This document shows, piece after piece, positions 1-64,000 of a stretch of 64,000 nucleotides of DNA. The notes under the pieces are model-generated. The model was not told the DNA's origin, made no database searches, and saw only the letters and a program-made list of their open reading frames with translations. The first letter of the stretch is position 1, and every line of letters begins with the position of its first letter. This stretch comes from Oceanicola sp. 502str15. GTDB taxonomy: Bacteria > Pseudomonadota > Alphaproteobacteria > Rhodobacterales > Rhodobacteraceae. The stretch is from assembly GCF_024105635.1 (NCBI RefSeq), contig NZ_WYDQ01000001.1:3162501-3226500 (forward strand), in the 5' to 3' direction. The position numbers were made by a program, and so were the translations under genes.

Positions 1-1604
1 TCACCTACGGCGAGAACAACAAGCAACAGGTCGGGCTGGCCTTCGGTGATGCGCTTTCCGACACGCTGGCCTATCGCTTCAGCGCCGAATGGTCGAAGAA
101 AGACAATGACATCGCCTATCCCTCGCTGGAGGGCTACGACCGCTACGACGACTTCAAGACCGACGATTATCACACCATCCGAGGCAAGCTCCTGTGGCGG
201 CCCAATGGCGGGACCGATGTGATCCTGAGCTATTCGCACAGCTTCGATGGCCCGGCCTACAACAACATCATCGGGCCCGGCTGGTTTGGCCTTGGCATCG
301 AGTATGACGACATGCGCGGCGACGATTGGGGCGTGCTGGAGCCGCTGTCGCCCGGGGCGATCACCTATCAGGAAATCCGCGAAACCACGGTAGACAACCT
401 CGGCCTCGAGGTGAAGCACGAGATTTCCAGCGCGCTGGCTTTTTCGGCGATCACCGGGCTCACCCATTCAGTCACTGGACGCCACTCGATCAACGAGGGC
501 ACGGCGGGCGAGAACTACTGGGTGGATGGCGAGTTTGACCAGACGATTTTCAGCCAGGAGTTCCGCCTCAACTACGATGATGGCGGGCTGCGCTGGGTGG
601 CAGGGCTCTATGCCGCCAAGGAACGCACCAAGGCTTTCCGCGATACCTGGATGTTCGGCTCGGTGACCGAAAATCGCAACACCATCGACGTGATGAACAC
701 CGCGCTCTTCGGCGAGGCCTCCTATGAATTCGCCCCCGGCTGGCGGGTGATCGCGGGCGGGCGGCTGGATCGCTACAGCCAGGAACAGGAGGCCAGCTCG
801 GGCGGGGTGGCGGCCCCTTCCACTAGCTACGAGGCGACGGTGTTCATCCCCAAGCTGGGGCTGACATGGGAAATCGACAGCAGGCAGCAGCTTTCGCTGG
901 TCTACCAGCAGGGCTACCGACCCGGCGGGGCGTCCTACCAGATCAGCTCGGGCTCACTCCGGGAATACGAGGCCGAGCAGGCACATAACATCGAGCTGAA
1001 CTATCGCGGCTCGTTGATGGAGGATCGCCTTAAAGTGGGTGCGAGCCTGTTCTATCAGGACTGGGACAACCAGCAGGTCGAGATCCTCGAGACCCCGGGC
1101 GACAGCACGAGTTACTACATCACCAACGCAGGCAAGTCGGTGAGCTATGGTGCCGAGTTGGAGCTGGCCTATGCGGCCTCCGACAGGCTTGATCTCTACG
1201 GCTCGCTCGGCCTGCTGCACACCGAGTTCAAGGACTTCGCCATCGGCGGCACGGACTACTCCGGCAAGCCCTTCCCGCTGGCGCCGGAAACCACGATCAC
1301 CCTCGGCTTCAACTGGCGGCAGGGTGAGGTCGGTTGGTTCGGCGGAGCGCAGGCCACCTATGTGGGTGAACGCATGAGCCGGATCGAGAATGGCGTGGTC
1401 GACCCCTCGATGCTTGATGCCTATACCGTGGTCGACGCCTCGCTCGGCTACAAATGGGACAACGGGATGAGCCTGACGGGCTATGCCAACAACCTCTTCG
1501 AGGAGCGCTACCACCAGTACGAATACGTCGAAGGCGGGCAGGGGGCCTCGGCATGGCTGGGCGAACGCCGCGAGCTCGGTGTGCGCTTCGATTACACGTT
1601 CTGA
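1..1604 (+). CDS. TonB-dependent outer-membrane receptor, C-terminal part (5' end outside window)
   Basis: The reading frame is open from base 3 to the stop at 1602-1604, giving 533 residues with no start in view, so the N-terminal signal and plug lie upstream of the window. The visible part is beta-barrel-like: alternating aromatic/polar strands, a motif near 860-960 (LTWEIDSRQQLSLVYQQGYR) typical of TonB receptor barrels, and a terminal strand ending in RFDYTF with the C-terminal aromatic expected for outer-membrane insertion. Receptors of this family import ferric siderophores, haem or other large ligands using TonB energy. The gene is followed after 11 bp by a siderophore-interacting protein, which points to a ferric siderophore. 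The ligand itself is not determinable. The ATG at 219 is internal and not the true start. Confidence 0.9.
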   Translation, partial: TYGENNKQQVGLAFGDALSDTLAYRFSAEWSKKDNDIAYPSLEGYDRYDDFKTDDYHTIRGKLLWRPNGGTDVILSYSHSFDGPAYNNIIGPGWFGLGIEYDDMRGDDWGVLEPLSPGAITYQEIRETTVDNLGLEVKHEISSALAFSAITGLTHSVTGRHSINEGTAGENYWVDGEFDQTIFSQEFRLNYDDGGLRWVAGLYAAKERTKAFRDTWMFGSVTENRNTIDVMNTALFGEASYEFAPGWRVIAGGRLDRYSQEQEASSGGVAAPSTSYEATVFIPKLGLTWEIDSRQQLSLVYQQGYRPGGASYQISSGSLREYEAEQAHNIELNYRGSLMEDRLKVGASLFYQDWDNQQVEILETPGDSTSYYITNAGKSVSYGAELELAYAASDRLDLYGSLGLLHTEFKDFAIGGTDYSGKPFPLAPETTITLGFNWRQGEVGWFGGAQATYVGERMSRIENGVVDPSMLDAYTVVDASLGYKWDNGMSLTGYANNLFEERYHQYEYVEGGQGASAWLGERRELGVRFDYTF

Positions 1605-1615
1605 GGGGCAGTCAG

Positions 1616-2626
1616 ATGCCGGAAGCCTGCACAACCCTTTCCCTGCCGAGCGATCAGTCGTTCGAGGCCTTCTCCCGCGTGGCCGAGGCCAACGGCCTGA
1701 GCGCAGACCGGAGCGAAACCGGCCTGATGATCCAGGCCCGGCTGGGGCAGATCGAACTTCGCGGCGAGGGCTCGGGCACGCTGCTGCGGATCGAGGCGCA
1801 GTCTGACGGCGATCTGCAGATCATGCGCGACCTGCTGAGCGCCCGGCTGGAGGGCATGGGGCAGAAGCCGGCTTGGAAGGGTGCGGTGGCAGGGCGCCGG
1901 CCTGCAAACCTGAGCGTGGCGCGGGTGGTCAATGTCAGGCAGCTCTCGCCGTCCTACATTCGCGTCGTCATTGAGGGTGAAGACCTGGCCCGTTTCGGGG
2001 AGGGCGGGCTTCACTTTCGGCTGCTGTTCGGCCCCGAGGGCGTGGACCTGCCTGCGACCGACGAATCCGGAGTCACCCGGTGGCCCGGCGGCATCGAGGC
2101 CTGGCATCGCCCTGTTTACACGACGCGGGAGATCACGCTCGAGGGGGCGGCTGCGCGGATCGGTTTCGATGTGTTTGTCCATGACGGGGGAAGGGTGACG
2201 GAATGGGCCCGCACGCTGCAACCCGGGGCCCGCATTGCTCTTACCGGTCCCGGCGGGAGCAAGCTGATCGCGGGGCCGCGATGGGTGGGGCTGGTGGGCG
2301 ATGAAACTGCCGTGCCGGTGATCGCCCGGCAACTCGCCGCGCAGCCGCCGGATACGCGGGGCAAGGCCGTGCTCTTCGTGCCCGACGCCGCGGATGTGCA
2401 AGAGCTTGCCCATCCGCCGGGCATGGAGGTGACATGGGTTCTGCGCAGCGTGGGGCTTTCGCCGCTCGAAGCCTTCGAGCAACTCGGTGCGCCCACTGAC
2501 GGAAGCTTCCGTTTCTTCGCCGGAGAGCGCAGTGAGGCGATGACCCTGCGGGCACGCCTCACCAAGGCCGCCGCCCCGCGCGATGGATACCAGGTCGCCG
2601 CGTACTGGACAGCGCCCGAAAGCTAG
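1616..2626 (+). CDS. Siderophore-interacting protein with N-terminal DUF2218 domain
   Basis: 336 residues. The first ~85 residues resemble DUF2218, often fused to siderophore-interacting proteins. Residues ~95-215 are the SIP FAD-binding barrel (LSPSYIRVVIEG and RPVYTTREI match the RxYTxR flavin motif of the ViuB/YqjH family). Residues ~220-336 are the SIP C-terminal NAD(P)H-binding part (GDETAVPVIARQL). Family members reduce ferric siderophores in the cytoplasm to release Fe(II). The ATG at 1616 lies 11 bp after the receptor stop with GGGGCAG just upstream. The same frame stays open further upstream inside the receptor gene, but that extension has no family similarity and is rejected. Co-transcription with the receptor is inferred from the spacing. 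Confidence 0.9.
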   Translation: MPEACTTLSLPSDQSFEAFSRVAEANGLSADRSETGLMIQARLGQIELRGEGSGTLLRIEAQSDGDLQIMRDLLSARLEGMGQKPAWKGAVAGRRPANLSVARVVNVRQLSPSYIRVVIEGEDLARFGEGGLHFRLLFGPEGVDLPATDESGVTRWPGGIEAWHRPVYTTREITLEGAAARIGFDVFVHDGGRVTEWARTLQPGARIALTGPGGSKLIAGPRWVGLVGDETAVPVIARQLAAQPPDTRGKAVLFVPDAADVQELAHPPGMEVTWVLRSVGLSPLEAFEQLGAPTDGSFRFFAGERSEAMTLRARLTKAAAPRDGYQVAAYWTAPES

Positions 2627-2672
2627 GCCGCGCCGTGGGGAAAGGGCCGGAATCCCATAAAATCATGGTTAC

Positions 2673-2684
2673 ATGCACTTGCAT
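2673..2684. promoter_or_regulatory. Short inverted repeat upstream of the second TonB receptor
   Basis: ATGCA-CT-TGCAT, a perfect 5-bp inverted repeat in the AT-rich part of the 137-bp gap between the siderophore-interacting protein and the next receptor. Iron-regulated receptors normally have operators here, but this does not match a Fur, Irr or RirA consensus that I can recognise. The assignment as an operator is only positional. Confidence 0.2.
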
Positions 2685-2763
2685 TAAATAACTTCCTCCT
2701 CTACGGCACGGGGTAGCCAAGCCTCTGAGCCCAGCCAGGACTGACGACACTCAGGGGACACAA

Positions 2764-4716
2764 ATGCCACTCATCTTCCGCCGCAACCCTCATGCTGCTT
2801 CCTGCTCCGCGTTTGCGCTGATAGCGCTCTCGAGCGGTGCCCTGCACGCGCAGGACGCCACCGCCGTTTTCACCCTCGATCCGATCATCGTTCAGCAGCG
2901 CGACGAGCTTGGCGATGAGGCTGACCGCGCCACCTCTGCCTACGTGTCCGACCGTGAGCTGGAGCGCGCCCGCACCGGCGACCTGAAAGACGTGTTCTCG
3001 GGCATCGCCTCCGTCTCCGTCGGCGGGGCACTGCCGCTGACCCAGAAGATCTTCGTCAACGGCGTCGACATGCTGAACCTCGGGGTGACGGTTGATGGCA
3101 CGGCTCAGAACAACCGCGCCTTTCACCACGTTTCGGCCAACGCGATCGACCCCGGCCTGCTGAAGCAGGTTCGCGCCGATGCCACGGTGTCGCCGGCCGA
3201 TGCCGGGCCCTATGCGCTCGCTGGTTCGGTGGTGTTCGAAACCGTGGATGCATCCGACATTCTCGAACCGGGCGACAGCTTCGGCGGCAATCTGCGCCTG
3301 TCTTTCGGCGACAACGGCCAGACGCTGCAATCGGCGCTCACCTTGGCCGGTCAGCAGGGCGGCTTCGAGTGGCTTCTCTACGGCAAATCCGCCGATGGCG
3401 AGGACTATGAAGACGGCGATGGCACCCGCATCTACGGCACAAGTGCCGCGCTGGAGAGCTACCTCGGCAAGCTCTCCTACGAGAACAACGGTCACCGCTT
3501 CGAGTTCTCGGCCCAGCGGCTGATGGACAGCTCGCTGCGTCAGGCGCGCGCGAACTTCGGCGGCTTTGGCGGGGTGGATGACGACCTGCTGCTCTACAAC
3601 ACCACGCGCGAGAGCTATTCCTTCGTCTACGAAACCCCCGATGCCACCGGCATGTGGGATCCGCGGGTGCACATCGGCTACTCCGAAAGCGAAATCGTGA
3701 AGCCCGACCCGTGGGACAGCAACGGACGCTCCGGCACCTTCTCGACCACCTTGCAGAACACTTTCCACTTCAGCGAAGGCAACACGGTGACGGCCGGGAT
3801 CGACTACCAGGATCGGTTCGGCAACTACCTGAGCCCGACCTATTCCGAAGATCAGACCGAAGAGTCGCAGAATGTCGGCATCTTTGCACAGGCGCGTCTG
3901 CAGCCAACCGACCGGCTGAAGGTGTCGTTCGGCGCCCGCTACGACAGGCAAAGCTTTACCGGCGTGAACGGCTTTGAGGGAGACTTCTCCGGCTGGTCCG
4001 GCAACGCCTCGCTGGCGTTCGCCGCGACCGAGGAGCTCACCCTGCGCGGCGGGATGTCTTCCGTTTTCGGCGGCCTCGTGATCGAAGACAACTACGAGTA
4101 CTGGCGGATGCTGGCCCCAACGGCCTATGACGGCTTGGAGGCAGCGCGGGCCGACAATGCGACCATCGGGTTCGACTGGACGCGTGGCGAGTTGACGCTT
4201 TCCGGCGAGGTCTTCGTGACCGAGATCAAGAACGCGCGGAGCAGCACCAGCAACTTCGATTTCAAGAGCAAGGGTTTCAACCTCGGTGCCACCTACGGCT
4301 GGACCACCGGCTTTGCCCGCATGACGCTGTCGCACAGCGACGTGGAAATCAACGGCGCGCCGGGCGAGGGCTTTACCGCGCAGGACTACGGCGCACCGCT
4401 TGGTACACTGGTTGCCTTCGAGATCGAGCAGGAAACCCGCGTTGACGGGCTGAAGGTCGGTGGCGGGCTGGACGTGGCGCTGGACTACGATTTCGACGAC
4501 CCGTCCCTGAACGACTTCGATGGCTACACCGTGGTGAACGCATGGGCCGAATATGTTCCGCCGAGCACGCCGAACCTGACCATCCGCGCCGAGGTGAACA
4601 ACCTGTTCGACGAGCAATACGCCGACCGCGCGACCTACGGCGGCGAATACGGCACGATCACCCAGTTGCGCGAGCCGGGCCGCACCATATCGCTGGTGGC
4701 CGTGGCCAAGTTCTGA
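2764..4716 (+). CDS. TonB-dependent receptor (complete)
   Basis: 650 residues with an N-terminal signal peptide (hydrophobic ~14-28, cleavage likely after ALHA-QD). The plug domain follows (residues ~35-150), with DRELERARTGDLKDVFSGI and VNGVDMLNLGVTVDGTAQNN resembling the haem/ferrisiderophore-type receptor plugs. The rest is a ~22-stranded barrel ending in a C-terminal TISLVAVAKF strand. NLFDEQYADRATYG near the end is the classic TonB-box-distal signature. It would bind an iron chelate or haem at the outer membrane. It follows the SIP gene by 137 bp and probably has its own promoter. A GGGGACA purine stretch precedes the ATG. The ligand (haem or siderophore) is not resolved by sequence alone. 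Confidence 0.92.
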   Translation: MPLIFRRNPHAASCSAFALIALSSGALHAQDATAVFTLDPIIVQQRDELGDEADRATSAYVSDRELERARTGDLKDVFSGIASVSVGGALPLTQKIFVNGVDMLNLGVTVDGTAQNNRAFHHVSANAIDPGLLKQVRADATVSPADAGPYALAGSVVFETVDASDILEPGDSFGGNLRLSFGDNGQTLQSALTLAGQQGGFEWLLYGKSADGEDYEDGDGTRIYGTSAALESYLGKLSYENNGHRFEFSAQRLMDSSLRQARANFGGFGGVDDDLLLYNTTRESYSFVYETPDATGMWDPRVHIGYSESEIVKPDPWDSNGRSGTFSTTLQNTFHFSEGNTVTAGIDYQDRFGNYLSPTYSEDQTEESQNVGIFAQARLQPTDRLKVSFGARYDRQSFTGVNGFEGDFSGWSGNASLAFAATEELTLRGGMSSVFGGLVIEDNYEYWRMLAPTAYDGLEAARADNATIGFDWTRGELTLSGEVFVTEIKNARSSTSNFDFKSKGFNLGATYGWTTGFARMTLSHSDVEINGAPGEGFTAQDYGAPLGTLVAFEIEQETRVDGLKVGGGLDVALDYDFDDPSLNDFDGYTVVNAWAEYVPPSTPNLTIRAEVNNLFDEQYADRATYGGEYGTITQLREPGRTISLVAVAKF

Positions 4717-4739
4717 GCCCGGAGCCATCCGGCAGACAG

Positions 4740-4768
4740 ACGCCGCCGGTTCCCAGCATCGGCGGCGT
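4740..4768. terminator. Candidate bidirectional terminator hairpin
   Basis: A perfect 9-bp inverted repeat, ACGCCGCCG (4740-4748) and CGGCGGCGT (4760-4768), sits between the convergent receptor and MarR genes. The T-tract after it is poor (TTATC), so intrinsic termination is plausible but not certain. Confidence 0.45.
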
Positions 4769-4770
4769 TA

Positions 4771-5247
4771 TCAATCGTAGAGGCGGATGAGCAGGCGAGC
4801 CAGCGCGTAGGTTTCGTCAATCGAGAGACGGGTTCCGATCTCTTCGGCGATGGCCGCTTGATAGACCTCCCAGATCCGAGAATGCATTCCCTTGCCCTCC
4901 CCGGTGAGCCTCAGCACCTTGCCGCGTCCCGGACCAGGCGCGGCGGCGCTGGCGATCCAGCCCTCCTCTTCCAGGCGGGCGGCGTGGCGCGAGAGGGCAT
5001 ATTGCGCGGTGAAAAGCTTGCGCTCCAGCGTTGCCATGAGCAGCCCGTCCGGGCCGGCCCGCTCAAGCTCCAGCAGGATCTCGTACCAGACCGGATCTCC
5101 CACGCCGATATCGCGCAGGGCACGGGCGATGCGGGCGCCGGTGCTGCGGTGGATGCGCAGCATGTTGAACCACACACGGTTGGCGCCCATCGCCGGGTCG
5201 CCGTCATTGGCAAAGAGATCGGCGCGGCCGCTGGTCCGGTCTTCCAT
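4771..5247 (-). CDS. MarR-family transcriptional regulator
   Basis: 158 residues from ATG 5247. It has the MarR winged-helix layout: N-terminal dimerisation helix, an HTH region around GLLMATLERKLFTAQYALSRHAARLEEEGWI, and a wing-like segment around GRGKVLRLTGEGKG followed by a C-terminal helix. MarR proteins are dimeric repressors or activators released by small ligands or redox signals. It lies 73 bp downstream of the ABC transporter on the same strand and is convergent with the receptor gene, so it may regulate this iron-associated block. That is inferred from position. In-frame sequence continues upstream of 5247 into the transporter gene but has no family similarity. Confidence 0.85.
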   Translation of the reverse strand: MEDRTSGRADLFANDGDPAMGANRVWFNMLRIHRSTGARIARALRDIGVGDPVWYEILLELERAGPDGLLMATLERKLFTAQYALSRHAARLEEEGWIASAAAPGPGRGKVLRLTGEGKGMHSRIWEVYQAAIAEEIGTRLSIDETYALARLLIRLYD

Positions 5248-5320
5248 GCTGGTCCCCTTGCTGGTCTGGCCTCGTGTCTCTACCGCGCCAAGGCGCAGCG
5301 GGCCAGCCGGAAGGGCAAGC

Positions 5321-7021
5321 TCAGATGATGAGCGCGTGATAGGCAGCCTGCCGCGCTGCAAGCTCGTCGTGGGTGCCGATCTCCACGATCCGGCCCTGGT
5401 CGAGCACGATAATCCGATCCGCATCGCGGATGGTATTGAGCCTGTGTGCAATGGTCAGTGTCGTGCGCCCCTCTGAGAGCCGCGACAGGGCGGCCTGCAC
5501 CTCGCGCTCGGTGCCGCGATCGAGGGCAGAGGTTGCCTCGTCCAACAGCAGGATCGGCGGGTTTTTCAGGAAGACGCGAGCAATCGCCACCCGCTGGCGC
5601 TGGCCGCCGGAGAGCATCACGCCCCGTTCGCCCACCAGCGTATCGAGCCCATCGGGCAACTCACCGACCAGCTCCGAAAGCTGTGCATTCTCGACCGCCG
5701 CGGCAACCGCGGATTCATCCGCCCCGAGCGCCCCATAGGCGATGTTGTCCCGCAATGTGCCGCCAAACAGGAACACATCCTGGCTCACAAGTCCGACCTG
5801 CCGGCGCAACGAGGCCAGCGTCATGTCGCGGATCGGGATTCCGTCGATGCGGATCTCGCCTGCGCTCGGCTCGTAGAAGCGCGGCACAAGTGCCGCCAGC
5901 GTGGTCTTTCCAGCCCCGGAATGGCCAACCAGCGCCACCTGCTCGCCGGGCGCGATCTCGAGGTCGATGTCATGCAGCACGCCACGGGCGCCGTCATAGG
6001 CAAAGCTCACCCGCTCGAAGGTGATCGCTCCGGTCAGCGCGGGGGCTTCCCGCGCGCCCACGGCATCTGTGATCTGGGGGGCGGTATCCATCAGTTCCAG
6101 ATAGCGGCGGAAGCCCGCGATCCCGCGTGGATAGAGTTCCAGAACGGCGGCGATCTTTTCCAGCGGGCGGAAGAACACGCCGACCAGCAGCAGGAAAGCC
6201 ACGTAGGAACCGGTGCTGAGGCTGCCCTGAAACACGTAGCCCGCGCCAACCACCATCACCACGACCTGCACAACCCGCAGGCCCATGTAGTGCAGCGCTG
6301 AGACGCCCGCCATGATCCGGTAGGCCTCGAGCTTGGTGGTGCGGTAGCGTGTGTTGTCGGCCCCGAACAGTGCGCGCTCGTGCGGCTCGTTGGTAAAGGC
6401 CTGCACCACGCGGATTCCGCCGATGCTCTCTTCCAGCCGCACGTTGAAGGCGCCCACCCGGGCATAGATCGCCTGCCAGGCCCGGGTCATCCGCCCACCG
6501 TAATGGGCCAGCAACCAGGCCATGACCGGCACGATCACGAGCGTGATCAGAGCGAGGTGCGGGTGCAGCCATAGCATGAGCGCGAAGGCCCCGATGAAGG
6601 TCATGATCGCGATGAAAAGATCTTCCGGCCCATGGTGCGCGACCTCGCCGATCTCTTCGAGGTCTCGGGTTACGCGCGCCACCAGCTTGCCCGTCTCGGC
6701 GCGGTCGAACCACGACCAGCTGAGCCGTGTGAGCCTGTCGAACGCACGGGCGCGCATCTCGGTCTCGATGTTGATGCCCAGCATATGGCCCCAGTAGGTG
6801 ACAATGGCCATGAGCACGGTGTTGATCAGGTAGACCGCGACAAGCCCCGCAGCCGCCAGAACGGTAAGCGGCCAGTCGCCCTGCGGCAGCAGCGTGTCGA
6901 TGAAGCCCGCGATAGCGAGCGGAAAGGCAAGTTCCAACAGGCCCGAGGCCACGGCACAGCCGAAATCGAGCCAGAAGAGCCGCATGTGCGGGCGGTAGTA
7001 TTCGAAGAAAAGCCGGATCAT
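5321..7021 (-). CDS. ABC transporter, fused transmembrane and ATPase half-transporter
   Basis: 566 residues. Residues ~1-310 form a six-helix type IV (exporter-fold) membrane domain. Residues ~330-566 form the ATPase, with Walker A GHSGAGKTT, Q-loop (LVSQDVFLFGG), signature LSGGQRQRVAIAR, Walker B ILLLDEATSALD and H-loop IAHRLNT. Start chosen at ATG 7021 (MIRLFFEYYRP) because the further upstream frame is low-complexity. Homodimers of this type export lipids, peptides or drugs. A subset next to siderophore genes (IrtAB/YbtPQ-like) moves siderophores, and the neighbouring receptors and SIP protein suggest such a role here. No partner half-transporter is in view, so a homodimer is likely. Confidence 0.92.
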   Translation of the reverse strand: MIRLFFEYYRPHMRLFWLDFGCAVASGLLELAFPLAIAGFIDTLLPQGDWPLTVLAAAGLVAVYLINTVLMAIVTYWGHMLGINIETEMRARAFDRLTRLSWSWFDRAETGKLVARVTRDLEEIGEVAHHGPEDLFIAIMTFIGAFALMLWLHPHLALITLVIVPVMAWLLAHYGGRMTRAWQAIYARVGAFNVRLEESIGGIRVVQAFTNEPHERALFGADNTRYRTTKLEAYRIMAGVSALHYMGLRVVQVVVMVVGAGYVFQGSLSTGSYVAFLLLVGVFFRPLEKIAAVLELYPRGIAGFRRYLELMDTAPQITDAVGAREAPALTGAITFERVSFAYDGARGVLHDIDLEIAPGEQVALVGHSGAGKTTLAALVPRFYEPSAGEIRIDGIPIRDMTLASLRRQVGLVSQDVFLFGGTLRDNIAYGALGADESAVAAAVENAQLSELVGELPDGLDTLVGERGVMLSGGQRQRVAIARVFLKNPPILLLDEATSALDRGTEREVQAALSRLSEGRTTLTIAHRLNTIRDADRIIVLDQGRIVEIGTHDELAARQAAYHALII

Positions 7022-7366
7022 CAGGCGGGCGCTCGGAGCAGGGCTACAGTCCCCGTCGGGATAGGCCGTGCGGCCCCCGAGGTCCACCGATGAAGCTCGG
7101 GCTTGCAAGTTGGGTTCCGCTTATTGCAATCGGCCTGGTGGACCGGGAGGGTGGCGGCTCATGGCGAGCAACTGCGTAACTTCCGAAGGGTATGTAAGCC
7201 GTATGCGGACGCTGGAAGCGTGGCTGGCTACGTCACGTTCTCTGAAGTGAGGTCGGCGTCCGAGGCGCGATCGCGTCTTTTGGCCTGCTGATTAAAGCCA
7301 GCCTGCGATCATCTTCGCCTCGGAACACATTCAGGCGGCTTCACCCATTCAGTGAAATGCTCCCGT
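7022..7366. other. Intergenic region, 345 bp, no gene
   Basis: No supported coding frame. It must hold the promoter of the leftward ABC transporter/MarR pair and the end of the leftward dioxygenase transcript. Two TTGCAA hexamers occur at 7103 and 7124, but they are 21 bp apart and do not form the 12-bp-phased palindrome found elsewhere, so they are not called as operators. I found no convincing intrinsic terminator. Confidence 0.5.
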
Positions 7367-8485
7367 TCAGGCCTGGCGGCGTGCGAGCTGCGCGTCGAGC
7401 GCCTCGGCGAGCTGGTCTTCGCTCCAGTCTTCCTTTACGGCGCGCAACAGAAGGCCCTGCTGGCTTTCGGGCGCCAGGCCGCCGATGGGCGGATCGCTGT
7501 CAAGGTTGGTGGGGAAGGCATAGCCTTCGGCGGTTGCGGCGATGGCCAGCCGCAGCATCTCGTCATCCAGCCCCTTGAGGTGCGGGAAGACGGCTCGCGC
7601 CATGCCTGCCCGGTCGAGCGATTCCATTGCGCGCACCATGGTGGAAGAGGCTTGGAGCAGGTTGACCATCCTCACCACGTCATTGGTCCGGTTCTCCCCG
7701 GCGGCATGGAACAGTGCCGGCGAGAAGAAGATGCAATCACCCTTCTCCAGGGGCAGTTGCACGAAGTTCTCCTCAAAGTAATTGCGGAACTCCGGCAGCG
7801 CCGCAGCGGCATAGCCCTGCGGATAGACTTGGCTATAGGGCAGCAGCTTGGTCGGCCCCGCCTCGACGGGCACATTCACATGAGCGACACCGCCCTGAAG
7901 CAGGAAGAGGTGCGAGTGGCGGTGCACGGGCTCAGGATACTGGCGCAGGAGCGCGTCGGTCATGAAACCCAGATGATAATCGCGATGCGGATTCTGCGGC
8001 TTGCCACCGGGTCGAACCTGGTTGACCTGCGCCGCCATCTGGTAGCCGGGGCCGAGCCATGCGCGGTAAAGCACATCAATCGCCGGGTTGGTGACATAGC
8101 GCAGGAAGACTTCGGGCGCTTTCAGGCAAAGCTTCTGGTGCGAGTTCCAAATCCGGTCATTTGCCCCGGCCTTGGCGAAGTGATCGGCGGCAGCAATCCC
8201 GGCGGCTTTCTCCTCTTCGATGATCTCGCGGAAGACCTCCGTGGCCGCATTGATGGCATCGTTGTCCCGGAAAGCCTGCTTCAGCACCATCACGCCTGGG
8301 CCCTGCTCGAACAGCTTTGTCCACTCCGGGATCAGCCCGTCGTGTACCGCCGTTCCATCATAGACCGGAATCTTGCTCTGTATATCAACCGCACCGGGGT
8401 AATCCTCGGGGCGTGTTTCGCGCTCGACCGAGGCCTTGAAGTCGTCAAGGCTCAAGCGGTCGAGGAATGTCGCTGACTTGTTCAT
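7367..8485 (-). CDS. Phytanoyl-CoA dioxygenase-family Fe(II)/2-oxoglutarate enzyme (copy 1)
   Basis: 372 residues from ATG 8485, preceded by GGGAGGA. The double-stranded beta-helix metal triad is visible: H167-x-D169 in NPHRDYHLGF, distal H260 in PALFHAAG, and an arginine (R272 or R266) that would hold 2-oxoglutarate. These support an active Fe(II)/2OG oxygenase that would hydroxylate or oxidatively demethylate a small substrate using O2. It is clearly paralogous to the protein at 14180-15358 (shared WLGPGYQM, PGGK, HRDYHLGFMT, LPYSQ, EGYAFPTNLD), but shorter at the N-terminus. It follows a Gfo/Idh/MocA gene by 41 bp in the same direction. The substrate is unknown, and acyl-CoA hydroxylation is not implied by the family name. 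Confidence 0.88.
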   Translation of the reverse strand: MNKSATFLDRLSLDDFKASVERETRPEDYPGAVDIQSKIPVYDGTAVHDGLIPEWTKLFEQGPGVMVLKQAFRDNDAINAATEVFREIIEEEKAAGIAAADHFAKAGANDRIWNSHQKLCLKAPEVFLRYVTNPAIDVLYRAWLGPGYQMAAQVNQVRPGGKPQNPHRDYHLGFMTDALLRQYPEPVHRHSHLFLLQGGVAHVNVPVEAGPTKLLPYSQVYPQGYAAAALPEFRNYFEENFVQLPLEKGDCIFFSPALFHAAGENRTNDVVRMVNLLQASSTMVRAMESLDRAGMARAVFPHLKGLDDEMLRLAIAATAEGYAFPTNLDSDPPIGGLAPESQQGLLLRAVKEDWSEDQLAEALDAQLARRQA

Positions 8486-8526
8486 ATCTGTCCTCCCTTG
8501 ATAGCTTCCCGGCGCGTGGCCGAGGG

Positions 8527-9645
8527 TCATACGTCCAGCCAGGCCGCCTCGCGCGAGGAGGTCTGGATGGTTTCCACAAGATGCTGGATGCGCAGGCCGG
8601 CGCGGAAATTGAACGGCTCGTCAATCTCTCCGGCGATGGCCCGGGCAAAGCCAGCCACTTCGATGGCTTTCAAGTCGTTGAAGCCGAGCTGGTGGCCCGG
8701 TGCGACGCAGAAGAGCCCGTAGGGCGCATGGTCGGGGCCGGCTTCGATCCGCCGGAAGCCCTGCCGCCCCGTCCTGTCGGCAGTGTCGAAGTATTGCAGC
8801 TCGTTGAAGCGCTCCTGGCTGAAGGCGAGTGCACCCTTCGTGCCGTAAACCTCGAAGTCATGCTGCATCTTGCGGCCGGTTGCGATCCAGTTGCCCTCGA
8901 TCGAGCCGGTCGCTCCGCTTTCGAACCGCAGGAAGGCGCGGCCCACATCATCAACCTCGACCGCACGGTGGCCGCCCCGGCCATCCCGGCGGGAGTCGAT
9001 CATCGTCACACAGTCGCCCATGACGCGGGCAACGGGGCCACAGAGGTACTCCGCCGTCGCCAGCGCATGACTCCCGATGTCGGCCAGTGCGCCACCACCT
9101 GCCGGATCGTGGCGGAAGGTAAATGGGCCTGTGGCATCGGCCATGTAATCTTCACAGTGGATGCCGCGATAGCCGCGGATCTCACCCAGCTCGCCGGCCT
9201 CGATCATCGCGCGAGCCAGTTGCAGCATCGGGTTGCAGAGATAGTTGAAACCAACCTGCGTCTTCACGCCAGCCGCCTCTGCCGCCTCGGCCATCTCGCG
9301 GGCGTCGGAGGCCAGTGGGGCAAGAGGCTTTTCACAGTAGACATGTTTACCCGCAGCAATGGCGGCCAGCGCCATCTCCTTGTGAAGCGCATTGGGCGCG
9401 GTGATGCTGACGATATCGACCTCAGGGTCGTTCACCAGCTCGCGCCAATCGGTGGTTGCGCGTCCGAAGCCGAACTGGCGGGCCGCCGCTGTGGCCACGT
9501 CTTCGGTAACGTCCGCGAGGCTGTGCATTGTGAACCGGTTCGGCAGGTCGAAAACGCACTGGGCCGAGGCATAGCCGAATACATGGGCCTTGCCCATGAA
9601 TCCGGTGCCGATCAGTCCGACGTTCAGCGTGGGTTTATCCGTCAT
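8527..9645 (-). CDS. Gfo/Idh/MocA-family NAD(P)-dependent dehydrogenase (copy 1)
   Basis: 372 residues from ATG 9645. The Rossmann glycine motif GLIGTGFMGKAH lies at ~10-21, the family CEKPLA motif (EKP 105-107) has the catalytic-region lysine, and D189-IGS-H193 matches the D-x3-H substrate-site motif of inositol or sugar dehydrogenases. Members oxidise a ring or carbinol hydroxyl of sugars, cyclitols or their derivatives. It is the first full-length gene of a leftward pair with the dioxygenase and lies downstream of a TTGCAA operator cluster (9886-9933) and a possible 45-codon ORF. It is only distantly related to the second Gfo protein at 15434-16510, so the two probably act on different steps. 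Confidence 0.9.
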   Translation of the reverse strand: MTDKPTLNVGLIGTGFMGKAHVFGYASAQCVFDLPNRFTMHSLADVTEDVATAAARQFGFGRATTDWRELVNDPEVDIVSITAPNALHKEMALAAIAAGKHVYCEKPLAPLASDAREMAEAAEAAGVKTQVGFNYLCNPMLQLARAMIEAGELGEIRGYRGIHCEDYMADATGPFTFRHDPAGGGALADIGSHALATAEYLCGPVARVMGDCVTMIDSRRDGRGGHRAVEVDDVGRAFLRFESGATGSIEGNWIATGRKMQHDFEVYGTKGALAFSQERFNELQYFDTADRTGRQGFRRIEAGPDHAPYGLFCVAPGHQLGFNDLKAIEVAGFARAIAGEIDEPFNFRAGLRIQHLVETIQTSSREAAWLDV

Positions 9646-9730
9646 TGCTGGCTCCGCAGCTCGAGTTGTCGTGCCGGAGACTCGTGGGGAGCGCGCCCCC
9701 GGCACCGGTACAGCCGATCATTAGGGGCTG

Positions 9731-9868
9731 TCAGGGAAGGAGAAGTCCGCCACGTTCTTTCGTGTGATCGAACCTGGCACTGTCGTGATCGATATATTTG
9801 TCTGTCGAGCGGTACACGGCGAAGCAAACACGGCTCCGGCTCAGACTTACCGTAATGGCTTGCACCAT
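9731..9868 (-). CDS. Possible small ORF (45 aa), leader of the dehydrogenase/dioxygenase pair
   Basis: ATG at 9868 is preceded by GGGAGGAG with a 7-nt spacer, among the best ribosome-binding sites in the window. It lies directly downstream of the TTGCAA operator cluster and promoter-like hexamers on the same strand. The 45-residue product starts MVQAITVSLSRSRVCFAVYR, is basic in its first half and has no recognisable domain. It ends 85 bp before the Gfo/Idh/MocA start. It may be a genuine small protein, a leader peptide, or a remnant. Coding status is uncertain because nothing but the start context supports it. Confidence 0.35.
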   Translation of the reverse strand: MVQAITVSLSRSRVCFAVYRSTDKYIDHDSARFDHTKERGGLLLP

Positions 9869-9885
9869 CGCTGATTCTCCTCCCG

Positions 9886-9933
9886 TTGCAATGACAATAC
9901 CACTTGCAATCGCTCTTGCAACAATCATTGCAA
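9886..9933. promoter_or_regulatory. Four TTGCAA hexamers, 12-bp phased (predicted RpiR operator array)
   Basis: TTGCAA occurs at 9886, 9904, 9916 and 9928, i.e. start-to-start distances of 18, 12 and 12 bp. The last three form two overlapping copies of the palindrome TGCAA-N6-TTGCA (9905-9920 and 9917-9932). The same palindrome recurs at three other intergenic positions in this locus. It overlaps the likely leftward promoter of the dehydrogenase/dioxygenase pair. Confidence 0.6.
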
Positions 9934-10019
9934 TTCTTGCTGGGAGAGTTCACTTGATGCGCGGTGGCCCGCCTCTCTGAGGCCATTCAGAAAGTTCCGA
10001 AGCCACGCCACGAGGGCGC

Positions 10020-10913
10020 TTACGGATGGGTCACCGTCGGAATGCGCGGGCTCTCGGCGTTCTTCTGAACCCGAGCCGCAACTGCCACCGTAAGCGCCTG
10101 CGCAAGGCACATCGGCGCGGCAAGCGAGCGCGAAAAGGTATAGTCGTGCTCGGGCACCGCAAAGAGGATGTCGGCCGACTTCGCCAGCGGGCTCAAGGAA
10201 CTGTCAGAGATCGCCACGATCGGGACACCCGCAGCCTCCGCCTCCTCGACGATGTTCACCACCTCGTTGGCATAGAAGCGGAAGGACACCGCGATCAGCA
10301 GCGAATTGCTGCGCATTGTGCGGGCCATATGTGTGGCCAGCCCGCCGCCGGGATCGAGCAGGATCACCTGCTTGCCGAGCATGGTCAGGATGTAGCGCAG
10401 CAACTCTACCACAGGGGCCGAGCGGAGCTGGCCGATCAGGTAGACGCTCTCGGCCGTATCTATCATGTCGGCGGCGCGGGCGATCTCGGCAAAGTCGATC
10501 TGGTCGAGGAGTCCCTGAAGGGATGCGATGTCACGAACCACGAGATCGCGCAGAAAGCCGAACTCCGAGTGATCCGTGCGCGTCGCAAGCTCTTCCTCCA
10601 ATGCCGCCACCCGCGCCTCGAAGCCCGGGGCAGCCGTGGCCAGCCGCTTTTGGAACAGCTGTTGAAGATCCTTGAAGCCCGTGTAGCCAAGCGCCTGGGC
10701 GAAGCGGACGAAGGACGATGCGTGGATGCCGCATCGCTCGGCAATCGAGTTCACCGATTGCACGGCCACGTCGTTGGGGTTTTGTGTGAGGAAGACCGAT
10801 ATCCGCTGATAAGTCTTGCTCATGGAGTCGTGGCGTTCGTGGATCAGCCGGATCAGGCTTTCGTAGTCCTTAGGACGCGTATCCGCCCCGTCCCGCTGCT
10901 TGCCACTCTTCAT
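10020..10913 (-). CDS. MurR/RpiR-family transcriptional regulator
   Basis: 297 residues from ATG 10913, preceded by AGGAG at 7 nt. The N-terminal RpiR helix-turn-helix spans ~15-95 (SVNSIAERCGIHASSFVRFAQALGYTGFKDLQQLF), and the C-terminal SIS phosphosugar-binding domain ~125-265 (VYLIGQLRSAPVVELLRYIL, LLIAVSFRFYANEVVNI). Family members sense phosphorylated sugars or cyclitols and repress or activate catabolic operons. It is the last gene of the leftward importer operon, separated by 81 bp that contain a TGCAA-N6-TTGCA palindrome, consistent with autoregulation. I infer that it binds that palindrome throughout the locus. Confidence 0.92.
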   Translation of the reverse strand: MKSGKQRDGADTRPKDYESLIRLIHERHDSMSKTYQRISVFLTQNPNDVAVQSVNSIAERCGIHASSFVRFAQALGYTGFKDLQQLFQKRLATAAPGFEARVAALEEELATRTDHSEFGFLRDLVVRDIASLQGLLDQIDFAEIARAADMIDTAESVYLIGQLRSAPVVELLRYILTMLGKQVILLDPGGGLATHMARTMRSNSLLIAVSFRFYANEVVNIVEEAEAAGVPIVAISDSSLSPLAKSADILFAVPEHDYTFSRSLAAPMCLAQALTVAVAARVQKNAESPRIPTVTHP

Positions 10914-10965
10914 TGCCCACTCCTGCTCAAAACTGCGGGTCAGGCTATTAAACCACTCCGCGCGG

Positions 10966-10981
10966 TGCAACAATCATTGCA
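10966..10981. promoter_or_regulatory. TGCAA-N6-TTGCA palindrome upstream of the RpiR gene
   Basis: TGCAA-CAATCA-TTGCA, 53 bp upstream of the regulator's ATG. Its six-base spacer is identical to that in the site at 9917-9932. Position fits an autoregulatory operator. Confidence 0.55.
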
Positions 10982-10994
10982 GGACCGCACCTCC

Positions 10995-11774
10995 TCAAAC
11001 CGTCCCGCCCAGTGACGAGTCGAGGACCGCCAATTTTTGTCCGCCAGCCATCAGATCCTGCAATTCGCTTTCGGCGATCTCACCGGCCCGCGCCGTGCCC
11101 AGCGTGCGCCCGCGATTGAGCACGGTGAACCTGTCGCCCACCGCAAGGGCGTGGCGGATGTTGTGTGAGATGAACACCACGCCAACCCCCTGCTTCCGCA
11201 CCTTGTCGATGGTGTGCAGCACGTTCGATGTCTGGCGGACCCCAAGCGCCGAGGTCGGCTCGTCGAGGATAAGGATTTTGGCGCCGAAATGAACGGCGCG
11301 GGCAATCGCCACGGTCTGGCGTTCACCGCCGGAAAGCGTCCCTACCGCCTGCTCGGCGCTGCGAAGGTTGATGCCCATGCGCCGCATCTCTTCGACGGTG
11401 ACGTCATTGGCGCGCTTGTGATCGAAAAGCTTCACTCCCAGCCGGTTGTAGGTTGGTTCATTTCCCATGAAGAAGTTGCGGCTGACCGACATCATCGGGA
11501 TCATCCCTAGGTCCTGATACACGGTGGCAATGCCGCGCTCGATGGCGTCATGGGTGCTGTGAAACTGCACCTCCTTGCCCTCGTAGTAGATCTTGCCTTC
11601 GCTGGGGCGATGCACCCCCGACATGGTCTTGATGAAGGTCGACTTGCCCGCGCCGTTGTCACCAAGCAGGCAGTGGCACTCACCGGGCTGGAGGTCGAAG
11701 GAAACACCATCAAGCGCGATGACGGAGCCGAAGTGCTTCTTGATGTTCTCGAGTTTGAGGATTGGCTCACTCAT
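10995..11774 (-). CDS. Sugar-type ABC importer, ATP-binding protein
   Basis: 259 residues, a single ABC domain: Walker A GDNGAGKST, signature LSGGERQTVAIARAV, Walker B ILILDEPTSALG, H-loop ISHNIRHA. CUT2-family sugar importers often have a two-domain ATPase (RbsA/MglA). This single-domain form matches the FrcA-type subgroup, where it homodimerises. It starts at ATG 11774 with AGGAGA upstream and lies one base after the permease stop, so translational coupling is likely. It energises the permease at 11776-12897. Confidence 0.92.
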   Translation of the reverse strand: MSEPILKLENIKKHFGSVIALDGVSFDLQPGECHCLLGDNGAGKSTFIKTMSGVHRPSEGKIYYEGKEVQFHSTHDAIERGIATVYQDLGMIPMMSVSRNFFMGNEPTYNRLGVKLFDHKRANDVTVEEMRRMGINLRSAEQAVGTLSGGERQTVAIARAVHFGAKILILDEPTSALGVRQTSNVLHTIDKVRKQGVGVVFISHNIRHALAVGDRFTVLNRGRTLGTARAGEIAESELQDLMAGGQKLAVLDSSLGGTV

Positions 11775-11775
11775 C

Positions 11776-12897
11776 TCAGTCTCCTGCGCCGATGATGCGA
11801 CGACGAATGTAAGTGTTGGTGATCACCGCGATCAGCAGCAGGCTGCCGAGGAAGACCCGGAACAGCGAGCTTTCTGCTCCAGAGAAGAACAAGCCCTGCT
11901 GCACCACGCCAAACATGATGGCGCCCAGTCCTGCCCCGATAACCGAGCCGTAGCCGCCCGTCAGCAGAGCACCGCCAATGACCACGCAGATGATTGCCTC
12001 GAACTCCTTGAGCAGGCCGCGATCCGCCCCGGCGGAGCCGAACTCCGTAACCTGACACATGGCGAAAATGCAGGCGCAGAAGGCGGTGAACATGAACATC
12101 AGGACCTTCACGCGCTTCACCGGAATGCCGGCATACTCCGCCGCGTGGGCGTCGCCCCCAGAGGCGAAAATCCAGTTGCCGAAGCGTGTGCGGGTCAGAA
12201 GGAACTGACCGAAGATCACCAGGCCGATGGCCCAGAGGATCAGTGCGGGAACCCCACTCACAACCGGCTGCCCTTCGAAGGTGCCGCGAGTGAACGTCGC
12301 GATCCATCCCTGCTCGGCCATCCAGGTGAACACGAACTTGAAGGCCTCGCCGCCAAAGATGGGGGCCAGCCAGTCCGCCTCGGCTGCGGGTTTCATGCCG
12401 CTGAGGATGGTCTTGCTGGTCGTTGTGACCGACATGTAGATCGTCAGCCCGCGCAGGATGTAGAGAAAGGCGAGCGTTACAATGAAACTCGGCAGCTTTG
12501 TCTTGATCACCAGGAACCCGTTGAAGGCCCCGAGGGCGACCGACAGGACGAAGGCGGCGAGGATGCCCATCCACATCGGCAGGCCGTAGTGGACGTTGGA
12601 AATGGCAAGGACCATCCCCGCAAAACCGATCATGGAGCCGACGGAAAGGTCAAACTCGCCCGCGATCATCAGAAGGCAGGCCCCTACGGCAATGATCGCG
12701 AACTGCGCAGATACGACCGACCAGTTGCGGATGCCGTCCGGGTTGAACATGCCGTTGTCGGACGCGATCAATAGAAAGAAGATCAGAACGAGGATCACAC
12801 CACAGAACGAGCCCATTTCCGGGCGCATCAGGAAGCGCTGCGACAAGGATAGATCCTTGACCCTCTCGTCGGGTGCATCTGCTGTATGGTCAGTCAT
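11776..12897 (-). CDS. Sugar-type ABC importer, permease
   Basis: 373 residues, with ~9-10 hydrophobic segments and the BPD_transp_2 signature region (LMIAGEFDLSVGSMIGFAGM, residues ~80-99, and ASGGDAHAAEYAGIPVKRVK near 255-275, the EAA-like loop contacting the ATPase). Members (RbsC, FrcC, inositol permeases) dimerise in the inner membrane. It lies between the binding-protein gene (80-bp gap with a stem-loop) and the ATPase gene (1-bp gap). The single permease matches the CUT2 arrangement. The sugar or cyclitol carried is not evident. Confidence 0.92.
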   Translation of the reverse strand: MTDHTADAPDERVKDLSLSQRFLMRPEMGSFCGVILVLIFFLLIASDNGMFNPDGIRNWSVVSAQFAIIAVGACLLMIAGEFDLSVGSMIGFAGMVLAISNVHYGLPMWMGILAAFVLSVALGAFNGFLVIKTKLPSFIVTLAFLYILRGLTIYMSVTTTSKTILSGMKPAAEADWLAPIFGGEAFKFVFTWMAEQGWIATFTRGTFEGQPVVSGVPALILWAIGLVIFGQFLLTRTRFGNWIFASGGDAHAAEYAGIPVKRVKVLMFMFTAFCACIFAMCQVTEFGSAGADRGLLKEFEAIICVVIGGALLTGGYGSVIGAGLGAIMFGVVQQGLFFSGAESSLFRVFLGSLLLIAVITNTYIRRRIIGAGD

Positions 12898-12923
12898 TCT
12901 CTAAGCCTCAAACCTCGCTGTGC

Positions 12924-12955
12924 CGACAGCACCGCCCCAAGAGGCGGCGCTGCCG
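12924..12955 (-). other. Intercistronic stem-loop after the binding-protein gene
   Basis: In the minus-strand RNA, 12955-12943 pairs with 12936-12924 over about 13 bp including G-U pairs, with a 6-nt loop. No U-tract follows. Hairpins between binding-protein and permease genes commonly protect the upstream mRNA and raise binding-protein levels relative to the membrane parts. That role is inferred here. Confidence 0.5.
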
Positions 12956-12977
12956 AGTGTCGTTTCGTTGTTAAGGA

Positions 12978-13928
12978 TCAGCGGAAGGTTCCGATCAGGG
13001 ACTCCACCTGTTCGATGTTGTCCTTCGTCAGGAACCCCGGGCCGGAGTTGATGTGGTGCGGCACGCGGACGCCATAGCGGATGTAGTTGGTCAGCAGGTT
13101 TGCCGCGAGATACCCTTGGAAGAACTGCTGCTGGTCGATGGACCATTTCAGCGAGCCATCCTTCAGTGCGCCGATCATGTCATCGCTCAGTTCAAAGGAC
13201 GCCCAGTAGATCGCGCCGGCGAGACCCAGTTCTTCGAGTGCCTGCAGCGTCGGATCACCACCGTTCGGGCCGAGCGTCAGGATGGCTTCCACGTCGGGGT
13301 TGGCCTTGAGGTAGGCGAAGGCCCGGTTCTTGGCTTCGACCGGGTCGCCGCCAAGGTCGACCATGCGGTCACCAAGCTCAGGAAGACCGAGGCCCTCGGC
13401 AAAGCCGGCGCAGCGGTCGGTCAGCGGGATGTTCCCCATCTGGTGGTTGAAGCAGACGAAGTCGGACACGCCATCGGCCTTGGCACGCTCACCACCGAGT
13501 TTTCCGGCGTCAAACTCGGGCTGGCCGATGTGCATCAGTGCACCCATGCTCTCGGATTGCTCCTGGGTACCGGAGTTGACGGTGATCACGGGCATGCCGC
13601 TGTCGACTGCGCCGGTGATGGCGTCGCGCAGGGCGTCATAGTCGCCGATCGTCACGATCATGCCGTCGTAGTCGGCGGCGGCTGCCTGCTCGACGATCCG
13701 CGCCATCTGGGCGGAATCACCGTTGGGCGGGTTGCGCACATCGACTGTGATACCCAGCTCGCTCTCGGCCTGGTCGAGGGTGTTCTTGATGGTGTTCCAC
13801 CAAAAATCCTCGTCACCGGAATGGTAGATGTAAACGAGCTTCTCGCCCTCGGCCTTCGCCACGGTTCCGGCCCCGAGGCCAAGTGTGGATACGGCGGCGA
13901 TCGCCACCGCCTTGAACAATGTCTTCAT
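12978..13928 (-). CDS. Periplasmic substrate-binding protein of the sugar-type ABC importer
   Basis: 316 residues with a Sec signal peptide (cleavage expected after AKA at ~26). It is a Peripla_BP_4 fold: the first lobe opens with KLVYIYHSGDEDFWWNTI, with DYDGMIVTIGDYDALRDAI and MPVITVNSG typical of ribose/inositol/rhizopine-type binding proteins. It captures the substrate in the periplasm for the 11776-12897 permease. It is the first gene of the leftward operon, and the promoter region shared with the divergent dioxygenase carries an operator-like palindrome (14054-14069). Ligand specificity cannot be assigned by eye. Confidence 0.92.
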   Translation of the reverse strand: MKTLFKAVAIAAVSTLGLGAGTVAKAEGEKLVYIYHSGDEDFWWNTIKNTLDQAESELGITVDVRNPPNGDSAQMARIVEQAAAADYDGMIVTIGDYDALRDAITGAVDSGMPVITVNSGTQEQSESMGALMHIGQPEFDAGKLGGERAKADGVSDFVCFNHQMGNIPLTDRCAGFAEGLGLPELGDRMVDLGGDPVEAKNRAFAYLKANPDVEAILTLGPNGGDPTLQALEELGLAGAIYWASFELSDDMIGALKDGSLKWSIDQQQFFQGYLAANLLTNYIRYGVRVPHHINSGPGFLTKDNIEQVESLIGTFR

Positions 13929-14053
13929 GAATTATCCTCCCTTGCGCCGCCGCGCGCCATGACTGGCAGGCCGCTCGACGTTCTTGCTGTTTGCGCCCCG
14001 AGATCGCGATGGAGTCCCTCCCCCCGCATCGGAACCTCCAAATCTAAACACGA

Positions 14054-14069
14054 TGCAATTTTTATTGCA
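14054..14069. promoter_or_regulatory. TGCAA-N6-TTGCA palindrome in the divergent binding-protein/dioxygenase promoter region
   Basis: TGCAA-TTTTTA-TTGCA, in an AT-rich patch 126 bp from the binding-protein ATG and 111 bp from the dioxygenase ATG. On the minus strand a -35-like TTGTCA (14087-14082), a 17-bp spacer and TAAAAA (14064-14059) place the -10 exactly in the N6 spacer of the palindrome. A further ATGCAT at 14089 keeps the 12-bp phase (24 bp on). Confidence 0.6.
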
Positions 14070-14179
14070 AACATTATTCTTTGACAATATGCATTCGATG
14101 CAATGGCTCGTGAATCCCGAGGAGCTCGTGGCGCTTGTCCCCGGGCGGAGGAACGGGTTGGCAAACCAGGGAGGACACC

Positions 14180-15358
14180 ATGAAAGACGCAAATCACGTG
14201 TCGGCGGACGAACGGCGCCGGCAGGTCTGGATCAGCCGCAACGATGGCTCACTCGACGAGTTGAAGCGGATCTGCGACCGCACGACCAACTTGGAAGACT
14301 GGCCCCATGCCGTCGAGGTTGAGCAGAACGTGCTGATCTACGACGCGGCCGACGCAGCAGCACTTCAGGGCGAGGCCCGTCTTTCGCTTATGGCAGAGTG
14401 GGCCACGGTTTTCCGCAGCGGCCCCGGGGTCATCGTTCTGCGCGGCGCAATCCCTGACGAGGCGGTCATCGACAAGGCCACCGCGACCTTCTCCGACATC
14501 ATCGCAGAGGAAAAGGATGCCAGTTCGCGCGGCGACTATTTCATCACCGCAGGCTCCAACGACAGGGTCTGGAACTCGCTCCAGAAACACTGCTTGGCCG
14601 ACCCGAAAAACTTCGCCGATTACTTCAAGTTTCCAGCAATCGACATCGCCTGCCGGGCTTGGCTGGGACCGGGATACCAGATGACGGCCCAGTGCTTTCG
14701 GGTCAATCCCGGCGGCAAGGCGCAGGACGCCCACCGCGACTATCACCTCGGCTTCATGACGCCCAAGCGGCAAGAGAGCTACCCCGGCCATGTGCAGGAA
14801 CTTTCGCCGATGCTCACGCTGCAAGGTGCGGTGGCCCATATCGACATGCCGATCGAAACCGGTCCGACGCTCTATCTGCCCTACAGCCAGAATTTCTACG
14901 AAGGCTACCTCGCCTTCGAGCGCGAGGAATTCCAAGAGTATTTCAAGGAAGCCCGCTCGCAACTTCCGATGAAGAAGGGCGATGCCGTGTTCTTCAACCC
15001 CGCCGTCATGCACGGCGCCGGCGCCAATGTCACCGAAGACCGCTATCGCTTGGTCAACCTGCTGCAGGTCTCCTCGGCAATGGGCCGGACAATGGAGGCA
15101 ATCGACCGCACTTCCATGATCAAGGCGCTCTACCCCGAGCTGGTCGGCAGCGGCCTGAGCGACGACGAGCTCGATCGTGTCGTTGCGGCCAGTGCCGAGG
15201 GCTACGCCTTTCCGACAAACCTCGATACCGACCCCGCGGTTGGCGGAATGTCACCCAAGACCCACGCAGACATGATGCGCGAAGCGCTCGCCAAGCGCAC
15301 AAGCGCGGATGAGTTCGCCGCGCTGATCGACACGCTGGATGTGCGCCGCAAGGCTTGA
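14180..15358 (+). CDS. Phytanoyl-CoA dioxygenase-family Fe(II)/2-oxoglutarate enzyme (copy 2)
   Basis: 392 residues from ATG 14180, with GGGAGGA five bases upstream. Metal-binding residues are visible as H185-x-D187 (AQDAHRDYHLGF), H278 (PAVMHGAG) and a 2-oxoglutarate-binding arginine (R290 or R288). It is paralogous along its whole length to the protein at 7367-8485, with an extra ~20 N-terminal residues. Residues just before the HxD motif differ (CFRVNPGG here, NQVRPGG there), suggesting a different substrate or position of attack. It is divergent from the importer operon across a shared operator region and ends at a strong terminator, so it is monocistronic. The physiological substrate is unknown. 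Confidence 0.88.
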   Translation: MKDANHVSADERRRQVWISRNDGSLDELKRICDRTTNLEDWPHAVEVEQNVLIYDAADAAALQGEARLSLMAEWATVFRSGPGVIVLRGAIPDEAVIDKATATFSDIIAEEKDASSRGDYFITAGSNDRVWNSLQKHCLADPKNFADYFKFPAIDIACRAWLGPGYQMTAQCFRVNPGGKAQDAHRDYHLGFMTPKRQESYPGHVQELSPMLTLQGAVAHIDMPIETGPTLYLPYSQNFYEGYLAFEREEFQEYFKEARSQLPMKKGDAVFFNPAVMHGAGANVTEDRYRLVNLLQVSSAMGRTMEAIDRTSMIKALYPELVGSGLSDDELDRVVAASAEGYAFPTNLDTDPAVGGMSPKTHADMMREALAKRTSADEFAALIDTLDVRRKA

Positions 15359-15382
15359 GCACAGCTTGAGATCAAGTAAGCG

Positions 15383-15416
15383 CGGCCACGCATTTCCGTG
15401 GCCGGGCTTTTCTTTT
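15383..15416 (+). terminator. Intrinsic terminator after dioxygenase copy 2
   Basis: An 8-bp GC-rich stem (CGGCCACG 15383-15390 with CGTGGCCG 15397-15404), 6-nt loop, then CTTTTCTTTT. It is well placed 25 bp after the dioxygenase stop, and would also separate it from the convergent dehydrogenase gene. Confidence 0.8.
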
Positions 15417-15433
15417 GCCGGGGTGTTGCGGGC

Positions 15434-16510
15434 TCAGAGCAGCAGGCGCTTGTCGGTCAGCGGAAACTCATGAACCATCTTCCGCGTCGGATGTGTCGGA
15501 CGCGGCGGGGTATTCACCTTCTGCGGCTGTCCAGTCTCGGCGGCCTTCTCGATGGCCAGAAGAGCACGCATGTCCGCGAGCCCCTCCCCCCCATCGGCCT
15601 CGGGCGGGGTGCCCCCAATGATGCAGTTGGAGAAGTAGGCCGTCTGCCCCGCAAAGTGATCGGTGTGCATGAAGGTCTCGAAGGCGATCTCTTCGCCATT
15701 GCGCCGCTGCATCGCCATCGGGGTCTCGAAGCGAAATCCCGGATCAAGCGTGAGGCTGCCCTTGGTCCCGACCACGGTGTAGCAGTCCCGGCTGTCACCC
15801 CCGAAACTGGCAATGAATTGCGCCAGTCGGCCTTCGGGGAATTTGAGCGTTACGGCAATGCTCTCTTCGACCTCGGCAAAACGCGCATCCCCATTTCCAT
15901 GGCTGCGCACCGCGGTCACCTCCTCCGGTTCGGCGCCAAACACATGGCGCACCGCGTTCAGACAATAGACCCCGATATCCTGCAACGGCCCGCCCCAATG
16001 GCTCGCCTTCAGGCGGTGATTGCCCGGTGCCGCGAAGAAGGAGAAGATTGCGCTGAAGATACGCGGGTCGCCGATCTCGCCAGCCCGGATGCGCTCGAGC
16101 ACGTCCACGGTGCCGGGCTCGTTGTGCAGCCGATAGGCCGTCATCAGGTAAAGGCCGTTTTCTTCCGCCGCCGCAATCATCGCCTCGGCATCCTCAATGT
16201 TCGTCGCCAAGGGCTTCTCGACAAGGATGTGCTTGCCCGCCCGCGCCGCCCGGATTGTGTAGTCGGCGTGCATGGAGTTGGGCAGCGCCACGTAAACCGC
16301 ATCGCAGACATCGGCGGCGAGCATCTCGTCGTACTGCTCGTAGCTATAGACTGCCGGCACCTCGTGAAACTCTGCCAGCCTGCGGGCCTTTTCCGTCGAG
16401 CCGGAAACGATTGCGGTCATCTCGGAGTTCTCTGTCAGCCCCGCTCCCGGCATGAAGGCCTCTTGCGAGATCCAGCCGGCGCCGACAACGGCGTAACGAA
16501 TTTTCTGCAT
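15434..16510 (-). CDS. Gfo/Idh/MocA-family dehydrogenase (copy 2, glucose-fructose oxidoreductase-like)
   Basis: 358 residues from ATG 16510 (GGAGAG upstream). Rossmann motif VVGAGWISQ at ~8-16, EKP motif at 98-100, and the GGPLQDIGVYCLNAVRH segment (D178) that is characteristic of the glucose-fructose oxidoreductase/1,5-anhydrofructose reductase branch rather than the inositol-dehydrogenase branch. It would oxidise or reduce a sugar or cyclitol with NAD(P). Convergent with the second dioxygenase, and 131 bp downstream of its own TGCAA-N6-TTGCA site and promoter-like sequence, it joins the same predicted regulon as a single-gene unit. Confidence 0.9.
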   Translation of the reverse strand: MQKIRYAVVGAGWISQEAFMPGAGLTENSEMTAIVSGSTEKARRLAEFHEVPAVYSYEQYDEMLAADVCDAVYVALPNSMHADYTIRAARAGKHILVEKPLATNIEDAEAMIAAAEENGLYLMTAYRLHNEPGTVDVLERIRAGEIGDPRIFSAIFSFFAAPGNHRLKASHWGGPLQDIGVYCLNAVRHVFGAEPEEVTAVRSHGNGDARFAEVEESIAVTLKFPEGRLAQFIASFGGDSRDCYTVVGTKGSLTLDPGFRFETPMAMQRRNGEEIAFETFMHTDHFAGQTAYFSNCIIGGTPPEADGGEGLADMRALLAIEKAAETGQPQKVNTPPRPTHPTRKMVHEFPLTDKRLLL

Positions 16511-16840
16511 TTTGCTCTCCGATATCCTCCAATGGCGAAGTCACCCGATCTCGGCCTGGGCCGGCACACTCTCCATCGACCTCCGCGACGCATGCGGCCC
16601 TTGAGGACCAGCGTGATCCAAACCGGCGACAGGCAATTCATTGCAACATTTATTGCAGTTTATTTTGCGTGTCAATTTATCAACCGATCGCCTCACGCCT
16701 CTGCTTGCTCCAGCGATCAAGGAACTGGGTTAACGGCCCCATGCCGTATCGTGAAGTGATGGGATCGTCGCACGGCCCAAGCACCGCAAATCACCGCCCA
16801 CAAAGGACGGTGGCTAAAGCAGATACTTGCCTGAAGAATC
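16511..16840. other. 330-bp intergenic region, regulatory
   Basis: No coding frame is supported. It carries the promoter and operator of the dehydrogenase at 15434-16510 (see 16642-16657) and the downstream flank of the tRNA. Nothing else was recognised. Confidence 0.5.
16642..16657. promoter_or_regulatory. TGCAA-N6-TTGCA palindrome and promoter of dehydrogenase copy 2
   Basis: TGCAA-CATTTA-TTGCA. A related TTGCGT at 16665 continues the 12-bp phase (16641, 16653, 16665). On the minus strand TTGACA, a 17-bp spacer and TAAATG put the -10 hexamer in the N6 spacer, the same geometry as at 14054-14069. Confidence 0.6.
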
Positions 16841-16916
16841 TGGTGCCGCTGAAGGGACTCGAACCCCCGACCCCATCATTACGAATGACGTGCTCTACCA
16901 GCTGAGCTACAGCGGC
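16841..16916 (-). tRNA. tRNA-Thr, anticodon CGU
   Basis: A 76-nt cloverleaf on the minus strand. Acceptor stem GCCGCTG/CAGCGGC, D-arm GCTC..GAGC, anticodon stem CGTCA/TGATG with loop TTCGTAA giving anticodon CGT (reads ACG, Thr), T-arm with TTCGAGT loop, discriminator A and an encoded CCA (16843-16841). The T-stem contains two G-U pairs. It stands alone between the catabolic locus and hemY. Confidence 0.95.
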
Positions 16917-16959
16917 GACCGGCGCGGTCTATACCGCGCTTGCCCTCATCGGGCCAGCC

Positions 16960-18450
16960 CTATTTTGCCTTCTCTTCCACCGGCCCGTCATCTTCGGTTT
17001 CCAGCGTTTCGGCATCTTCCACCTCACCCTCGTGCAACACCACAGGGGCGTCTTCCGGCTCCGGTTTCGGCGCGGGGCCGACCAGAAGGGGCAGCATCTC
17101 AACGCCACCCGGCATCGACACCTCGCTGCGCGGCGGTTCGCGCCAGGAGAGCGTGTCGAAGGCACCGCAGTTATCGCAGGTTGGTGCCCAGTGCCCGTGG
17201 ATGTTCTGGCAGTTGTCACACACCCATGCCGGACCGCGCGGCGCGGTGACGGCGCGGGCTAGCCATGCGCGCACAACGTGATCGTCACCCCCTTCGCCAC
17301 GCTCGACGGCTGCCATGATGGTAAGGGCTCGTGCATTGGCCCCCTCTGCACTGGCAATCTGGGCAACCGCCTTGCGGGCCGCCGGAAAATCTTCGGCAGC
17401 AAGGTTCAACTCGGCGGCCAGAAGCCGCGTTTCCTCGTGTTCGGGGTGCGAGCGCAGGAGCGGCTGGAAGCGTTTCAGGCGTGCCTCAGGCGTTTCATCA
17501 GGCTGAATGGCGGCGAAAGCAGCGGCAAGGTCGGGGTGCGGCTGGGCATCCCATGCCTTCTTCAGAACGCGGGTGGCATACCTCGGCTTGTCCTGGGCGA
17601 TGTAGCCATGTGCCGCCATGACCGCGGCAGGCACCAGATCGGGAGACAGACGGTTGGCCTCAATCGCGGCTTCACGCGCCTCGATGGTGCCGCCCTCTTC
17701 GATCACATCCTTGGCTTCCGAGAGCGCCAGAACCGCGTCGCGCCTTCTGTGCACATCGCGCGGCAAGGAGCCATGCTTCAGCTTCGCACTCAGGGTCTTC
17801 CGGGCACCGGCCCAGTCAGATTGCCCAGCCTGCAGCTGCAACAGGGTATCCTGCGTTTCAGTGTGGCCCGGCTTCATGGCAAAGGCTTTCTCGGCCAGCT
17901 TCAGCGCTGTCTCGGTGTCTCCGTCAGCAAGCTTCTGCTTCAGGATCCCACGCACCCCGACAAAGCGGGTGCGGTCGTCGGTGAGCATCGCCTTATAGGC
18001 CTCTTCCGCCGTCTTCCTGTCGCCCACCTGCTCCGCCGCCTGCGCCGTGAGCAGCCGGGTCAGTTCCGGCTTTCCAAGGTAACGCTCCGCCCGGTTGGCC
18101 TTGGTCAGGGCCAATTGCCCCTCGCCGGACGCCAGCGCCATCATGCCTTCCGAGAGCGCTTCATACCCGCGCTTCTCGCGGTGGCGGTCGAAGTAGCGGC
18201 TCATCGCGGTTTCATCGCCATTGAGAAAGCGGACAACCGCCACCAGAAGGCCGGCGAGCTTCAGGATGAGCCAGACCGCGAGCAGCAGTAGCAGGGCGCA
18301 GATGATGGCTACGAGCGGTGAGGGCGCAAACTCGATGGAGCCGACACGCAGCAGCACCGAGGGACCGTTTTCCATTACGAAGCCGGCACCAAGCGCCAAC
18401 GCCGCAACGATCACCACAAAGAACAGGATCTTGAGAACCGACCAGAGCAT
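16960..18450 (-). CDS. hemY: HemY-type inner-membrane TPR protein
   Basis: 496 residues. Two N-terminal transmembrane helices (~4-28 and ~43-70) with the HemY_N pattern are followed by TPR-like helical repeats to ~400 (TKANRAERYLGKPELTRLLTAQ). The C-terminus holds a zinc-ribbon-like pair CDNC-x10-CDNC and then an acidic tail. HemY proteins are encoded with haem-biosynthesis genes; their exact function is not settled and they are not the Bacillus HemY oxidase. It lies 13 bp after the mitofilin-like gene in the hemD direction, the usual alphaproteobacterial order. The zinc ribbon is reminiscent of the LapB/YciM TPR protein. Confidence 0.85.
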   Translation of the reverse strand: MLWSVLKILFFVVIVAALALGAGFVMENGPSVLLRVGSIEFAPSPLVAIICALLLLLAVWLILKLAGLLVAVVRFLNGDETAMSRYFDRHREKRGYEALSEGMMALASGEGQLALTKANRAERYLGKPELTRLLTAQAAEQVGDRKTAEEAYKAMLTDDRTRFVGVRGILKQKLADGDTETALKLAEKAFAMKPGHTETQDTLLQLQAGQSDWAGARKTLSAKLKHGSLPRDVHRRRDAVLALSEAKDVIEEGGTIEAREAAIEANRLSPDLVPAAVMAAHGYIAQDKPRYATRVLKKAWDAQPHPDLAAAFAAIQPDETPEARLKRFQPLLRSHPEHEETRLLAAELNLAAEDFPAARKAVAQIASAEGANARALTIMAAVERGEGGDDHVVRAWLARAVTAPRGPAWVCDNCQNIHGHWAPTCDNCGAFDTLSWREPPRSEVSMPGGVEMLPLLVGPAPKPEPEDAPVVLHEGEVEDAETLETEDDGPVEEKAK

Positions 18451-18463
18451 TCGTCTGCTTCTC

Positions 18464-19891
18464 CTAGTTACTTGTCAGCGTGGCAGACAGGGCATCGGCC
18501 CCGGACACGGCATCATTTCGAAGGCTGGCCTTGGCGACCCAGCCGGCCATAGCCTCTTGCCCACCCGGAGGGAGGGCTGCGATTTCGGAGAGGGACGTCG
18601 AGAGATCACCGGCGTTTAGAGCAGATTCCGCGCGAGATAGCACGGCGTCCGGGTCATCGCCCTCCTTGGGCTCCAGCGAGCGGGCGCCGACCTGCCGTGT
18701 CACCCAGGACCCGAACCCCCCGCCGTTTTCACCAGCCGTTTCCTGACGGGCGGTCTTGAGGGCTTCGCGGGCGGCGGGCGCAAAACTCGCCTTGAGAGAG
18801 TCGAGCGTCGGCACACCATCGGCCGCTGGCCCTGCAAGCCCTTCCGGAATCTCCGCAGAGGAGATGCGGCCCAACGCCTCGCTATAAGGTGCACCGGTTT
18901 CCAGCGCCTGCTGCACGTCAAGAAGGGCGCGTTGTTCGGCAGCGCGTGCGGCGGCGGCGGCGGCCTCTTCCTGCCGCGCGGCGGCTTGAGCCTCGGTTTC
19001 CTTTGCCGCCTCCAGGGCTGCGTTCATCTGCGCCATCTGGTCGGTGACTTCCTTGCGCAACGCCTCGACTTCCCGCCCATATGCCGCCAAGGCCGCTTGC
19101 GCAGCCGGATCCGCAGACCCTTCCACGGGCGCCTTCTCGAGCGCCTCAATGCGCGAAGACAGCGCCGCAAGCGCCTCTGCCTGGGCGGCGATCGTGGCAT
19201 CGGTCGCGCCGGTGTCGGCCGCAGGGGTGGATTCCAGCGTTGCCAGACGTTCGGCCACTGCCGAAAGTTCTTCCGAAGAGGCCATGCCCGCGATCGACGC
19301 CTCGAGTCCCGCAACCGACTCGGCCTGCGCGTCGACCTTCGCGGAAAGCTCCGCGCTGGTATCCTCTCGGCCCCAGACATACCAGGCCGTTGCAAAACCG
19401 ATCAGCCCGGCGACGATTCCGCCCAGAAGCATCGGCACGAAGTCGGATCGTTCAGGTGTGGGCACCGGCACGGGGACAGAAGCGGGCGTTTTCGGTTCCG
19501 ATGGCTTTGCTTCAGCCTTGCGCTCTGCCTCGACTTTCGCATCGGGCTCCCCACCGGGCTCGCTCTTTGGCTCTTCCGATCCCTTGTCCGTCGGTCCCGG
19601 CTTGAGCGGCTCGGACTGTTTAAATGCTGCATCGGATTTAGTCACATCGCCAGACGGCGCATCCTTGGCCTCGACCGGTTCAGGTGCTGCATTGCTGTCG
19701 TTCGCCCCCTTGGGGTCAGCGTCACCGGGCTTGGTATCCTTCGGCTCAACGGCCTTTTTCGTCGTCGAAGCGGCGGGTTTGCTTGCCGTGCTCTTGCGAC
19801 TATTCCGTTTGACGGCAGGCGCCTTGGCCTCGTCTTTGGCGGTCTCGCCCTTTGTTTCTTCCGACTTGTCGTCCGAACCCGCCACTTGCAT
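18464..19891 (-). CDS. Mitofilin-like (COG4223) inner-membrane protein
   Basis: 475 residues. A long Lys/Glu/Pro/Ala-rich disordered N-terminal region (~1-145) is followed by one transmembrane helix (MLLGGIVAGLIGFATAWYVWG), a coiled coil rich in Ala/Glu (~190-340) and a C-terminal helical domain matching alphaproteobacterial mitofilin/Mic60-like proteins encoded next to hemD and hemY. Mic60 relatives shape membrane invaginations, and in Rhodobacter-type bacteria this locus is linked to intracytoplasmic membrane form. The ATG at 19891 has AGAGGA directly abutting it. A GTG at 19885 has better spacing and may be the true start. Confidence 0.8.
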   Translation of the reverse strand: MQVAGSDDKSEETKGETAKDEAKAPAVKRNSRKSTASKPAASTTKKAVEPKDTKPGDADPKGANDSNAAPEPVEAKDAPSGDVTKSDAAFKQSEPLKPGPTDKGSEEPKSEPGGEPDAKVEAERKAEAKPSEPKTPASVPVPVPTPERSDFVPMLLGGIVAGLIGFATAWYVWGREDTSAELSAKVDAQAESVAGLEASIAGMASSEELSAVAERLATLESTPAADTGATDATIAAQAEALAALSSRIEALEKAPVEGSADPAAQAALAAYGREVEALRKEVTDQMAQMNAALEAAKETEAQAAARQEEAAAAAARAAEQRALLDVQQALETGAPYSEALGRISSAEIPEGLAGPAADGVPTLDSLKASFAPAAREALKTARQETAGENGGGFGSWVTRQVGARSLEPKEGDDPDAVLSRAESALNAGDLSTSLSEIAALPPGGQEAMAGWVAKASLRNDAVSGADALSATLTSN

Positions 19892-19949
19892 TCCTCTCGT
19901 CACTTCGCCGCACTGCCGCATGCCACCCTAGCCTGACGGATGCAGCCGC

Positions 19950-20663
19950 TCAACCAACCTCCCGCCGCACTGCTTCAAGCATGGCTGCCGCGTCTGGGCG
20001 CTCTGCCACGGCCGAGGGCGCGGGCCATTTATCGGCCACCGCACTACTCAACGCCACAACCCGGAGATTCGCACCCATGTTTTTGACTTCTGCGGCCAAT
20101 AGCCCTGCGGTACGAGGTGAGAAGAGGGGGGCAACCATGGCCTCGCCGGCCTCGAGACGGGTGCGGATTTGCGCCGCCAGAGGCAACGCCCGTTGGTCAT
20201 AGATGATCATACTGCGGCAGTCGTAGCCCAGCGCCTGCAACTCCGCCGCAACGTCCCGGCGCTGGTGCACACCGCGAAGGTGCCAGAGCGGCGGCACCGT
20301 GTCTTCACGACCGAGGAGGGCCGGCAGATGCGCAGCCGCACCGTCGCCCGCCACCGCGGCAAACCCCGCCTCGCGCGCGGCTTCCGCTGTCCGGTTTCCC
20401 ACGCACCAGGCCCGCCGCCCGGCGCCTTCTTGCCAGTTCGAGAACACTTCCACGGCGCGGGCGGACGTGAAGATCACCCCGTCTTCCGGCCCGGGCAACT
20501 CAACCGGCTCCAGCGGCACAATCTCGAGCAACGGGTTCTCGATGATCTCGACGGCCCCAAGGGCCCCGCGCAAGGCTTCCGCAAATTCCCCGTTGCCCCG
20601 CGCCGGGCGGGTTAGCAATACGGGCAGGCGGTTCACAAGCCGCACCCGGCGGGATAACAACAT
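19950..20663 (-). CDS. hemD: Uroporphyrinogen-III synthase
   Basis: 237 residues, with the HemD two-lobe pattern: LLTRPARGNGEFAEAL at the start, VIFTSARAVEVF and WHLRGVHQRRDVAAELQALGY in the linker/second lobe, and APLFSPRTAGLLAAE near the end. It converts hydroxymethylbilane to uroporphyrinogen III in tetrapyrrole synthesis. Sequence is poorly conserved in this family but gene context (mitofilin-like and hemY downstream, tsaD divergent) supports it. ATG 20663 lacks a clear ribosome-binding site; GTG codons at 20645 or 20636 are alternatives that would begin the protein nearer the conserved LLTRP. Confidence 0.85.
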   Translation of the reverse strand: MLLSRRVRLVNRLPVLLTRPARGNGEFAEALRGALGAVEIIENPLLEIVPLEPVELPGPEDGVIFTSARAVEVFSNWQEGAGRRAWCVGNRTAEAAREAGFAAVAGDGAAAHLPALLGREDTVPPLWHLRGVHQRRDVAAELQALGYDCRSMIIYDQRALPLAAQIRTRLEAGEAMVAPLFSPRTAGLLAAEVKNMGANLRVVALSSAVADKWPAPSAVAERPDAAAMLEAVRREVG

Positions 20664-20711
20664 TCAGCCATCTGAGGTGGTGATGCCGTGCGACCCCTGA
20701 AAAGGCAAGAT

Positions 20712-21803
20712 ATGAGCACCCTGACCGTTCTCGGGATAGAATCGAGCTGCGACGACACAGCCGCCGCAGTCCTGCGGTGGGATGGCGCCGCGCATGTGCT
20801 CTCCTCCGAGGTCTCGGGTCAGACCGATCTGCACGCGGCCTTCGGCGGCGTGGTCCCCGAAATCGCCGCACGCGCCCATGCCGAAAGGCTCGACCTGATG
20901 GTAGAGCTCGCACTGCAGAATGCCGATGTTGCTTTGGACGGTCTCGATGCCATCGCCGTCACCTCCGGCCCCGGGCTGATCGGCGGCGTGGTGTCTGGCG
21001 TGATGTGCGCGAAGGGTCTTTCTGCCGCCACCGGCCTGCCGCTCCTCGGAATCAACCACCTCGCGGGCCATGCCCTGACCCCACGCCTCACCGACGCCCT
21101 CGCCTTTCCCTATCTGCTTTTGCTGGTGTCCGGCGGTCATTGCCAGTTTCTCATTGCCCACGGACCCGACAGCTTCGAACGGCTCGGCGGCACGATTGAC
21201 GATGCCCCGGGGGAGGCCTTCGACAAGTCCGCCCGCCTGCTCGGCCTACCCCAACCGGGCGGTCCATCAATCGAGCAAGCGGCCCTGCAGGGAAATGAGG
21301 ACCGGTTCGCGCTGCCCCGTCCGCTGCTGCGGGAGGCGCATTGCGATATGTCCTTCTCCGGGCTCAAGACCGCCCTGCTCCGCGCCCGCGACTCGGTGCT
21401 GCAGGACGGCAGCCGATTGATGCGAGAAGACGTCAATGATCTTGCCGCCGGCTTTCAGGCCGCCATCCGCGACGTGCTGGCCGCAAAGACATCGCGCGCC
21501 CTACAGGCCTACCTCGCCCTGTCGCCCAGCGAACCCGCCTTTGCGGTGGCCGGAGGGGTTGCCGCCAACGATGTCCTCCGCGCGGCTCTGGCCAGCGAGG
21601 CCGAGAAGGCCGGCGTCCGGTTTACCGCCCCGCCGCTAGCCCTTTGCACCGACAATGCCGCCATGATCGCCTGGGCCGGGATCGAACTGCTTCGGTCCGG
21701 AGCACCGGCGGATGACCTGACCCTTTCGGCCCGTCCGCGCTGGCCGCTTGACAGAGCCGCTACTCCAATGCTCGGCTCCGGCAAGAAAGGCGCAAAGGCA
21801 TGA
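20712..21803 (+). CDS. tsaD: tRNA N6-adenosine threonylcarbamoyltransferase
   Basis: 363 residues from ATG 20712. ASKHA-fold, with the starting [12 protein letters not shown] motif, the metal-binding H-x3-H ([10 protein letters not shown]), the LVSGGHCQF phosphate loop and VAGGVAAND near the C-terminus. Together with TsaB, TsaC and TsaE it installs the t6A37 modification on ANN-decoding tRNAs, among them the tRNA-Thr of this window. Divergent from hemD by 48 bp and overlapping gpsA by 4 bp (ATGA). Confidence 0.97.
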
Positions 21804-22768
21804 GCGATATTTCCGTGATCGGGGCCGGTGCCTTTGGCACAGCACTTGCAAGCCAGTTGGCGGGCGAGAACGGGCCGACCGTGACTCTCTGGGCGCGTGA
21901 CCCGGAACAGGCCGCCGTCATGAACGAAACCCGGGAGAATGCAAAAAGCCTCCCCGGTGTGGCCCTGCCTCCCGAATTGGCCGTGGTGAATGACAACGGT
22001 GCCTTCGCCGCGCCGATCCTCATCATGGCAACACCCATGCAAACCCTTTCCGGGCTGCTCGAAACCTACCGCGAACATATCGGGGAGTCTTGCGTGGTGG
22101 CCGCTTGCAAGGGTGTGGACCTGGAGCGTGCCAAGGGGCCAACCGGCATCATCGAGGGGGCCGCCAGGAAGGCAATCCCTGCCATCCTCACCGGCCCGTC
22201 CTTTGCTGTCGATATTGCCCGCGGGTTGCCCACGGCGCTGACGTTGGCCTGCGCCGACAAGCGCACAGGCGAAATGCTGCAATCGGCGCTCTCCACCAGC
22301 ACCCTACGGCTCTACCTGTCGACTGATCCGATCGGGGCAGAACTGGGCGGCGCGCTCAAGAATGTCATCGCTATCGCATGTGGCGCCTGCATCGGAGCGG
22401 GGTTTGGCGAGAGCGCCCGCGCCGCGCTGATGACGCGCGGATTTGCCGAGATCTCGCGGCTCGCCTCCGCCCTCGGTGGCAAGAAGGAAACCCTCGCGGG
22501 GCTGTCCGGCTTCGGCGACCTCGCGCTGACCTGCACCTCCGAGAAAAGCCGCAACTTTCGGCACGGGCTGGCGCTTGGTCGTGGCGAGACGCCCCCTGCC
22601 GGCGTGACGACCGAGGGCATCGCAACCGCCGAGGCAACCCTTCGGCTTGCCAGCAGGCGAAAACTGGAAATGCCGATCACTGAGGCGGTGGCCGCATTGA
22701 CCACGGGCACCCTTTCTGCGGGTGAAGCCATGGCGGTGCTCCTCTCCCGCCCGCTGACGAGGGAGTGA
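21800..22768 (+). CDS. gpsA: Glycerol-3-phosphate dehydrogenase [NAD(P)+]
   Basis: 322 residues. N-terminal Rossmann [12 protein letters not shown], the family signature [12 protein letters not shown], and the C-terminal helical domain with [10 protein letters not shown]. It reduces dihydroxyacetone phosphate to sn-glycerol-3-phosphate for phospholipid synthesis. Translationally coupled to tsaD by the ATGA overlap, and followed 3 bp later by the EVE-domain gene, a common alphaproteobacterial arrangement. Confidence 0.96.
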
Positions 22769-22771
22769 CAC

Positions 22772-23197
22772 ATGGCCTATTGGCTCTTCAAATCCGAACC
22801 GTCCACGTGGAGCTGGGACGACCAGGTTTCCAAGGGCGACGCCGGTGAAGAATGGGATGGCGTGCGCAACTATCAGGCACGCAACCACATGCGCGAGATG
22901 AAGCTGGGTGACCTCGGCTTCTTCTATCATTCCCAGAAGGACAAGGAGATCGTCGGCGTCGTCGAGGTCTGCGCCGAAGCGCACCCCGACAGCACCACCG
23001 ATGACGAGCGCTGGGAGTGCGTCGACATCAAGGCAGTCGGTCCCATGCCCAAACCGGTGACCCTTGCCGACTGCAAGGCAGAGCCCTCGCTCGCCGAGAT
23101 GGTGCTCGTCAACAACACCCGCCTGTCGGTCCAGCCCGTATCCGAGGCCGAGTGGCAGGTGATCTGTGCCCTTGGCGGGTATTCCCAGAAAGCCTGA
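22772..23197 (+). CDS. EVE-domain protein (PUA-like)
   Basis: 141 residues, the whole protein being one EVE domain: starts MAYWLFKSEPSTWSWDD, then GVRNYQARNHMR and GDLGFFYHS, the conserved pocket-forming elements. EVE domains share the PUA/YTH fold and are thought to bind modified bases in RNA or DNA. Position directly after tsaD-gpsA is conserved in related bacteria. A specific ligand is not known. Confidence 0.93.
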   Translation: MAYWLFKSEPSTWSWDDQVSKGDAGEEWDGVRNYQARNHMREMKLGDLGFFYHSQKDKEIVGVVEVCAEAHPDSTTDDERWECVDIKAVGPMPKPVTLADCKAEPSLAEMVLVNNTRLSVQPVSEAEWQVICALGGYSQKA

Positions 23198-23233
23198 TCT
23201 ACCCCATACTTCCGACACATCGGAGGGATCGTC

Positions 23234-23629
23234 ATGGGATTTATCGCTGTTCTGGTCGCCGCAATCGCAGGATTCGCCGTGGGCGCGGCGTGGTACATTT
23301 CCCTCTCCAAGCCATGGCTGGCGGCGGCGGAGATCCCCTGCGACGAGAGCGGCAAGCCGGTGGCGGAATTTTCACCGATGCCCTTCGTGATCTCCGGCAT
23401 CGCCATGCTGCTCGTGGCCGGGATGTTGCGGCACATACTGGTGATGGCGGGCATCGAGGGCGTGGGAAAGTCGGCGCTGGTCGGCCTCGGAATAGGGCTT
23501 TTCATGATCACCCCCTGGGTCGCGATGAACTATGCCTATGCAAACCGCAAACGCGAACTGACCCTGTTGGACGGCGGCTATTCGGTGCTCGGGCCTACCG
23601 TGATCGGTCTCGTCCTCGGACTGTTCTGA
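23234..23629 (+). CDS. DUF1761-family membrane protein
   Basis: 131 residues with four hydrophobic segments. FIAVLVAAIAGFAVGAAWYISLSKPW at the start and a helix-rich end (PTVIGLVLGLF) match the DUF1761 pattern with its conserved GxxWY near the first helix. GGAGGG lies upstream of the ATG. Function unknown. It is 36 bp after the EVE gene and probably in the same transcript. Confidence 0.8.
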   Translation: MGFIAVLVAAIAGFAVGAAWYISLSKPWLAAAEIPCDESGKPVAEFSPMPFVISGIAMLLVAGMLRHILVMAGIEGVGKSALVGLGIGLFMITPWVAMNYAYANRKRELTLLDGGYSVLGPTVIGLVLGLF

Positions 23630-23655
23630 ACCGGCGCGCTAGGGTGCGCATCGGC

Positions 23656-24543
23656 CTAGGCCCGCGCAATTCGGACCGCCTCCCATTCCGGGATCGCCTC
23701 GTTCGACCCTTCCGCAAACACCGCAACACTCACAGGGCGCGACACATCGCTGAAACGGGTAATGCTGCAGCAGGAGAACGGTCCGACACCCGCATGCCCC
23801 GTCGCCCGGCCCAGCGCCCCCGCCCGTCCCGCCATCAACCCGAGACCGTAGGCCGTTTCGGTCCAGGGCCGGCCTTCGATGCCTCCCCCCAACGGATGCA
23901 CGCCCTCGTCGAGAAGGTCGTCAACCAAGGCGGCCACGAGCGTCGCCGCATCCATCGGCGACCCCATGAAGCAGCCATGATAGACCCAGTCGGGGTGATA
24001 CCCATCTGCCCCGGGCACATGGGCAAAATCTTCGGGGGTCTTGGCCAGTCGCATCGTCGACAGGCCCAGCCGCGCTCCAAAGAGCTCCGTCGCCAAGGCG
24101 CCAATGTCACAGCTCGCGACGGCCTCAATCTCCTCGCGCACCAGCATGTAACCCACGTTGGAATAGGCCCAGCCTTCTCCCGGCGCGAAATTCGGGACCT
24201 CGCCGACCTCCGACATCAGCCGCGCCCGGCTCCACGGCACATCGCGTCGCGCCACGGCGTCATGGTAGGTCTTCAAGCCGCCATAGCAGGGCACTCCGGC
24301 GCGGTGTTGCAGCAGCTGGCGTAGGGTCCATGGCCCTCGCGCCGCGGCATCCAGATCGAGCCGTCCTTCTCTTGCGAGGTGCAGGGCGCAGGCGGCTATT
24401 ATGGTTTTGGAAAAGCTCCACCACGGCAGGCTCGTGGTGGCGTCACCGCTGGAGCCAAGTTCACCGTCGTCATATATCCAGGCAGAGTGCAAATGGCGGC
24501 CCTGAAACAACATGGAGGGCCTCGACCCCTCGAGACCCTCCAT
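23656..24543 (-). CDS. Serine hydrolase, beta-lactamase/penicillin-binding family
   Basis: 295 residues from ATG 24543. The catalytic S-x-x-K is WSFSKT (~46-49) and the Y-x-N is WAYSNVGY (~134-136). A KTG-like box is replaced by HAGVGP. These show a class C/esterase EstB-type fold, so a hydrolase acting on an ester, amide or peptide; no signal peptide, so it may be cytoplasmic. Start is uncertain: ATG 24543 (no good ribosome-binding site), ATG 24513 (285 residues) and GTG 24567 are possible, and a very stable hairpin spans 24512-24543. Confidence 0.78.
   Translation of the reverse strand: MEGLEGSRPSMLFQGRHLHSAWIYDDGELGSSGDATTSLPWWSFSKTIIAACALHLAREGRLDLDAAARGPWTLRQLLQHRAGVPCYGGLKTYHDAVARRDVPWSRARLMSEVGEVPNFAPGEGWAYSNVGYMLVREEIEAVASCDIGALATELFGARLGLSTMRLAKTPEDFAHVPGADGYHPDWVYHGCFMGSPMDAATLVAALVDDLLDEGVHPLGGGIEGRPWTETAYGLGLMAGRAGALGRATGHAGVGPFSCCSITRFSDVSRPVSVAVFAEGSNEAIPEWEAVRIARA
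24512..24543 (-). other. 14-bp stem hairpin at the start of the serine hydrolase gene
   Basis: Bases 24512-24525 pair with 24530-24543 over 14 bp (one G-U in the minus-strand RNA) around a four-base loop. Two candidate ATG start codons of the hydrolase sit at the two ends of the stem. This could be a translational control hairpin if ATG 24513 is used, or coincidence within coding DNA. Confidence 0.45.
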
Positions 24544-24881
24544 CTTCCCACGAGCTCCCAATCGCACCGCTCGTATCTGGTATGTCCCGGGTCATCCTGA
24601 CCGTTCGCTTGCCAATCTTCTACCTCAGTTCGGGCAAGAAGGCAAACGTTGCGTTCCGAAAACTGTCTTATTTACAGTAGGTTAGTGAGTGTGTCACGTT
24701 AACCAACACCGCGCGTTACGCGCCGCTCGAGGATGCGCCGTCGCATCGGGCCCAAGGAGGTCAAGTATCTGTAACACAAGACGGAACCACCATTCGGCGG
24801 TTGCCCCATTGAATGGCAGAGCCTTGGCGGCACCGCCACAATTGTCTTCAGCGTTTACGATATCGGCGGGTTCTGGCCGCC
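24544..24881. other. 338-bp intergenic region, no gene
   Basis: Lies between DUF2853 and the serine hydrolase, both leftward. No supported ORF, RNA or terminator was found. The left part may include the hydrolase promoter; AT-rich patches near 24650-24700 are the only notable composition. Confidence 0.4.
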
Positions 24882-25223
24882 TTACTTGTAAACGGAGTCT
24901 TTCTTGAACTGCTTCACGAGCAGATAATAAAAGACCGCGCGATACTTGTTGCGGTCCGACTTGCCGTAGGTCTCGATCGCCTTCTCGATACCGGCCATCA
25001 GGTCGGGCCCGGCTTTCAGGCCGAGTTTCTTGATCAGAAAGTTCTTCTCGATCGTTTCCAACTCGCTCTTCTGGCTCGCGGCAACCGTGGAAGCATCATC
25101 GTTATAGATGGACGGGCCGCAGCCGATGGTGACTTTCGTCAGCAAGTCCATGTCGGGCGTCATCCCGCATTTGTTTTTCAGATCGTCGGCATATTTCGCG
25201 ATCAACTCGTCTCTCTTGCCCAT
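24882..25223 (-). CDS. DUF2853-family protein
   Basis: 113 residues. The N-terminus MGKRDELIAKYADDLKNKCG followed by MTPDMDLLTKVTIGCGPSIYN is the hallmark of DUF2853, a small all-helical family in alphaproteobacteria and Bacteroidetes. Function unknown and likely cytosolic (no signal or membrane segment). Single-gene unit preceded by a 316-bp gap. Confidence 0.85.
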   Translation of the reverse strand: MGKRDELIAKYADDLKNKCGMTPDMDLLTKVTIGCGPSIYNDDASTVAASQKSELETIEKNFLIKKLGLKAGPDLMAGIEKAIETYGKSDRNKYRAVFYYLLVKQFKKDSVYK

Positions 25224-25539
25224 AATGCTTCACTCCCTCGCATGGTGGCACTCCGGCGAGTTCTCCCGCCGTTGCGTTGAAACATACGCAACAGCCCCAT
25301 GGCGGCAAAGGAAAAATGCCCCGAACGCTGGGTCAAGCCGTTGTCAGGCGACATATTGCGTGACGCTTCCAAATGCCCGCCATTCAGGCGAGACACTGCC
25401 GAAATCCCGCCAATTGCCCCAGAAATTCCGTGACAAAACTGTGACGTATCGCACAGGCTCATAGTGTGGCCCATCGAAACCTGCGTTTTTCGGGGAATTG
25501 AGATGGGATCGACAGATGTAAAATCACGGGGGATATTCA
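25224..25539. other. 316-bp divergent promoter region
   Basis: Between leftward DUF2853 and rightward usp. It must hold both promoters, but I cannot identify a convincing -35/-10 pair or regulator site. GGGGGA near 25532 is the usp ribosome-binding site. Confidence 0.4.
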
Positions 25540-25977
25540 ATGAGTTCAGAGACATTCATTGTGGCGTACGAGGGCAAAGAAGGCGATACGCCCACGCTCG
25601 ACTACGCCATGGAACGCGCCTCGAAGGACGGCGCCAGTCTGCTTATCGTGCATATTCTGGAGTGGTCGCCCTACAGCTTCCTCACGCCCGAAGAAATCGA
25701 AGAGCGTCACGGTCGTCGCAAGCAGGAGATGTCGCGCGCGAAGGAAATCGTGCTCGATCCGGCCGTTGCCAGGGCGCAGGCCGCCGGCCTCGAAGCCAGG
25801 TGCGAACTTCGGTACGGCAGCGTCGTCGACAAGATCGTCGAGATCGCGAGCGAGACAGGGGCCTCTATGATCTTTGTCGGACGCGCCGGCTCGCAATCCA
25901 TCGCTGCACGGGTCTTCGGCTCGGTGCCCATAGGGCTCGCACAGGTTGCGCCCGTTCCCACCGTAATCGTGCCCTGA
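25540..25977 (+). CDS. Universal stress protein, UspA family
   Basis: 145 residues. It has the ATP-binding Usp signature G-2x-G-9x-G(S) visible as GRAG-9x-GS near 115-130, and the C-terminal VPTVIVP strand. Such proteins dimerise and respond to stress or starvation. Start ATG 25540, 17 bp before the next gene's start context, and it directly precedes the amino acid:cation symporter, which suggests a stress-linked regulation of that transporter. That link is inferred. Confidence 0.9.
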   Translation: MSSETFIVAYEGKEGDTPTLDYAMERASKDGASLLIVHILEWSPYSFLTPEEIEERHGRRKQEMSRAKEIVLDPAVARAQAAGLEARCELRYGSVVDKIVEIASETGASMIFVGRAGSQSIAARVFGSVPIGLAQVAPVPTVIVP

Positions 25978-25994
25978 GCGACGGAGACAGACAG

Positions 25995-27536
25995 ATGACA
26001 TTCAAAAAAGCACTCGCCGCTCTTCTCGCCACAATCTTCGCGCCCTTCCCGGCGCTGGCACAGGGCATTGACGAAACCATCAACACAATCTTCGCGGACT
26101 ATACCGGCTGGTATGTCTCCTTCATCTTCGCACCCCTTCCGGGCACCAACTTTTCGTGGATCGCGCTCTGGCTTGTCGTCGGCGCATTGGTGTTCACGTT
26201 CTATTTCGGCTTCATCCAGCTCAAAGGGTTTGCCCATTCGATCCGGCTGGTGAAGGGCGACTATTCAGACCCGAACGACGCTGGTGAAGTCAGCCATTTC
26301 CAGGCTCTCGCCACGGCCCTTTCGGGAACCGTGGGCCTCGGCAACATCGCCGGCGTTGCGGTCGCCGTGGGGATCGGCGGACCGGGCGCAACCTTCTGGA
26401 TGGTCGTCGCGGGCCTCTTCGGCATGGCGACCAAGTTCACCGAGTGCACGCTGGGTGTGAAGTACCGCAACGAGTACCCCGACGGGCGCGTCTCCGGCGG
26501 CCCGATGTACTACATCACCAAGGGTTTCTCCGAGCGCGGCCTGCCGGGCGGCAAGTTTCTTGCCGTCCTGTTCTGCATCTTCACCATCCTCGGCGCGCTT
26601 GGCGGCGGCAACATGTTCCAGGCCAACCAGGCTCACGCCCAACTTGCCGGCGTGATCGGGGACTACCCCGGTTGGATCACCGGTTTCGTCCTCGCGATTG
26701 TCACCTTTGCGGTCATCGTCGGCGGCATCAAGTCGATCGCCAAGGTCACCGAAAAGGTCGTGCCCTTCATGGGCATCTTCTACGTGGGCGTGTCGGTCAT
26801 CATTCTGCTGATGAACTTCGACATGATCGGCTGGGCCTTCGGGCAGATCTTCATGGGCGCCTTCACCGGTCTCGGTGTGCTGGGCGGCTTTACCGGCGCC
26901 CTGATCCAGGGTTTCCGCCGGGCAGCCTTCTCCAACGAGGCCGGCATCGGCTCTGCCGCCATCGCCCACTCGGCGGTGCGCACGAAGGAGCCGGTGACGG
27001 AGGGCTACGTTGCCCTGCTCGAACCCTTCATCGACACCGTGGTCATCTGCACCATGACCGCCCTCGTGATCGTCATCACCGGCGTTCTGAACGTCGATCC
27101 CGAGACCGGCCTCTATATCTGGAACGCCGAAGCCGGGCGGATCGCGACCGAAGGTGATGTGTCCGGCGTGGCACTCACCTCTGCAGCCTACGCCAAGGCC
27201 TTCACGTGGTTCCCGGTGCTTCTGGCCGTGGCCGTGGTGCTCTTTGCCTTCTCCACCATGATTTCGTGGAGCTACTACGGGCTGAAGGCCTGGACCTACC
27301 TCTTCGGGGAAGGCGGCACGACCGAGGTGCTCTTCAAGGTGATCTTCTGCATCTTCATCGTGATCGGTGCCGCCGCCAACCTCGGCCCGGTGATCGACTT
27401 CTCCGATGCCATGCTCTTCTCCATGGCGATCGTGAACATCATCGCGCTCTACCTGCTGATGCCGATCGTCAAGCGTGAGGTGAACAGCTATGTCTCCCGG
27501 CTCAAGTCCGGCGAGATCAAACGGTTCAAGCATTGA
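25995..27536 (+). CDS. Alanine/glycine:cation symporter family (AGCS) transporter
   Basis: 513 residues from ATG 25995. The N-terminus (MTFKKALAALLATIFAPFPALAQG) reads like a signal peptide with an AxA-type site. Around 10 further membrane helices follow, with the AGCS signature region GTVGLGNIAGVAVAVGIGGPGA and RRAAFSNEAGIGSAAIAHSA. AGCS members take up alanine or glycine with Na+ or H+. An in-frame extension upstream of 25995 overlaps usp in another frame and is not real. Spacing of 17 bp from usp suggests an operon. Confidence 0.92.
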   Translation: MTFKKALAALLATIFAPFPALAQGIDETINTIFADYTGWYVSFIFAPLPGTNFSWIALWLVVGALVFTFYFGFIQLKGFAHSIRLVKGDYSDPNDAGEVSHFQALATALSGTVGLGNIAGVAVAVGIGGPGATFWMVVAGLFGMATKFTECTLGVKYRNEYPDGRVSGGPMYYITKGFSERGLPGGKFLAVLFCIFTILGALGGGNMFQANQAHAQLAGVIGDYPGWITGFVLAIVTFAVIVGGIKSIAKVTEKVVPFMGIFYVGVSVIILLMNFDMIGWAFGQIFMGAFTGLGVLGGFTGALIQGFRRAAFSNEAGIGSAAIAHSAVRTKEPVTEGYVALLEPFIDTVVICTMTALVIVITGVLNVDPETGLYIWNAEAGRIATEGDVSGVALTSAAYAKAFTWFPVLLAVAVVLFAFSTMISWSYYGLKAWTYLFGEGGTTEVLFKVIFCIFIVIGAAANLGPVIDFSDAMLFSMAIVNIIALYLLMPIVKREVNSYVSRLKSGEIKRFKH

Positions 27537-27543
27537 GAAAGCC

Positions 27544-27571
27544 GGCGCTCCGCGAACACTCGCGGGGCGCC
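27544..27571. terminator. GC-rich hairpin between convergent genes
   Basis: GGCGCTCCGCGA (27544-27555) pairs with TCGCGGGGCGCC (27560-27571), 12 bp with one T·G wobble and a 4-base loop. No T-tract. It is placed where the transporter and reductase transcripts converge, so it is a likely transcript-end structure. Confidence 0.45.
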
Positions 27572-27585
27572 ATCCACCGCACGCC

Positions 27586-28551
27586 TTAGCCGAAGAGCTT
27601 TTCCTGTAGCTGATCCTCGGTAAGGCTTTCCGGCTGGCCACCTCGCGCCATCAACTCGACAGACAGCAACTGAATCCGCTCATTGAGGGGCGCTTCCACG
27701 CCGCAGGTCCGCGCAAGGGCAACAATCTCCCCGTTGAGATAATCGGTTTCGACGCTACCTGTGCCCCGGGCCAGGCTCTGAACTGTCGAGTTTCCGCCAC
27801 GACCCTGCGCAGCCTTCTCACGATCTTTCATATGAATGCGCCGTCGTTCGGTATCGCCTACGTCGGCCCAGCCTATGCCTGCCGCCGCCAACACCGCCTT
27901 CCCCTCCTCGCGGAGCGGGTCATCGAACGGCTTGCAATCGGCACCATGGGGCAGAAGGGCACCGGTAATGTTCCCGAGGTTCAGAAGCAATTTTCCATAC
28001 TTCGGAGCCATGGCGTCATCGCGCACCAACGTCGGAATATTGGCCCGCTCCAGCGCCGCTGCCATGGCCAGATCTGCTTCATCATGGCCCGACGGGAAGC
28101 GCCCCAGGTCGAAGATCCCGAAGCTCGGCTGACAGTGGATCGCAACCTCCCCCGGCTCCAGATAGCTGGCAGGCATCATGACCGTGACGGCATGCACATT
28201 CGGGAAGAACCGCAGCGCCAAAGGCTCGTTGGCTACTCCGTTCTGACAACAGAAAACGGGTTGCCGGTTCAGCCCCGCCGACCGCAGATCGGCCAGAGCT
28301 CCTGCGGTGTCCTGCCCCTTCACACAGAGCAGAACGGCATCGTCCTCGCGAAACTTGATCTCATTCGGATGACCGACACAGGGAAACCGCGCCACCTCAT
28401 GCCCGCGCTCACTGTCGAGCAGCAGGCCCTTGGCGCGGATCGCGTCCAGCATTCCCCCGCGGGCGATGCCGATCACCTCCTGCCCGCTCAACGACAGAGC
28501 CGCCGCCACGACTCCTCCGATTGCACCAACTCCGTGCACGATGATCCGCAT
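27586..28551 (-). CDS. 2-dehydropantoate 2-reductase-family oxidoreductase (PanE/ApbA fold)
   Basis: 321 residues from ATG 28551 with AGGAGGAATGTG before it. Rossmann motif IIVHGVGAIGGVVAAAL at 2-18, the ApbA segment LLCVKGQDTAGAL and VFCCQNGVANE, and C-terminal LGNITGALL. It would use NADPH to reduce a 2-keto acid such as ketopantoate (pantothenate pathway). Several paralogues usually exist, so I do not give the symbol panE. Confidence 0.82.
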   Translation of the reverse strand: MRIIVHGVGAIGGVVAAALSLSGQEVIGIARGGMLDAIRAKGLLLDSERGHEVARFPCVGHPNEIKFREDDAVLLCVKGQDTAGALADLRSAGLNRQPVFCCQNGVANEPLALRFFPNVHAVTVMMPASYLEPGEVAIHCQPSFGIFDLGRFPSGHDEADLAMAAALERANIPTLVRDDAMAPKYGKLLLNLGNITGALLPHGADCKPFDDPLREEGKAVLAAAGIGWADVGDTERRRIHMKDREKAAQGRGGNSTVQSLARGTGSVETDYLNGEIVALARTCGVEAPLNERIQLLSVELMARGGQPESLTEDQLQEKLFG

Positions 28552-28676
28552 CACATTCCTCCTGTTGCCCGGGCAAACTTCCACCAGACGGTAGATCGCG
28601 CAACCGCAAAGCCGCGGCCCGCTGGTTGCGCCACGCGCCCCTCCCGGCTTTAGTGCAAATCGGAGGGCGGCTTTCG

Positions 28677-29126
28677 ATGTCATGCGATCTGATCTGGAAC
28701 GAGTATCAACTGCTCTTCGGCGCCTATGCGGATTTTGACGGGCATGCCCTCACGCTCAAAGGCTGGTCTGTCACCGTTGGCCTGGCGGCGATGCTCTCGG
28801 CCTACAGCCAGCCAATCCTGAAGAACGGCCGCATCGCCTTGCTCCTTGCCGCCTTCTCCACCGTGCCATTCTACATTGTCGACGGCCTCTGGAAGACCTA
28901 CCAGCGAGCCTACCTCCCCCGCCTGCGCGAACTCGAGAGACTGTCAGCCGAATGCGGTGAGGGCTTCGCGATCATCGGCGACTGGGCCGGAACTATCGGC
29001 GAAAAAGTTCTGCCGGTGTTTCTCTTCCCCAACGTTCTGCTCCCGCACGCCTTCATACTGGCCGCAGGCTGCCTGCTGGCGTGGAAGTTTCCGCCCGGCC
29101 CCGGAAAACTGGAAGTACGCGCCTAA
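28677..29126 (+). CDS. Hypothetical membrane protein
   Basis: 149 residues from ATG 28677, with GGAGGG 9 bp upstream. Hydrophobic stretches at ~32-50, ~56-75 and ~115-142 suggest 3-4 membrane helices. No family is recognised. Divergent from the PanE-like gene by about 125 bp and convergent with ahcY. Confidence 0.65.
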   Translation: MSCDLIWNEYQLLFGAYADFDGHALTLKGWSVTVGLAAMLSAYSQPILKNGRIALLLAAFSTVPFYIVDGLWKTYQRAYLPRLRELERLSAECGEGFAIIGDWAGTIGEKVLPVFLFPNVLLPHAFILAAGCLLAWKFPPGPGKLEVRA

Positions 29127-29186
29127 GAGAACGGCCCCGGGTTCTCCCCCGAGGCCGCCATCCGTAGGGTAAAACCCACCTCAATC

Positions 29187-30575
29187 TCAGTACCGATAGT
29201 GCTCCGGCTTGAACGGCCCTTCCGGCGTGACGCCGATATAGGCCGCCTGCTCCGTCGAGAGCTTCGAAAGCTTCACCCCGATCCGGTCGAGGTGCAGCAT
29301 CGCCACCTTCTCGTCGAGATGCTTGGGCAGGATGTAGACGCCGGGCTGGTATTCCTCGCCCTTGGTCCACAGCTCGATCTGCGCCAGCACCTGGTTGGTG
29401 AAACTCGCACTCATCACGAAGGAGGGGTGGCCGGTGGCATTGCCAAGGTTCAGCAGCCGCCCTTCGGACAACAGGATGATCCGGCTGCCGCCGGGCATCT
29501 CGATCATGTCCACCTGGTCCTTGATGTTGGTCCATTTGTGGTTGCGCAGATTGGCCACCTGAATCTCGTTGTCGAAGTGGCCGATGTTGCCGACGATCGC
29601 CATGTCCTTCATCTCGCGCATGTGCTCGATGCGGATCACGTCCTTGTTGCCGGTGGTGGTAATGAAGATGTCGGCACTCGCGGCCACCTCTTCCAGCGTG
29701 ACCACCTCGAAACCGTCCATCGCCGCCTGAAGCGCGCAGATCGGATCGACCTCTGTCACCTTCACGCGCGCACCCGCACCCTGAAGGCTCGCGGCACAAC
29801 CCTTGCCCACGTCGCCGTAGCCGCAGACAACGGCGACCTTGCCGGCCATCATCACGTCCGTGGCGCGGCGAATGCCGTCAACCAGCGATTCCTTGCAGCC
29901 ATACTTGTTGTCGAATTTCGACTTGGTGACGCTGTCGTTCACGTTGATCGCAGGGAAGGGAAGCTGGCCCTTCTTGTGCAGGTCATACAGACGGTGCACG
30001 CCGGTCGTCGTCTCTTCCGACACGCCCTTGATCGCTTCGCGAGTCTTGGTGAACCACCCGGGGCTCTCGGCCATGCGCTTCTTGATCTGCGCCTTGATGA
30101 CCTCTTCTTCCTCGGACTGCGGCACAGGGATGATGTCTTCACCCGCCTCGGCGCGAGCACCCAGCAGCACGTAAAGCGTGGCGTCGCCGCCATCATCGAG
30201 GATCATGTTCGCGCCCTCGGGGAACATGAACGACTTGTCGAGATAGTCCCAATGCTCTTCCAGGCTTTGGCCCTTGATCGCAAAAACCGGCACGCCCGAT
30301 TTCGCAATCGCCGCCGCAGCATGATCCTGAGTGGAGAAAATGTTGCAGCTTGCCCAGCGCACATCAGCACCCAGCGCGACCAGCGTTTCGATCAGCACTG
30401 CAGTCTGAATGGTCATGTGGAGGGACCCGACGATGCGCGCGCCCTTCAGCGGCTTGCTGTCGCCATACTCGGCCCGACAGGCCATGAGACCCGGCATTTC
30501 AGTCTCGGCAATATCCAGCTCCTTGCGGCCGAACTCGGCAAGAGAGATGTCTTTAACAACGTAATCGGCAGCCAT
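29187..30575 (-). CDS. ahcY: S-adenosylhomocysteinase
   Basis: 462 residues from ATG 30575 ([10 protein letters not shown]). NAD-binding loop [12 protein letters not shown] and conserved active-site segments [27 protein letters not shown], ending KPEHYRY. It hydrolyses S-adenosylhomocysteine to homocysteine and adenosine, relieving product inhibition of methyltransferases. The start MQLERP at 30593 is also possible but less likely. A short perfect hairpin precedes the ribosome-binding site (30588-30606). Confidence 0.97.
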
Positions 30576-30587
30576 TGGGCGCTCCAA

Positions 30588-30606
30588 CTGCAAGTTTCAC
30601 TTGCAG
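30588..30606 (-). other. Perfect 8-bp hairpin upstream of ahcY
   Basis: CTGCAAGT-GAA-ACTTGCAG in the minus-strand leader, with TTGGAG immediately after it and the ahcY ATG 12 nt from the hairpin base. A 3-nt GAA loop. It could modulate ribosome access. It does not have the layout of a SAM/SAH riboswitch that I can recognise. Confidence 0.35.
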
Positions 30607-30669
30607 CGGCACATAGCACCCGGCCCGCACCCCATCAACCAGACCTGGCGAATGCAGGGCGTTTGGCGT

Positions 30670-30975
30670 TCAGGATGCTTCACCTTTCACGCCGACAAAC
30701 CCGGTTGCTTCATGAAAGTCTTCACCGGTGAAGGCCACGCAGGTCTCGCCGCCCGGATCGGTCACGAGAATGGTAAAACTGCCCGTTTCCTTCGATGCCC
30801 AGATCTCGACGAGGGAGTCCTCGCTCTGCAGGCCGCCGGCGACGGGCTGCTCCTGATACGTCTCTACAAGCTGGTCGACGAAGAACTGCCGTTTGCCGCA
30901 GGGTCCGTCAGCCGTTTGTGCCGCGAGGGGGGCAGAGGCGAGCAGAAGTGCGGTGGTTGCAAGGGCGGTTTTCAT
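30670..30975 (-). CDS. Hypothetical periplasmic protein
   Basis: 101 residues with a clear Sec signal peptide (hydrophobic ~4-16, AxA-type site LAAQ). Mature part short, acidic, with two cysteines (PCGKR and GETCVAF) that could form a disulphide. No known family. Single gene, with the ahcY start upstream in the leftward direction 95 bp beyond its stop. Confidence 0.6.
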   Translation of the reverse strand: MKTALATTALLLASAPLAAQTADGPCGKRQFFVDQLVETYQEQPVAGGLQSEDSLVEIWASKETGSFTILVTDPGGETCVAFTGEDFHEATGFVGVKGEAS

Positions 30976-31138
30976 GATCCTGTCCTTCGGGCCGCCAACC
31001 TCTCGTTCTCGGCGCGACCCATGAGTGAATTTTTCGTCTTGTCAGCAGCTTAACCCCCAAAGCCCCCGTGAGGTTCCGCGCCGCGTTTACACCTCGCCGT
31101 GATCGCGCTACCCAATTCCCTGCGAGAGGGAGACGAAA

Positions 31139-31735
31139 ATGGCCAAGGCACCGCCCCGCGCATGGCAGCGCATGCTCTCGGGTCGCAGGCTTGATCTGCT
31201 GGATCCGACGCCAGTGGATATCGAGATCGAGGATATCGCCCACGGCCTCGCCTTCGTCGCCCGGTGGAACGGCCAGACCCATGGCGACTTCGCGTATTCC
31301 GTGGCCGAGCATTCGCTTCTGGTAGAAGCGCTTTACAGCCGGATGAACCCCGATGCCCCGGTCAAGTGGAAGCTGGCTGCCCTGCTGCACGATGCGCCCG
31401 AGTACGTCATCGGAGACATGATTTCTCCCGTAAAGGCCGCCGTCGGCCCCGGCTACGGCGCGCTGGATGATCGCCTCACCTCCGCAATCCACATTCGCTT
31501 CGGCCTGCCCGCGCAGGTGCCTGTGGCGGTGAAAAGGCAGATCAAGAAGGCCGATCGCATCTCTGCCTGGCTGGAGGCTACAAGAATTGCGGGGTTCACC
31601 GTGGCCGAGGCCAACAAGTTCTTCGGAGTGCCTGCCCCCGCGCTGATCGAGAACCTGGAAATCACCTTGAGGCCCCCAGTGGACGTCCGCAACGATTTTA
31701 CCGCGCGGCACAACCAGTTGCTGGCTGCGCTCTGA
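31139..31735 (+). CDS. HD-domain metal-dependent phosphohydrolase (YfbR-like)
   Basis: 198 residues. HD-domain residues are visible as EHSLLVEAL (first His) and ALLHDAPEYVIGD (HD), with a later Asp near KADRISAWLEA. YfbR-type proteins dephosphorylate deoxynucleoside 5'-monophosphates. Start ATG 31139 after GAGGGAGAC. Overlaps the following membrane-protein gene by one base (TGATG), so the two are coupled. Confidence 0.85.
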   Translation: MAKAPPRAWQRMLSGRRLDLLDPTPVDIEIEDIAHGLAFVARWNGQTHGDFAYSVAEHSLLVEALYSRMNPDAPVKWKLAALLHDAPEYVIGDMISPVKAAVGPGYGALDDRLTSAIHIRFGLPAQVPVAVKRQIKKADRISAWLEATRIAGFTVAEANKFFGVPAPALIENLEITLRPPVDVRNDFTARHNQLLAAL

Positions 31736-32676
31736 TGGCGCCGGCGGCCTTCCGGGCTCTGGCCTTCGTCGTCTACGCCTTCTGTTCCTACGGCATACTT
31801 TTTCATGTGCCGCAGACGCTGAAAGCTCTAACCCCCGCCCCGGTCGCAACCATAGCCATCCTGCTCTGGCTCGGCCTCGGCCTGGGCTTCGCCGGGCAGC
31901 TCCTGTTCGACTGGCACCGACGCCATAGCTATCTGACCGTCCTCGGCCGCACGTCGCTCGCCCTGCTATTGGTATCCGCCCTGCTGGTCGTCCTTTGGGT
32001 TGAGACAGTGATCTGCATCGCCATGGCCCTGCCCATCGCCATCGCCGCCGCGGCTCCGGGCATCTGGTTTACCCGCCTTCTGATGGCCCGGTTCGAGCGT
32101 CAGGCGCATTTCTGCCTCGCGCTTCTGGCCGTTCCCTTCGCTGCGCCCTTTTTCGACCTCCCCGTGCCCGACATGTCCGAGCATGTCTCCGTTTCCACCT
32201 CAATCGTCATCGCCGCCCCGAAGTCGGTGATCCGCGCCGAGGCGGAAAATGTCTCTAACATTGCCGAAAGTGAGCAGATCTGGACGATAACCCACAACCT
32301 TCTGCGGGCGCCGCGGCCGGTCTCGGCTGCTACCCGGGACGGCATCCGATACGCCACCTGGACCAAGGGGGTGCGCTTCGAGGAGCACCTTCTGCCGGGC
32401 CCGGACCTTGCCTGGCGCTTCGCCTTCCCCGACCCGGAGTTAATGAAGGCGCTCGATCCGCGCGTTTCCCCCATTGGCCCTGAAGTCACCATGCTGGAAG
32501 GTCGCTACAGCTTCGAGCCGCTCGGGCCGTCGCTCACCCGCGTCACCCTAACCACGACCTACCGTCTGAATACCCCGATCAACCCCTATCTCAAGCCCTG
32601 GGGTCACCTCATCCTGACCGACATGCACAACGCCGTTCTGCATGTGATCACAAACCGAGCCGAGTCCCGCTCATGA
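31735..32676 (+). CDS. Membrane protein with SRPBCC-like C-terminal domain
   Basis: 313 residues. Four transmembrane segments in residues ~7-130 (for example VATIAILLWLGLGLGFAGQLLF) are followed by a domain of ~145 residues beginning HVSVSTSIVIAAPKSVIRAEAENV, which fits a START/SRPBCC helix-grip polyketide-cyclase-like fold that binds hydrophobic ligands. Function unknown. Coupled to the HD gene and overlapped 4 bp by the acetyltransferase gene. Confidence 0.7.
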   Translation: MAPAAFRALAFVVYAFCSYGILFHVPQTLKALTPAPVATIAILLWLGLGLGFAGQLLFDWHRRHSYLTVLGRTSLALLLVSALLVVLWVETVICIAMALPIAIAAAAPGIWFTRLLMARFERQAHFCLALLAVPFAAPFFDLPVPDMSEHVSVSTSIVIAAPKSVIRAEAENVSNIAESEQIWTITHNLLRAPRPVSAATRDGIRYATWTKGVRFEEHLLPGPDLAWRFAFPDPELMKALDPRVSPIGPEVTMLEGRYSFEPLGPSLTRVTLTTTYRLNTPINPYLKPWGHLILTDMHNAVLHVITNRAESRS

Positions 32677-33155
32677 TCCACATTCGCCCCGCCACCCCAG
32701 CCGACGCCCGCGCCATCACCGAGCTCCTGCAAGAGATCGTCGATGCCGGCGGCACGACTGCGATCACCGGACAGGTGAAACGCGAAGACATCGCAGCCCA
32801 GATACGCGCCACGCCCCGCGCCGCCTGGCATGTGGCCGAAGACGAAACTGGCGAGTTGCTCGGCTTCCAATGGATCGACCCGATGATCGAAGAGCCCGAA
32901 ACCTGCGCCGAAATCGCCACCTTCGCCCGCAAGGGCCGCACGGGTCTCGGCATTGGCTCCGCGCTTTTCAAAGCTACGCAAGAGGCCGCAAGACGTCTCG
33001 ATTACACTTGGATCCGCGCCAATATCCGCGCCGACAATGCAGGCGGCCTGGCCTACTATCAATCGCGCGGCTTCGAGGACTACGGCCGCATCGAAGGCTA
33101 TGTGATGGGAGATGGCACCGTGGTCGACAAGGTGCTCAAACGGTTCGATCTCTAG
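32673..33155 (+). CDS. GNAT-family N-acetyltransferase
   Basis: 160 residues. GNAT motifs: IHIRPATPADARAI at the start, acetyl-CoA pyrophosphate loop RKGRTGLGIGSALF (Q/RxxGxG/A) and a conserved NIRADNAGGLAYYQSRGFEDYG. Closest in look to the phosphinothricin/amino-acid acetyltransferase subgroup. Acceptor unknown. Overlaps the preceding gene by ATGA. Confidence 0.88.
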   Translation: MIHIRPATPADARAITELLQEIVDAGGTTAITGQVKREDIAAQIRATPRAAWHVAEDETGELLGFQWIDPMIEEPETCAEIATFARKGRTGLGIGSALFKATQEAARRLDYTWIRANIRADNAGGLAYYQSRGFEDYGRIEGYVMGDGTVVDKVLKRFDL

Positions 33156-33219
33156 TATTGCATAGGGATCCTATGCCGCCCGCCACGCCCAAGCAGCCAA
33201 TCCGCAGGATTTCGACAGG

Positions 33220-33588
33220 ATGACAGCAACCCGTTCGGCTCAACCCCCGAGGCACGGCATTCCGCCCATCAGCGTGATGACCCGCCTCGCCGCCTTCCTC
33301 CTCACCACAACCCCTGCCACCGCCCAGAATGTCACCCCAGAATGGACGGCCCGCAAATGCGAGCTCTACGAGATGGCCTTTGCCGATGCCCTCTCCATAC
33401 AGGGGCCCTCCGGTCTGCGAGAGAGCTTTCTCGCCGAAAATGACGCCTTCGTTGCAACCGGGTGCTCCACGCGCCAAAGCGTCTGTGCCGAAACTCCCGA
33501 AGAGGTCGCGCTGGCCAATCTCTTGACCGTCATGACAATGAACGAGGGAATGGCGAGCACCTTCGTGCCCTTTGGCTGCGCGCCGTAG
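33220..33588 (+). CDS. Hypothetical small secreted protein
   Basis: 122 residues from ATG 33220, or 102 from ATG 33277, which would begin with a signal-peptide-like MTRLAAFLLTTTPATAQ. Mature part has four cysteines (CELYE, GCSTR, SVCAE, GCAP) suggesting disulphides. No family recognised. ATG 33277 makes the more sensible secretion signal. Confidence 0.5.
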   Translation: MTATRSAQPPRHGIPPISVMTRLAAFLLTTTPATAQNVTPEWTARKCELYEMAFADALSIQGPSGLRESFLAENDAFVATGCSTRQSVCAETPEEVALANLLTVMTMNEGMASTFVPFGCAP

Positions 33589-33606
33589 CTCGCCGCTCGG
33601 CGCGCC

Positions 33607-33948
33607 TCAGGTGCGGCCGCAGGTTATGCCGGCCGAGCGCTCGCCCTCCATCCAGCCCACAAGCTCCCGCCCGCGAAAGACAACCACCAACCCGTCCCGA
33701 AAGCCGATCAACCCAAGGCCGTTGCCGCAGGGCTCTTCCGTCACCACCGGCCCTGCAAGCTTTTGCAGCGCAACGGTGGCGCCGGGGTTTACCCGGTCGA
33801 AGCTGACTTCCTGCGGTGAGCCCGGCACGCCGATGCCGGTCGGACGAAGCTCGTAGCCCAGCGCCGGACCGGCAGGCTGTGTGCCTTCGGAGGTGGCAAC
33901 GCATCCGGCAAGAAGAACCGGGAAGAATGCCAGAAGATGCCGTGTCAT
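33607..33948 (-). CDS. Hypothetical lipoprotein
   Basis: 113 residues from ATG 33948. Signal with lipobox LLAGC at ~13-17, so lipidated at Cys17. The mature part has no recognisable domain. It lies 8 bp beyond the regA stop and runs in the same direction, so may be cotranscribed with senC-regA, without evidence of functional linkage. Confidence 0.6.
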   Translation of the reverse strand: MTRHLLAFFPVLLAGCVATSEGTQPAGPALGYELRPTGIGVPGSPQEVSFDRVNPGATVALQKLAGPVVTEEPCGNGLGLIGFRDGLVVVFRGRELVGWMEGERSAGITCGRT

Positions 33949-33956
33949 CGCGCGTC

Positions 33957-34511
33957 CTATTTCGGGGAACGCTTGGCCAGAATACGCTGCAGGGTACGGC
34001 GGTGCATGTTGAGCCGTCGCGCGGTTTCGCTGACGTTGCGGTCGCAAAGCTCATACACCCGCTGGATATGCTCCCATCGCACCCGGTCGGCACTCATCGG
34101 GTTTTCCGGCGGCGGCGGAAGTTCGTCACCACTGGCCAGGAGGGCGGCCGTCACTTCGTTGGCGTCAGCGGGTTTTGACAGGTAGTCCGTGGCCCCGATC
34201 TTCACCGCCGCAACGGCCGTTGCAATCGCACCATAGCCAGTGAGCACAACCACCTTGGCGTCGGGCCGTTTTTCTCGAATGGTTTCAACCACGTCGAGCC
34301 CGTTGCCATCTTCGAGGCGCAGGTCGATCACGGCATAGGCCGGCGGGCGGGCAGTAGCGATTGCACGTCCTGCAGCAACGGATCCAGCCATTTCGGGCTC
34401 AAATCCGCGTTTCTCCATTGCCCTTGCCAACCGCCGCAGAAACGGCTCGTCGTCATCCACAATCAGAAGGGATTTGTCTTCCCCGATCTCGCTGAGATCC
34501 CGCTCGGCCAC
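33957..34511 (-). CDS. regA: Global redox response regulator RegA/PrrA
   Basis: 184 residues from GTG 34511, with GGAGGGAG upstream; this start gives the length of characterised RegA. Receiver domain with acidic pocket LLIVDDDEPF and phosphoacceptor D63 in VIDLRLEDGNGLD, then a proline-rich linker (GDELPPPPENPMSADR) and a Fis-type HTH (NVSETARRLNMHRRTLQRILAKR). The RegB/RegA pair controls photosynthesis, respiration, nitrogen and carbon fixation genes in response to redox state. Genes run senC-regA leftward and regB rightward, the conserved arrangement. Confidence 0.96.
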   Translation of the reverse strand: MAERDLSEIGEDKSLLIVDDDEPFLRRLARAMEKRGFEPEMAGSVAAGRAIATARPPAYAVIDLRLEDGNGLDVVETIREKRPDAKVVVLTGYGAIATAVAAVKIGATDYLSKPADANEVTAALLASGDELPPPPENPMSADRVRWEHIQRVYELCDRNVSETARRLNMHRRTLQRILAKRSPK

Positions 34512-34593
34512 GCGCTCCCTCCGCTGGTCGCTGGTTTTGTCAGAACACGCTATACGGGCGGCAATAGCGCCACAAGCCTTTCCGTACAGGCGT

Positions 34594-35211
34594 TTATCCC
34601 GCATCCAGAAAGCACTGCACCTGATCCGCCAGCTGCTCGCCGGAAAGTTCGCGCCGGAAGAACCCGGCAAACCCCGTTTCGGGAAGGGTGAGGTAGGTGA
34701 AAGTGGAATGATCGACGAGATAGTACTCGGGGTCATCCTCCGTATGCGCCTTGTAATAGGTGCGGTAAGCCTTGGACGCGGCATCAACCTGCTCGGGGCT
34801 GCCTGTCAGGCCTACAATCCTTTCGCTGATGGTGTCGGCAAAGTCCCCGACAACCTCGGGCGTGTCCCGCGCCGGATCGACCGTGATGAAAACGGGCTTC
34901 ACCGAATACCCCTGCTCGGCGAGGATATCGACCGCCTCGGCATTGCGCACCATGTCGAGCGGGCAGACATCGGGGCAGAAGGTATAACCGAAGTAGATCA
35001 GCGATGGCTCGGTGATCACATCCGCATCCGTCACCGTTTCACCCGCGGCATTCACCAGTTCAAACGGCCCGCCGATCGCGGCCGAACTCGCGCCGCCACC
35101 GCATTCGGCAAAGGCATTGTCGGGCGCCCCGGGATACACCTTCCACACAGTCACGCCGACCAAGCCGCAAATCGCCACCGTGGCCGCCGTTGCCCAAATC
35201 GCCGTGCGCAT
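34594..35211 (-). CDS. senC: SCO1/SenC copper chaperone for cytochrome oxidase
   Basis: 205 residues. N-terminal membrane anchor (~7-23) and a thioredoxin-like periplasmic domain with the copper ligands C79-x3-C83 (FGYTFCPDVCP) and H168 (DHSTFTYL). SenC/PrrC delivers Cu to cytochrome c oxidase and has been linked to redox signalling through the RegB sensor. It precedes regA by 82 bp and is divergent from regB by 57 bp. Confidence 0.95.
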   Translation of the reverse strand: MRTAIWATAATVAICGLVGVTVWKVYPGAPDNAFAECGGGASSAAIGGPFELVNAAGETVTDADVITEPSLIYFGYTFCPDVCPLDMVRNAEAVDILAEQGYSVKPVFITVDPARDTPEVVGDFADTISERIVGLTGSPEQVDAASKAYRTYYKAHTEDDPEYYLVDHSTFTYLTLPETGFAGFFRRELSGEQLADQVQCFLDAG

Positions 35212-35268
35212 TGATTTCTCCCTCAGCTCAGCCTTGCCCTTTGCTGACTCCGTCGCCCCGGGCTAACA

Positions 35269-36723
35269 ATGGGTCCGACTGTCACACCACAGGCCAAAGC
35301 AGCAAGTCACATGCCCGAGACCGGCCCATCCGACCTCGCCTTCCAGCACCCGCGCCGGGCCAACTGGATCAGGCTGCGCACGCTCATCGTCCTGCGATGG
35401 GTCGCCGTTGCAGGGCAGAGCATTGCCGTGGCCATCGCGCATTTTCTCTATGGCCTGCAGCTGGAATTCGGGCTCTGCGTTCTGGCCATCGGCATGTCGG
35501 TCGTCGCCAACCTCGTCGCCATGTTCATCTATCCCGCCAACAAGCGGCTGAACGAAACCGAGACGATGCTGATGCTGGTGTTCGACCTCGCCCAGCTCGC
35601 TCTGCTCATTTTTCTCACCGGCGGGCTGCACAACCCTTTCGCGCTGCTCCTGCTCACGCCCGTTACCATTGCCGCAACGGCGCTCGGGCTGAACGCGGTG
35701 CTCACTGTCGGCGCGGTGGCAATCGGGCTCGTCACCTTCGTGGCGTTCCAGTACCTGCCGCTGCGCACGGTGGAGGGTTTCGTGCTGCGCGTTCCGTCGA
35801 TCTTCCTGTTCGGATCGTGGATTGCCATTGTCATCGGTGTCTCCTTCCTCGCGCTCTATGCCCGCAAGGTCACAACCGAGATCGCCGCCATGGGCGACGC
35901 GTTGCTGGCCACCCAACTGGCCCTCGCCCGCGAACAGAAACTCACCGACCTCGGCGGGGTCGTCGCGGCCGCAGCCCATGAGCTCGGCACGCCCCTGGCG
36001 ACCATCAAGCTCGTGAGCTCCGAAATGGCCGACGAGCTTCAGGGCGAGGCCGACCGCGAGAGCCTTCTGGATGACTCACGCCTGATCGGAGAGCAGGCCG
36101 ATCGGTGCCGCGAAATCCTGCGCTCCATGGGTCGCGCCGGAAAGGACGACCTGCACATGCGCAGCGCACCGCTGCAATCCGTGCTGGAAGAGGCGGCAGA
36201 GCCCCATCAGGACCGGGGCAAGGTGTTGCACTTCGATATGCAGCCCGGCCCGGGCGGCGAAGAGCGGCAGCCGCAGGTGCAACGGAGCTCCGAGATGATC
36301 CACGGGGTGCGCAACCTGATCCAGAACGCCGTAGATTTTGCCGCCGGCAACGTGTGGATCGAGGCGAGGTGGACAAGCGAACGGATCACGGTGCGGGTCA
36401 TCGACGATGGCGAGGGGTATCCGCCCCAGCTGATCGGTCGCATAGGCGACCCGTTCGTGCGGCGCAGGCGCGGATCCGATGAGGGGTCGCGCAGGCCGCA
36501 GTATGAGGGCATGGGGCTTGGCCTGTTCATCGCCAAGACCCTGTTGGAGCGGATCGGTGCCGCGCTGACTTTCGCGAACGGGTCCGACCCGTTTCTTGCC
36601 CCCGACGAACGCCCCGACAGGGGCGGTGCCATTGTCGAGGTCACTTGGCCAAGGGCCCTACTTGTGTCCGAAGAGGGCGAGGCGCGGACCGCTTTGGGCC
36701 TCAACCGGCCGATCCAGGCCTGA
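35269..36723 (+). CDS. regB: Redox-sensing histidine kinase RegB/PrrB
   Basis: 484 residues. Six transmembrane helices within ~40-195 with the ubiquinone-binding heptapeptide GGLHNPF (118-124), fully matching GGxxNPF. H-box with phosphorylated H237 (AAAAHELGTPLATIKL), the redox-active cysteine C280 (EQADRCREIL), and an HATPase domain (DDGEGYPP, GMGLGLFIAKTLLERIGA). It senses quinone-pool redox state and phosphorylates RegA under low oxygen. ATG 35269 or the internal ATG 35311 could start it, and neither has a strong ribosome-binding site. Confidence 0.96.
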   Translation: MGPTVTPQAKAASHMPETGPSDLAFQHPRRANWIRLRTLIVLRWVAVAGQSIAVAIAHFLYGLQLEFGLCVLAIGMSVVANLVAMFIYPANKRLNETETMLMLVFDLAQLALLIFLTGGLHNPFALLLLTPVTIAATALGLNAVLTVGAVAIGLVTFVAFQYLPLRTVEGFVLRVPSIFLFGSWIAIVIGVSFLALYARKVTTEIAAMGDALLATQLALAREQKLTDLGGVVAAAAHELGTPLATIKLVSSEMADELQGEADRESLLDDSRLIGEQADRCREILRSMGRAGKDDLHMRSAPLQSVLEEAAEPHQDRGKVLHFDMQPGPGGEERQPQVQRSSEMIHGVRNLIQNAVDFAAGNVWIEARWTSERITVRVIDDGEGYPPQLIGRIGDPFVRRRRGSDEGSRRPQYEGMGLGLFIAKTLLERIGAALTFANGSDPFLAPDERPDRGGAIVEVTWPRALLVSEEGEARTALGLNRPIQA

Positions 36724-36829
36724 CCTTAAGTTTTCTTTCTGCTCGTCCGACGAGTTAACCGCTGATTAACCAAATTCACGTCTGTTGGGACATGGACAAG
36801 GCGGTGTCGTTTGGAGAGAGGCTGGTAAA

Positions 36830-38401
36830 GTGAGCGGTTTGAGTTGGACGTTCGCACTGGTGCTTGTGGCAGCATCGTTCGGCACCGCATTTCTCGCATT
36901 GCTGGTCGCAGTCCTCCTCCAACCCAAGCGCCGGGTGACATGGGACAGGTTCGGCAGCGGCACCGAAGGCATGACCTTTCTCTTCGAGGATGAAGAGCTG
37001 GTCGATGCAACCGACGAGGCGCGCACCTTCCTCGCCAACGGTCCAATCTCCCTGCCATCCTGGCCCCGCTTTCTGGCGCTGCTCGCTGGCTCCTTTCCCG
37101 ATATCGGAGCCCGCGCGGCGCGTCTTCCCGAGGTCGGCATCATGGATCTCCGCGCTCGAGACGGCTCGGCCCGGCTGGAGGCAGAGTGGAAGAACGGACT
37201 GACCAGGTTCGCGCTCCATCAGGGCGAAGATATCGAGCCCCCCGAATACGATAGCTTCTCGGTCACAGCCATGACGGAGGAGGTCGACATCCTGCGTCGC
37301 GTCGTCGACGACGCCCCCCTGCTGGCATGGCGCGAAGACGAAGACGGCAACGTCACATGGGCCAACGGAGCATACATCGACCTGCTCTACCGCATGCACC
37401 CCGACCGAACCACGCTGGCATGGCCCCTACCACGGGCCTTCGCCCACACATTTCATGAGAGCGAGTCGGATGTTGTCTACAGGGTCTCCGTCAACATCCC
37501 CTACATCGAACAGGTGATCTGGTATGAGTGCACGACCCGGGAGATCGACAAGGAGGTTCTGGTCTATGCCACCCCGGCAGATCGGCTGGTGCAGGCAGAA
37601 CGCTCGCGGCTCGAGTTCCTGCAAACCCTGACCAAGACCTTTGCCGACCTCCCCACAGGCCTCGCGGTGTTCGACCGCAACCGCCAACTCAGCCTCTTCA
37701 ACCCGGCACTCACGGATCTTTCGGCGCTGGAGCCACAGTTTCTGTCCGCACGGCCCACCCTTGTGGCATTTCTCGACCATCTCCGTGAGGCACAGCGCAT
37801 GCCCGAGCCGAAGGACTACAAGGAATGGCGGGCGTCGATTGCCGAGCTGGAGTCCGCGGCCTCGGAGGGAATTCATCAGGAAATCTGGTCCCTCCCCACC
37901 GGGCAGACCTATCGTGTCACCGGACAGCCGCACCCCGACGGGGCCGTGGCTTTCCTGTTCGAGGATATTTCAGCCGAAATGTCACTCACCCGCCGTTTCC
38001 GCTCCGAACTCGAGATGGGCCAGGCGGTGGTCGACAGCCTCGACGAGGCCATCGCCGTGTTCTCCCGCACGGGCTCCATGGTTCTGTGCAACCGCGCCTA
38101 TCAGGAGCTCTGGCATTGCGAACTGGTCGGCACCCTCTCCGATATCGGCGCGCAGGATGCCGTGCGCGATTGGTCCGCGCTCTGCAACGACGACGCACTC
38201 TGGAGCCGCGCCACCCGGTTTCTGTCAGGCAATGATGACAGGCGGGCCTGGAGCGCCGAGATCGAAAGCGCGGCCTACGGCAAGGTGAAATGTCGCTTCA
38301 TGCCGGTTGCAGGCGGCAATGCCCTCGTCGGGTTCACGCTCGGCCACAAGGATCTGCCGCTCCCCGCACCCGCCGCCGAGAGCATTCCTCAAACCGCCTG
38401 A
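36830..38401 (+). CDS. Membrane-anchored PAS-domain protein without a kinase domain (DivL-like by position)
   Basis: 523 residues from GTG 36830 (GGAGAGAGG 10 bp upstream). One N-terminal membrane helix (~6-28) then three PAS-like regions (~145-260, ~285-380, ~395-500; AVVDSLDEAIAVFSRTGSMVLCNRAYQELW is a typical PAS core). No HisKA or HATPase part remains before the stop. I recall divL at this position in other alphaproteobacteria (next to tsaE-amgK-murU-addBA), and recall that in Rhodobacter a PAS protein called DivL acts in CtrA signalling. Identity as that protein is inference from context. Confidence 0.7.
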   Translation: MSGLSWTFALVLVAASFGTAFLALLVAVLLQPKRRVTWDRFGSGTEGMTFLFEDEELVDATDEARTFLANGPISLPSWPRFLALLAGSFPDIGARAARLPEVGIMDLRARDGSARLEAEWKNGLTRFALHQGEDIEPPEYDSFSVTAMTEEVDILRRVVDDAPLLAWREDEDGNVTWANGAYIDLLYRMHPDRTTLAWPLPRAFAHTFHESESDVVYRVSVNIPYIEQVIWYECTTREIDKEVLVYATPADRLVQAERSRLEFLQTLTKTFADLPTGLAVFDRNRQLSLFNPALTDLSALEPQFLSARPTLVAFLDHLREAQRMPEPKDYKEWRASIAELESAASEGIHQEIWSLPTGQTYRVTGQPHPDGAVAFLFEDISAEMSLTRRFRSELEMGQAVVDSLDEAIAVFSRTGSMVLCNRAYQELWHCELVGTLSDIGAQDAVRDWSALCNDDALWSRATRFLSGNDDRRAWSAEIESAAYGKVKCRFMPVAGGNALVGFTLGHKDLPLPAPAAESIPQTA

Positions 38402-38448
38402 CCTGCTTCCGCCTTGCCCTGCGCCGCACGGCGGATAATCTGGCGGCA

Positions 38449-38943
38449 ATGACCCGCAGTGCTTCGTTTCCACTCACGCTCCACCTCTCCTCACCCGAGC
38501 ACACCACTCGGCTGGCCGAGGCCATGGCGCCATTGCTCGGCGCGGGTGACGTGCTGCTGCTCTCCGGGCGGGTCGGCGCCGGAAAGAGCCATTTTTCACG
38601 CGGTCTGATCCGTTGGCGGATGCGGCGTGTCAATGCGCTCGAAGATGTCCCCTCTCCAACCTTCACACTGGTCCAGACCTACCCGCTTCCCGATGGCGAA
38701 CTCTGGCATGCCGACCTCTATCGCCTGTCGGACCCGGACGAAGTTGAAGAGCTCGGATTGGCCGCCGCTTTCGAAGAGGCGATCTGCCTCGTCGAATGGC
38801 CCGACCGCCTGCCAACCCCGCCCGCCCACGCCCTCCGGCTCCATTTCGAAACAGGCGAAGGCGACGACGCCCGAACCCTGACCATCGCCGGCGGCAAACC
38901 TTGGGAAAGTCGCATCGCTTCTGCCTTGGAGGTCACACCATGA
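38449..38943 (+). CDS. tsaE: tRNA threonylcarbamoyladenosine biosynthesis ATPase TsaE
   Basis: 164 residues. Walker A LSGRVGAGKSHFSRGLI, threonine/Walker-B context SPTFTLVQTYPL, and HADLYRLSDPDEVEELGL followed by WPDRLP, all diagnostic of TsaE (YjeE). It supports the TsaBDE cycle for t6A, complementing tsaD at 20712. Start ATG 38449, 47 bp after the PAS-protein gene, and 4-bp overlap with the following kinase. Confidence 0.95.
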   Translation: MTRSASFPLTLHLSSPEHTTRLAEAMAPLLGAGDVLLLSGRVGAGKSHFSRGLIRWRMRRVNALEDVPSPTFTLVQTYPLPDGELWHADLYRLSDPDEVEELGLAAAFEEAICLVEWPDRLPTPPAHALRLHFETGEGDDARTLTIAGGKPWESRIASALEVTP

Positions 38944-39926
38944 ACGCCGTTGAGAGCTTCCTTGCCGACGCCGGTTGGGCCAATGCCGAACGCCGCCCCC
39001 TCGCTGGTGACGCCTCGTCCCGCGCTTATGAACGCCTCAGCCTCGGCGCGGAAACCGCCGTTCTGATGAAGGATCCCGAGGGCGACGTCCTGCCGTTCCT
39101 CGCCATCGCCAAACACCTCACGGCACAGGGCCTCTCTGCGCCATCTATCCTTGCCGCCGCCCCGGATCAGGGGCTGGTGCTGATGGAAGACATGGGCGAC
39201 GGGCTGATTGCCCGGATCGCAACCGCCGACCCGAGCCGTGAGAATGCGCTCTACCTCGCGGCCACCGACGTTCTGATTGCCCTCCTCGCCGCCCCGCTCC
39301 CCGAGGGCCTGCAACTCTACGGCCCCGCCGAAATGGCCCCGATGATCGGCCCCGCCGCAGAGTACTACGCCCGCGCCGCCGGTGAGCCCGTGACCCATGA
39401 AGGCTGGCTCCACCTGACGGCAGCGCTCGAAGAGGCGCTTCTCGCCACCAACATCGCCCCCCCGGTGCTGATCCACCGCGACTACCACGCCGAAAACCTG
39501 CTCTGGCTTCCGGAGCGTGCCGGCCCCGCACGCGTCGGCCTGCTCGACTTTCAGGACGCCCTCGCCGGGCATCCGACCTACGACCTTGCCTCGCTTCTCG
39601 GCGATGTCCGCCGCGATGTTCCCGAGCCAGTGAAAGAAGCCTGCATTCATCACTATCTTGCGGCGACCGGCCTCGACGAGGCCCTGTTCCGGGCCGCAAT
39701 CGCCACCCAGGGCGCCCAGCGCAACCTGCGTATCCTCGGCGTCTTTACCCGGCTCTGCACCGTCCTGAAAAAGCCTGCCTACCTTTCCCTCATGCCGCGG
39801 GTCTGGACCCTGCTCATGGCGGACCTCGCCCACCCAGACCTCGCGACGCTGCGTGAGGCCGTGCTCGAAACCATCCCCGAACCAACCCCCAACCGGCTGG
39901 AGCGCATTCGCAAGGTGGCGGCATGA
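38940..39926 (+). CDS. amgK: Anomeric amino-sugar kinase (AmgK-like)
   Basis: 328 residues. Phosphotransferase fold with GDASSRAYERLSL, active loop LIHRDYHAENLLWL and DFQDALAGHPTYDLASLL. Next to murU, this matches AmgK, which phosphorylates N-acetylmuramic acid or GlcNAc at C1 in the MurNAc recycling pathway of gram-negative bacteria. Overlaps tsaE and murU by 4 bp each. Confidence 0.9.
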   Translation: MNAVESFLADAGWANAERRPLAGDASSRAYERLSLGAETAVLMKDPEGDVLPFLAIAKHLTAQGLSAPSILAAAPDQGLVLMEDMGDGLIARIATADPSRENALYLAATDVLIALLAAPLPEGLQLYGPAEMAPMIGPAAEYYARAAGEPVTHEGWLHLTAALEEALLATNIAPPVLIHRDYHAENLLWLPERAGPARVGLLDFQDALAGHPTYDLASLLGDVRRDVPEPVKEACIHHYLAATGLDEALFRAAIATQGAQRNLRILGVFTRLCTVLKKPAYLSLMPRVWTLLMADLAHPDLATLREAVLETIPEPTPNRLERIRKVAA

Positions 39927-40597
39927 GCGACCCTCAAGCCGCGATGATCTTTGCCGCGGGCTTCGGCACCCGTATGCGCCCGCTCACGGACACCCGCCCA
40001 AAGCCCTTGATCAAGGTCGCAGGCAAACCGCTGCTCGATCGCGCCCTGGACCTCACCGAAGGCACCGAGCGGGTGGTGGTCAACACCCACTACCTCGGCG
40101 ACCAGATCGCGCGTCACCTCGCAGGCCGCACCGTTCAAACCATCCACGAGCCCGAAATCCTCGATACCGGAGGCGGATTGCGCAATGCGCTTCCGCTGCT
40201 CGGCACCGGGCCGGTGATCACCCTCAACTCCGATGCGGTCTGGACCGGCCCCAACCCGCTGCAAACACTCCGCAACGCCTGGAAGCCCGACCGGATGGAT
40301 GCGCTTCTGCTCCTGATTCCGGTCGCAAATGCGCGCGGCTACGAGGGCACGGGTGATTTCTCGCAAGACGCCGACGGGCGGCTCACACGCGGGCCGGGCC
40401 TCATCTATTCGGGCGCGCAGATCATCAAGCCCGACGGCCTCGCACAAATTCCCGAAGCTGCATTCTCGCTCAATGTGCTTTGGAATGTCATGCAGCCGGA
40501 AGGCCGCCTCTTTGGGGTCGTTCATCCCGGGGGGTGGTGCGACGTCGGCCATCCCGGCGGAATTGCCGAGGCGGAGGCCATGTTGGCCAATGTTTGA
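39923..40597 (+). CDS. murU: N-acetylmuramate 1-phosphate uridylyltransferase (MurU-like)
   Basis: 224 residues. Nucleotidyltransferase signature AAGFGTRMRPLTDTRPKPLI at residues ~11-30, LNSDAVW metal site, and GGWCDVGHPGGI near the end. It makes UDP-MurNAc from MurNAc-1-phosphate, feeding recycled sugar to peptidoglycan synthesis. The pairing with AmgK supports this over a generic mannose-1-phosphate guanylyltransferase. Its stop lies inside the addB start region (8-bp overlap). Confidence 0.9.
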   Translation: MSDPQAAMIFAAGFGTRMRPLTDTRPKPLIKVAGKPLLDRALDLTEGTERVVVNTHYLGDQIARHLAGRTVQTIHEPEILDTGGGLRNALPLLGTGPVITLNSDAVWTGPNPLQTLRNAWKPDRMDALLLLIPVANARGYEGTGDFSQDADGRLTRGPGLIYSGAQIIKPDGLAQIPEAAFSLNVLWNVMQPEGRLFGVVHPGGWCDVGHPGGIAEAEAMLANV

Positions 40598-43577
40598 AGC
40601 CAGCGACAAACCGCGCCTCTTTGGCGTTCCGATCGGTGTCGATTTCGGCGCGGCCTTACTGCGCGGGCTGGAAACCCGGTTATCCGATGCACCGCCCGAG
40701 GCCTGGGGGCGTGTCACGATCTTCGTCAACACGACCCGGATGCGCCGTCATCTGGACGAACAGTTCGCCAAGGGTCCGCCCCGGTTGATGCCCCGTATCC
40801 ACCTCGTCACGAGCCTCGCCAAATCACTCGGGCTGATCGGTCTCGAGCCTGCAAACCCCTCTCTCCGGCTGCGTCTCCAACTCCGCCAGGCCGTGTCTCG
40901 CCTGATCGACCTGCAACCCGACCTCGCGCCTCCGACAGCAGCCTTCGATCTCGCAACCAGCCTCGCCTCACTTCTCGAGGAACTCGACGACGAGGGCGTG
41001 GATCCGGCCTCCCTCTCCGAGCTCGACGTCGCCGACCACTCGGCACATTGGGCACGAAGCCTGTCGCTCATTTCCATCCTTTCAGGGCAGGATAGTGACG
41101 TTTTCCGCGGCCAGTCCGCGCTGAACCGCGACGCCCTCACGGCCCTTTTGCACCGCTGGCATGAGGCACCGCCTGCCGATCCGGTCATCGTCGCAGGGTC
41201 CACCGGCTCCCGGGGCACCACGCGCCTGCTCATGGAGGCCGTGGCCCGCCTGCCCCAAGGGGCAGTGATCCTTCCCGGTGTTGATGACGACATGCCGGAA
41301 AGTGTCTGGAACAGCCTGCTCAAGTCCGCCCACCAACCCGACCGGCACCCGGAGGAAGATCACCCCCAATACCGTTTCGCCGCGCTGCTCCACCGGCTCG
41401 GCATGAACTCTTCCGATATTGTCCCCTGGGCCGATCAGCCCCCCGCCGCGCCCGCCCGCAACCAGCTCGTATCCCTATCGCTCCGACCGGCCCCCGTCAC
41501 CGACCAGTGGCGCCGCGACGGCCCCCTCCTCGTCGAGTCTTTGCCCGAAGCCACGGAAGGCCTGACGCTCATCGAGGCCCCGACGCCCCGACAGGAAGCC
41601 GGCGCCATCGCACTTGCGCTGCGCGAGGCCGTCGAGCACGGCAAATCCGCGGCCCTCGTCACCCCGGACAGGACCCTGGCCCGGCAAGTCACCGCCGCCC
41701 TCGCCCGTTGGTCGATCATCCCCGACGATTCCGCCGGCCTGCCCCTGCATCAAAGCCCACCCGGGCGCTTCCTGATCGAAACCGCCGCCCTCTTCGGCCA
41801 GCCGCTCGACCTGGCCTCCGCGCTTTCTCTCCTGAAACACCCCCTCACCGCCTCCTCCGATGCCACCCGCGGCCAACACCTGCTCTTCACCGGCCGCTTC
41901 GAAACATGGGCCCGCCGCACCGGGGCACCGCGGTTCGATTCGAGAACTCTGGCCAAATGGCTGGCCAAGGCAAAAGCCGATGAGGCAACGCAGGTTTGGG
42001 CCCGCTGGCTTGCTAACCTGCTGGAGCCCGTCTCCGAGGCTTCTACCGAAACGCTGGAGTCACGCCTCTCCCGCCACCTCACCCTCGCAGAGGCGCTTGC
42101 GGCCGGTCCCGGGCAAGCCGGATCGGGTGCGCTCTGGCTGGAAGAGGCCGGGGAGGCGGCAGGGCTTGCTCTGACAGAGCTGCGCGAGTCGGCGGCCTAT
42201 GGTGGCAGCGTCTCGAACAGTGACTATTCCAGCCTATTTCGCAGCTTTCTGGGGGAGAAGGAGGTGCGCGAGGCCTCGGTCGCGCACCCGCAGGTGTCGA
42301 TCTGGGGCACGATCGAAGCGCGGACTAGAACCCTCGATCTCTGCATTCTCGCCGGGCTAAACGAGGGAACATGGCCCGCAACCCTGCCACATGATCCGTG
42401 GATGAACCGCTCGATGCGGCGCGATGCAGGCATGCTCCTGCCAGAGCGGCGCGTCGGCCTCGCAGCGCACGACTTCCAACTCGCGCTCGGCGCGAAAGAG
42501 GTCATTCTGAGCCGCAGCGCACGCAGCGCCGACGCCGAAACCGTCCCATCCCGCTGGCTCAACCGGCTGACCAACCTCTTGACCGGCCTGAACACACCCG
42601 GGGTCGCCGCGCTCGAGGCCATGCAGGAACGTGGCACCCGCCTGCTCACCGTGTCCACGGCTCTCGCGCGTCACACAGAAGATCCGCTGTCGCCCCAGCC
42701 CGCGCCGCGCCCTTCCCCGGCCCCGCCCCCCGGCGTTCGCCCCAAGGAACTCTTCGTCACCTCCGTCGCGACGCTTATCCGCGACCCCTACGCCATCTAC
42801 GCCCGCCAGGTCCTGAGGCTGCGTCGCCTTGGGCCACGCGCCCCCGAGGCCGATGCGGCCCTCCGCGGAACCGTGCTGCACGCCGTGATGGAGCGTTGCT
42901 TGGTCGATGGCTTCACCTTCGCCGGCGATCCCGATCAGGTGGTTGCAGAGTTTCTCGCGCTGGCATCAGAGGTCATCGACGATCACATTCCGTGGCCCGC
43001 GACCCGCCGCCTCTGGCTTGGTCGACTCTCCGCCGTCGCGCCCGAGCTGGTCCGCCGCGAAGCAAGTTTCCAAGCGGCCGGAACGCCGGTCATTGTGGAG
43101 GAAATCGGCTCTATTCCACTGCAAAACGTGGATTTCAAAGTGGCGGCCAAACCAGACCGGATCGACGCCTTGGCAACTGGTGGATGCGCCGTCTTCGACT
43201 ACAAAACTTCTACCAAGCCACCCTCGGCTAAAGAGGTGGAGGCCTTCGACAAGCAACTGCTGCTCGAGGCCGCAATCGCGGAGGCGGGCGGCTTCAAATC
43301 TCTGGGCGCACAAAGAGCACAACGCGTCGGCTACATCTCCATCGGCAACCCGGCGAACTCGCGGGACGAGTTGCTCGAAATCGAAGGCCTCTGGCGCCCC
43401 GACGCCGTTCTGCAGGAACTCGCGGCGCTGATCGTGGCCTATTCAGACCCCGAAAAGGGCTACACCGCGCGTCGGGCTCCCCAGCTGCTGGTCTACGCAA
43501 GCGACTACGATCACCTGTCACGCTACGGCGAGTGGGATGACACCGCATCGCCAAAAACCATTCCGGTGGGCCGATGA
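40590..43577 (+). CDS. addB: Double-strand-break repair nuclease AddB
   Basis: 995 residues from ATG 40590. N-terminal helicase-like region (inactive-type) starting RLFGVPIGVDFGAALL with VNTTRMRRHLDEQF, and a C-terminal nuclease domain in which LHAVMERCLVDG and AVFDYKTSTKPPS (D-x-K) form the PD-(D/E)xK site. It works with AddA as the alphaproteobacterial AddAB recombination enzyme. In-frame sequence upstream of 40590 overlaps murU in another frame and is not the start. Confidence 0.94.
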   Translation: MFEASDKPRLFGVPIGVDFGAALLRGLETRLSDAPPEAWGRVTIFVNTTRMRRHLDEQFAKGPPRLMPRIHLVTSLAKSLGLIGLEPANPSLRLRLQLRQAVSRLIDLQPDLAPPTAAFDLATSLASLLEELDDEGVDPASLSELDVADHSAHWARSLSLISILSGQDSDVFRGQSALNRDALTALLHRWHEAPPADPVIVAGSTGSRGTTRLLMEAVARLPQGAVILPGVDDDMPESVWNSLLKSAHQPDRHPEEDHPQYRFAALLHRLGMNSSDIVPWADQPPAAPARNQLVSLSLRPAPVTDQWRRDGPLLVESLPEATEGLTLIEAPTPRQEAGAIALALREAVEHGKSAALVTPDRTLARQVTAALARWSIIPDDSAGLPLHQSPPGRFLIETAALFGQPLDLASALSLLKHPLTASSDATRGQHLLFTGRFETWARRTGAPRFDSRTLAKWLAKAKADEATQVWARWLANLLEPVSEASTETLESRLSRHLTLAEALAAGPGQAGSGALWLEEAGEAAGLALTELRESAAYGGSVSNSDYSSLFRSFLGEKEVREASVAHPQVSIWGTIEARTRTLDLCILAGLNEGTWPATLPHDPWMNRSMRRDAGMLLPERRVGLAAHDFQLALGAKEVILSRSARSADAETVPSRWLNRLTNLLTGLNTPGVAALEAMQERGTRLLTVSTALARHTEDPLSPQPAPRPSPAPPPGVRPKELFVTSVATLIRDPYAIYARQVLRLRRLGPRAPEADAALRGTVLHAVMERCLVDGFTFAGDPDQVVAEFLALASEVIDDHIPWPATRRLWLGRLSAVAPELVRREASFQAAGTPVIVEEIGSIPLQNVDFKVAAKPDRIDALATGGCAVFDYKTSTKPPSAKEVEAFDKQLLLEAAIAEAGGFKSLGAQRAQRVGYISIGNPANSRDELLEIEGLWRPDAVLQELAALIVAYSDPEKGYTARRAPQLLVYASDYDHLSRYGEWDDTASPKTIPVGR

Positions 43578-46500
43578 CCGCGCCCAACGAAGCATCCGCC
43601 GCGCAGATCCAGGCCGCCCGGCCCGGGTTTTCAACCTGGCTCTCCGCCAACGCGGGCTCCGGCAAGACCCGCGTGCTCACCGACCGGGTCGCTCGGCTGT
43701 TGCTCCGCGATGTTCCGCCGCAAAACATCCTCTGCCTCACCTTCACCAAGGCCGCGGCAGCCGAAATGCAAAACCGGCTCTTCGCCCGGCTCGGCAGCTG
43801 GTCGATGCTAGACGACCACGCGCTGGGCGAGGCCCTCATCTCCGTGGGCGAAGACACGCCCGGTGCCGAACGTCTCGCCAAGGCCCGCCGCCTCTTCGCC
43901 CGCGCGATCGAAACGCCGGGCGGCCTCAAGATCCAGACGATCCACTCCTTCTGCTCCGCCATCCTGCGCCGTTTTCCGCTGGAGGCCGGGGTTCCGCCGG
44001 GCTTCACCGAGCTGGATGACACCTCTGCAAAGGCGCGCCTTCAGGAAGCGCTCGATCACGTGGCGCGGACCGCACCACAGGTGTTTGACACCTTCGCAGC
44101 CCTGTTCTCCGGACTTGAAATCGAGGGGTTCTGCAGGAAGCTCGCGGGTCAGCGAGAGGCCTTCACCGACCCCGCAGATTTCGAGACGATTTCCGCCCAA
44201 CTTGGCCTCCCTCCGGGTTTCTCCGAAGCGCGCTTGCTTGGCGACGTGTTCGTCGGCGGAGAAGACGACCTGCTCACAGCACTCATCCCCTTACTCCTCG
44301 CCGGAAGCTCCGCCGATGCCAAGGCCGGAGACGAGTTCTCGGAGCTCCCCGCCGATCGTATGTCTGCCTTGGCCGTGCTCGACAAGCGCCTTGTCGGTCA
44401 ATCCGGAAAGTCGGCCGGCGCCCCGAAGATCGGTAGCTTCCCGACAAAAGCAACCCGCGAGGCGATGCCCGCCGACCTTCTTGCCGACCTCGAAGCCCTG
44501 ATGGAGCGCGTCGCCGAGGCCCACGACAGGGCCAAGCAACTCCGGCTTGCCCAGCGCTCCCACGCGCTTCATGCCTTCGCGCAGGCGTTCCTCCCTGCCT
44601 ATGACGCCGCCAAGGCCCAGCGCGGAGAGCTCGATTTTGACGACCTGATCTTCAAGACCCGCGATCTTCTGAGCCGCGAAGGCGTCGCCGACTGGGTGCT
44701 CTTCCGGCTCGACGGCGGCATCGACCACATCCTCGTCGACGAAGCGCAAGATACCGGCCCCGCGCAATGGCAGGTGATCGACCTGATTTCCCGCGAAATC
44801 ACCTCCGGAAGCGGGCGACGAGAGGCCGGTGAACGCACGATTTTCGTGGTCGGCGACAAAAAGCAGTCGATCTATGGCTTTCAGGGTGCCGACCCTGACG
44901 GCTTCGAGCGCATGGCCGATACCTTCACCGACCGCCTGGGCCAATCGGGCGAAGCGCCTCAACGGATGGAGCTCCAGTATTCCTTCCGCTCCGCCGCGCC
45001 CGTTCTGCGAGTGGTCGATGAGGCCTTCCCCAACGATCCCCGCGCCATGGGCGGCGCCCTCACCCATATCGCGTTCCACGAAGACATGCCGGGGCGGGTC
45101 GATCTCTGGCCGTTCATCCCTAAACCCGAGAAGACCGAGGACGATACCCCCTGGTTCAACCCGGTCGACATGGTCAGCGAGGACGATCCGCAGGTGCAGC
45201 TTGCCGAGAGGATCGCGCAGGAAATCCTGCGAATGAAGGCGGAAGAGAGACTGTTCGAGGCCGTCGACGGCTCCTACCAAACCCGCCGGATCATTGATGG
45301 CGACATCCTCATCCTGGTCCAGCGCCGCAAACTGATCTTTCACGAGGTGATCCGAGCCTGCAAGGCCGCCGGGCTCCATGTGGCCGGTGCCGACCGGGTG
45401 CGGCTGACCGACGCCATGGCAGTAAAAGACCTGCTCGCCCTGCTCGCCTTTCTCGACATGCCGGATGACGACCTGTCGCTCGCCGCCGCCCTGCGCTCGC
45501 CCCTGTTTGATTGGAGCGAAGACGCCCTCTACCGCCTCGCCCAACCCCGCCTCGGCACCCTGTGGCAAGCCCTCCGCGATCACGGCCCTGAAGGTGACAC
45601 CACCCGCGCAATCCTCACCGACCTCCGCAACAGCGCGGGCTTTCTCCGGCCCTACGAACTGCTCGAACGCATTCTGACCCACCACCAAGGCCGCCCCCGG
45701 CTCCTTGCGCGGCTCGGGGAAGAATCCGAGGAGTCGATCGACCTGCTGCTGTCTACAGCACTTTCCTATGAGCAGGCCGAAACCCCCAGCCTCTCCGGTT
45801 TCCTGTCCTGGATGGAATCCAGCGAGATCGACATCAAGCGGGGCCAGGAAAGTGGCGGGCGGGCCATTCGGGTAATGACCGTCCACGGTGCAAAAGGTCT
45901 CGAAGCGCCCATTGTCATCCTCGCGGAAAGTGGCGACCGGCAGCCCCCGCGCGAAGATGGCGCCGTGCTGCTCGACGGGTTTCCACCCCTCTGGAAACCC
46001 TCCAAGCCAGACACGCCGGCCGATATCCTGCCCCTCTTCGACGCGCTGAAGGAGAAGCAGGAAGAAGAGCGCCTGCGCCTCCAATACGTCGCCATGACCC
46101 GTGCCGAGCAATGGCTGATCGTCTGCGGGGCGGGCGCGGCGAAGGAAGACAAGGAAAACTGGTATCGCCGCACCGAGGGCGCCCTCGAGCGGGTCGGCGC
46201 GGTCCACCACCTGTTTCCCTTCGGCTCCGGCCAGCGGTACGAAAATGCGCGCCCGGCGGAACAGGAAACAGTGCCGGTGAGGCCAGTTTCAGACGAAACA
46301 GTGACGCTTCCAGCCGTCGCCCTGACCCCGGCCGCCGTGCCCGCCCGGCCCGCGCAAATCCTCTCTCCCTCCTCGCTCCCGGGCCCCAAGACCCTCCCCA
46401 CAGAGGGCGAGGGCAACCCCGACGCCATGGCCCGCGGCACCACGCTTCACCTGCTTCTCGAATTCCTCCCCGGCCTGCCGCCCTCAGCGCGAGAGGCCCA

Positions 46501-46927
46501 CGCCGCCGCACTGGTGCAGGCCCATGATCCACTCACCGACCCAGAAACCGTGGCAGAGGCCCTCGCGGTCCTATCCGAGCCGGCGCTCGCATCCCTCTTC
46601 TCCGGCAGTGCCCTGGTTGAAGTGCCCATCAGCGCCCACCTGCCGGAACTCGGCGGCCAACCCATGCAGGGCGTCATCGACCGGCTGATCGTGACCGAAA
46701 CCACCGTCACCGCGATCGACTACAAATCCAACGTGATCGTTCCCGACGACCTGGCCAGCATCCCCTCCGGCCTGCTCGCCCAGATGGGGGCCTATGCCTC
46801 TGCGCTGGTACAGATCTACCCCGCCCACAAGGTCCAGACAGCCCTGCTCTGGACCCGCATTCCCCGGCTGGATATTCTCCCACACGACCTTGTGACGAAT
46901 GCACTAAAAGCCACAGCATCTGCTTGA
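43574..46927 (+). CDS. addA: Helicase-nuclease AddA
   Basis: 1117 residues, complete UvrD-type helicase and nuclease. Walker A ANAGSGKTRVLTDRVARLLL, motif Ia CLTFTKAAAAEM, Walker B region HILVDEAQDTGPAQWQ, motif III VVGDKKQSIYGFQGADP, motif V/VI MTVHGAKGLEAPIV and QYVAMTRAEQWL, and a nuclease AIDYKSN near residue ~1050. Overlaps addB by 4 bp, as expected for a stoichiometric complex. Confidence 0.97.
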   Translation: MTAPNEASAAQIQAARPGFSTWLSANAGSGKTRVLTDRVARLLLRDVPPQNILCLTFTKAAAAEMQNRLFARLGSWSMLDDHALGEALISVGEDTPGAERLAKARRLFARAIETPGGLKIQTIHSFCSAILRRFPLEAGVPPGFTELDDTSAKARLQEALDHVARTAPQVFDTFAALFSGLEIEGFCRKLAGQREAFTDPADFETISAQLGLPPGFSEARLLGDVFVGGEDDLLTALIPLLLAGSSADAKAGDEFSELPADRMSALAVLDKRLVGQSGKSAGAPKIGSFPTKATREAMPADLLADLEALMERVAEAHDRAKQLRLAQRSHALHAFAQAFLPAYDAAKAQRGELDFDDLIFKTRDLLSREGVADWVLFRLDGGIDHILVDEAQDTGPAQWQVIDLISREITSGSGRREAGERTIFVVGDKKQSIYGFQGADPDGFERMADTFTDRLGQSGEAPQRMELQYSFRSAAPVLRVVDEAFPNDPRAMGGALTHIAFHEDMPGRVDLWPFIPKPEKTEDDTPWFNPVDMVSEDDPQVQLAERIAQEILRMKAEERLFEAVDGSYQTRRIIDGDILILVQRRKLIFHEVIRACKAAGLHVAGADRVRLTDAMAVKDLLALLAFLDMPDDDLSLAAALRSPLFDWSEDALYRLAQPRLGTLWQALRDHGPEGDTTRAILTDLRNSAGFLRPYELLERILTHHQGRPRLLARLGEESEESIDLLLSTALSYEQAETPSLSGFLSWMESSEIDIKRGQESGGRAIRVMTVHGAKGLEAPIVILAESGDRQPPREDGAVLLDGFPPLWKPSKPDTPADILPLFDALKEKQEEERLRLQYVAMTRAEQWLIVCGAGAAKEDKENWYRRTEGALERVGAVHHLFPFGSGQRYENARPAEQETVPVRPVSDETVTLPAVALTPAAVPARPAQILSPSSLPGPKTLPTEGEGNPDAMARGTTLHLLLEFLPGLPPSAREAHAAALVQAHDPLTDPETVAEALAVLSEPALASLFSGSALVEVPISAHLPELGGQPMQGVIDRLIVTETTVTAIDYKSNVIVPDDLASIPSGLLAQMGAYASALVQIYPAHKVQTALLWTRIPRLDILPHDLVTNALKATASA

Positions 46928-46987
46928 CCTGCCCACTCCCCAACCCTACCTTCCCCACCCGAACCGCAAAACATCAGGAGAGCCGAA

Positions 46988-47308
46988 ATGGCGACCGTTG
47001 CCGTGACCGACGACACCTTCAATGCCGAGGTGAAGGAATCCGATCTGCCCGTCGTGGTGGATTTCTGGGCCGAGTGGTGCGGCCCCTGCAAGCAGATCGG
47101 CCCGGCGCTGGAAGAGCTCAGCGCAGAGCTCGACGGCAAGGTGAAGATCGTCAAGGTCAACGTTGACGAAAACCCCAATGCTCCCGCCCAGATGGGTGTG
47201 CGCGGCATCCCGGCGCTGTTCCTCTTCAAGGACGGCCAGGTGGTTTCCAACAAGACCGGCGCAGCCCCCAAGGCATCGCTGCAAAGCTGGATCGAAGAGT
47301 CGATCTGA
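46988..47308 (+). CDS. trxA: Thioredoxin 1
   Basis: 106 residues with the CGPC redox site ([13 protein letters not shown]) and the cis-proline stretch GIPALFLF. It is the general cytoplasmic disulphide reductant. It follows addA by 60 bp, an arrangement common in alphaproteobacteria, and has an intrinsic terminator after it. Confidence 0.97.
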
Positions 47309-47330
47309 GGCCTGCTTCACGCGGCGAAAC

Positions 47331-47354
47331 GGGGCGCTTCGGCGCCCCTTTTTC
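47331..47354 (+). terminator. Intrinsic terminator after trxA
   Basis: GGGGCGC (47331-47337), TTCG tetraloop, GCGCCCC (47342-47348), then TTTTTC. Textbook rho-independent terminator, so trxA and hslV should be separate transcripts. Confidence 0.92.
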
Positions 47355-47407
47355 TTGCGGCCAGCGCAGGGGATAGCCATATAACGCCCGAACCAACGGA
47401 GAACGGC

Positions 47408-47965
47408 ATGAGCGAAAGCGAATTTCCCGGCTGGCATGGCACCACCATCATCGGTGTGCGCAAGGGCGACGAGGTCGTGGTGGCCGGCGATGGCCAGGTG
47501 AGCCTCGGCCAGACCGTCATCAAGGGCACTGCCCGCAAGGTGCGGCGCATCTCTCCCGGCGGGCACGAGGTGGTCTGCGGCTTTGCAGGCTCCACCGCCG
47601 ATGCTTTCACCCTGCTCGAGCGGCTTGAAAAGAAGCTCGAAGCCACCCCCGGCCAGCTTGCCCGCGCAAGCGTGGAGCTGGCAAAGGACTGGCGGACCGA
47701 CAAGTACCTGCAGAAGCTGGAGGCCATGCTCATCGTCACCGATGGCAAGGAATTGCTGGTAATTACCGGCGCAGGCGACGTGCTGGAGCCCGAGCACAAC
47801 ATTGCCGCCATCGGATCGGGCGGCAACTACGCGCTCGCCGCCGCACGCGGCCTCATCGACCAGGACCTCGACGCCGAGGCCATCGCGCGGCGCGCCATGG
47901 AAATCGCCGCCGACATCTGCGTCTACACCAACGGCAACCTGACCGTGGAAAAGATCGCCGGATGA
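47408..47965 (+). CDS. hslV: ATP-dependent protease subunit HslV (ClpQ)
   Basis: 185 residues. A short propeptide precedes the catalytic Thr ([21 protein letters not shown]), with the Ntn-hydrolase core VWNRTARKVRR-like region here reading [10 protein letters not shown], and [23 protein letters not shown]. Forms a dodecamer regulated by HslU. Separated from hslU by a membrane-protein gene, which overlaps it by 4 bp. Confidence 0.96.
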
Positions 47966-49035
47966 CAATCACTCGCGATGATATTCGCGCCGCCGTCGGG
48001 GCAGGCAAGATCAGCGAAGCGCAGGCCACCGCCATCGTTTCGCTCTCCGATGCCCGCCGTGGCGCCCGCGAAAATCTCGATGGCCTCGATGAACCTTTCG
48101 AGCTGTTCAAGGGCTTCAACGAGATCTTCATCGTCGTCGGCCTCTGGATTCTCTACGCAGGCTGGAGCGGCCTCACCGGCTTTTCCTCCTTCATGACGAG
48201 CAATCCCGAGGGTCCGCTGTTCATCTTTGCCCTCATCGGCATGGGAACGAGCTGTGCGCTCGCGGCCTACTTCACGGTGCGGCGCCGCATGATCGCCCCG
48301 TCTATAACCCTGGCAATCATGTTCGCGCTCTCGGCAATGCAGGCAGGCTTCGTCCTCGGCACCTTCATCACCGACGACCAGCAAGGCACCGTCCTCATCG
48401 CGTCCCTGTTCTGTGCCGCCACCCTTCTGGTCTATTGGCTGCTCTTCCGGGTGCCCTTCGCAATGTTCCTCATTGCACTCGCCACCTACGCCAGCGCTTT
48501 TGCCCTGACCTCGCTGGGTGGTGCAGAGCTGGGCAGCTATCAGGATGTCTTCCTGCTGTCCGCCAACGCGAGCTTTGCCTGGATCACCCTCGCCCTCGGC
48601 CTGATCGGCCTGACCGTGGCGCTACGGTTCGACATGTCGGACCCGCACCGCGTCACCCGCCGCGCCTCGCAGGGTTTCTGGCTTCACGTCATCGCCGCGC
48701 CCGCCATCGTCAACACCGTGGCCCTCACGCTCTTCCAGCAGGGCGGCGTGGGCGCCTACGCAATCCTCTTGGCGTTCCTCACCCTCATGGCGCTCTTTGC
48801 CATCGTGATCGACCGCCGCTCCTTCCTCATATCCGGCATCGGCTACGTCGTGGCGCTCGTCACGCTCGTCGCCGAAGACGGCACATGGGCCTTCATCCTG
48901 CTGCTCGGTGTTTTCCTCGTCGCCCTGGGCGCCTTCTGGGAAACCATCCGCGGCGGCATCATGGCCGGCCTCCCCGCCTTCCCCGGAAAAGACAGACTGC
49001 CGCCCTGGACGCGGCCGAGAGAGCTTCAAGCATGA
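47962..49035 (+). CDS. DUF2157-like integral membrane protein between hslV and hslU
   Basis: 357 residues, about 10 hydrophobic segments after an N-terminal helical ~45-residue stretch ([27 protein letters not shown]) that resembles the DUF2157 N-terminus. Overlaps hslV and hslU by ATGA on both sides, so it is translated in step with the protease genes. No function is known. Its insertion inside hslVU is unusual and is discussed in the findings. Confidence 0.78.
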
Positions 49036-50342
49036 CAGACCTGACCCCCCGCGAGATCGTTTCCGAACTCGACCGTTTCATCATCGGCCAGAAAGACGCC
49101 AAGCGCGCCGTCTCGGTCGCCCTGCGCAACCGCTGGCGCCGCAAGCAGCTCACCGACGATCTGCGCGACGAAGTCTATCCCAAGAACATCCTCATGATCG
49201 GGCCCACCGGCGTCGGCAAAACCGAAATCTCCCGCCGCCTCGCCAAGCTGGCCCGCGCGCCCTTCATCAAGGTCGAAGCCACCAAGTTCACCGAGGTCGG
49301 CTACGTCGGCCGCGATGTCGAGCAGATCATCCGCGATTTGGTAGATTCTGCCATCGCCCAGACCCGCGATATGATGCGCGAAGACGTTACCGCAAAGGCC
49401 CGCGAAGCTGCCGAAGAGCGCGTGCTGCGCGCCATTGCCGGCGAGGATGCCCGGGGCAAGACCCTGGAGATGTTTCGCGACAAGCTCCGTCGCGGCGAAC
49501 TCGACAACACCGAGATCGAGCTTGATATCGCAGAGCCCGCCCCCTCCATGCCGATGTTCGAAATCCCCGGCCAGCCCGGCGGCGGGCTCCAGGGCATGGG
49601 CAACCTTCAGGATCTTTTCGGCAAGGCCTTCGGGGGCCGCTCCACCCGGCGCAAGCTGACCGTGTCCGAAAGCTACGATGTGCTGATCGGAGAAGAAGCC
49701 GACAAGCTGCTCGATGACGAGGTCGTCAAGGCGGCGGCGCTGGAAGCTGTGCAGGAAAACGGCATCGTCTTCATCGATGAGATCGACAAGGTCTGCGCCC
49801 GTGCCGAAACCCGCGGCGGCGACGTATCCCGCGAAGGCGTGCAGCGCGATCTGCTGCCGCTGATCGAGGGCACGACCGTCTCCACCAAGCATGGCCCGGT
49901 CAAGACCGACCATATCCTCTTCATCGCCTCCGGCGCCTTCCACATCGCCAAGCCCTCCGACCTGCTGCCCGAGCTTCAGGGCCGCCTGCCGATCCGGGTC
50001 GAACTCCGCGCCCTCACCGAAGAGGACTTCATCCGCATCCTCACCGAAACCGACAACGCCCTGACCCGTCAGTACACCGCCCTGATGAAGACCGAAGGCG
50101 TCGATGTGAGCTTTACGGATGACGGCATCGCCGCACTTGCCCGTATCGCCGCCGAGGTAAATCAGAGCGTCGAGAACATCGGCGCGCGCCGCCTCTACAC
50201 CGTGATCGAGCGGGTCTTCGAGGAGCTGTCCTTCGTGGCCCCCGACAAGGCCGGCGAATCCGTCGAGATCAACGCCGACTACGTCGAAGAGAACCTCGGT
50301 GAGCTGTCCCGCTCCACAGATCTGTCGCGCTACGTCCTATAG
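49032..50342 (+). CDS. hslU: ATP-dependent protease ATPase subunit HslU (ClpY)
   Basis: 436 residues from ATG 49032. AAA+ features: N-terminal [21 protein letters not shown], Walker [32 protein letters not shown] pore loop, Walker [13 protein letters not shown], and the C-terminal sensor-2 region [18 protein letters not shown]. It unfolds substrates for HslV. In-frame sequence upstream of 49032 belongs to the overlapping membrane-protein region and is excluded. Confidence 0.97.
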
Positions 50343-50381
50343 CAATGGAACCTTCCCCAACCGCGGGCTAACTTACCTGCC

Positions 50382-51494
50382 ATGAAGGGGATTCTGCGTC
50401 TTTCACTGCTGATTCTTGCGCTCGCGGCCTGCGCGCCGCGCGCCAATCTGGTGCTTGTGCCCTCGGCCGTCGGTATCGGCACGCCCTACACCATCTTCGT
50501 CGGCAGCACCCGGGCACGCGACCCGAACTCCAAGCAGCTCCGTTACACCGAGCGCGCTCCGTTGGGCTATCTCTCCTACAACGTCTCGGTGCCACCCCTG
50601 CACAAGCCGGGCGAGGTGCGCACGGCGCGTCGCAAGGGCCCCGATGTGCAGCGTGACTTCGTCGCCACCAAATCCTCCGTATTCCCTTCGCCCCAAGGCT
50701 TTCGCTCCGGCCTCCAGTCGGCCTTCAAGGCACACCCCAAGGCGCGGCGCGGCGTGGTGATCTACGTGCACGGCTACAACAACACCATGGCCGACTCCGT
50801 CTTTCGGGTGACCCAGCTCACCCACGATCTCAAGATCGACGATGTGCCGATCAGCTACACTTGGCCCTCCGCAGAAAACCCGCTCGCCTACGCCTACGAC
50901 CGCGACTCTGCCCTCTTCGCCCGCGACGGCTTCGAGAATTTTTTGCTGGAAGTGTCCCGCTCCGGCACCCGCTCCATCACCATCGTCGGCCATTCCATGG
51001 GGTCTCTCGTGGTGATGGAAACCTTGCGCCAAATGGCCATTCGCGGCGATCGCGAGGTGCTGCCCAAGCTGAACGGCGTGGTGCTCATGTCGCCCGACCT
51101 CGATGTCGATCTCTTCCGCTCTCAGGCCAAACGCATCGGAAACCTGCCGCAGCCGTTCCTCATCTTCGTCTCCAGCCGCGACAAGGCCCTCCGCCTCTCG
51201 GCCCGCCTCACCGGCCTGCCCGCCCGGCTCGGCAACATCTCCGACGTCGAGGAGGTGGCCGATCTCGATGTCACCCTCATCGACGTATCCAGCTTCGATG
51301 CCGGCGCGCTCGACCACTTCACCGCCGCCGAAAACCCCGCCCTGCTGAAGATCCTCGGGCGCGTCACCGAGGTCGATTCCGCCTTTGGCAGGGACAATGC
51401 CGGGCGCACAGGCCTGGTGCCCGGAACGATCCTGACGGTGCAGAGCGCAACCTCTATCATCCTCTCTCCCGTCACCGCACTCGCCGGGAACTGA
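50382..51494 (+). CDS. Alpha/beta hydrolase lipoprotein (DUF900 type)
   Basis: 370 residues. Lipoprotein signal with lipobox LALAACAP (Cys17). Hydrolase nucleophile GHSMGS (~209-214) and oxyanion-side IYVHGYNNT (~127). DUF900 proteins are bacterial hydrolases of unknown substrate, commonly envelope-anchored. It follows hslU by 39 bp and precedes an MFS gene by 38 bp. Confidence 0.83.
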   Translation: MKGILRLSLLILALAACAPRANLVLVPSAVGIGTPYTIFVGSTRARDPNSKQLRYTERAPLGYLSYNVSVPPLHKPGEVRTARRKGPDVQRDFVATKSSVFPSPQGFRSGLQSAFKAHPKARRGVVIYVHGYNNTMADSVFRVTQLTHDLKIDDVPISYTWPSAENPLAYAYDRDSALFARDGFENFLLEVSRSGTRSITIVGHSMGSLVVMETLRQMAIRGDREVLPKLNGVVLMSPDLDVDLFRSQAKRIGNLPQPFLIFVSSRDKALRLSARLTGLPARLGNISDVEEVADLDVTLIDVSSFDAGALDHFTAAENPALLKILGRVTEVDSAFGRDNAGRTGLVPGTILTVQSATSIILSPVTALAGN

Positions 51495-51532
51495 GGGCTT
51501 TTCATCTCCGCGTGACGGCGCAATAAAGCGGC

Positions 51533-52756
51533 ATGGGTCTCATCGGCTTCCTGCGCGGAAACGCGCCATTCCTCCTTGCCGGAGTGCTCCTCTCCTTCAC
51601 CTCGTCCTACGGGCAAACCTTCTTCATCTCGATCTTCGCGGGCGAGATCATGGAAACCTTCAGCCTGACCGACGGGCAGTGGGGCCTGATCTACACGATC
51701 GGCACCACAATCTCGGCTGTCACCATGGTCTGGGCCGGGGCGCTGACCGACAAGTTTCGCGTCCGGGCGCTGGCCAATGTCGTAGGGCCCGGGCTGGCGC
51801 TCGCCTGTCTCGCCATGGCTGCTGTTTCCGGGCCGGTGGTGCTGATCTTCGTCATCTTCGCGCTCAGGCTCTTCGGTCAGGGACTGTTCTCGCATCTTTC
51901 CATCGTCGCCATGGCCCGCTGGTTTGTCGGGCGGCGCGGCACGGCGCTGTCGATCTCGTCCATGGGCTTTGCAGTGGGCCAGGCCCTGCTGCCGGTCGGC
52001 TTCGCCGCCGCCCTCGGCTTTGTCGGCTGGCGTTGGCTCTGGGTGGTTGCCGCCGGCATGGCGCTCGCGGTTCTGCCGCTGCTCGCCGTCCTGCTCCGCG
52101 CCGAACGCACCCCGCAATCCGTGGCCAATGCCACGCCCTCCGCCGGGATGGACAGCCACCACTGGACCCGCGCCGAAGTGCTCCGCCACCCGCTCTTCTG
52201 GTTCTCCATACCGCTCCTGCTCGGCCCACCGGCATGGGGTACGGCGCTCTTCTTCCAGCAGGTTCACTTTGCCGGCGAAAAGGGCTGGGAACTGGTCGAT
52301 TACGTGGCGCTGATGCCGGTGTTCACCGCGGTTTCCATCGCCTCCACCTTCGTTACCGGCGCCCTCATCGACCGCATCGGAACCGCGCGCCTGATGATGC
52401 TCTACATGCTGCCCTTCGCGCTGGGCTTCCTCGTGCTCTGGCAGGCCGAAAGCCTCATGCTCGCCGCCGTGGGCCTTGCGATCTTCGGGATCGGCACCGG
52501 CGCACAGGCCACCCTTCCCGGCTCCTACTGGGCCGAGTTCTTCGGCACGCGGCACATCGGCTCGATCAAGGCCATGGCGGGCGCGATCATGGTGTTCGGT
52601 TCGGCCATCGGCCCCGGCGTGTCGGGTTGGCTGATCGACGCGGGCCTCGACTTCGAAGACCAGTTGCCCTGGATCGCGGGCTATTTCTGTTTCGCCGCCG
52701 CAAGCATCACCATCGGCATCGCCGCCGCCCGCCAGCGTCTACCGCGCGCGGCGTAG
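51533..52756 (+). CDS. MFS transporter
   Basis: 407 residues, 12 predicted membrane helices. MFS loop 2-3 signature is visible as WAGALTDKFRVR, and the second half repeats it as GALIDRIGTARL. Substrate unknown. Its last 18 bases overlap the end of the convergent smr gene. Confidence 0.88.
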   Translation: MGLIGFLRGNAPFLLAGVLLSFTSSYGQTFFISIFAGEIMETFSLTDGQWGLIYTIGTTISAVTMVWAGALTDKFRVRALANVVGPGLALACLAMAAVSGPVVLIFVIFALRLFGQGLFSHLSIVAMARWFVGRRGTALSISSMGFAVGQALLPVGFAAALGFVGWRWLWVVAAGMALAVLPLLAVLLRAERTPQSVANATPSAGMDSHHWTRAEVLRHPLFWFSIPLLLGPPAWGTALFFQQVHFAGEKGWELVDYVALMPVFTAVSIASTFVTGALIDRIGTARLMMLYMLPFALGFLVLWQAESLMLAAVGLAIFGIGTGAQATLPGSYWAEFFGTRHIGSIKAMAGAIMVFGSAIGPGVSGWLIDAGLDFEDQLPWIAGYFCFAAASITIGIAAARQRLPRAA

Positions 52757-53314
52757 ATACACGTAAAACGCCCCGTCGCCGCCATGCCGAAGGCTCGCCG
52801 GGGTAACTTCAAGCACAAGCGCTGAAAGGGGCGGGCGGCTCAGCCAGTCCGGCACCTGCCGCCGCAACACACCGGGCCGCGATGGGATGGGCCCCTCATC
52901 GTCAGGCCGCGTGCGCCCCTTGCCGGTAATCACCAGCACCAGCCGCTTCCCGTCCGCCGATGCCCCATGCACAAACCGGACCAGCCGCGGGTGGGCCTCG
53001 GCAAGCGTCATGCCATGCAGGTCAATCCGCCCCTCCGGCTTCAGCTTGCCCCGTTTCATCCGGTTGAAGGCCTTGCGGTCCATCGTCGGCGTGTGGTTGG
53101 GCTTGGGGGTGGCGCTCGGCTTGGGTTGCGCGGTCTCTCCCACGCTGAAGGGACGTGGCACAAAGGCCGGCTTGGGCTCCGGCTCGTGAACCACCCGCTT
53201 TGGCATCGGGTCCGCCTTGGGCCGGCTCTTGGTGAGCGGCGTCGCCTTGGCCACAACCTTGCGCCACAGCGCCTCGTCTTCGGCCGAAAGGCGCTTGGGG
53301 GTTTTCCGGCTCAT
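52739..53314 (-). CDS. Smr-domain protein
   Basis: 191 residues. A long basic, proline-rich linker precedes the C-terminal Smr domain (~105-191) with the DLHGMTLAEAH and VITGKG motifs that define the MutS2-like small nuclease fold. Smr domains may cut branched DNA or act in ribosome rescue. Starts with a 4-bp overlap on the mltA stop and ends inside the MFS gene. Confidence 0.85.
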   Translation of the reverse strand: MSRKTPKRLSAEDEALWRKVVAKATPLTKSRPKADPMPKRVVHEPEPKPAFVPRPFSVGETAQPKPSATPKPNHTPTMDRKAFNRMKRGKLKPEGRIDLHGMTLAEAHPRLVRFVHGASADGKRLVLVITGKGRTRPDDEGPIPSRPGVLRRQVPDWLSRPPLSALVLEVTPASLRHGGDGAFYVYLRRAR

Positions 53315-54213
53315 CCGGCCACCCTCGGAACAAGGCGCAAGAACCGAACCGTCATGTGCAGCGACCCGGCCATCTCGCCCGCCGCCTCACCGGTTCCGCA
53401 ATACAGATCCGTGCGCCCCAAACCCTTGATCGCGCCGCCGGTATCCTGCGCCACACATAGCCGCGGCGGCACGTCGATACCCGCAGGATCAATGTAGACG
53501 AGGCTGCCGAGCGCTGTGCTGTCGGGGTCAACGGCAATGCTCCGCTGCGGCGTCAGCGGCACGCCCGAGGTGCCAATCGGCCCAAGCTCGGGCGGCAGGG
53601 CATCGAGCACCTTGAAGAACACGTAACTCGGGTTTTCCAGCAACGCCGCCTCCCCCGCCTCCGGGTTCGCGGCATACCAGGCCCGGAGCGCCTGCATCGA
53701 AATATCGTCAGGCGACAGTTCACCGCGCTCCAGCAGCAAACGCCCGAGCGACACATAGGGGTGCCCGTTCTTCCCGGCGTATCCCAGCCGCAGCTCCGAT
53801 CCATCCGCCAGCCGCACCCGACCGGAGCCCTGCACTTGCAACAGAAAGGCATCGAGCGGCGTGGTCAGCCAGGCCAATTCACGCCCGGCCAGCAGATTGC
53901 CCTCTTCGATCTCGCGCCGCGAGGCAAAGCCCTGCCCCTGCTCCCACCCTTCCGGAATGGCATGAACCGGCGCAACGAACGGCCCACCAGCCTCACGCGC
54001 ACCCAGGTAGACCGGTTCGAAATAGCCAGTCATGGTTGCAGAGTCCGATACAAGCTCGGCCTCGAAATGCTCTTCAAAGAAGAAACGCGCCCCACCCGCG
54101 GCAACATTTCGGGCCGGGTCATCCGGCGCGGCCGTTGCAAGGTAGGTCTGAAGTGTCGCCTCGTGGTCATCCTCCGCCCAGCCGGGCAGGTTCACCAAGG
54201 CAATCCGGGCCAA
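53311..54213 (-). CDS. mltA: Membrane-bound lytic murein transglycosylase A-like protein
   Basis: 300 residues from TTG 54213. MltA-specific barrel (FFFEEHFEAELV, TGYFEPVYLG, DAFLLQVQGSGRVRLADG, GYAGKNGHPYVSLGRLL) and the 3D domain with the catalytic Asp (VAQDTGGAIKGLGRTDLY). It cleaves peptidoglycan to 1,6-anhydromuropeptides. Oddly there is no signal peptide or lipobox; GTG 54195 is the other start and also lacks one. The upstream Tim44-like gene's stop is in the same frame nine bases before the TTG. Confidence 0.87.
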   Translation of the reverse strand: MARIALVNLPGWAEDDHEATLQTYLATAAPDDPARNVAAGGARFFFEEHFEAELVSDSATMTGYFEPVYLGAREAGGPFVAPVHAIPEGWEQGQGFASRREIEEGNLLAGRELAWLTTPLDAFLLQVQGSGRVRLADGSELRLGYAGKNGHPYVSLGRLLLERGELSPDDISMQALRAWYAANPEAGEAALLENPSYVFFKVLDALPPELGPIGTSGVPLTPQRSIAVDPDSTALGSLVYIDPAGIDVPPRLCVAQDTGGAIKGLGRTDLYCGTGEAAGEMAGSLHMTVRFLRLVPRVAG

Positions 54214-54219
54214 GGCGAC

Positions 54220-54885
54220 TTACTCGCCGGTGGCAACCAGCTTCCAGTTCGGATCGCCCGTGCCCATCTGTCGCGCAAATGTCCACACGTCGCGCTGCCG
54301 CTTCACCGCGTTCGGGTCACCCTCCACGATGTCACCGGCAGCGTCACGCACGACGCTGGTGATCTCCCCGACAAAGCGCACGGTAATCTCGGCCTCACCC
54401 ACGACCGGGTCAAAGCTGGCCCGTTTCAGCGTGGTCTCGCGAACACCGATAAAGCTCGCCTCCACGGTCACGCCATTCTCGGCGCGCATCTTCACGACAT
54501 CCGAAAAGCTCTCCAAGACGTCCTCATCCAGAAACGGCGCAACGCTCTCGAGATCGCCCCGCTCGAAGGCCATCAGGATCATCTCGTAGGCGCCACGCGC
54601 ACCGTGCAGGAACTCGCCAACCGAAAATCCGGGCTCGACCGTCTTCATCCGCGCCAGCGCATCGGCCGCCTCGCCCTCATCCACATGATCGGCAATATCG
54701 CGATCCACCCCGCCTTCGATCACCTCGAAGTCACGGCGGCTGGACTCGGTGCTACGGCTCGGACCGGGCAACGGGGCCTGGGGTTTTTCAAAGCCCTCTC
54801 TTGTGCCCAGCACGGAGCGCAGGCGCAGGATCAGAAAGATCGCTACACCGGCAAGCACAAGAAGCTGGATCACGGCAAGATTCAT
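54220..54885 (-). CDS. Tim44-like domain protein
   Basis: 221 residues from ATG 54885. One N-terminal membrane helix (~3-22), then a linker and a Tim44/TimA-type domain (~85-221; FLHGARGAYEMILMAFERGDLESVAPFLDEDVL). The mitochondrial relative tethers a motor to the import channel; the bacterial version is inner-membrane associated with unclear role. Upstream in-frame extension to 55113 overlaps fxsA and is not credible. Confidence 0.85.
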   Translation of the reverse strand: MNLAVIQLLVLAGVAIFLILRLRSVLGTREGFEKPQAPLPGPSRSTESSRRDFEVIEGGVDRDIADHVDEGEAADALARMKTVEPGFSVGEFLHGARGAYEMILMAFERGDLESVAPFLDEDVLESFSDVVKMRAENGVTVEASFIGVRETTLKRASFDPVVGEAEITVRFVGEITSVVRDAAGDIVEGDPNAVKRQRDVWTFARQMGTGDPNWKLVATGE

Positions 54886-54988
54886 TGGGGCCTCGGGCAC
54901 AAAGTTGGCATTTAGAACGTTCCGATCATATGTAGGGCTTCGCAGGGGGCGAGTCCACCAGCCGCCATGCGACACATACGGAGGTTTG

Positions 54989-55486
54989 ATGCCACTTCTG
55001 GCGCTTTTTATCGCGGTCCCGATCATCGAGATCGCCCTGTTCATCCAAGTCGGCGGCCTGATCGGGCTTTGGCCGACGCTCGGCATCGTCATTGTTACGG
55101 CAATCCTTGGCACCTGGCTGGTGAAAAGTCAGGGTCGGCAGGTTCTGGCCGAGCTTCAGGGCCGCTTCAACGAGCTGCGCGACCCGACAGAGCCGCTGGC
55201 ACATGGCGCCATGATCCTGTTCTCGGGTGCCCTGTTGTTGACACCCGGGTTCTTCACCGATTTCGTCGGTTTTCTTCTGCTCGTCCCCGCCTTTCGCACC
55301 GCCGCCTTCGGCTGGCTTCGCAAGCGGGTGAAGGTGCAGAGCTTTACCATGGGCCCCGGCGGCCCCGCCCGGCATCGCCCATCGCGCGACGATGTGGTCG
55401 AGGGCAGCTATCGCGAGGTCGAGCCCGACAAACCGTCAATCCCCACGAACTCCACGCCCGGAAACTCCGGCTGGACACGCCATTGA
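54989..55486 (+). CDS. fxsA: FxsA family membrane protein
   Basis: 165 residues from ATG 54989 (ACGGAGG just upstream). FxsA starts MPLLALFIAVPIIEIALFIQ with three further helices, including GAMILFSGALLLTPGFFTDF, and a charged C-terminal tail. FxsA is an inner-membrane protein that in E. coli lessens phage T7 exclusion by F plasmids; general role unknown. Divergent from the Tim44-like gene, a conserved pairing near secB. Confidence 0.9.
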   Translation: MPLLALFIAVPIIEIALFIQVGGLIGLWPTLGIVIVTAILGTWLVKSQGRQVLAELQGRFNELRDPTEPLAHGAMILFSGALLLTPGFFTDFVGFLLLVPAFRTAAFGWLRKRVKVQSFTMGPGGPARHRPSRDDVVEGSYREVEPDKPSIPTNSTPGNSGWTRH

Positions 55487-55543
55487 GGCCGCCGCCTGCT
55501 CCTGATAAAGCAAGCCCGACCTGAGAAAACCAGAGAGGGCCCC

Positions 55544-56041
55544 ATGGCCGACACCCCCGAGAACGGCGCCGCCGCGCCGCAAGAGCCTCAGCAGGTTCAA
55601 CTTCAGATCCTCGCCCAGTTCATCCGCGACATGTCGTTCGAAAATATCGTGGTGCAAAAGGGCGTTCAGGGTGAAGTGCAGCCCGAAATGCAGGTGGCCG
55701 TGGCCGTTGACGCCCGCAAGCGCACCACTCCCAACCAGTATGAGGTGACGCTCAAGTGCAAGGTCGAGAGCAAGAACCGCTCCGACAGCGCCACGCTCTT
55801 CCTGCTCGAGCTCGATTACGGCGCCGTGTTCCAGATCGAAGGCGTGCCCGAAGACCAGCTTCACCCCTTCCTCCTGATCGAGTGCCCCCGCCAGATCTTC
55901 CCCTTCGTCCGTCGCATCGTCTCCGATGTCACCCGCGATGGGAACTTCCCGCCGGTGAACCTGCAAAACATTGATTTCGTTGCACTCTACCGTCAGGAAC
56001 TGGCCAAGCGCGCCGAGTCCCAGCCCCGCGCCGACGCCTAA
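55544..56041 (+). CDS. secB: Protein-export chaperone SecB
   Basis: 165 residues. Core [29 protein letters not shown] segment ([14 protein letters not shown]), [30 protein letters not shown] and an acidic-to-basic tail. Tetramer that holds preproteins unfolded for SecA. Its 3' end overlaps dnaQ by 4 bp on the opposite strand. Confidence 0.97.
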
Positions 56042-56727
56042 CTGAAGCGTTTCCAGAGCGCCGCGTCACCGAGCTTTTCGACAAAGGCCTGGTGCGCGGC
56101 GCTTTCCGTTTCGGTCAGCCGTGCCGCAAGCGCCTCGGGGCGTGGCGATGGCCTCCAGTTCGCATCCGTGATGCCGGCTTCGCTCCGGCCGGTCTTTTCC
56201 GAAAGCACCAGCCCCGGTTGCCGGCCGCCGATCAGCTCCAGATACACATCCGCGAGAATCTGGCTGTCGAGCAGAGCGCCGTGCAGCTCGCGTTCCGTCG
56301 TAATGCCAAACCGGCGACACAGCGCGTCGAGCGACGCCGGTGAACCCGGAAACTTCTTTCGCGCCATCGCCACGGTATCAATGGCCCGATCATTGGGGAT
56401 TTTCGGCTTGTTCACCCACCCAAGTTCCGCGTTCAGAAACTTCATGTCGAAGGCGGCATTGTGGATGACCAGCTTGGCATCCCCGATGAAATCCAGAAAA
56501 TCCTGCGCAATCGCGGCAAACAGCGGCTTGTCCTTCAGAAACTCCTCGCTGATCCCATGCACCTCAAAGGCCTCTGTCGGCATGTCGCGCTGTGGGTTGA
56601 TGTATTGGTGATAGTGGTTGCCCGTCGGCATATGCCCCACCAGCTCCACCGCGCCGATCTCCACGATCCGGTCGCCGCTGAACGGGTCAAACCCGGTCGT
56701 TTCAGTATCAAGCACGATCTCACGCAT
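56038..56727 (-). CDS. dnaQ: DNA polymerase III epsilon subunit (3'-5' exonuclease)
   Basis: 229 residues. DEDDh exonuclease: [10 protein letters not shown] (D, E), [17 protein letters not shown] (D), and [15 protein letters not shown] with the closing H-x-x-x-x-D pattern (HGALLDSQ). It proofreads replication. Overlaps the coaE stop by 8 bp. It sits in the dnaQ-coaE-aroE-maf block to the left of the putative origin. Confidence 0.96.
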
Positions 56728-57316
56728 CGGTCTTTTCCCTGATCTCCGCCACGATGGCCTTCACCTGGGCCCGCGCGCCTTCCATCGTATCTGTCTCAAT
56801 AACCCTGTCAGCCCTTGCCCGCTTCTCCGCGTCCGGCATCTGCGCCTTCAGAATACGCTCAAGCGCCGCGTCGTCCATCGTGCCGCGGGCCAGCACCCGG
56901 CGGCGCTGCTCCTCGGCAGAGCACGAAACCGCAACCGTAAGGTTCATCTCTGCGTCCGCGCCCGTCTCGAAGAGCAGCGGAATATCAAACAGCAGGATCT
57001 CGGAATCCGAATGCGCCGTAAACTCCGCCCGATCCCGCAAAACCAGCGGATGCACCACCGCCTCGATCTGCTTCAACGCCGTGCTGTCTTCCGCAATCCA
57101 CTGTCGCAGAGCCGCCCGAGACACCGCACCATCTTCAACCGCCTCCGGGTTCAGCGCCCGGATCGGCTCCACCGCCGCACCGCCCTTGGAATAAAGCCGA
57201 TGCACCGCCGCATCCGCATCCCAAACGGCTACGCCTTCCTCGGCGAACATCGCAGCGGTGGTCGATTTTCCCATTCCGATTCCGCCCGTCAGTCCTATCC
57301 GGAAAGGCTGGCTCAC
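56720..57316 (-). CDS. coaE: Dephospho-CoA kinase
   Basis: 198 residues from GTG 57316. P-loop [30 protein letters not shown] and [12 protein letters not shown] are typical. It phosphorylates dephospho-CoA to CoA in the last step of CoA synthesis. GTGA overlap with aroE's stop gives translational coupling. Confidence 0.95.
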
Positions 57317-58146
57317 CAGCCCATCACCGCCGCGCGGGTCTTTTCTGTCACGGGCGGGCGGTCACCAAACCAGCGCTCAAAGCCGGGCGCACCCTGGTGA
57401 ATGAGCATGCCAAGCCCATCGACGGTCGTGCAGCCCTTGGCAGCGGCGGTCTTCAACAGCTCGGTGTCCAACGGCGTGTAGACGATATCCGTCACCACCA
57501 TATCGGGGGTCAACGCATCGAGCGGCACCTTGAACTCCGATTTGCCCACCATGCCCAGCGAGGTGGTGTTCACGATCAGGGCCGCCCCCTCGATCATCGA
57601 TCCGGCGAGAACCCAGTCATACACCGTGATCTTCGGCCCGAACTCGGTGCGCAAGGCCTCTGCCCGCGGGCGCGAGCGGTTTGCCAGCCGGATGTCGGTG
57701 CAGCCCGCTTCTATCAATGAGGCCAAAACCGCACGGCAGGCCCCGCCAGCCCCGAAGATCGCCACCGGCCCATCCTGCGCCTGCCAATCCGGGGCGCCGG
57801 CCTTCAGGTTGGCAATGAAGCCGTAACCATCTGTATTATCAGCATAAATACTGCCATCATCCCGAAAGATCAGCGTGTTGGCAGAGCCGATCAGCGCCGC
57901 GCGGTCACTTACCGCATCCGCCAGGTTCAGCGCGGCAACCTTGTGCGGAATCGTGATATTGCAGCCCACGAAGCCCAGCTTGGGCAGCACCTTGAGCACC
58001 TCCGCGAGGTTCTCATGGCTCACATCCATGGGCACGTAATGGCCACGCAGGCCAAGGCTATCCAGCCAGTGCCGGTGCAGCGCGGGAGAGCGGGAATGTG
58101 CAATCGGCGAACCGATGACTCCGGCGAGCGGTATCTTCTCCGTCAT
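57313..58146 (-). CDS. aroE: Shikimate dehydrogenase
   Basis: 277 residues from ATG 58146. Substrate site GVIGSPIAHSRSPALHRHWL, catalytic-region Lys in CNITIPHKVAAL, NADP-binding AIFGAGGACRAVLASL with NRSRPRAE as the phosphate-contacting motif. Reduces 3-dehydroshikimate to shikimate. Overlaps maf by 4 bp. Confidence 0.97.
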   Translation of the reverse strand: MTEKIPLAGVIGSPIAHSRSPALHRHWLDSLGLRGHYVPMDVSHENLAEVLKVLPKLGFVGCNITIPHKVAALNLADAVSDRAALIGSANTLIFRDDGSIYADNTDGYGFIANLKAGAPDWQAQDGPVAIFGAGGACRAVLASLIEAGCTDIRLANRSRPRAEALRTEFGPKITVYDWVLAGSMIEGAALIVNTTSLGMVGKSEFKVPLDALTPDMVVTDIVYTPLDTELLKTAAAKGCTTVDGLGMLIHQGAPGFERWFGDRPPVTEKTRAAVMGW

Positions 58147-58742
58147 GTCGGGATCACACCCTTGATCGCGAGGTAGTTCAATACCTCCAATAGCGGCAAT
58201 CCCAGGACATTGAAATAGTCGCCCTCCACCCGGGCGAACAGCCGCGCACCTTCCTTTTCCAGCTCGTATCCGCCCACGCACCAGCGAATGCTGTCCCAGT
58301 TTCGGTCCACGTAATCCTGGATGTAACCGGGCGAAAGCGTCCGCATGTAAAGTCGCACCACACCCACATGGCGCCAGACCGGCTTGCCATCTTCGTAGAT
58401 CACCGCCGCCGAAAACAGCATGTGCTTCTGCCCGGCCATCGCAGTGATCTGCGCCACCGCCTCTTCCCGGCTCTCCGGCTTCGCAAGCAGCTTCCCGTCG
58501 AACTCCAGCACCTGGTCGCAGCCAAGCACCATGCGGTCCGGGCGCTTTCCGCCAACCTTCGCCGCCTTCATTTCCGCCAAAGCGTCCGCCACATCGCGAG
58601 CCGGTGCGCCCTCGGCCTCGAGCGCCGCCCGAAACGCCGCCTCGTCCACCCGCGCAACCTCAACATCAAACGGAACGCCCGCATTTTTCAGCAGGCTCGC
58701 GCGGATCTCGGAGCCCGAAGCCAGAAGAAGTGGCGCCGCCAT
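58143..58742 (-). CDS. Maf-family nucleotide pyrophosphatase
   Basis: 199 residues from ATG 58742. Maf signature PLLLASGSEIRASLLKNAGVPF, VLGCDQVLEFDGKLLAKP and the mid-protein SxxxR. Maf proteins hydrolyse (d)UTP, (d)CTP or modified NTPs. The start codon overlaps a DnaA-box-like sequence at 58742-58750, and the gene borders the putative replication origin. Confidence 0.93.
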   Translation of the reverse strand: MAAPLLLASGSEIRASLLKNAGVPFDVEVARVDEAAFRAALEAEGAPARDVADALAEMKAAKVGGKRPDRMVLGCDQVLEFDGKLLAKPESREEAVAQITAMAGQKHMLFSAAVIYEDGKPVWRHVGVVRLYMRTLSPGYIQDYVDRNWDSIRWCVGGYELEKEGARLFARVEGDYFNVLGLPLLEVLNYLAIKGVIPT

Positions 58743-59128
58743 GTGGATAACCTCGTGGATGACTCTGGGGGTTAGGTGTGACTCCGGTGTGGCCTCATTC
58801 TGGATAAGCTGCAACCCGGTGGCAAACTCATCGCTTCTCCCCAATCGACCAAGTTTCCTCCCCATGAGGAAAAGCACTCCCGGCGGGTCTGAAGAATTTT
58901 GTCTTCCCCTAAATCTCCAACGAGTTATCCCGCGAGTTATCCACAGGGTATGCGCGTAACTTACTGGAATTTAGAGAACTTTTCGGAACGGGCTCATCTT
59001 CCAAGATCGCTGCGCCTCTGTGTGCATAACTGTGGAAAACCGAGTAATCCCCATATCCCCAGCCCCTACTACAAAAACAACTTTCTTAAGATTCTATTTT
59101 ATTATTGAAGAGTAGCTAGGAGGTTCCC
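58743..59128. other. Candidate chromosomal replication origin (oriC) between maf and hemJ
   Basis: 386-bp gene-free region, divergent genes both sides. DnaA boxes matching TTWTNCACA: TTATCCACA at 58937-58945 (plus), and on the minus strand TGTGGATAA 58742-58750, TGTGCATAA 59021-59029 and TGTGGAAAA 59031-59039, plus a one-mismatch box at 58799-58807. An AT-rich stretch lies at ~59070-59110. Three GANTC sites occur (58761, 58780, 59090). The gene neighbourhood (rho-mnmE-mnmG and parS on one side, dnaQ-maf on the other) matches alphaproteobacterial origins. Not proven. Confidence 0.7.
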
Positions 59129-59584
59129 GTGCTCTCAGACATTCTCGCCTGGCTCTACCCCTGGACCAAGACGCTTCACATCCTCGCGGTCATCTCATGG
59201 ATGGCCGGCCTGTTCTATCTGCCCCGTCTCTTTGTGCATCATGCTGAGAAAGGGATCGAGAACATTCACTCGGACGAGATGCTTAAGACGATGGAGCTCA
59301 AACTTCTCCGGCTCATCATGAACCCGGCCATGATCGCCACCTGGATCTTCGGCCTCATGCTGGCGCTGACCCCCGGCATCGTCGATTGGTCCGCCATCTG
59401 GCCCTACACCAAGCTCGCAGGGATCCTCGGCCTCACCTGGTTTCATCACTGGCTCGGACGGCGGCGCAAGGAGTTCGCGGCGGGCACCAACACCGTGTCG
59501 GGCCGCACCTACCGAATGATGAACGAGGTGCCGACGCTGCTTCTCGTCATCATCGTCATCTCCATCGTCGTCCGCCCGTTCTAG
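59129..59584 (+). CDS. hemJ: Protoporphyrinogen oxidase HemJ
   Basis: 151 residues from GTG 59129 (AGGAGG upstream). Four membrane helices with the conserved haem-ligand region WTKTLHILAVISWMAGLFYLPRLFVHH, and the second His/Lys pattern WFHHWLGRRRKEF. HemJ oxidises protoporphyrinogen IX in haem synthesis. It borders the candidate origin and precedes rho. Confidence 0.93.
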   Translation: MLSDILAWLYPWTKTLHILAVISWMAGLFYLPRLFVHHAEKGIENIHSDEMLKTMELKLLRLIMNPAMIATWIFGLMLALTPGIVDWSAIWPYTKLAGILGLTWFHHWLGRRRKEFAAGTNTVSGRTYRMMNEVPTLLLVIIVISIVVRPF

Positions 59585-59726
59585 CCCGCGTCCTCCCGGA
59601 GCTTGACTCAGCGGGCCCCCGGCCTTATTTCACCTGCGCAAGCGACCGTCCGGTCGTGGACTTTCCCGTACAGATATTTTGCGCTGCACAGCTTCCCTGT
59701 GTTCAGTGCTGCCGAAGGCGCGCCAG

Positions 59727-60998
59727 ATGACCCAACCCCAAGTTTCCCTTTACGATCTCAAATCCAAGACCCCGGCCGACCTACTGTCGATGGCCGAGGA
59801 ACTCGAGATCGACAACGCCTCCACCATGCGCAAGGGCGACATGATGTTCGCCATCCTCAAGGAGCGGGCAGAAGAAGGCTGGGACATTTCCGGCGACGGC
59901 GTTCTCGACGTGCTGCAAGACGGCTTCGGCTTCCTGCGCTCCCCCGAGGCCAACTACCTGCCGGGCCCGGATGATATCTACCTGTCGCCCGAGATGATCC
60001 GCCAGCATGGCCTGCGCACCGGCGACACGGTTGAGGGCTTCATCAAGGCACCCGGCGACAACGAAAATTACTTCTGCATGACGAAAGTCACCCAGATCAA
60101 CTTCGAAGAGCCCGAGAAGGCCCGCCACAAGATCAACTTCGACAACCTGACCCCGCTCTACCCCGACGAGCGGATGACGATGGAAATCGACGATCCGACC
60201 ATCAAGGATCGCTCCGCCCGCATCATCGACCTCGTGGCCCCCATCGGCAAAGGCCAGCGTTCGCTCATCGTGGCCCCGCCGCGGACTGGTAAAACCGTTC
60301 TGCTCCAGAACATCGCGCACTCGATCGAAAAGAACCATCCGGAGTGCTACCTGATCGTTCTGCTCATCGACGAACGGCCTGAGGAAGTCACCGACATGCA
60401 GCGCTCGGTGAAAGGTGAGGTCGTCTCCTCCACCTTCGATGAGCCTGCAACCCGTCACGTTGCCGTCTCCGAAATGGTGATCGAAAAGGCCAAGCGCCTC
60501 GTCGAGCACAAGCGCGACGTCGTCATCCTGCTCGACTCCATCACCCGCCTTGGCCGTGCCTTCAACACCGTGGTGCCGTCCTCCGGCAAGGTGCTGACCG
60601 GTGGTGTCGATGCCAACGCCCTCCAGCGTCCCAAGCGCTTCTTCGGTGCCGCCCGGAACATCGAGGAAGGTGGCTCGCTCACCATCATCGCCACCGCCCT
60701 GATCGACACCGGCTCACGGATGGACGAGGTGATCTTCGAAGAGTTCAAAGGCACCGGCAACTCCGAGATCGTTCTCGACCGCAAGGTGGCCGACAAACGT
60801 GTCTTCCCGGCGATGGACATCCTCAAGTCCGGCACCCGGAAAGAGGATCTGCTGGTCGACTCGAAAGACCTGCAAAAGACCTTCGTTCTGCGCCGCATTC
60901 TCAACCCGATGGGCACCACAGATGCCATCGAGTTCCTCATCGGGAAGTTGAAGCAGACCAAGAGCAACGCCGAGTTTTTCGACTCCATGAACACCTGA
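59727..60998 (+). CDS. rho: Transcription termination factor Rho
   Basis: 423 residues from ATG 59727. N-terminal Rho_N/RNA-binding parts ([35 protein letters not shown]) and the ATPase with P-loop [15 protein letters not shown], Walker [14 protein letters not shown] and [11 protein letters not shown]. Hexameric helicase releasing transcripts. 142 bp from hemJ, 27 bp before mnmE, where a short 6-bp hairpin (60993-61008) overlaps its stop. Confidence 0.98.
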
Positions 60999-61025
60999 TA
61001 TTTCAGGTAAATCAAAGAGTTAACT

Positions 61026-62306
61026 ATGGATACCATCGTCGCCCAAGCTTCTGCGCCCGGCCGCGCAGGGGTTGCGGTGATCCGTATCTCCGGCCCCGCA
61101 GCCCTCACTGCCCTCAAGGCATTAGCCGGGCGCGTCCCCGAGGCGCGCCGCGCCACGCTGATGCGTTTGCAAGGGTCCGCAGGCGTGCTCGATACGGCCT
61201 TGGTGCTCGTTTTCAACGAAGGCGAGAGCTTCACTGGTGAAACCGTGGTTGAGCTTCAATCCCACGGCTCCGTCGCCGTAACCCGCGCGATTATCGCCGA
61301 ACTGGTCGCCATGGAAGGTCTCCGCCTTGCAGAGGCCGGCGAGTTCACCCGCCGCGCATTAGAGAATGACCGCCTGGACCTCGCCCAGGTCGAGGGCCTC
61401 GCCGATCTCATCGAAGCAGAAACCGAAGCCCAGCGTTTGCTGGCGCAAGCCACTTTCTCCGGCGCGCTCGGCGCGAAGGTCGAAGCGTGGCGCAGCCGAT
61501 TGATCCGTGCCGCTGCCTTGCTCGAAGCCATGATCGACTTCGCAGATGAGGAGGTTCCGGAGGACACGACAGCCGATGTCCTCGCCCTCGTCGACGCCCT
61601 CACCACCGAGTTCGACGCCGAAGCTCTCGGCGTCGGCGCTGCAGAACGCATCCGCGAAGGGTTCGAAGTTGCCATCGTCGGCCCCCCGAACGCTGGCAAA
61701 TCCACCCTTCTCAATCGGCTTGCCGGTCGCGATGCCGCAATCACCTCCGAAGTTGCCGGCACCACCCGCGATGTCATCGAGGTCAGGATGGATATCGGTG
61801 GCCTCCCCGTCACCCTCCTCGACACCGCTGGCCTGCGCGAAACGCTCGATACGGTGGAGTCCATCGGCGTCGAGCGCGCCCGGTCACGTGCCGTTGCGGC
61901 GGACCTTCGGGTCATCCTCGGCGAGGCTCCGGGAGTTGATTTGAAGGCTGGTGATATCTCCGCGCACCCAAAGGCGGATGTAGGAGATGTGCCCGGAGAT
62001 ATCCTGGGCCTGTCCGGCCTGACTGGCCAGGGCATCGAAGAATTGCTGACCCGGATCGAAGCCGAGCTGTCATCCCGCCTGCCCGCCCAAATCACGGCAA
62101 CACACGCGCGTCATCGTGTTGCGCTAGAAGAGGCGAGCGCCGCTTTGCGGGCGGCTCGAATCGAGGTAGAAGCTGGACCCGAGAGGGCGGAACTGGCGGC
62201 CGAAGAGTTGCGCACCGCCCTTCGCCGTATCGAAGCCCTGACGGGCCGCATCGGGGTTGAAGACCTGCTGGGTGAAATCTTTTCCAGTTTTTGTATCGGA
62301 AAGTAG
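61026..62306 (+). CDS. mnmE: tRNA uridine-5-carboxymethylaminomethyl modification GTPase MnmE
   Basis: 426 residues. N-terminal tetrahydrofolate-binding domain, helical middle part, G domain with G1 [18 protein letters not shown]3 DTAGLRET, and the C-terminal FCIGK motif whose Cys is required for modification. The usual G4 NKxD reads PKAD here (around residue 320), so guanine recognition is altered or relaxed. MnmE works with MnmG on wobble U34 of tRNAs. Confidence 0.96.
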
Positions 62307-62308
62307 GA

Positions 62309-64000
62309 GTGTTTCACGTGAAACATGACTTCGACGTCATCGTTGTTGGCGGCGGCCATGCCGGCGCCGATGCCGCCCACGCCGCGGCAAGGATGGGCGC
62401 ACGGACAGGGCTTATCACGTTGCGGATCACCGATCTGGGCGTAATGTCCTGCAATCCGGCAATCGGCGGCCTCGGCAAGGGGCATCTCGTCCGTGAGATC
62501 GACGCGCTCGACGGATTGATGGGCCGTGTCGCCGACGCAGCCGGTATCCAGTTCCGCCTCCTAAACCGCAAGAAGGGCCCCGCCGTCCAAGGCCCCCGCG
62601 CGCAGGCTGACCGCAAGCTGTATCGGCAGGCGATGAGCCACGAGATCGCCAACACCCCGAATCTCTCCGTAATCGAGGCTGAGGTCTCCGGATTGGTTAT
62701 CGAAGATCAAGCCGTCAAAGGCGTGGTCCTGGGAGATGGATCAAATCTCTGCGCCGCTGCAGTCGTTCTCACCACCGGCACCTTCCTGCGTGGCACAATT
62801 CATATCGGCGACAAGTCTTATCCCGGCGGTCGCATGGGCGCGGAGCGCTCCCAACTACTCGCCAACCAACTCTCAGAACTGTCCCTGCCCCTCGGTCGCC
62901 TCAAAACCGGCACCCCACCCCGGCTTGATGGCCGCACCATCAACTGGGACGGGCTCGAGTCCCAGCCCGCCGACGAAGATCCAACCGTCTTCTCCTTCCT
63001 GAACAACGCCCCGATTGCCCGGCAGATAAGCTGCGGCATCACCTACACCAATGCCCGCACCCACGAGATCATCAACGAGAACCTTCATCGCAGCGCGATG
63101 TACGGCGGTCATATCGAAGGTGTCGGCCCGCGCTATTGCCCATCGATCGAAGACAAGGTGGTCCGCTTCGCCAGCAAGGACTCTCACCAGATCTTCCTCG
63201 AGCCCGAAGGCCTCGACGATCCAACGATCTACCCCAACGGCATCTCCACGTCGCTTCCTGAAGACGTGCAGAAGGCCTACGTCCGCTCTATCGCCGGCCT
63301 GGAGCATGCGGAGTTCTTTCAACCGGGCTACGCAATCGAGTACGATTACATCGACCCCAGAGCACTTACCTCTTCCCTCGAGCTTCGAGCTCTTCCGAAC
63401 CTATATCTTGCGGGCCAGATCAACGGGACCACAGGATATGAGGAGGCCGCGGCGCAAGGATTGGTCGCGGGTCTCAACGCCGCACGCCGGTCGCGTGACG
63501 AAGATCCGGTGATCTTTGGTCGTTCGGAGTCCTACATCGGCGTCATGATCGACGACCTGACAACCCACGGCGTCGCCGAACCTTACCGCATGTTCACATC
63601 CCGAGCCGAGTATCGCCTGTCCCTCCGCGCGGACAATGCCGACCAGCGTTTGACCCCCAAGGGCATCGACATCGGATGCGTCGGTGCCGCCCGCCAATCC
63701 GCCTTCTCCGCCAAGATGGATGCGCTCACCTCTGCCCGCAGGACCCTGTCTGAGTTGAAACTCTCCTCCCGCGAGCTCGCAACCGCCGGCTTCCGCGTCA
63801 ACGCGGACGGACCTCGCCGAAACGGGATCGAGGCCCTCGCCCTACCCGACGCCAGCCTCCAAAAGCTCCTGCCCTTTTGCCCAGACCTCTCCGAAGTATC
63901 CCGGGAGATCGCCACGCAGGTCGAAAGGGATTCGCTCTACCACAACTACATCGCCCGCCAAGAACTCGATGTGGCCGCCCTTCAGCGCGACGAGATGCGC
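62309..64000 (+). CDS. mnmG: tRNA uridine modification enzyme MnmG, N-terminal part (runs past window end)
   Basis: Open to the right edge, 564 codons visible of a usual ~620-630. FAD-binding [20 protein letters not shown] at the start, [24 protein letters not shown], then [12 protein letters not shown] and the Cys-containing [12 protein letters not shown] 62309 gives [16 protein letters not shown] 62318 has a better-placed AGGAG (62305-62309) and would give [10 protein letters not shown]. The ATG at 62325 is out of frame. The first codons are part of a parS site (62310-62325). Confidence 0.96.
62310..62325. promoter_or_regulatory. parS: Perfect parS site (ParB-binding centromere)
   Basis: TGTTTCACGTGAAACA, a 16-bp perfect palindrome identical to the common parS consensus (TGTTYCACGTGRAACA form), ~3.2 kb from the candidate origin and inside the first codons of mnmG. 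parA/parB usually lie just downstream of mnmG-rsmG in this order, beyond the window. Confidence 0.9.

Follow-up and report, generated by a model that had tools for sequence, protein, structure and literature searches.

Among the closest known relatives of the system considered here is IolR, an RpiR-type regulator of Caulobacter crescentus and rhizobia that governs genes of inositol catabolism and of an ABC importer; its published motif is GGAA-N6-TTCC (PMC2597717). The window, a stretch of 64,000 nucleotides from Oceanicola sp. 502str15, encodes on the minus strand an RpiR-family protein (10020..10913, hereafter RpiR) that resembles IolR in family, in an N6 palindrome and in its predicted inositol catabolic and ABC importer targets (PMC2597717). 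The sequence-only reading had attributed to this protein a regulon defined by a shared palindrome, TGCAA-N6-TTGCA, and had compared the latter with N6-spaced palindromes of IolR-type relatives, a likeness that the published motif confirms (PMC2597717). Judging from comparative sequence analysis, the palindrome is very probably the operator of RpiR, a sister of IolR that would repress genes of the window together with an inositol-type module outside it.

Pfam assigns RpiR to the RpiR/MurR family by its HTH_6 (45.3 bits, cut-off 28.3) and SIS (51.3 bits, cut-off 25) domains; in its own genome HTH_6 was detected in this protein and one other. Its predicted structure (pTM 0.61) matches RccR, NanR and MurR in the PDB. 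The modelled resemblance to Streptococcus pneumoniae NanR (9DQN, a DNA complex) covers the same combination of HTH and SIS domains; Ser50, Arg56 and Arg67 of that protein would correspond to H64, R70 and K81 of RpiR, if the HTH is gapless and the chain index equals the residue number (offset 14). NanR differs from the window system in being an activator that recognizes an 18-bp near-palindrome (PMC12713135). Its phosphate ligands named there, Ser179, Ser181 and Thr184, match S210, R212 and A215 of RpiR (PMC12713135). Aligned to 4IVN and MurR, the SIS loop of RpiR reads S210-F-R212-F-Y-A215, so that the phosphosugar-type loop of NanR, MurR and RccR (Ser-x-Ser plus Thr/Ser) is lacking. R212 and A215 are present in 84 of 84 RpiR orthologues aligned; a 57%-identical relative carries Gln212. 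The loop is also degenerate in the IolR-like homologues.

Rhizopine (moc) catabolism is a further known system sharing features with the locus, namely Gfo/Idh enzymes and a binding protein whose closest model is that of the rhizopine-binding protein. The score against this NCBIfam model (NF052284) is 245.9 bits, under the cut-off of 420. The moc system differs in its regulator, the GntR-type MocR in place of an RpiR protein, and in its oxygenase, the position of which is taken in the window by PhyH dioxygenases. An orthologous locus of Jiella encodes a MocE-family ferredoxin (165.9 against a cut-off of 136.15).

The palindrome occurs exactly five times in the window, at all the coordinates first given for it, compared with a mean of 0.05 and a maximum of 1 in 100 dinucleotide shuffles. 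A scan of the whole genome (two contigs, 4,442,269 bases), which the sequence-only reading had proposed as a check, returned these five copies in the RpiR locus and none elsewhere; the backwards-read control gave one. Relaxed versions of the bare pattern were uninformative: the window gave 30 matches at up to two mismatches where 21.5 were expected, the genome gave 59 at up to one mismatch against 49 in the control, and a loose family-wide scan was positive in 177 of 198 genomes. The last two scans discriminate poorly since they take no account of the interior. We used a refined consensus that includes the interior, TGCAAYDWWHRTTGCA, derived from orthologous RpiR loci of other genomes, and it separates better than the bare pattern. 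At up to one mismatch it retrieves five sites from the 4.44-Mb genome, all in the predicted regulon, and none from the backwards control. Four of them are palindromes noted earlier, and the fifth is new and lies 8 kb left of the window. Promoter and terminator scans stayed near chance (2 against a mean of 2.0, and 9 against 7.1).

The positions of the palindromes relative to gene starts agree with the arrangement described earlier (no strand is assigned to any of them). A predicted operator, TGCAACAATCATTGCA, at 10966..10981 stands 52 nt upstream of rpiR (ATG at 10913) and is a putative autoregulation site. Another copy of TGCAACAATCATTGCA, at 9917..9932, matches exactly, fits the refined consensus and lies upstream of the genes for Gfo/Idh/MocA dehydrogenase 1 (8527..9645, minus strand; assigned by Pfam, longest frame to 9705) and the PhyH-family Fe/2-oxoglutarate dioxygenase 1 (7367..8530, minus strand; PhyH 95 bits). 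It is overlapped by TGCAATCGCTCTTGCA at 9905..9920, exact at the ten fixed bases; the two palindromes are 260–287 nt from the dehydrogenase 1 start (ATG at 9645), with a 45-residue ORF (ATG at 9868) in between. The predicted operator TGCAATTTTTATTGCA (14054..14069) separates the divergent importer genes from the PhyH-family dioxygenase 2 (14180..15358, plus strand; PhyH 96.6 bits, 2OG-dioxygenase fold), 110 nt before the latter and 125 nt before the gene of the periplasmic sugar-binding protein (12978..13928, minus strand; Peripla_BP_4). The remaining importer components, also on the minus strand, are a permease (11776..12897; BPD_transp_2) and an ATPase (10995..11774; ABC_tran). Finally, TGCAACATTTATTGCA (16642..16657) is a predicted operator 131 nt before the gene of Gfo/Idh/MocA dehydrogenase 2 (15434..16510, minus strand; assigned by Pfam). 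Four of the five sites are solid; 9905..9920 is doubtful as a full operator because its right half is shared with 9917..9932 and its interior, TCGCTC, is unlike that of orthologous sites. The refined consensus does not match it even at two mismatches.

The fifth refined site extends the predicted regulon beyond the window, so the earlier description of it was incomplete. This site occupies the gap between iolG and iolD, which are divergent and belong to an inositol-type module comprising IolG, IolD, IolE, an aldehyde dehydrogenase, an HpcH/HpaI aldolase, a 2-hydroxyacid dehydrogenase and an SDR.

Conservation upstream of orthologues, another check proposed by the sequence-only reading, was borne out in 69 comparison loci retrieved with the RpiR protein (57–82% identical). 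The exact palindrome occurs 82 times, in 48 of these loci, against 0–8 times for each other spacing from N0 to N14 and 0–11 times for each half-site variant altered symmetrically at one base. The refined site at up to one mismatch is found in 63 of the 69 loci and not in the other six; there are 136 such sites against one in reversed sequences, the interior having been learnt from the same loci. They often directly precede rpiR, lie in the interval separating iolD from iolG, or precede importer genes. The operator accompanies RpiR orthologues in many Alphaproteobacteria and some Beta- and Gammaproteobacteria. Among 295 genomes of the family, an exact refined site is present in 9 of the 18 with an RpiR orthologue, and absent from the other nine, against 27 of the 277 without one (Fisher p = 5e-5; 2e-4 leaving out the own genome); in six of the eight other positive orthologue-bearing genomes its distance from rpiR is at most 8 kb. 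One-mismatch sites were found in 4 of 17 orthologue-bearing genomes, in scans of short stretches around rpiR. Of 76 plasmid records, 14 loci were fetched, and 12 carry a site at up to one mismatch while two do not (reversed sequence 0/14). Some of these family genomes and plasmids belong to species already in the first locus set. In Bradyrhizobium, eight loci with RpiR (B. japonicum not among them) include seven with iolD and iolE homologues and seven with the operator at up to one mismatch; the aldolase part was not found there within the DNA examined.

Two other regulators in the region, assigned by Pfam to the LacI family (L122:5914-6918, left of the window) and to MarR (4771-5451), could in principle bind the palindrome and leave RpiR a mere neighbour, which we regard as very improbable. 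Neither gene adjoins a refined site at up to two mismatches. LacI operators usually have CG at their centre and four inner bases, whereas this palindrome has a WW centre, and a sister RpiR keeps this operator architecture apart from a single base. RpiR is the only regulator among those gene families that recur widely at the loci and were annotated (some smaller ones were left out), although its presence in these loci (L006-L074) follows from their retrieval through it. The comparison across Proteobacteria thus strongly supports the proposal of a shared operator defining an RpiR regulon.

That sister protein emerged from a control with RpiR homologues 28–33% identical to the window protein: exact TGGAA-N6-TTCCA occurs at 7 of 12 of their loci, five of the seven adjoining an iolC gene and one iolG. 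The window RpiR looks like a sister of IolR, its operator differing by one base per half-site, because the iolC-side homologues (28–31% identical) carry TGGAA-N6-TTCCA with an interior like that of the TGCAA sites. Family, N6 architecture and inositol-type targets would also suit a canonical IolR controlling ordinary myo-inositol catabolism, yet this is very improbable. The 69 loci hold 2 TGGAA against 82 TGCAA palindromes, and IolB/IolC occur in one of the 69 (flanks of about 9 kb per side), whereas iolC adjoins the regulator in IolR-like loci. The own genome carries its iolB/iolC set on the other contig, and no refined site at up to two mismatches was found in the 18 kb examined around it. 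The two types also differ directly before the recognition helix: residue 64 is His at 51/51 loci where a refined TGCAA site matches exactly, but Pro or Ala at 8/8 loci with the corresponding TGGAA site. This correlation rests on two clades and is therefore close to a single evolutionary event. Two paralogous regulators with operators one base per half-site apart offer a clean test of a specificity change in the RpiR family.

We propose that a dimer of RpiR most likely recognizes TGCAAYDWWHRTTGCA and would repress its own gene, the importer, both dioxygenases and both dehydrogenases, together with the divergent iolG / iolD-iolE-SDR promoter beyond the window. Its SIS domain may bind a catabolic intermediate, releasing repression. 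The imported substrate is most likely a modified inositol, either O-methyl-inositol or a rhizopine-like compound. Dioxygenases and dehydrogenases could process it in the direction of inosose, to be used by IolE and IolD. PhyH residues H185, D187, H278 and R290, which we take to be the His-x-Asp...His triad and the 2OG-binding Arg, do not vary across an alignment of 29 sequences that contains the two window proteins. A fold search returned general 2OG dioxygenases and no clue to the PhyH substrate; solved-structure matches of the binding protein were general sugar binders. With flanks of about 9 kb a side, IolD, IolE and IolG occur in 50, 48 and 40 of the 69 loci, and the dehydrogenase 1 family in 44; none of the three Iol proteins was found in 14 loci within the DNA examined (about 18.8 kb in five of them).

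More tentatively, the data may reflect a second widespread inositol regulatory system parallel to IolR, with its own operator code, a kinase-free route and an RpiR sensor devoid of the phosphate loop. The operator change, one base per half-site, would perhaps be read through His instead of Pro/Ala where the recognition helix begins, and the sensor might detect an unphosphorylated intermediate. Inosose could pass through IolE and IolD to 5-deoxyglucuronate. The aldehyde and 2-hydroxyacid dehydrogenases would oxidize the latter, and cleavage by the HpaI aldolase would yield malonate semialdehyde and hydroxypyruvate. The oxygenase front ends may be interchangeable (PhyH here, MocE-type elsewhere) and supply the route with methylated or amino inositols. 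At 1e-10, no NCBIfam model matched the desaturase-type proteins of L129. The kinase-free gene set suggests an inositol route of its own; full-text literature searches yielded no recognized report of such a route, of the TGCAA operator or of the module.

The sequence-only reading had also suggested cooperative binding to tandem TTGCAA units at 12-bp phase. Three in-phase units are present at 9904-9933; another three, of which two are degenerate, occur at 16641-16670. The palindrome itself accounts for the 12-bp signal, and a further unit 12 bp beyond it was counted at just one of the 82 orthologous sites. Such an array is improbable, and it finds no support as a general feature. Additional TTGCAA-like units beyond the 82 sites lie at 11 bp (9), 17 bp (8) and 29 bp (7). 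As a point against the operator reading, several sites fall within longest reading frames, and some recur within iolG.

The palindrome TGCAA-N6-TTGCA occurs in five exact copies in the window (9905–9920, 9917–9932, 10966–10981, 14054–14069 and 16642–16657), precisely where the sequence-only reading had placed it; 100 shuffles gave 0.05 copies on average and one at most. The entire genome (4,442,269 bases, two contigs) contains the same five exact copies only, against a single match to the backwards-read pattern, so the palindrome is not scattered at random through the genome. With mismatches permitted, counts of the bare pattern are close to background.

The proposal of a shared operator for the RpiR protein (10020–10913) also gains from comparison with related genomes. 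Scanning this protein against one genome per species (GTDB) yielded 69 orthologous loci (1.14 Mb) with RpiR identities of 57–82% in the best segment, and these contain 82 exact copies of the palindrome spread over 48 loci. At any other spacing between N0 and N14 there were 0–8 matches, and half-sites altered symmetrically at one base gave 0–11 per variant. Within the 82 sites the interior is non-random, with mainly T or C at position 6 and mainly A or T at the centre, giving the refined consensus TGCAAYDWWHRTTGCA. Across the 69 loci this consensus matches 68 times exactly and 68 times with one mismatch (reversed sequences, 0 and 1); an exact site is present in 45 loci and one with at most one mismatch in 63, counts that are partly circular as the interior was derived from those very loci. 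Judged against the longest reading frames, many sites directly precede rpiR, precede an importer gene or sit between iolD and iolG, and some fall within frames; a one-mismatch operator recurs approximately 350 bp inside iolG in four loci (L006:3822, L029:3842, L033:3802 and L067:3346), possibly a second site in the coding part.

Two samples beyond the learning set were also searched, although neither is wholly independent of it because some species are shared. In the family survey the exact refined site is found in 36 of 295 genomes: 9 of the 18 with an RpiR orthologue (66% identical or more) versus 27 of the 277 without (Fisher p = 5e-5; 2e-4 when the own genome is left out). Among the eight other positive orthologue genomes, six carry the site on the same contig within 8 kb of rpiR and two (G056, G112) on another contig. 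The exact site is absent from the remaining 9 of 18, which argues against exact sites being a rule for every orthologue genome; in short stretches around rpiR from the 17 other orthologue genomes, a refined site with at most one mismatch appears in 4. Plasmids (14 loci out of 76 records) carry such a site in 12 of 14 loci, and the reversed sequence in none. The two site-less loci are L135, next to which no inositol genes are annotated, and L132, which is without annotation. The set includes two Pantoea plasmid loci (L131, L138), whose RpiR relatives, approximately 50% identical and possessing His64, adjoin the same iolD/iolE/aldolase set. Similar RpiR proteins from Klebsiella plasmids are among the matches listed (H15, H19). 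The palindrome is very probably a real operator and marks a real regulon; RpiR would bind the former and repress the latter.

The window locus begins on the left with PhyH dioxygenase 1, followed by Gfo/Idh dehydrogenase 1, the RpiR regulator, and an ABC ATPase, permease and binding protein, all on the minus strand; PhyH dioxygenase 2 (plus strand) and Gfo/Idh dehydrogenase 2 (minus strand) complete it, with a tRNA-Thr (16841–16916) beyond. Dehydrogenase 1 is similar to levoglucosan and inositol dehydrogenases, with scores below cut-off. A 45-residue reading frame (9731–9868, minus strand), preceded by a GGAGG-type sequence and starting 36 nt downstream of the operator array, separates that array from dehydrogenase 1 and may represent a leader peptide or a remnant.

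At one mismatch or less, the refined consensus has five sites in the genome (backwards control, 0), four in the window and one approximately 8 kb to its left (C1:3154323–3154338), extending the regulon to a module with IolG, IolD and IolE. In L122, the own-genome stretch left of the window, this site (L122:11323–11338) lies between divergent iolG (L122:10295–11356, minus strand) and iolD (L122:11350–13275, plus strand). The longest iolG frame extends over this site, but its match to the family starts at residue 19, so the true start is probably downstream. The products score above the NCBIfam cut-offs (IolG 411.8, IolD 818.1 and IolE 382.9 bits) and are adjoined by aldehyde dehydrogenase, HpcH/HpaI aldolase, 2-hydroxyacid dehydrogenase and SDR homologues. 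The two halves of the regulon are separated, as if by insertion, by an iron-siderophore-type ABC importer (L122:15113–18858) and a MarR and ABC exporter pair (window 4771–7108). Also inside the module region is a LacI-family regulator gene (L122:5914–6918), divergent from a second sugar importer accompanied by a D-chiro-inositol-type dehydrogenase (below cut-off).

Many orthologous loci share the arrangement [SDR, iolE, iolD] and [iolG, aldehyde dehydrogenase, aldolase, hydroxyacid dehydrogenase, Gfo/Idh 1, rpiR]. As lower bounds, since flanks are short in several of the 69 loci, IolD is present in 50, IolE in 48, IolG in 40, hydroxyacid dehydrogenase and Gfo/Idh 1 in 44 each, aldolase in 43, and aldehyde dehydrogenase and SDR in 41 each. 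IolD, aldehyde dehydrogenase, aldolase and hydroxyacid dehydrogenase occur all together in 36, and at least one of IolD, IolE and IolG in 55; none of these three was found in 14, for five of which approximately 18.8 kb was covered. IolB and IolC occur in 1 of 69. In Rhizobium daejeonense and Paracoccus ferrooxidans, the annotation places a pyruvate carboxylase gene between Gfo/Idh 1 and rpiR (L126:6516–9950 and L139:5521–8967). The second contig of the own genome also encodes iolB, iolC/J, iolE and iolG, and the 18 kb around them contain no refined site at up to two mismatches.

The order of the pathway is predicted from enzyme families and general chemistry, and three hints point towards a modified inositol as its substrate. 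The top NCBIfam model of the binding protein is rhizopine binding protein (245.9 bits, below the cut-off of 420). Both PhyH dioxygenases possess the conserved His-x-Asp...His and Arg. Other oxygenase parts lie near rpiR in orthologous loci: a MocE ferredoxin (over cut-off) and a ferredoxin-reductase-like protein (below cut-off) in Jiella, and proteins annotated as desaturases, with no NCBIfam match, on a Rhizobium leguminosarum plasmid. Given these varied parts and the rarity of PhyH proteins in the orthologous loci (seen in L008, L009 and L056), the front end may be interchangeable around a constant iol core and regulator.

The absence of iolC from the module makes an unphosphorylated effector a fair guess. 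NanR binds phosphate through Ser179, Ser181 and Thr184, as PMC12713135 states; alignments to 4IVN and MurR place S210, R212 and A215 at these positions, the latter two identical in 84 of 84 orthologues. This argument is weak, because IolR-like homologues are likewise degenerate in the phosphate loop.

The likeness to the N6-spaced palindrome of IolR, pointed out in the sequence-only reading, is borne out. PMC2597717 gives the IolR motif as GGAA-N6-TTCC and quotes two iolC-promoter sites starting TGGA, mutation of one of which raised expression. Among 12 loci with more distant RpiR homologues (28–33% identity), 7 contain exact TGGAA-N6-TTCCA, and in each of them the interior of one site or more agrees with the refined pattern; an iolC-kinase gene lies beside the regulator in five and iolG over cut-off in one, the seventh having no match in the single frame scanned. 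The two operators therefore differ by one base per half-site, and the system described here looks like a variant of the known IolR type.

Wherever an exact refined TGCAA site is present (51 of 51 loci), residue 64 of RpiR is His; with the matching TGGAA site it is Pro or Ala (8 of 8). These come from 111 rows, 52 with neither site, and the eighth TGGAA case comes from a second RpiR encoded on contig L073. In a structure model (mean pLDDT 79.8, pTM 0.61) it directly precedes helix 65–74, and by an offset of 14 it would match Ser50 of Streptococcus pneumoniae NanR, a residue in contact with a backbone phosphate of the bound DNA (PMC12713135). As the contrast is between two clades, it names a candidate residue rather than proving one. 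Four genomes of the family (G068, G104, G225 and G247) encode this RpiR plus a second homologue approximately 31% identical, and both regulatory systems may coexist there.
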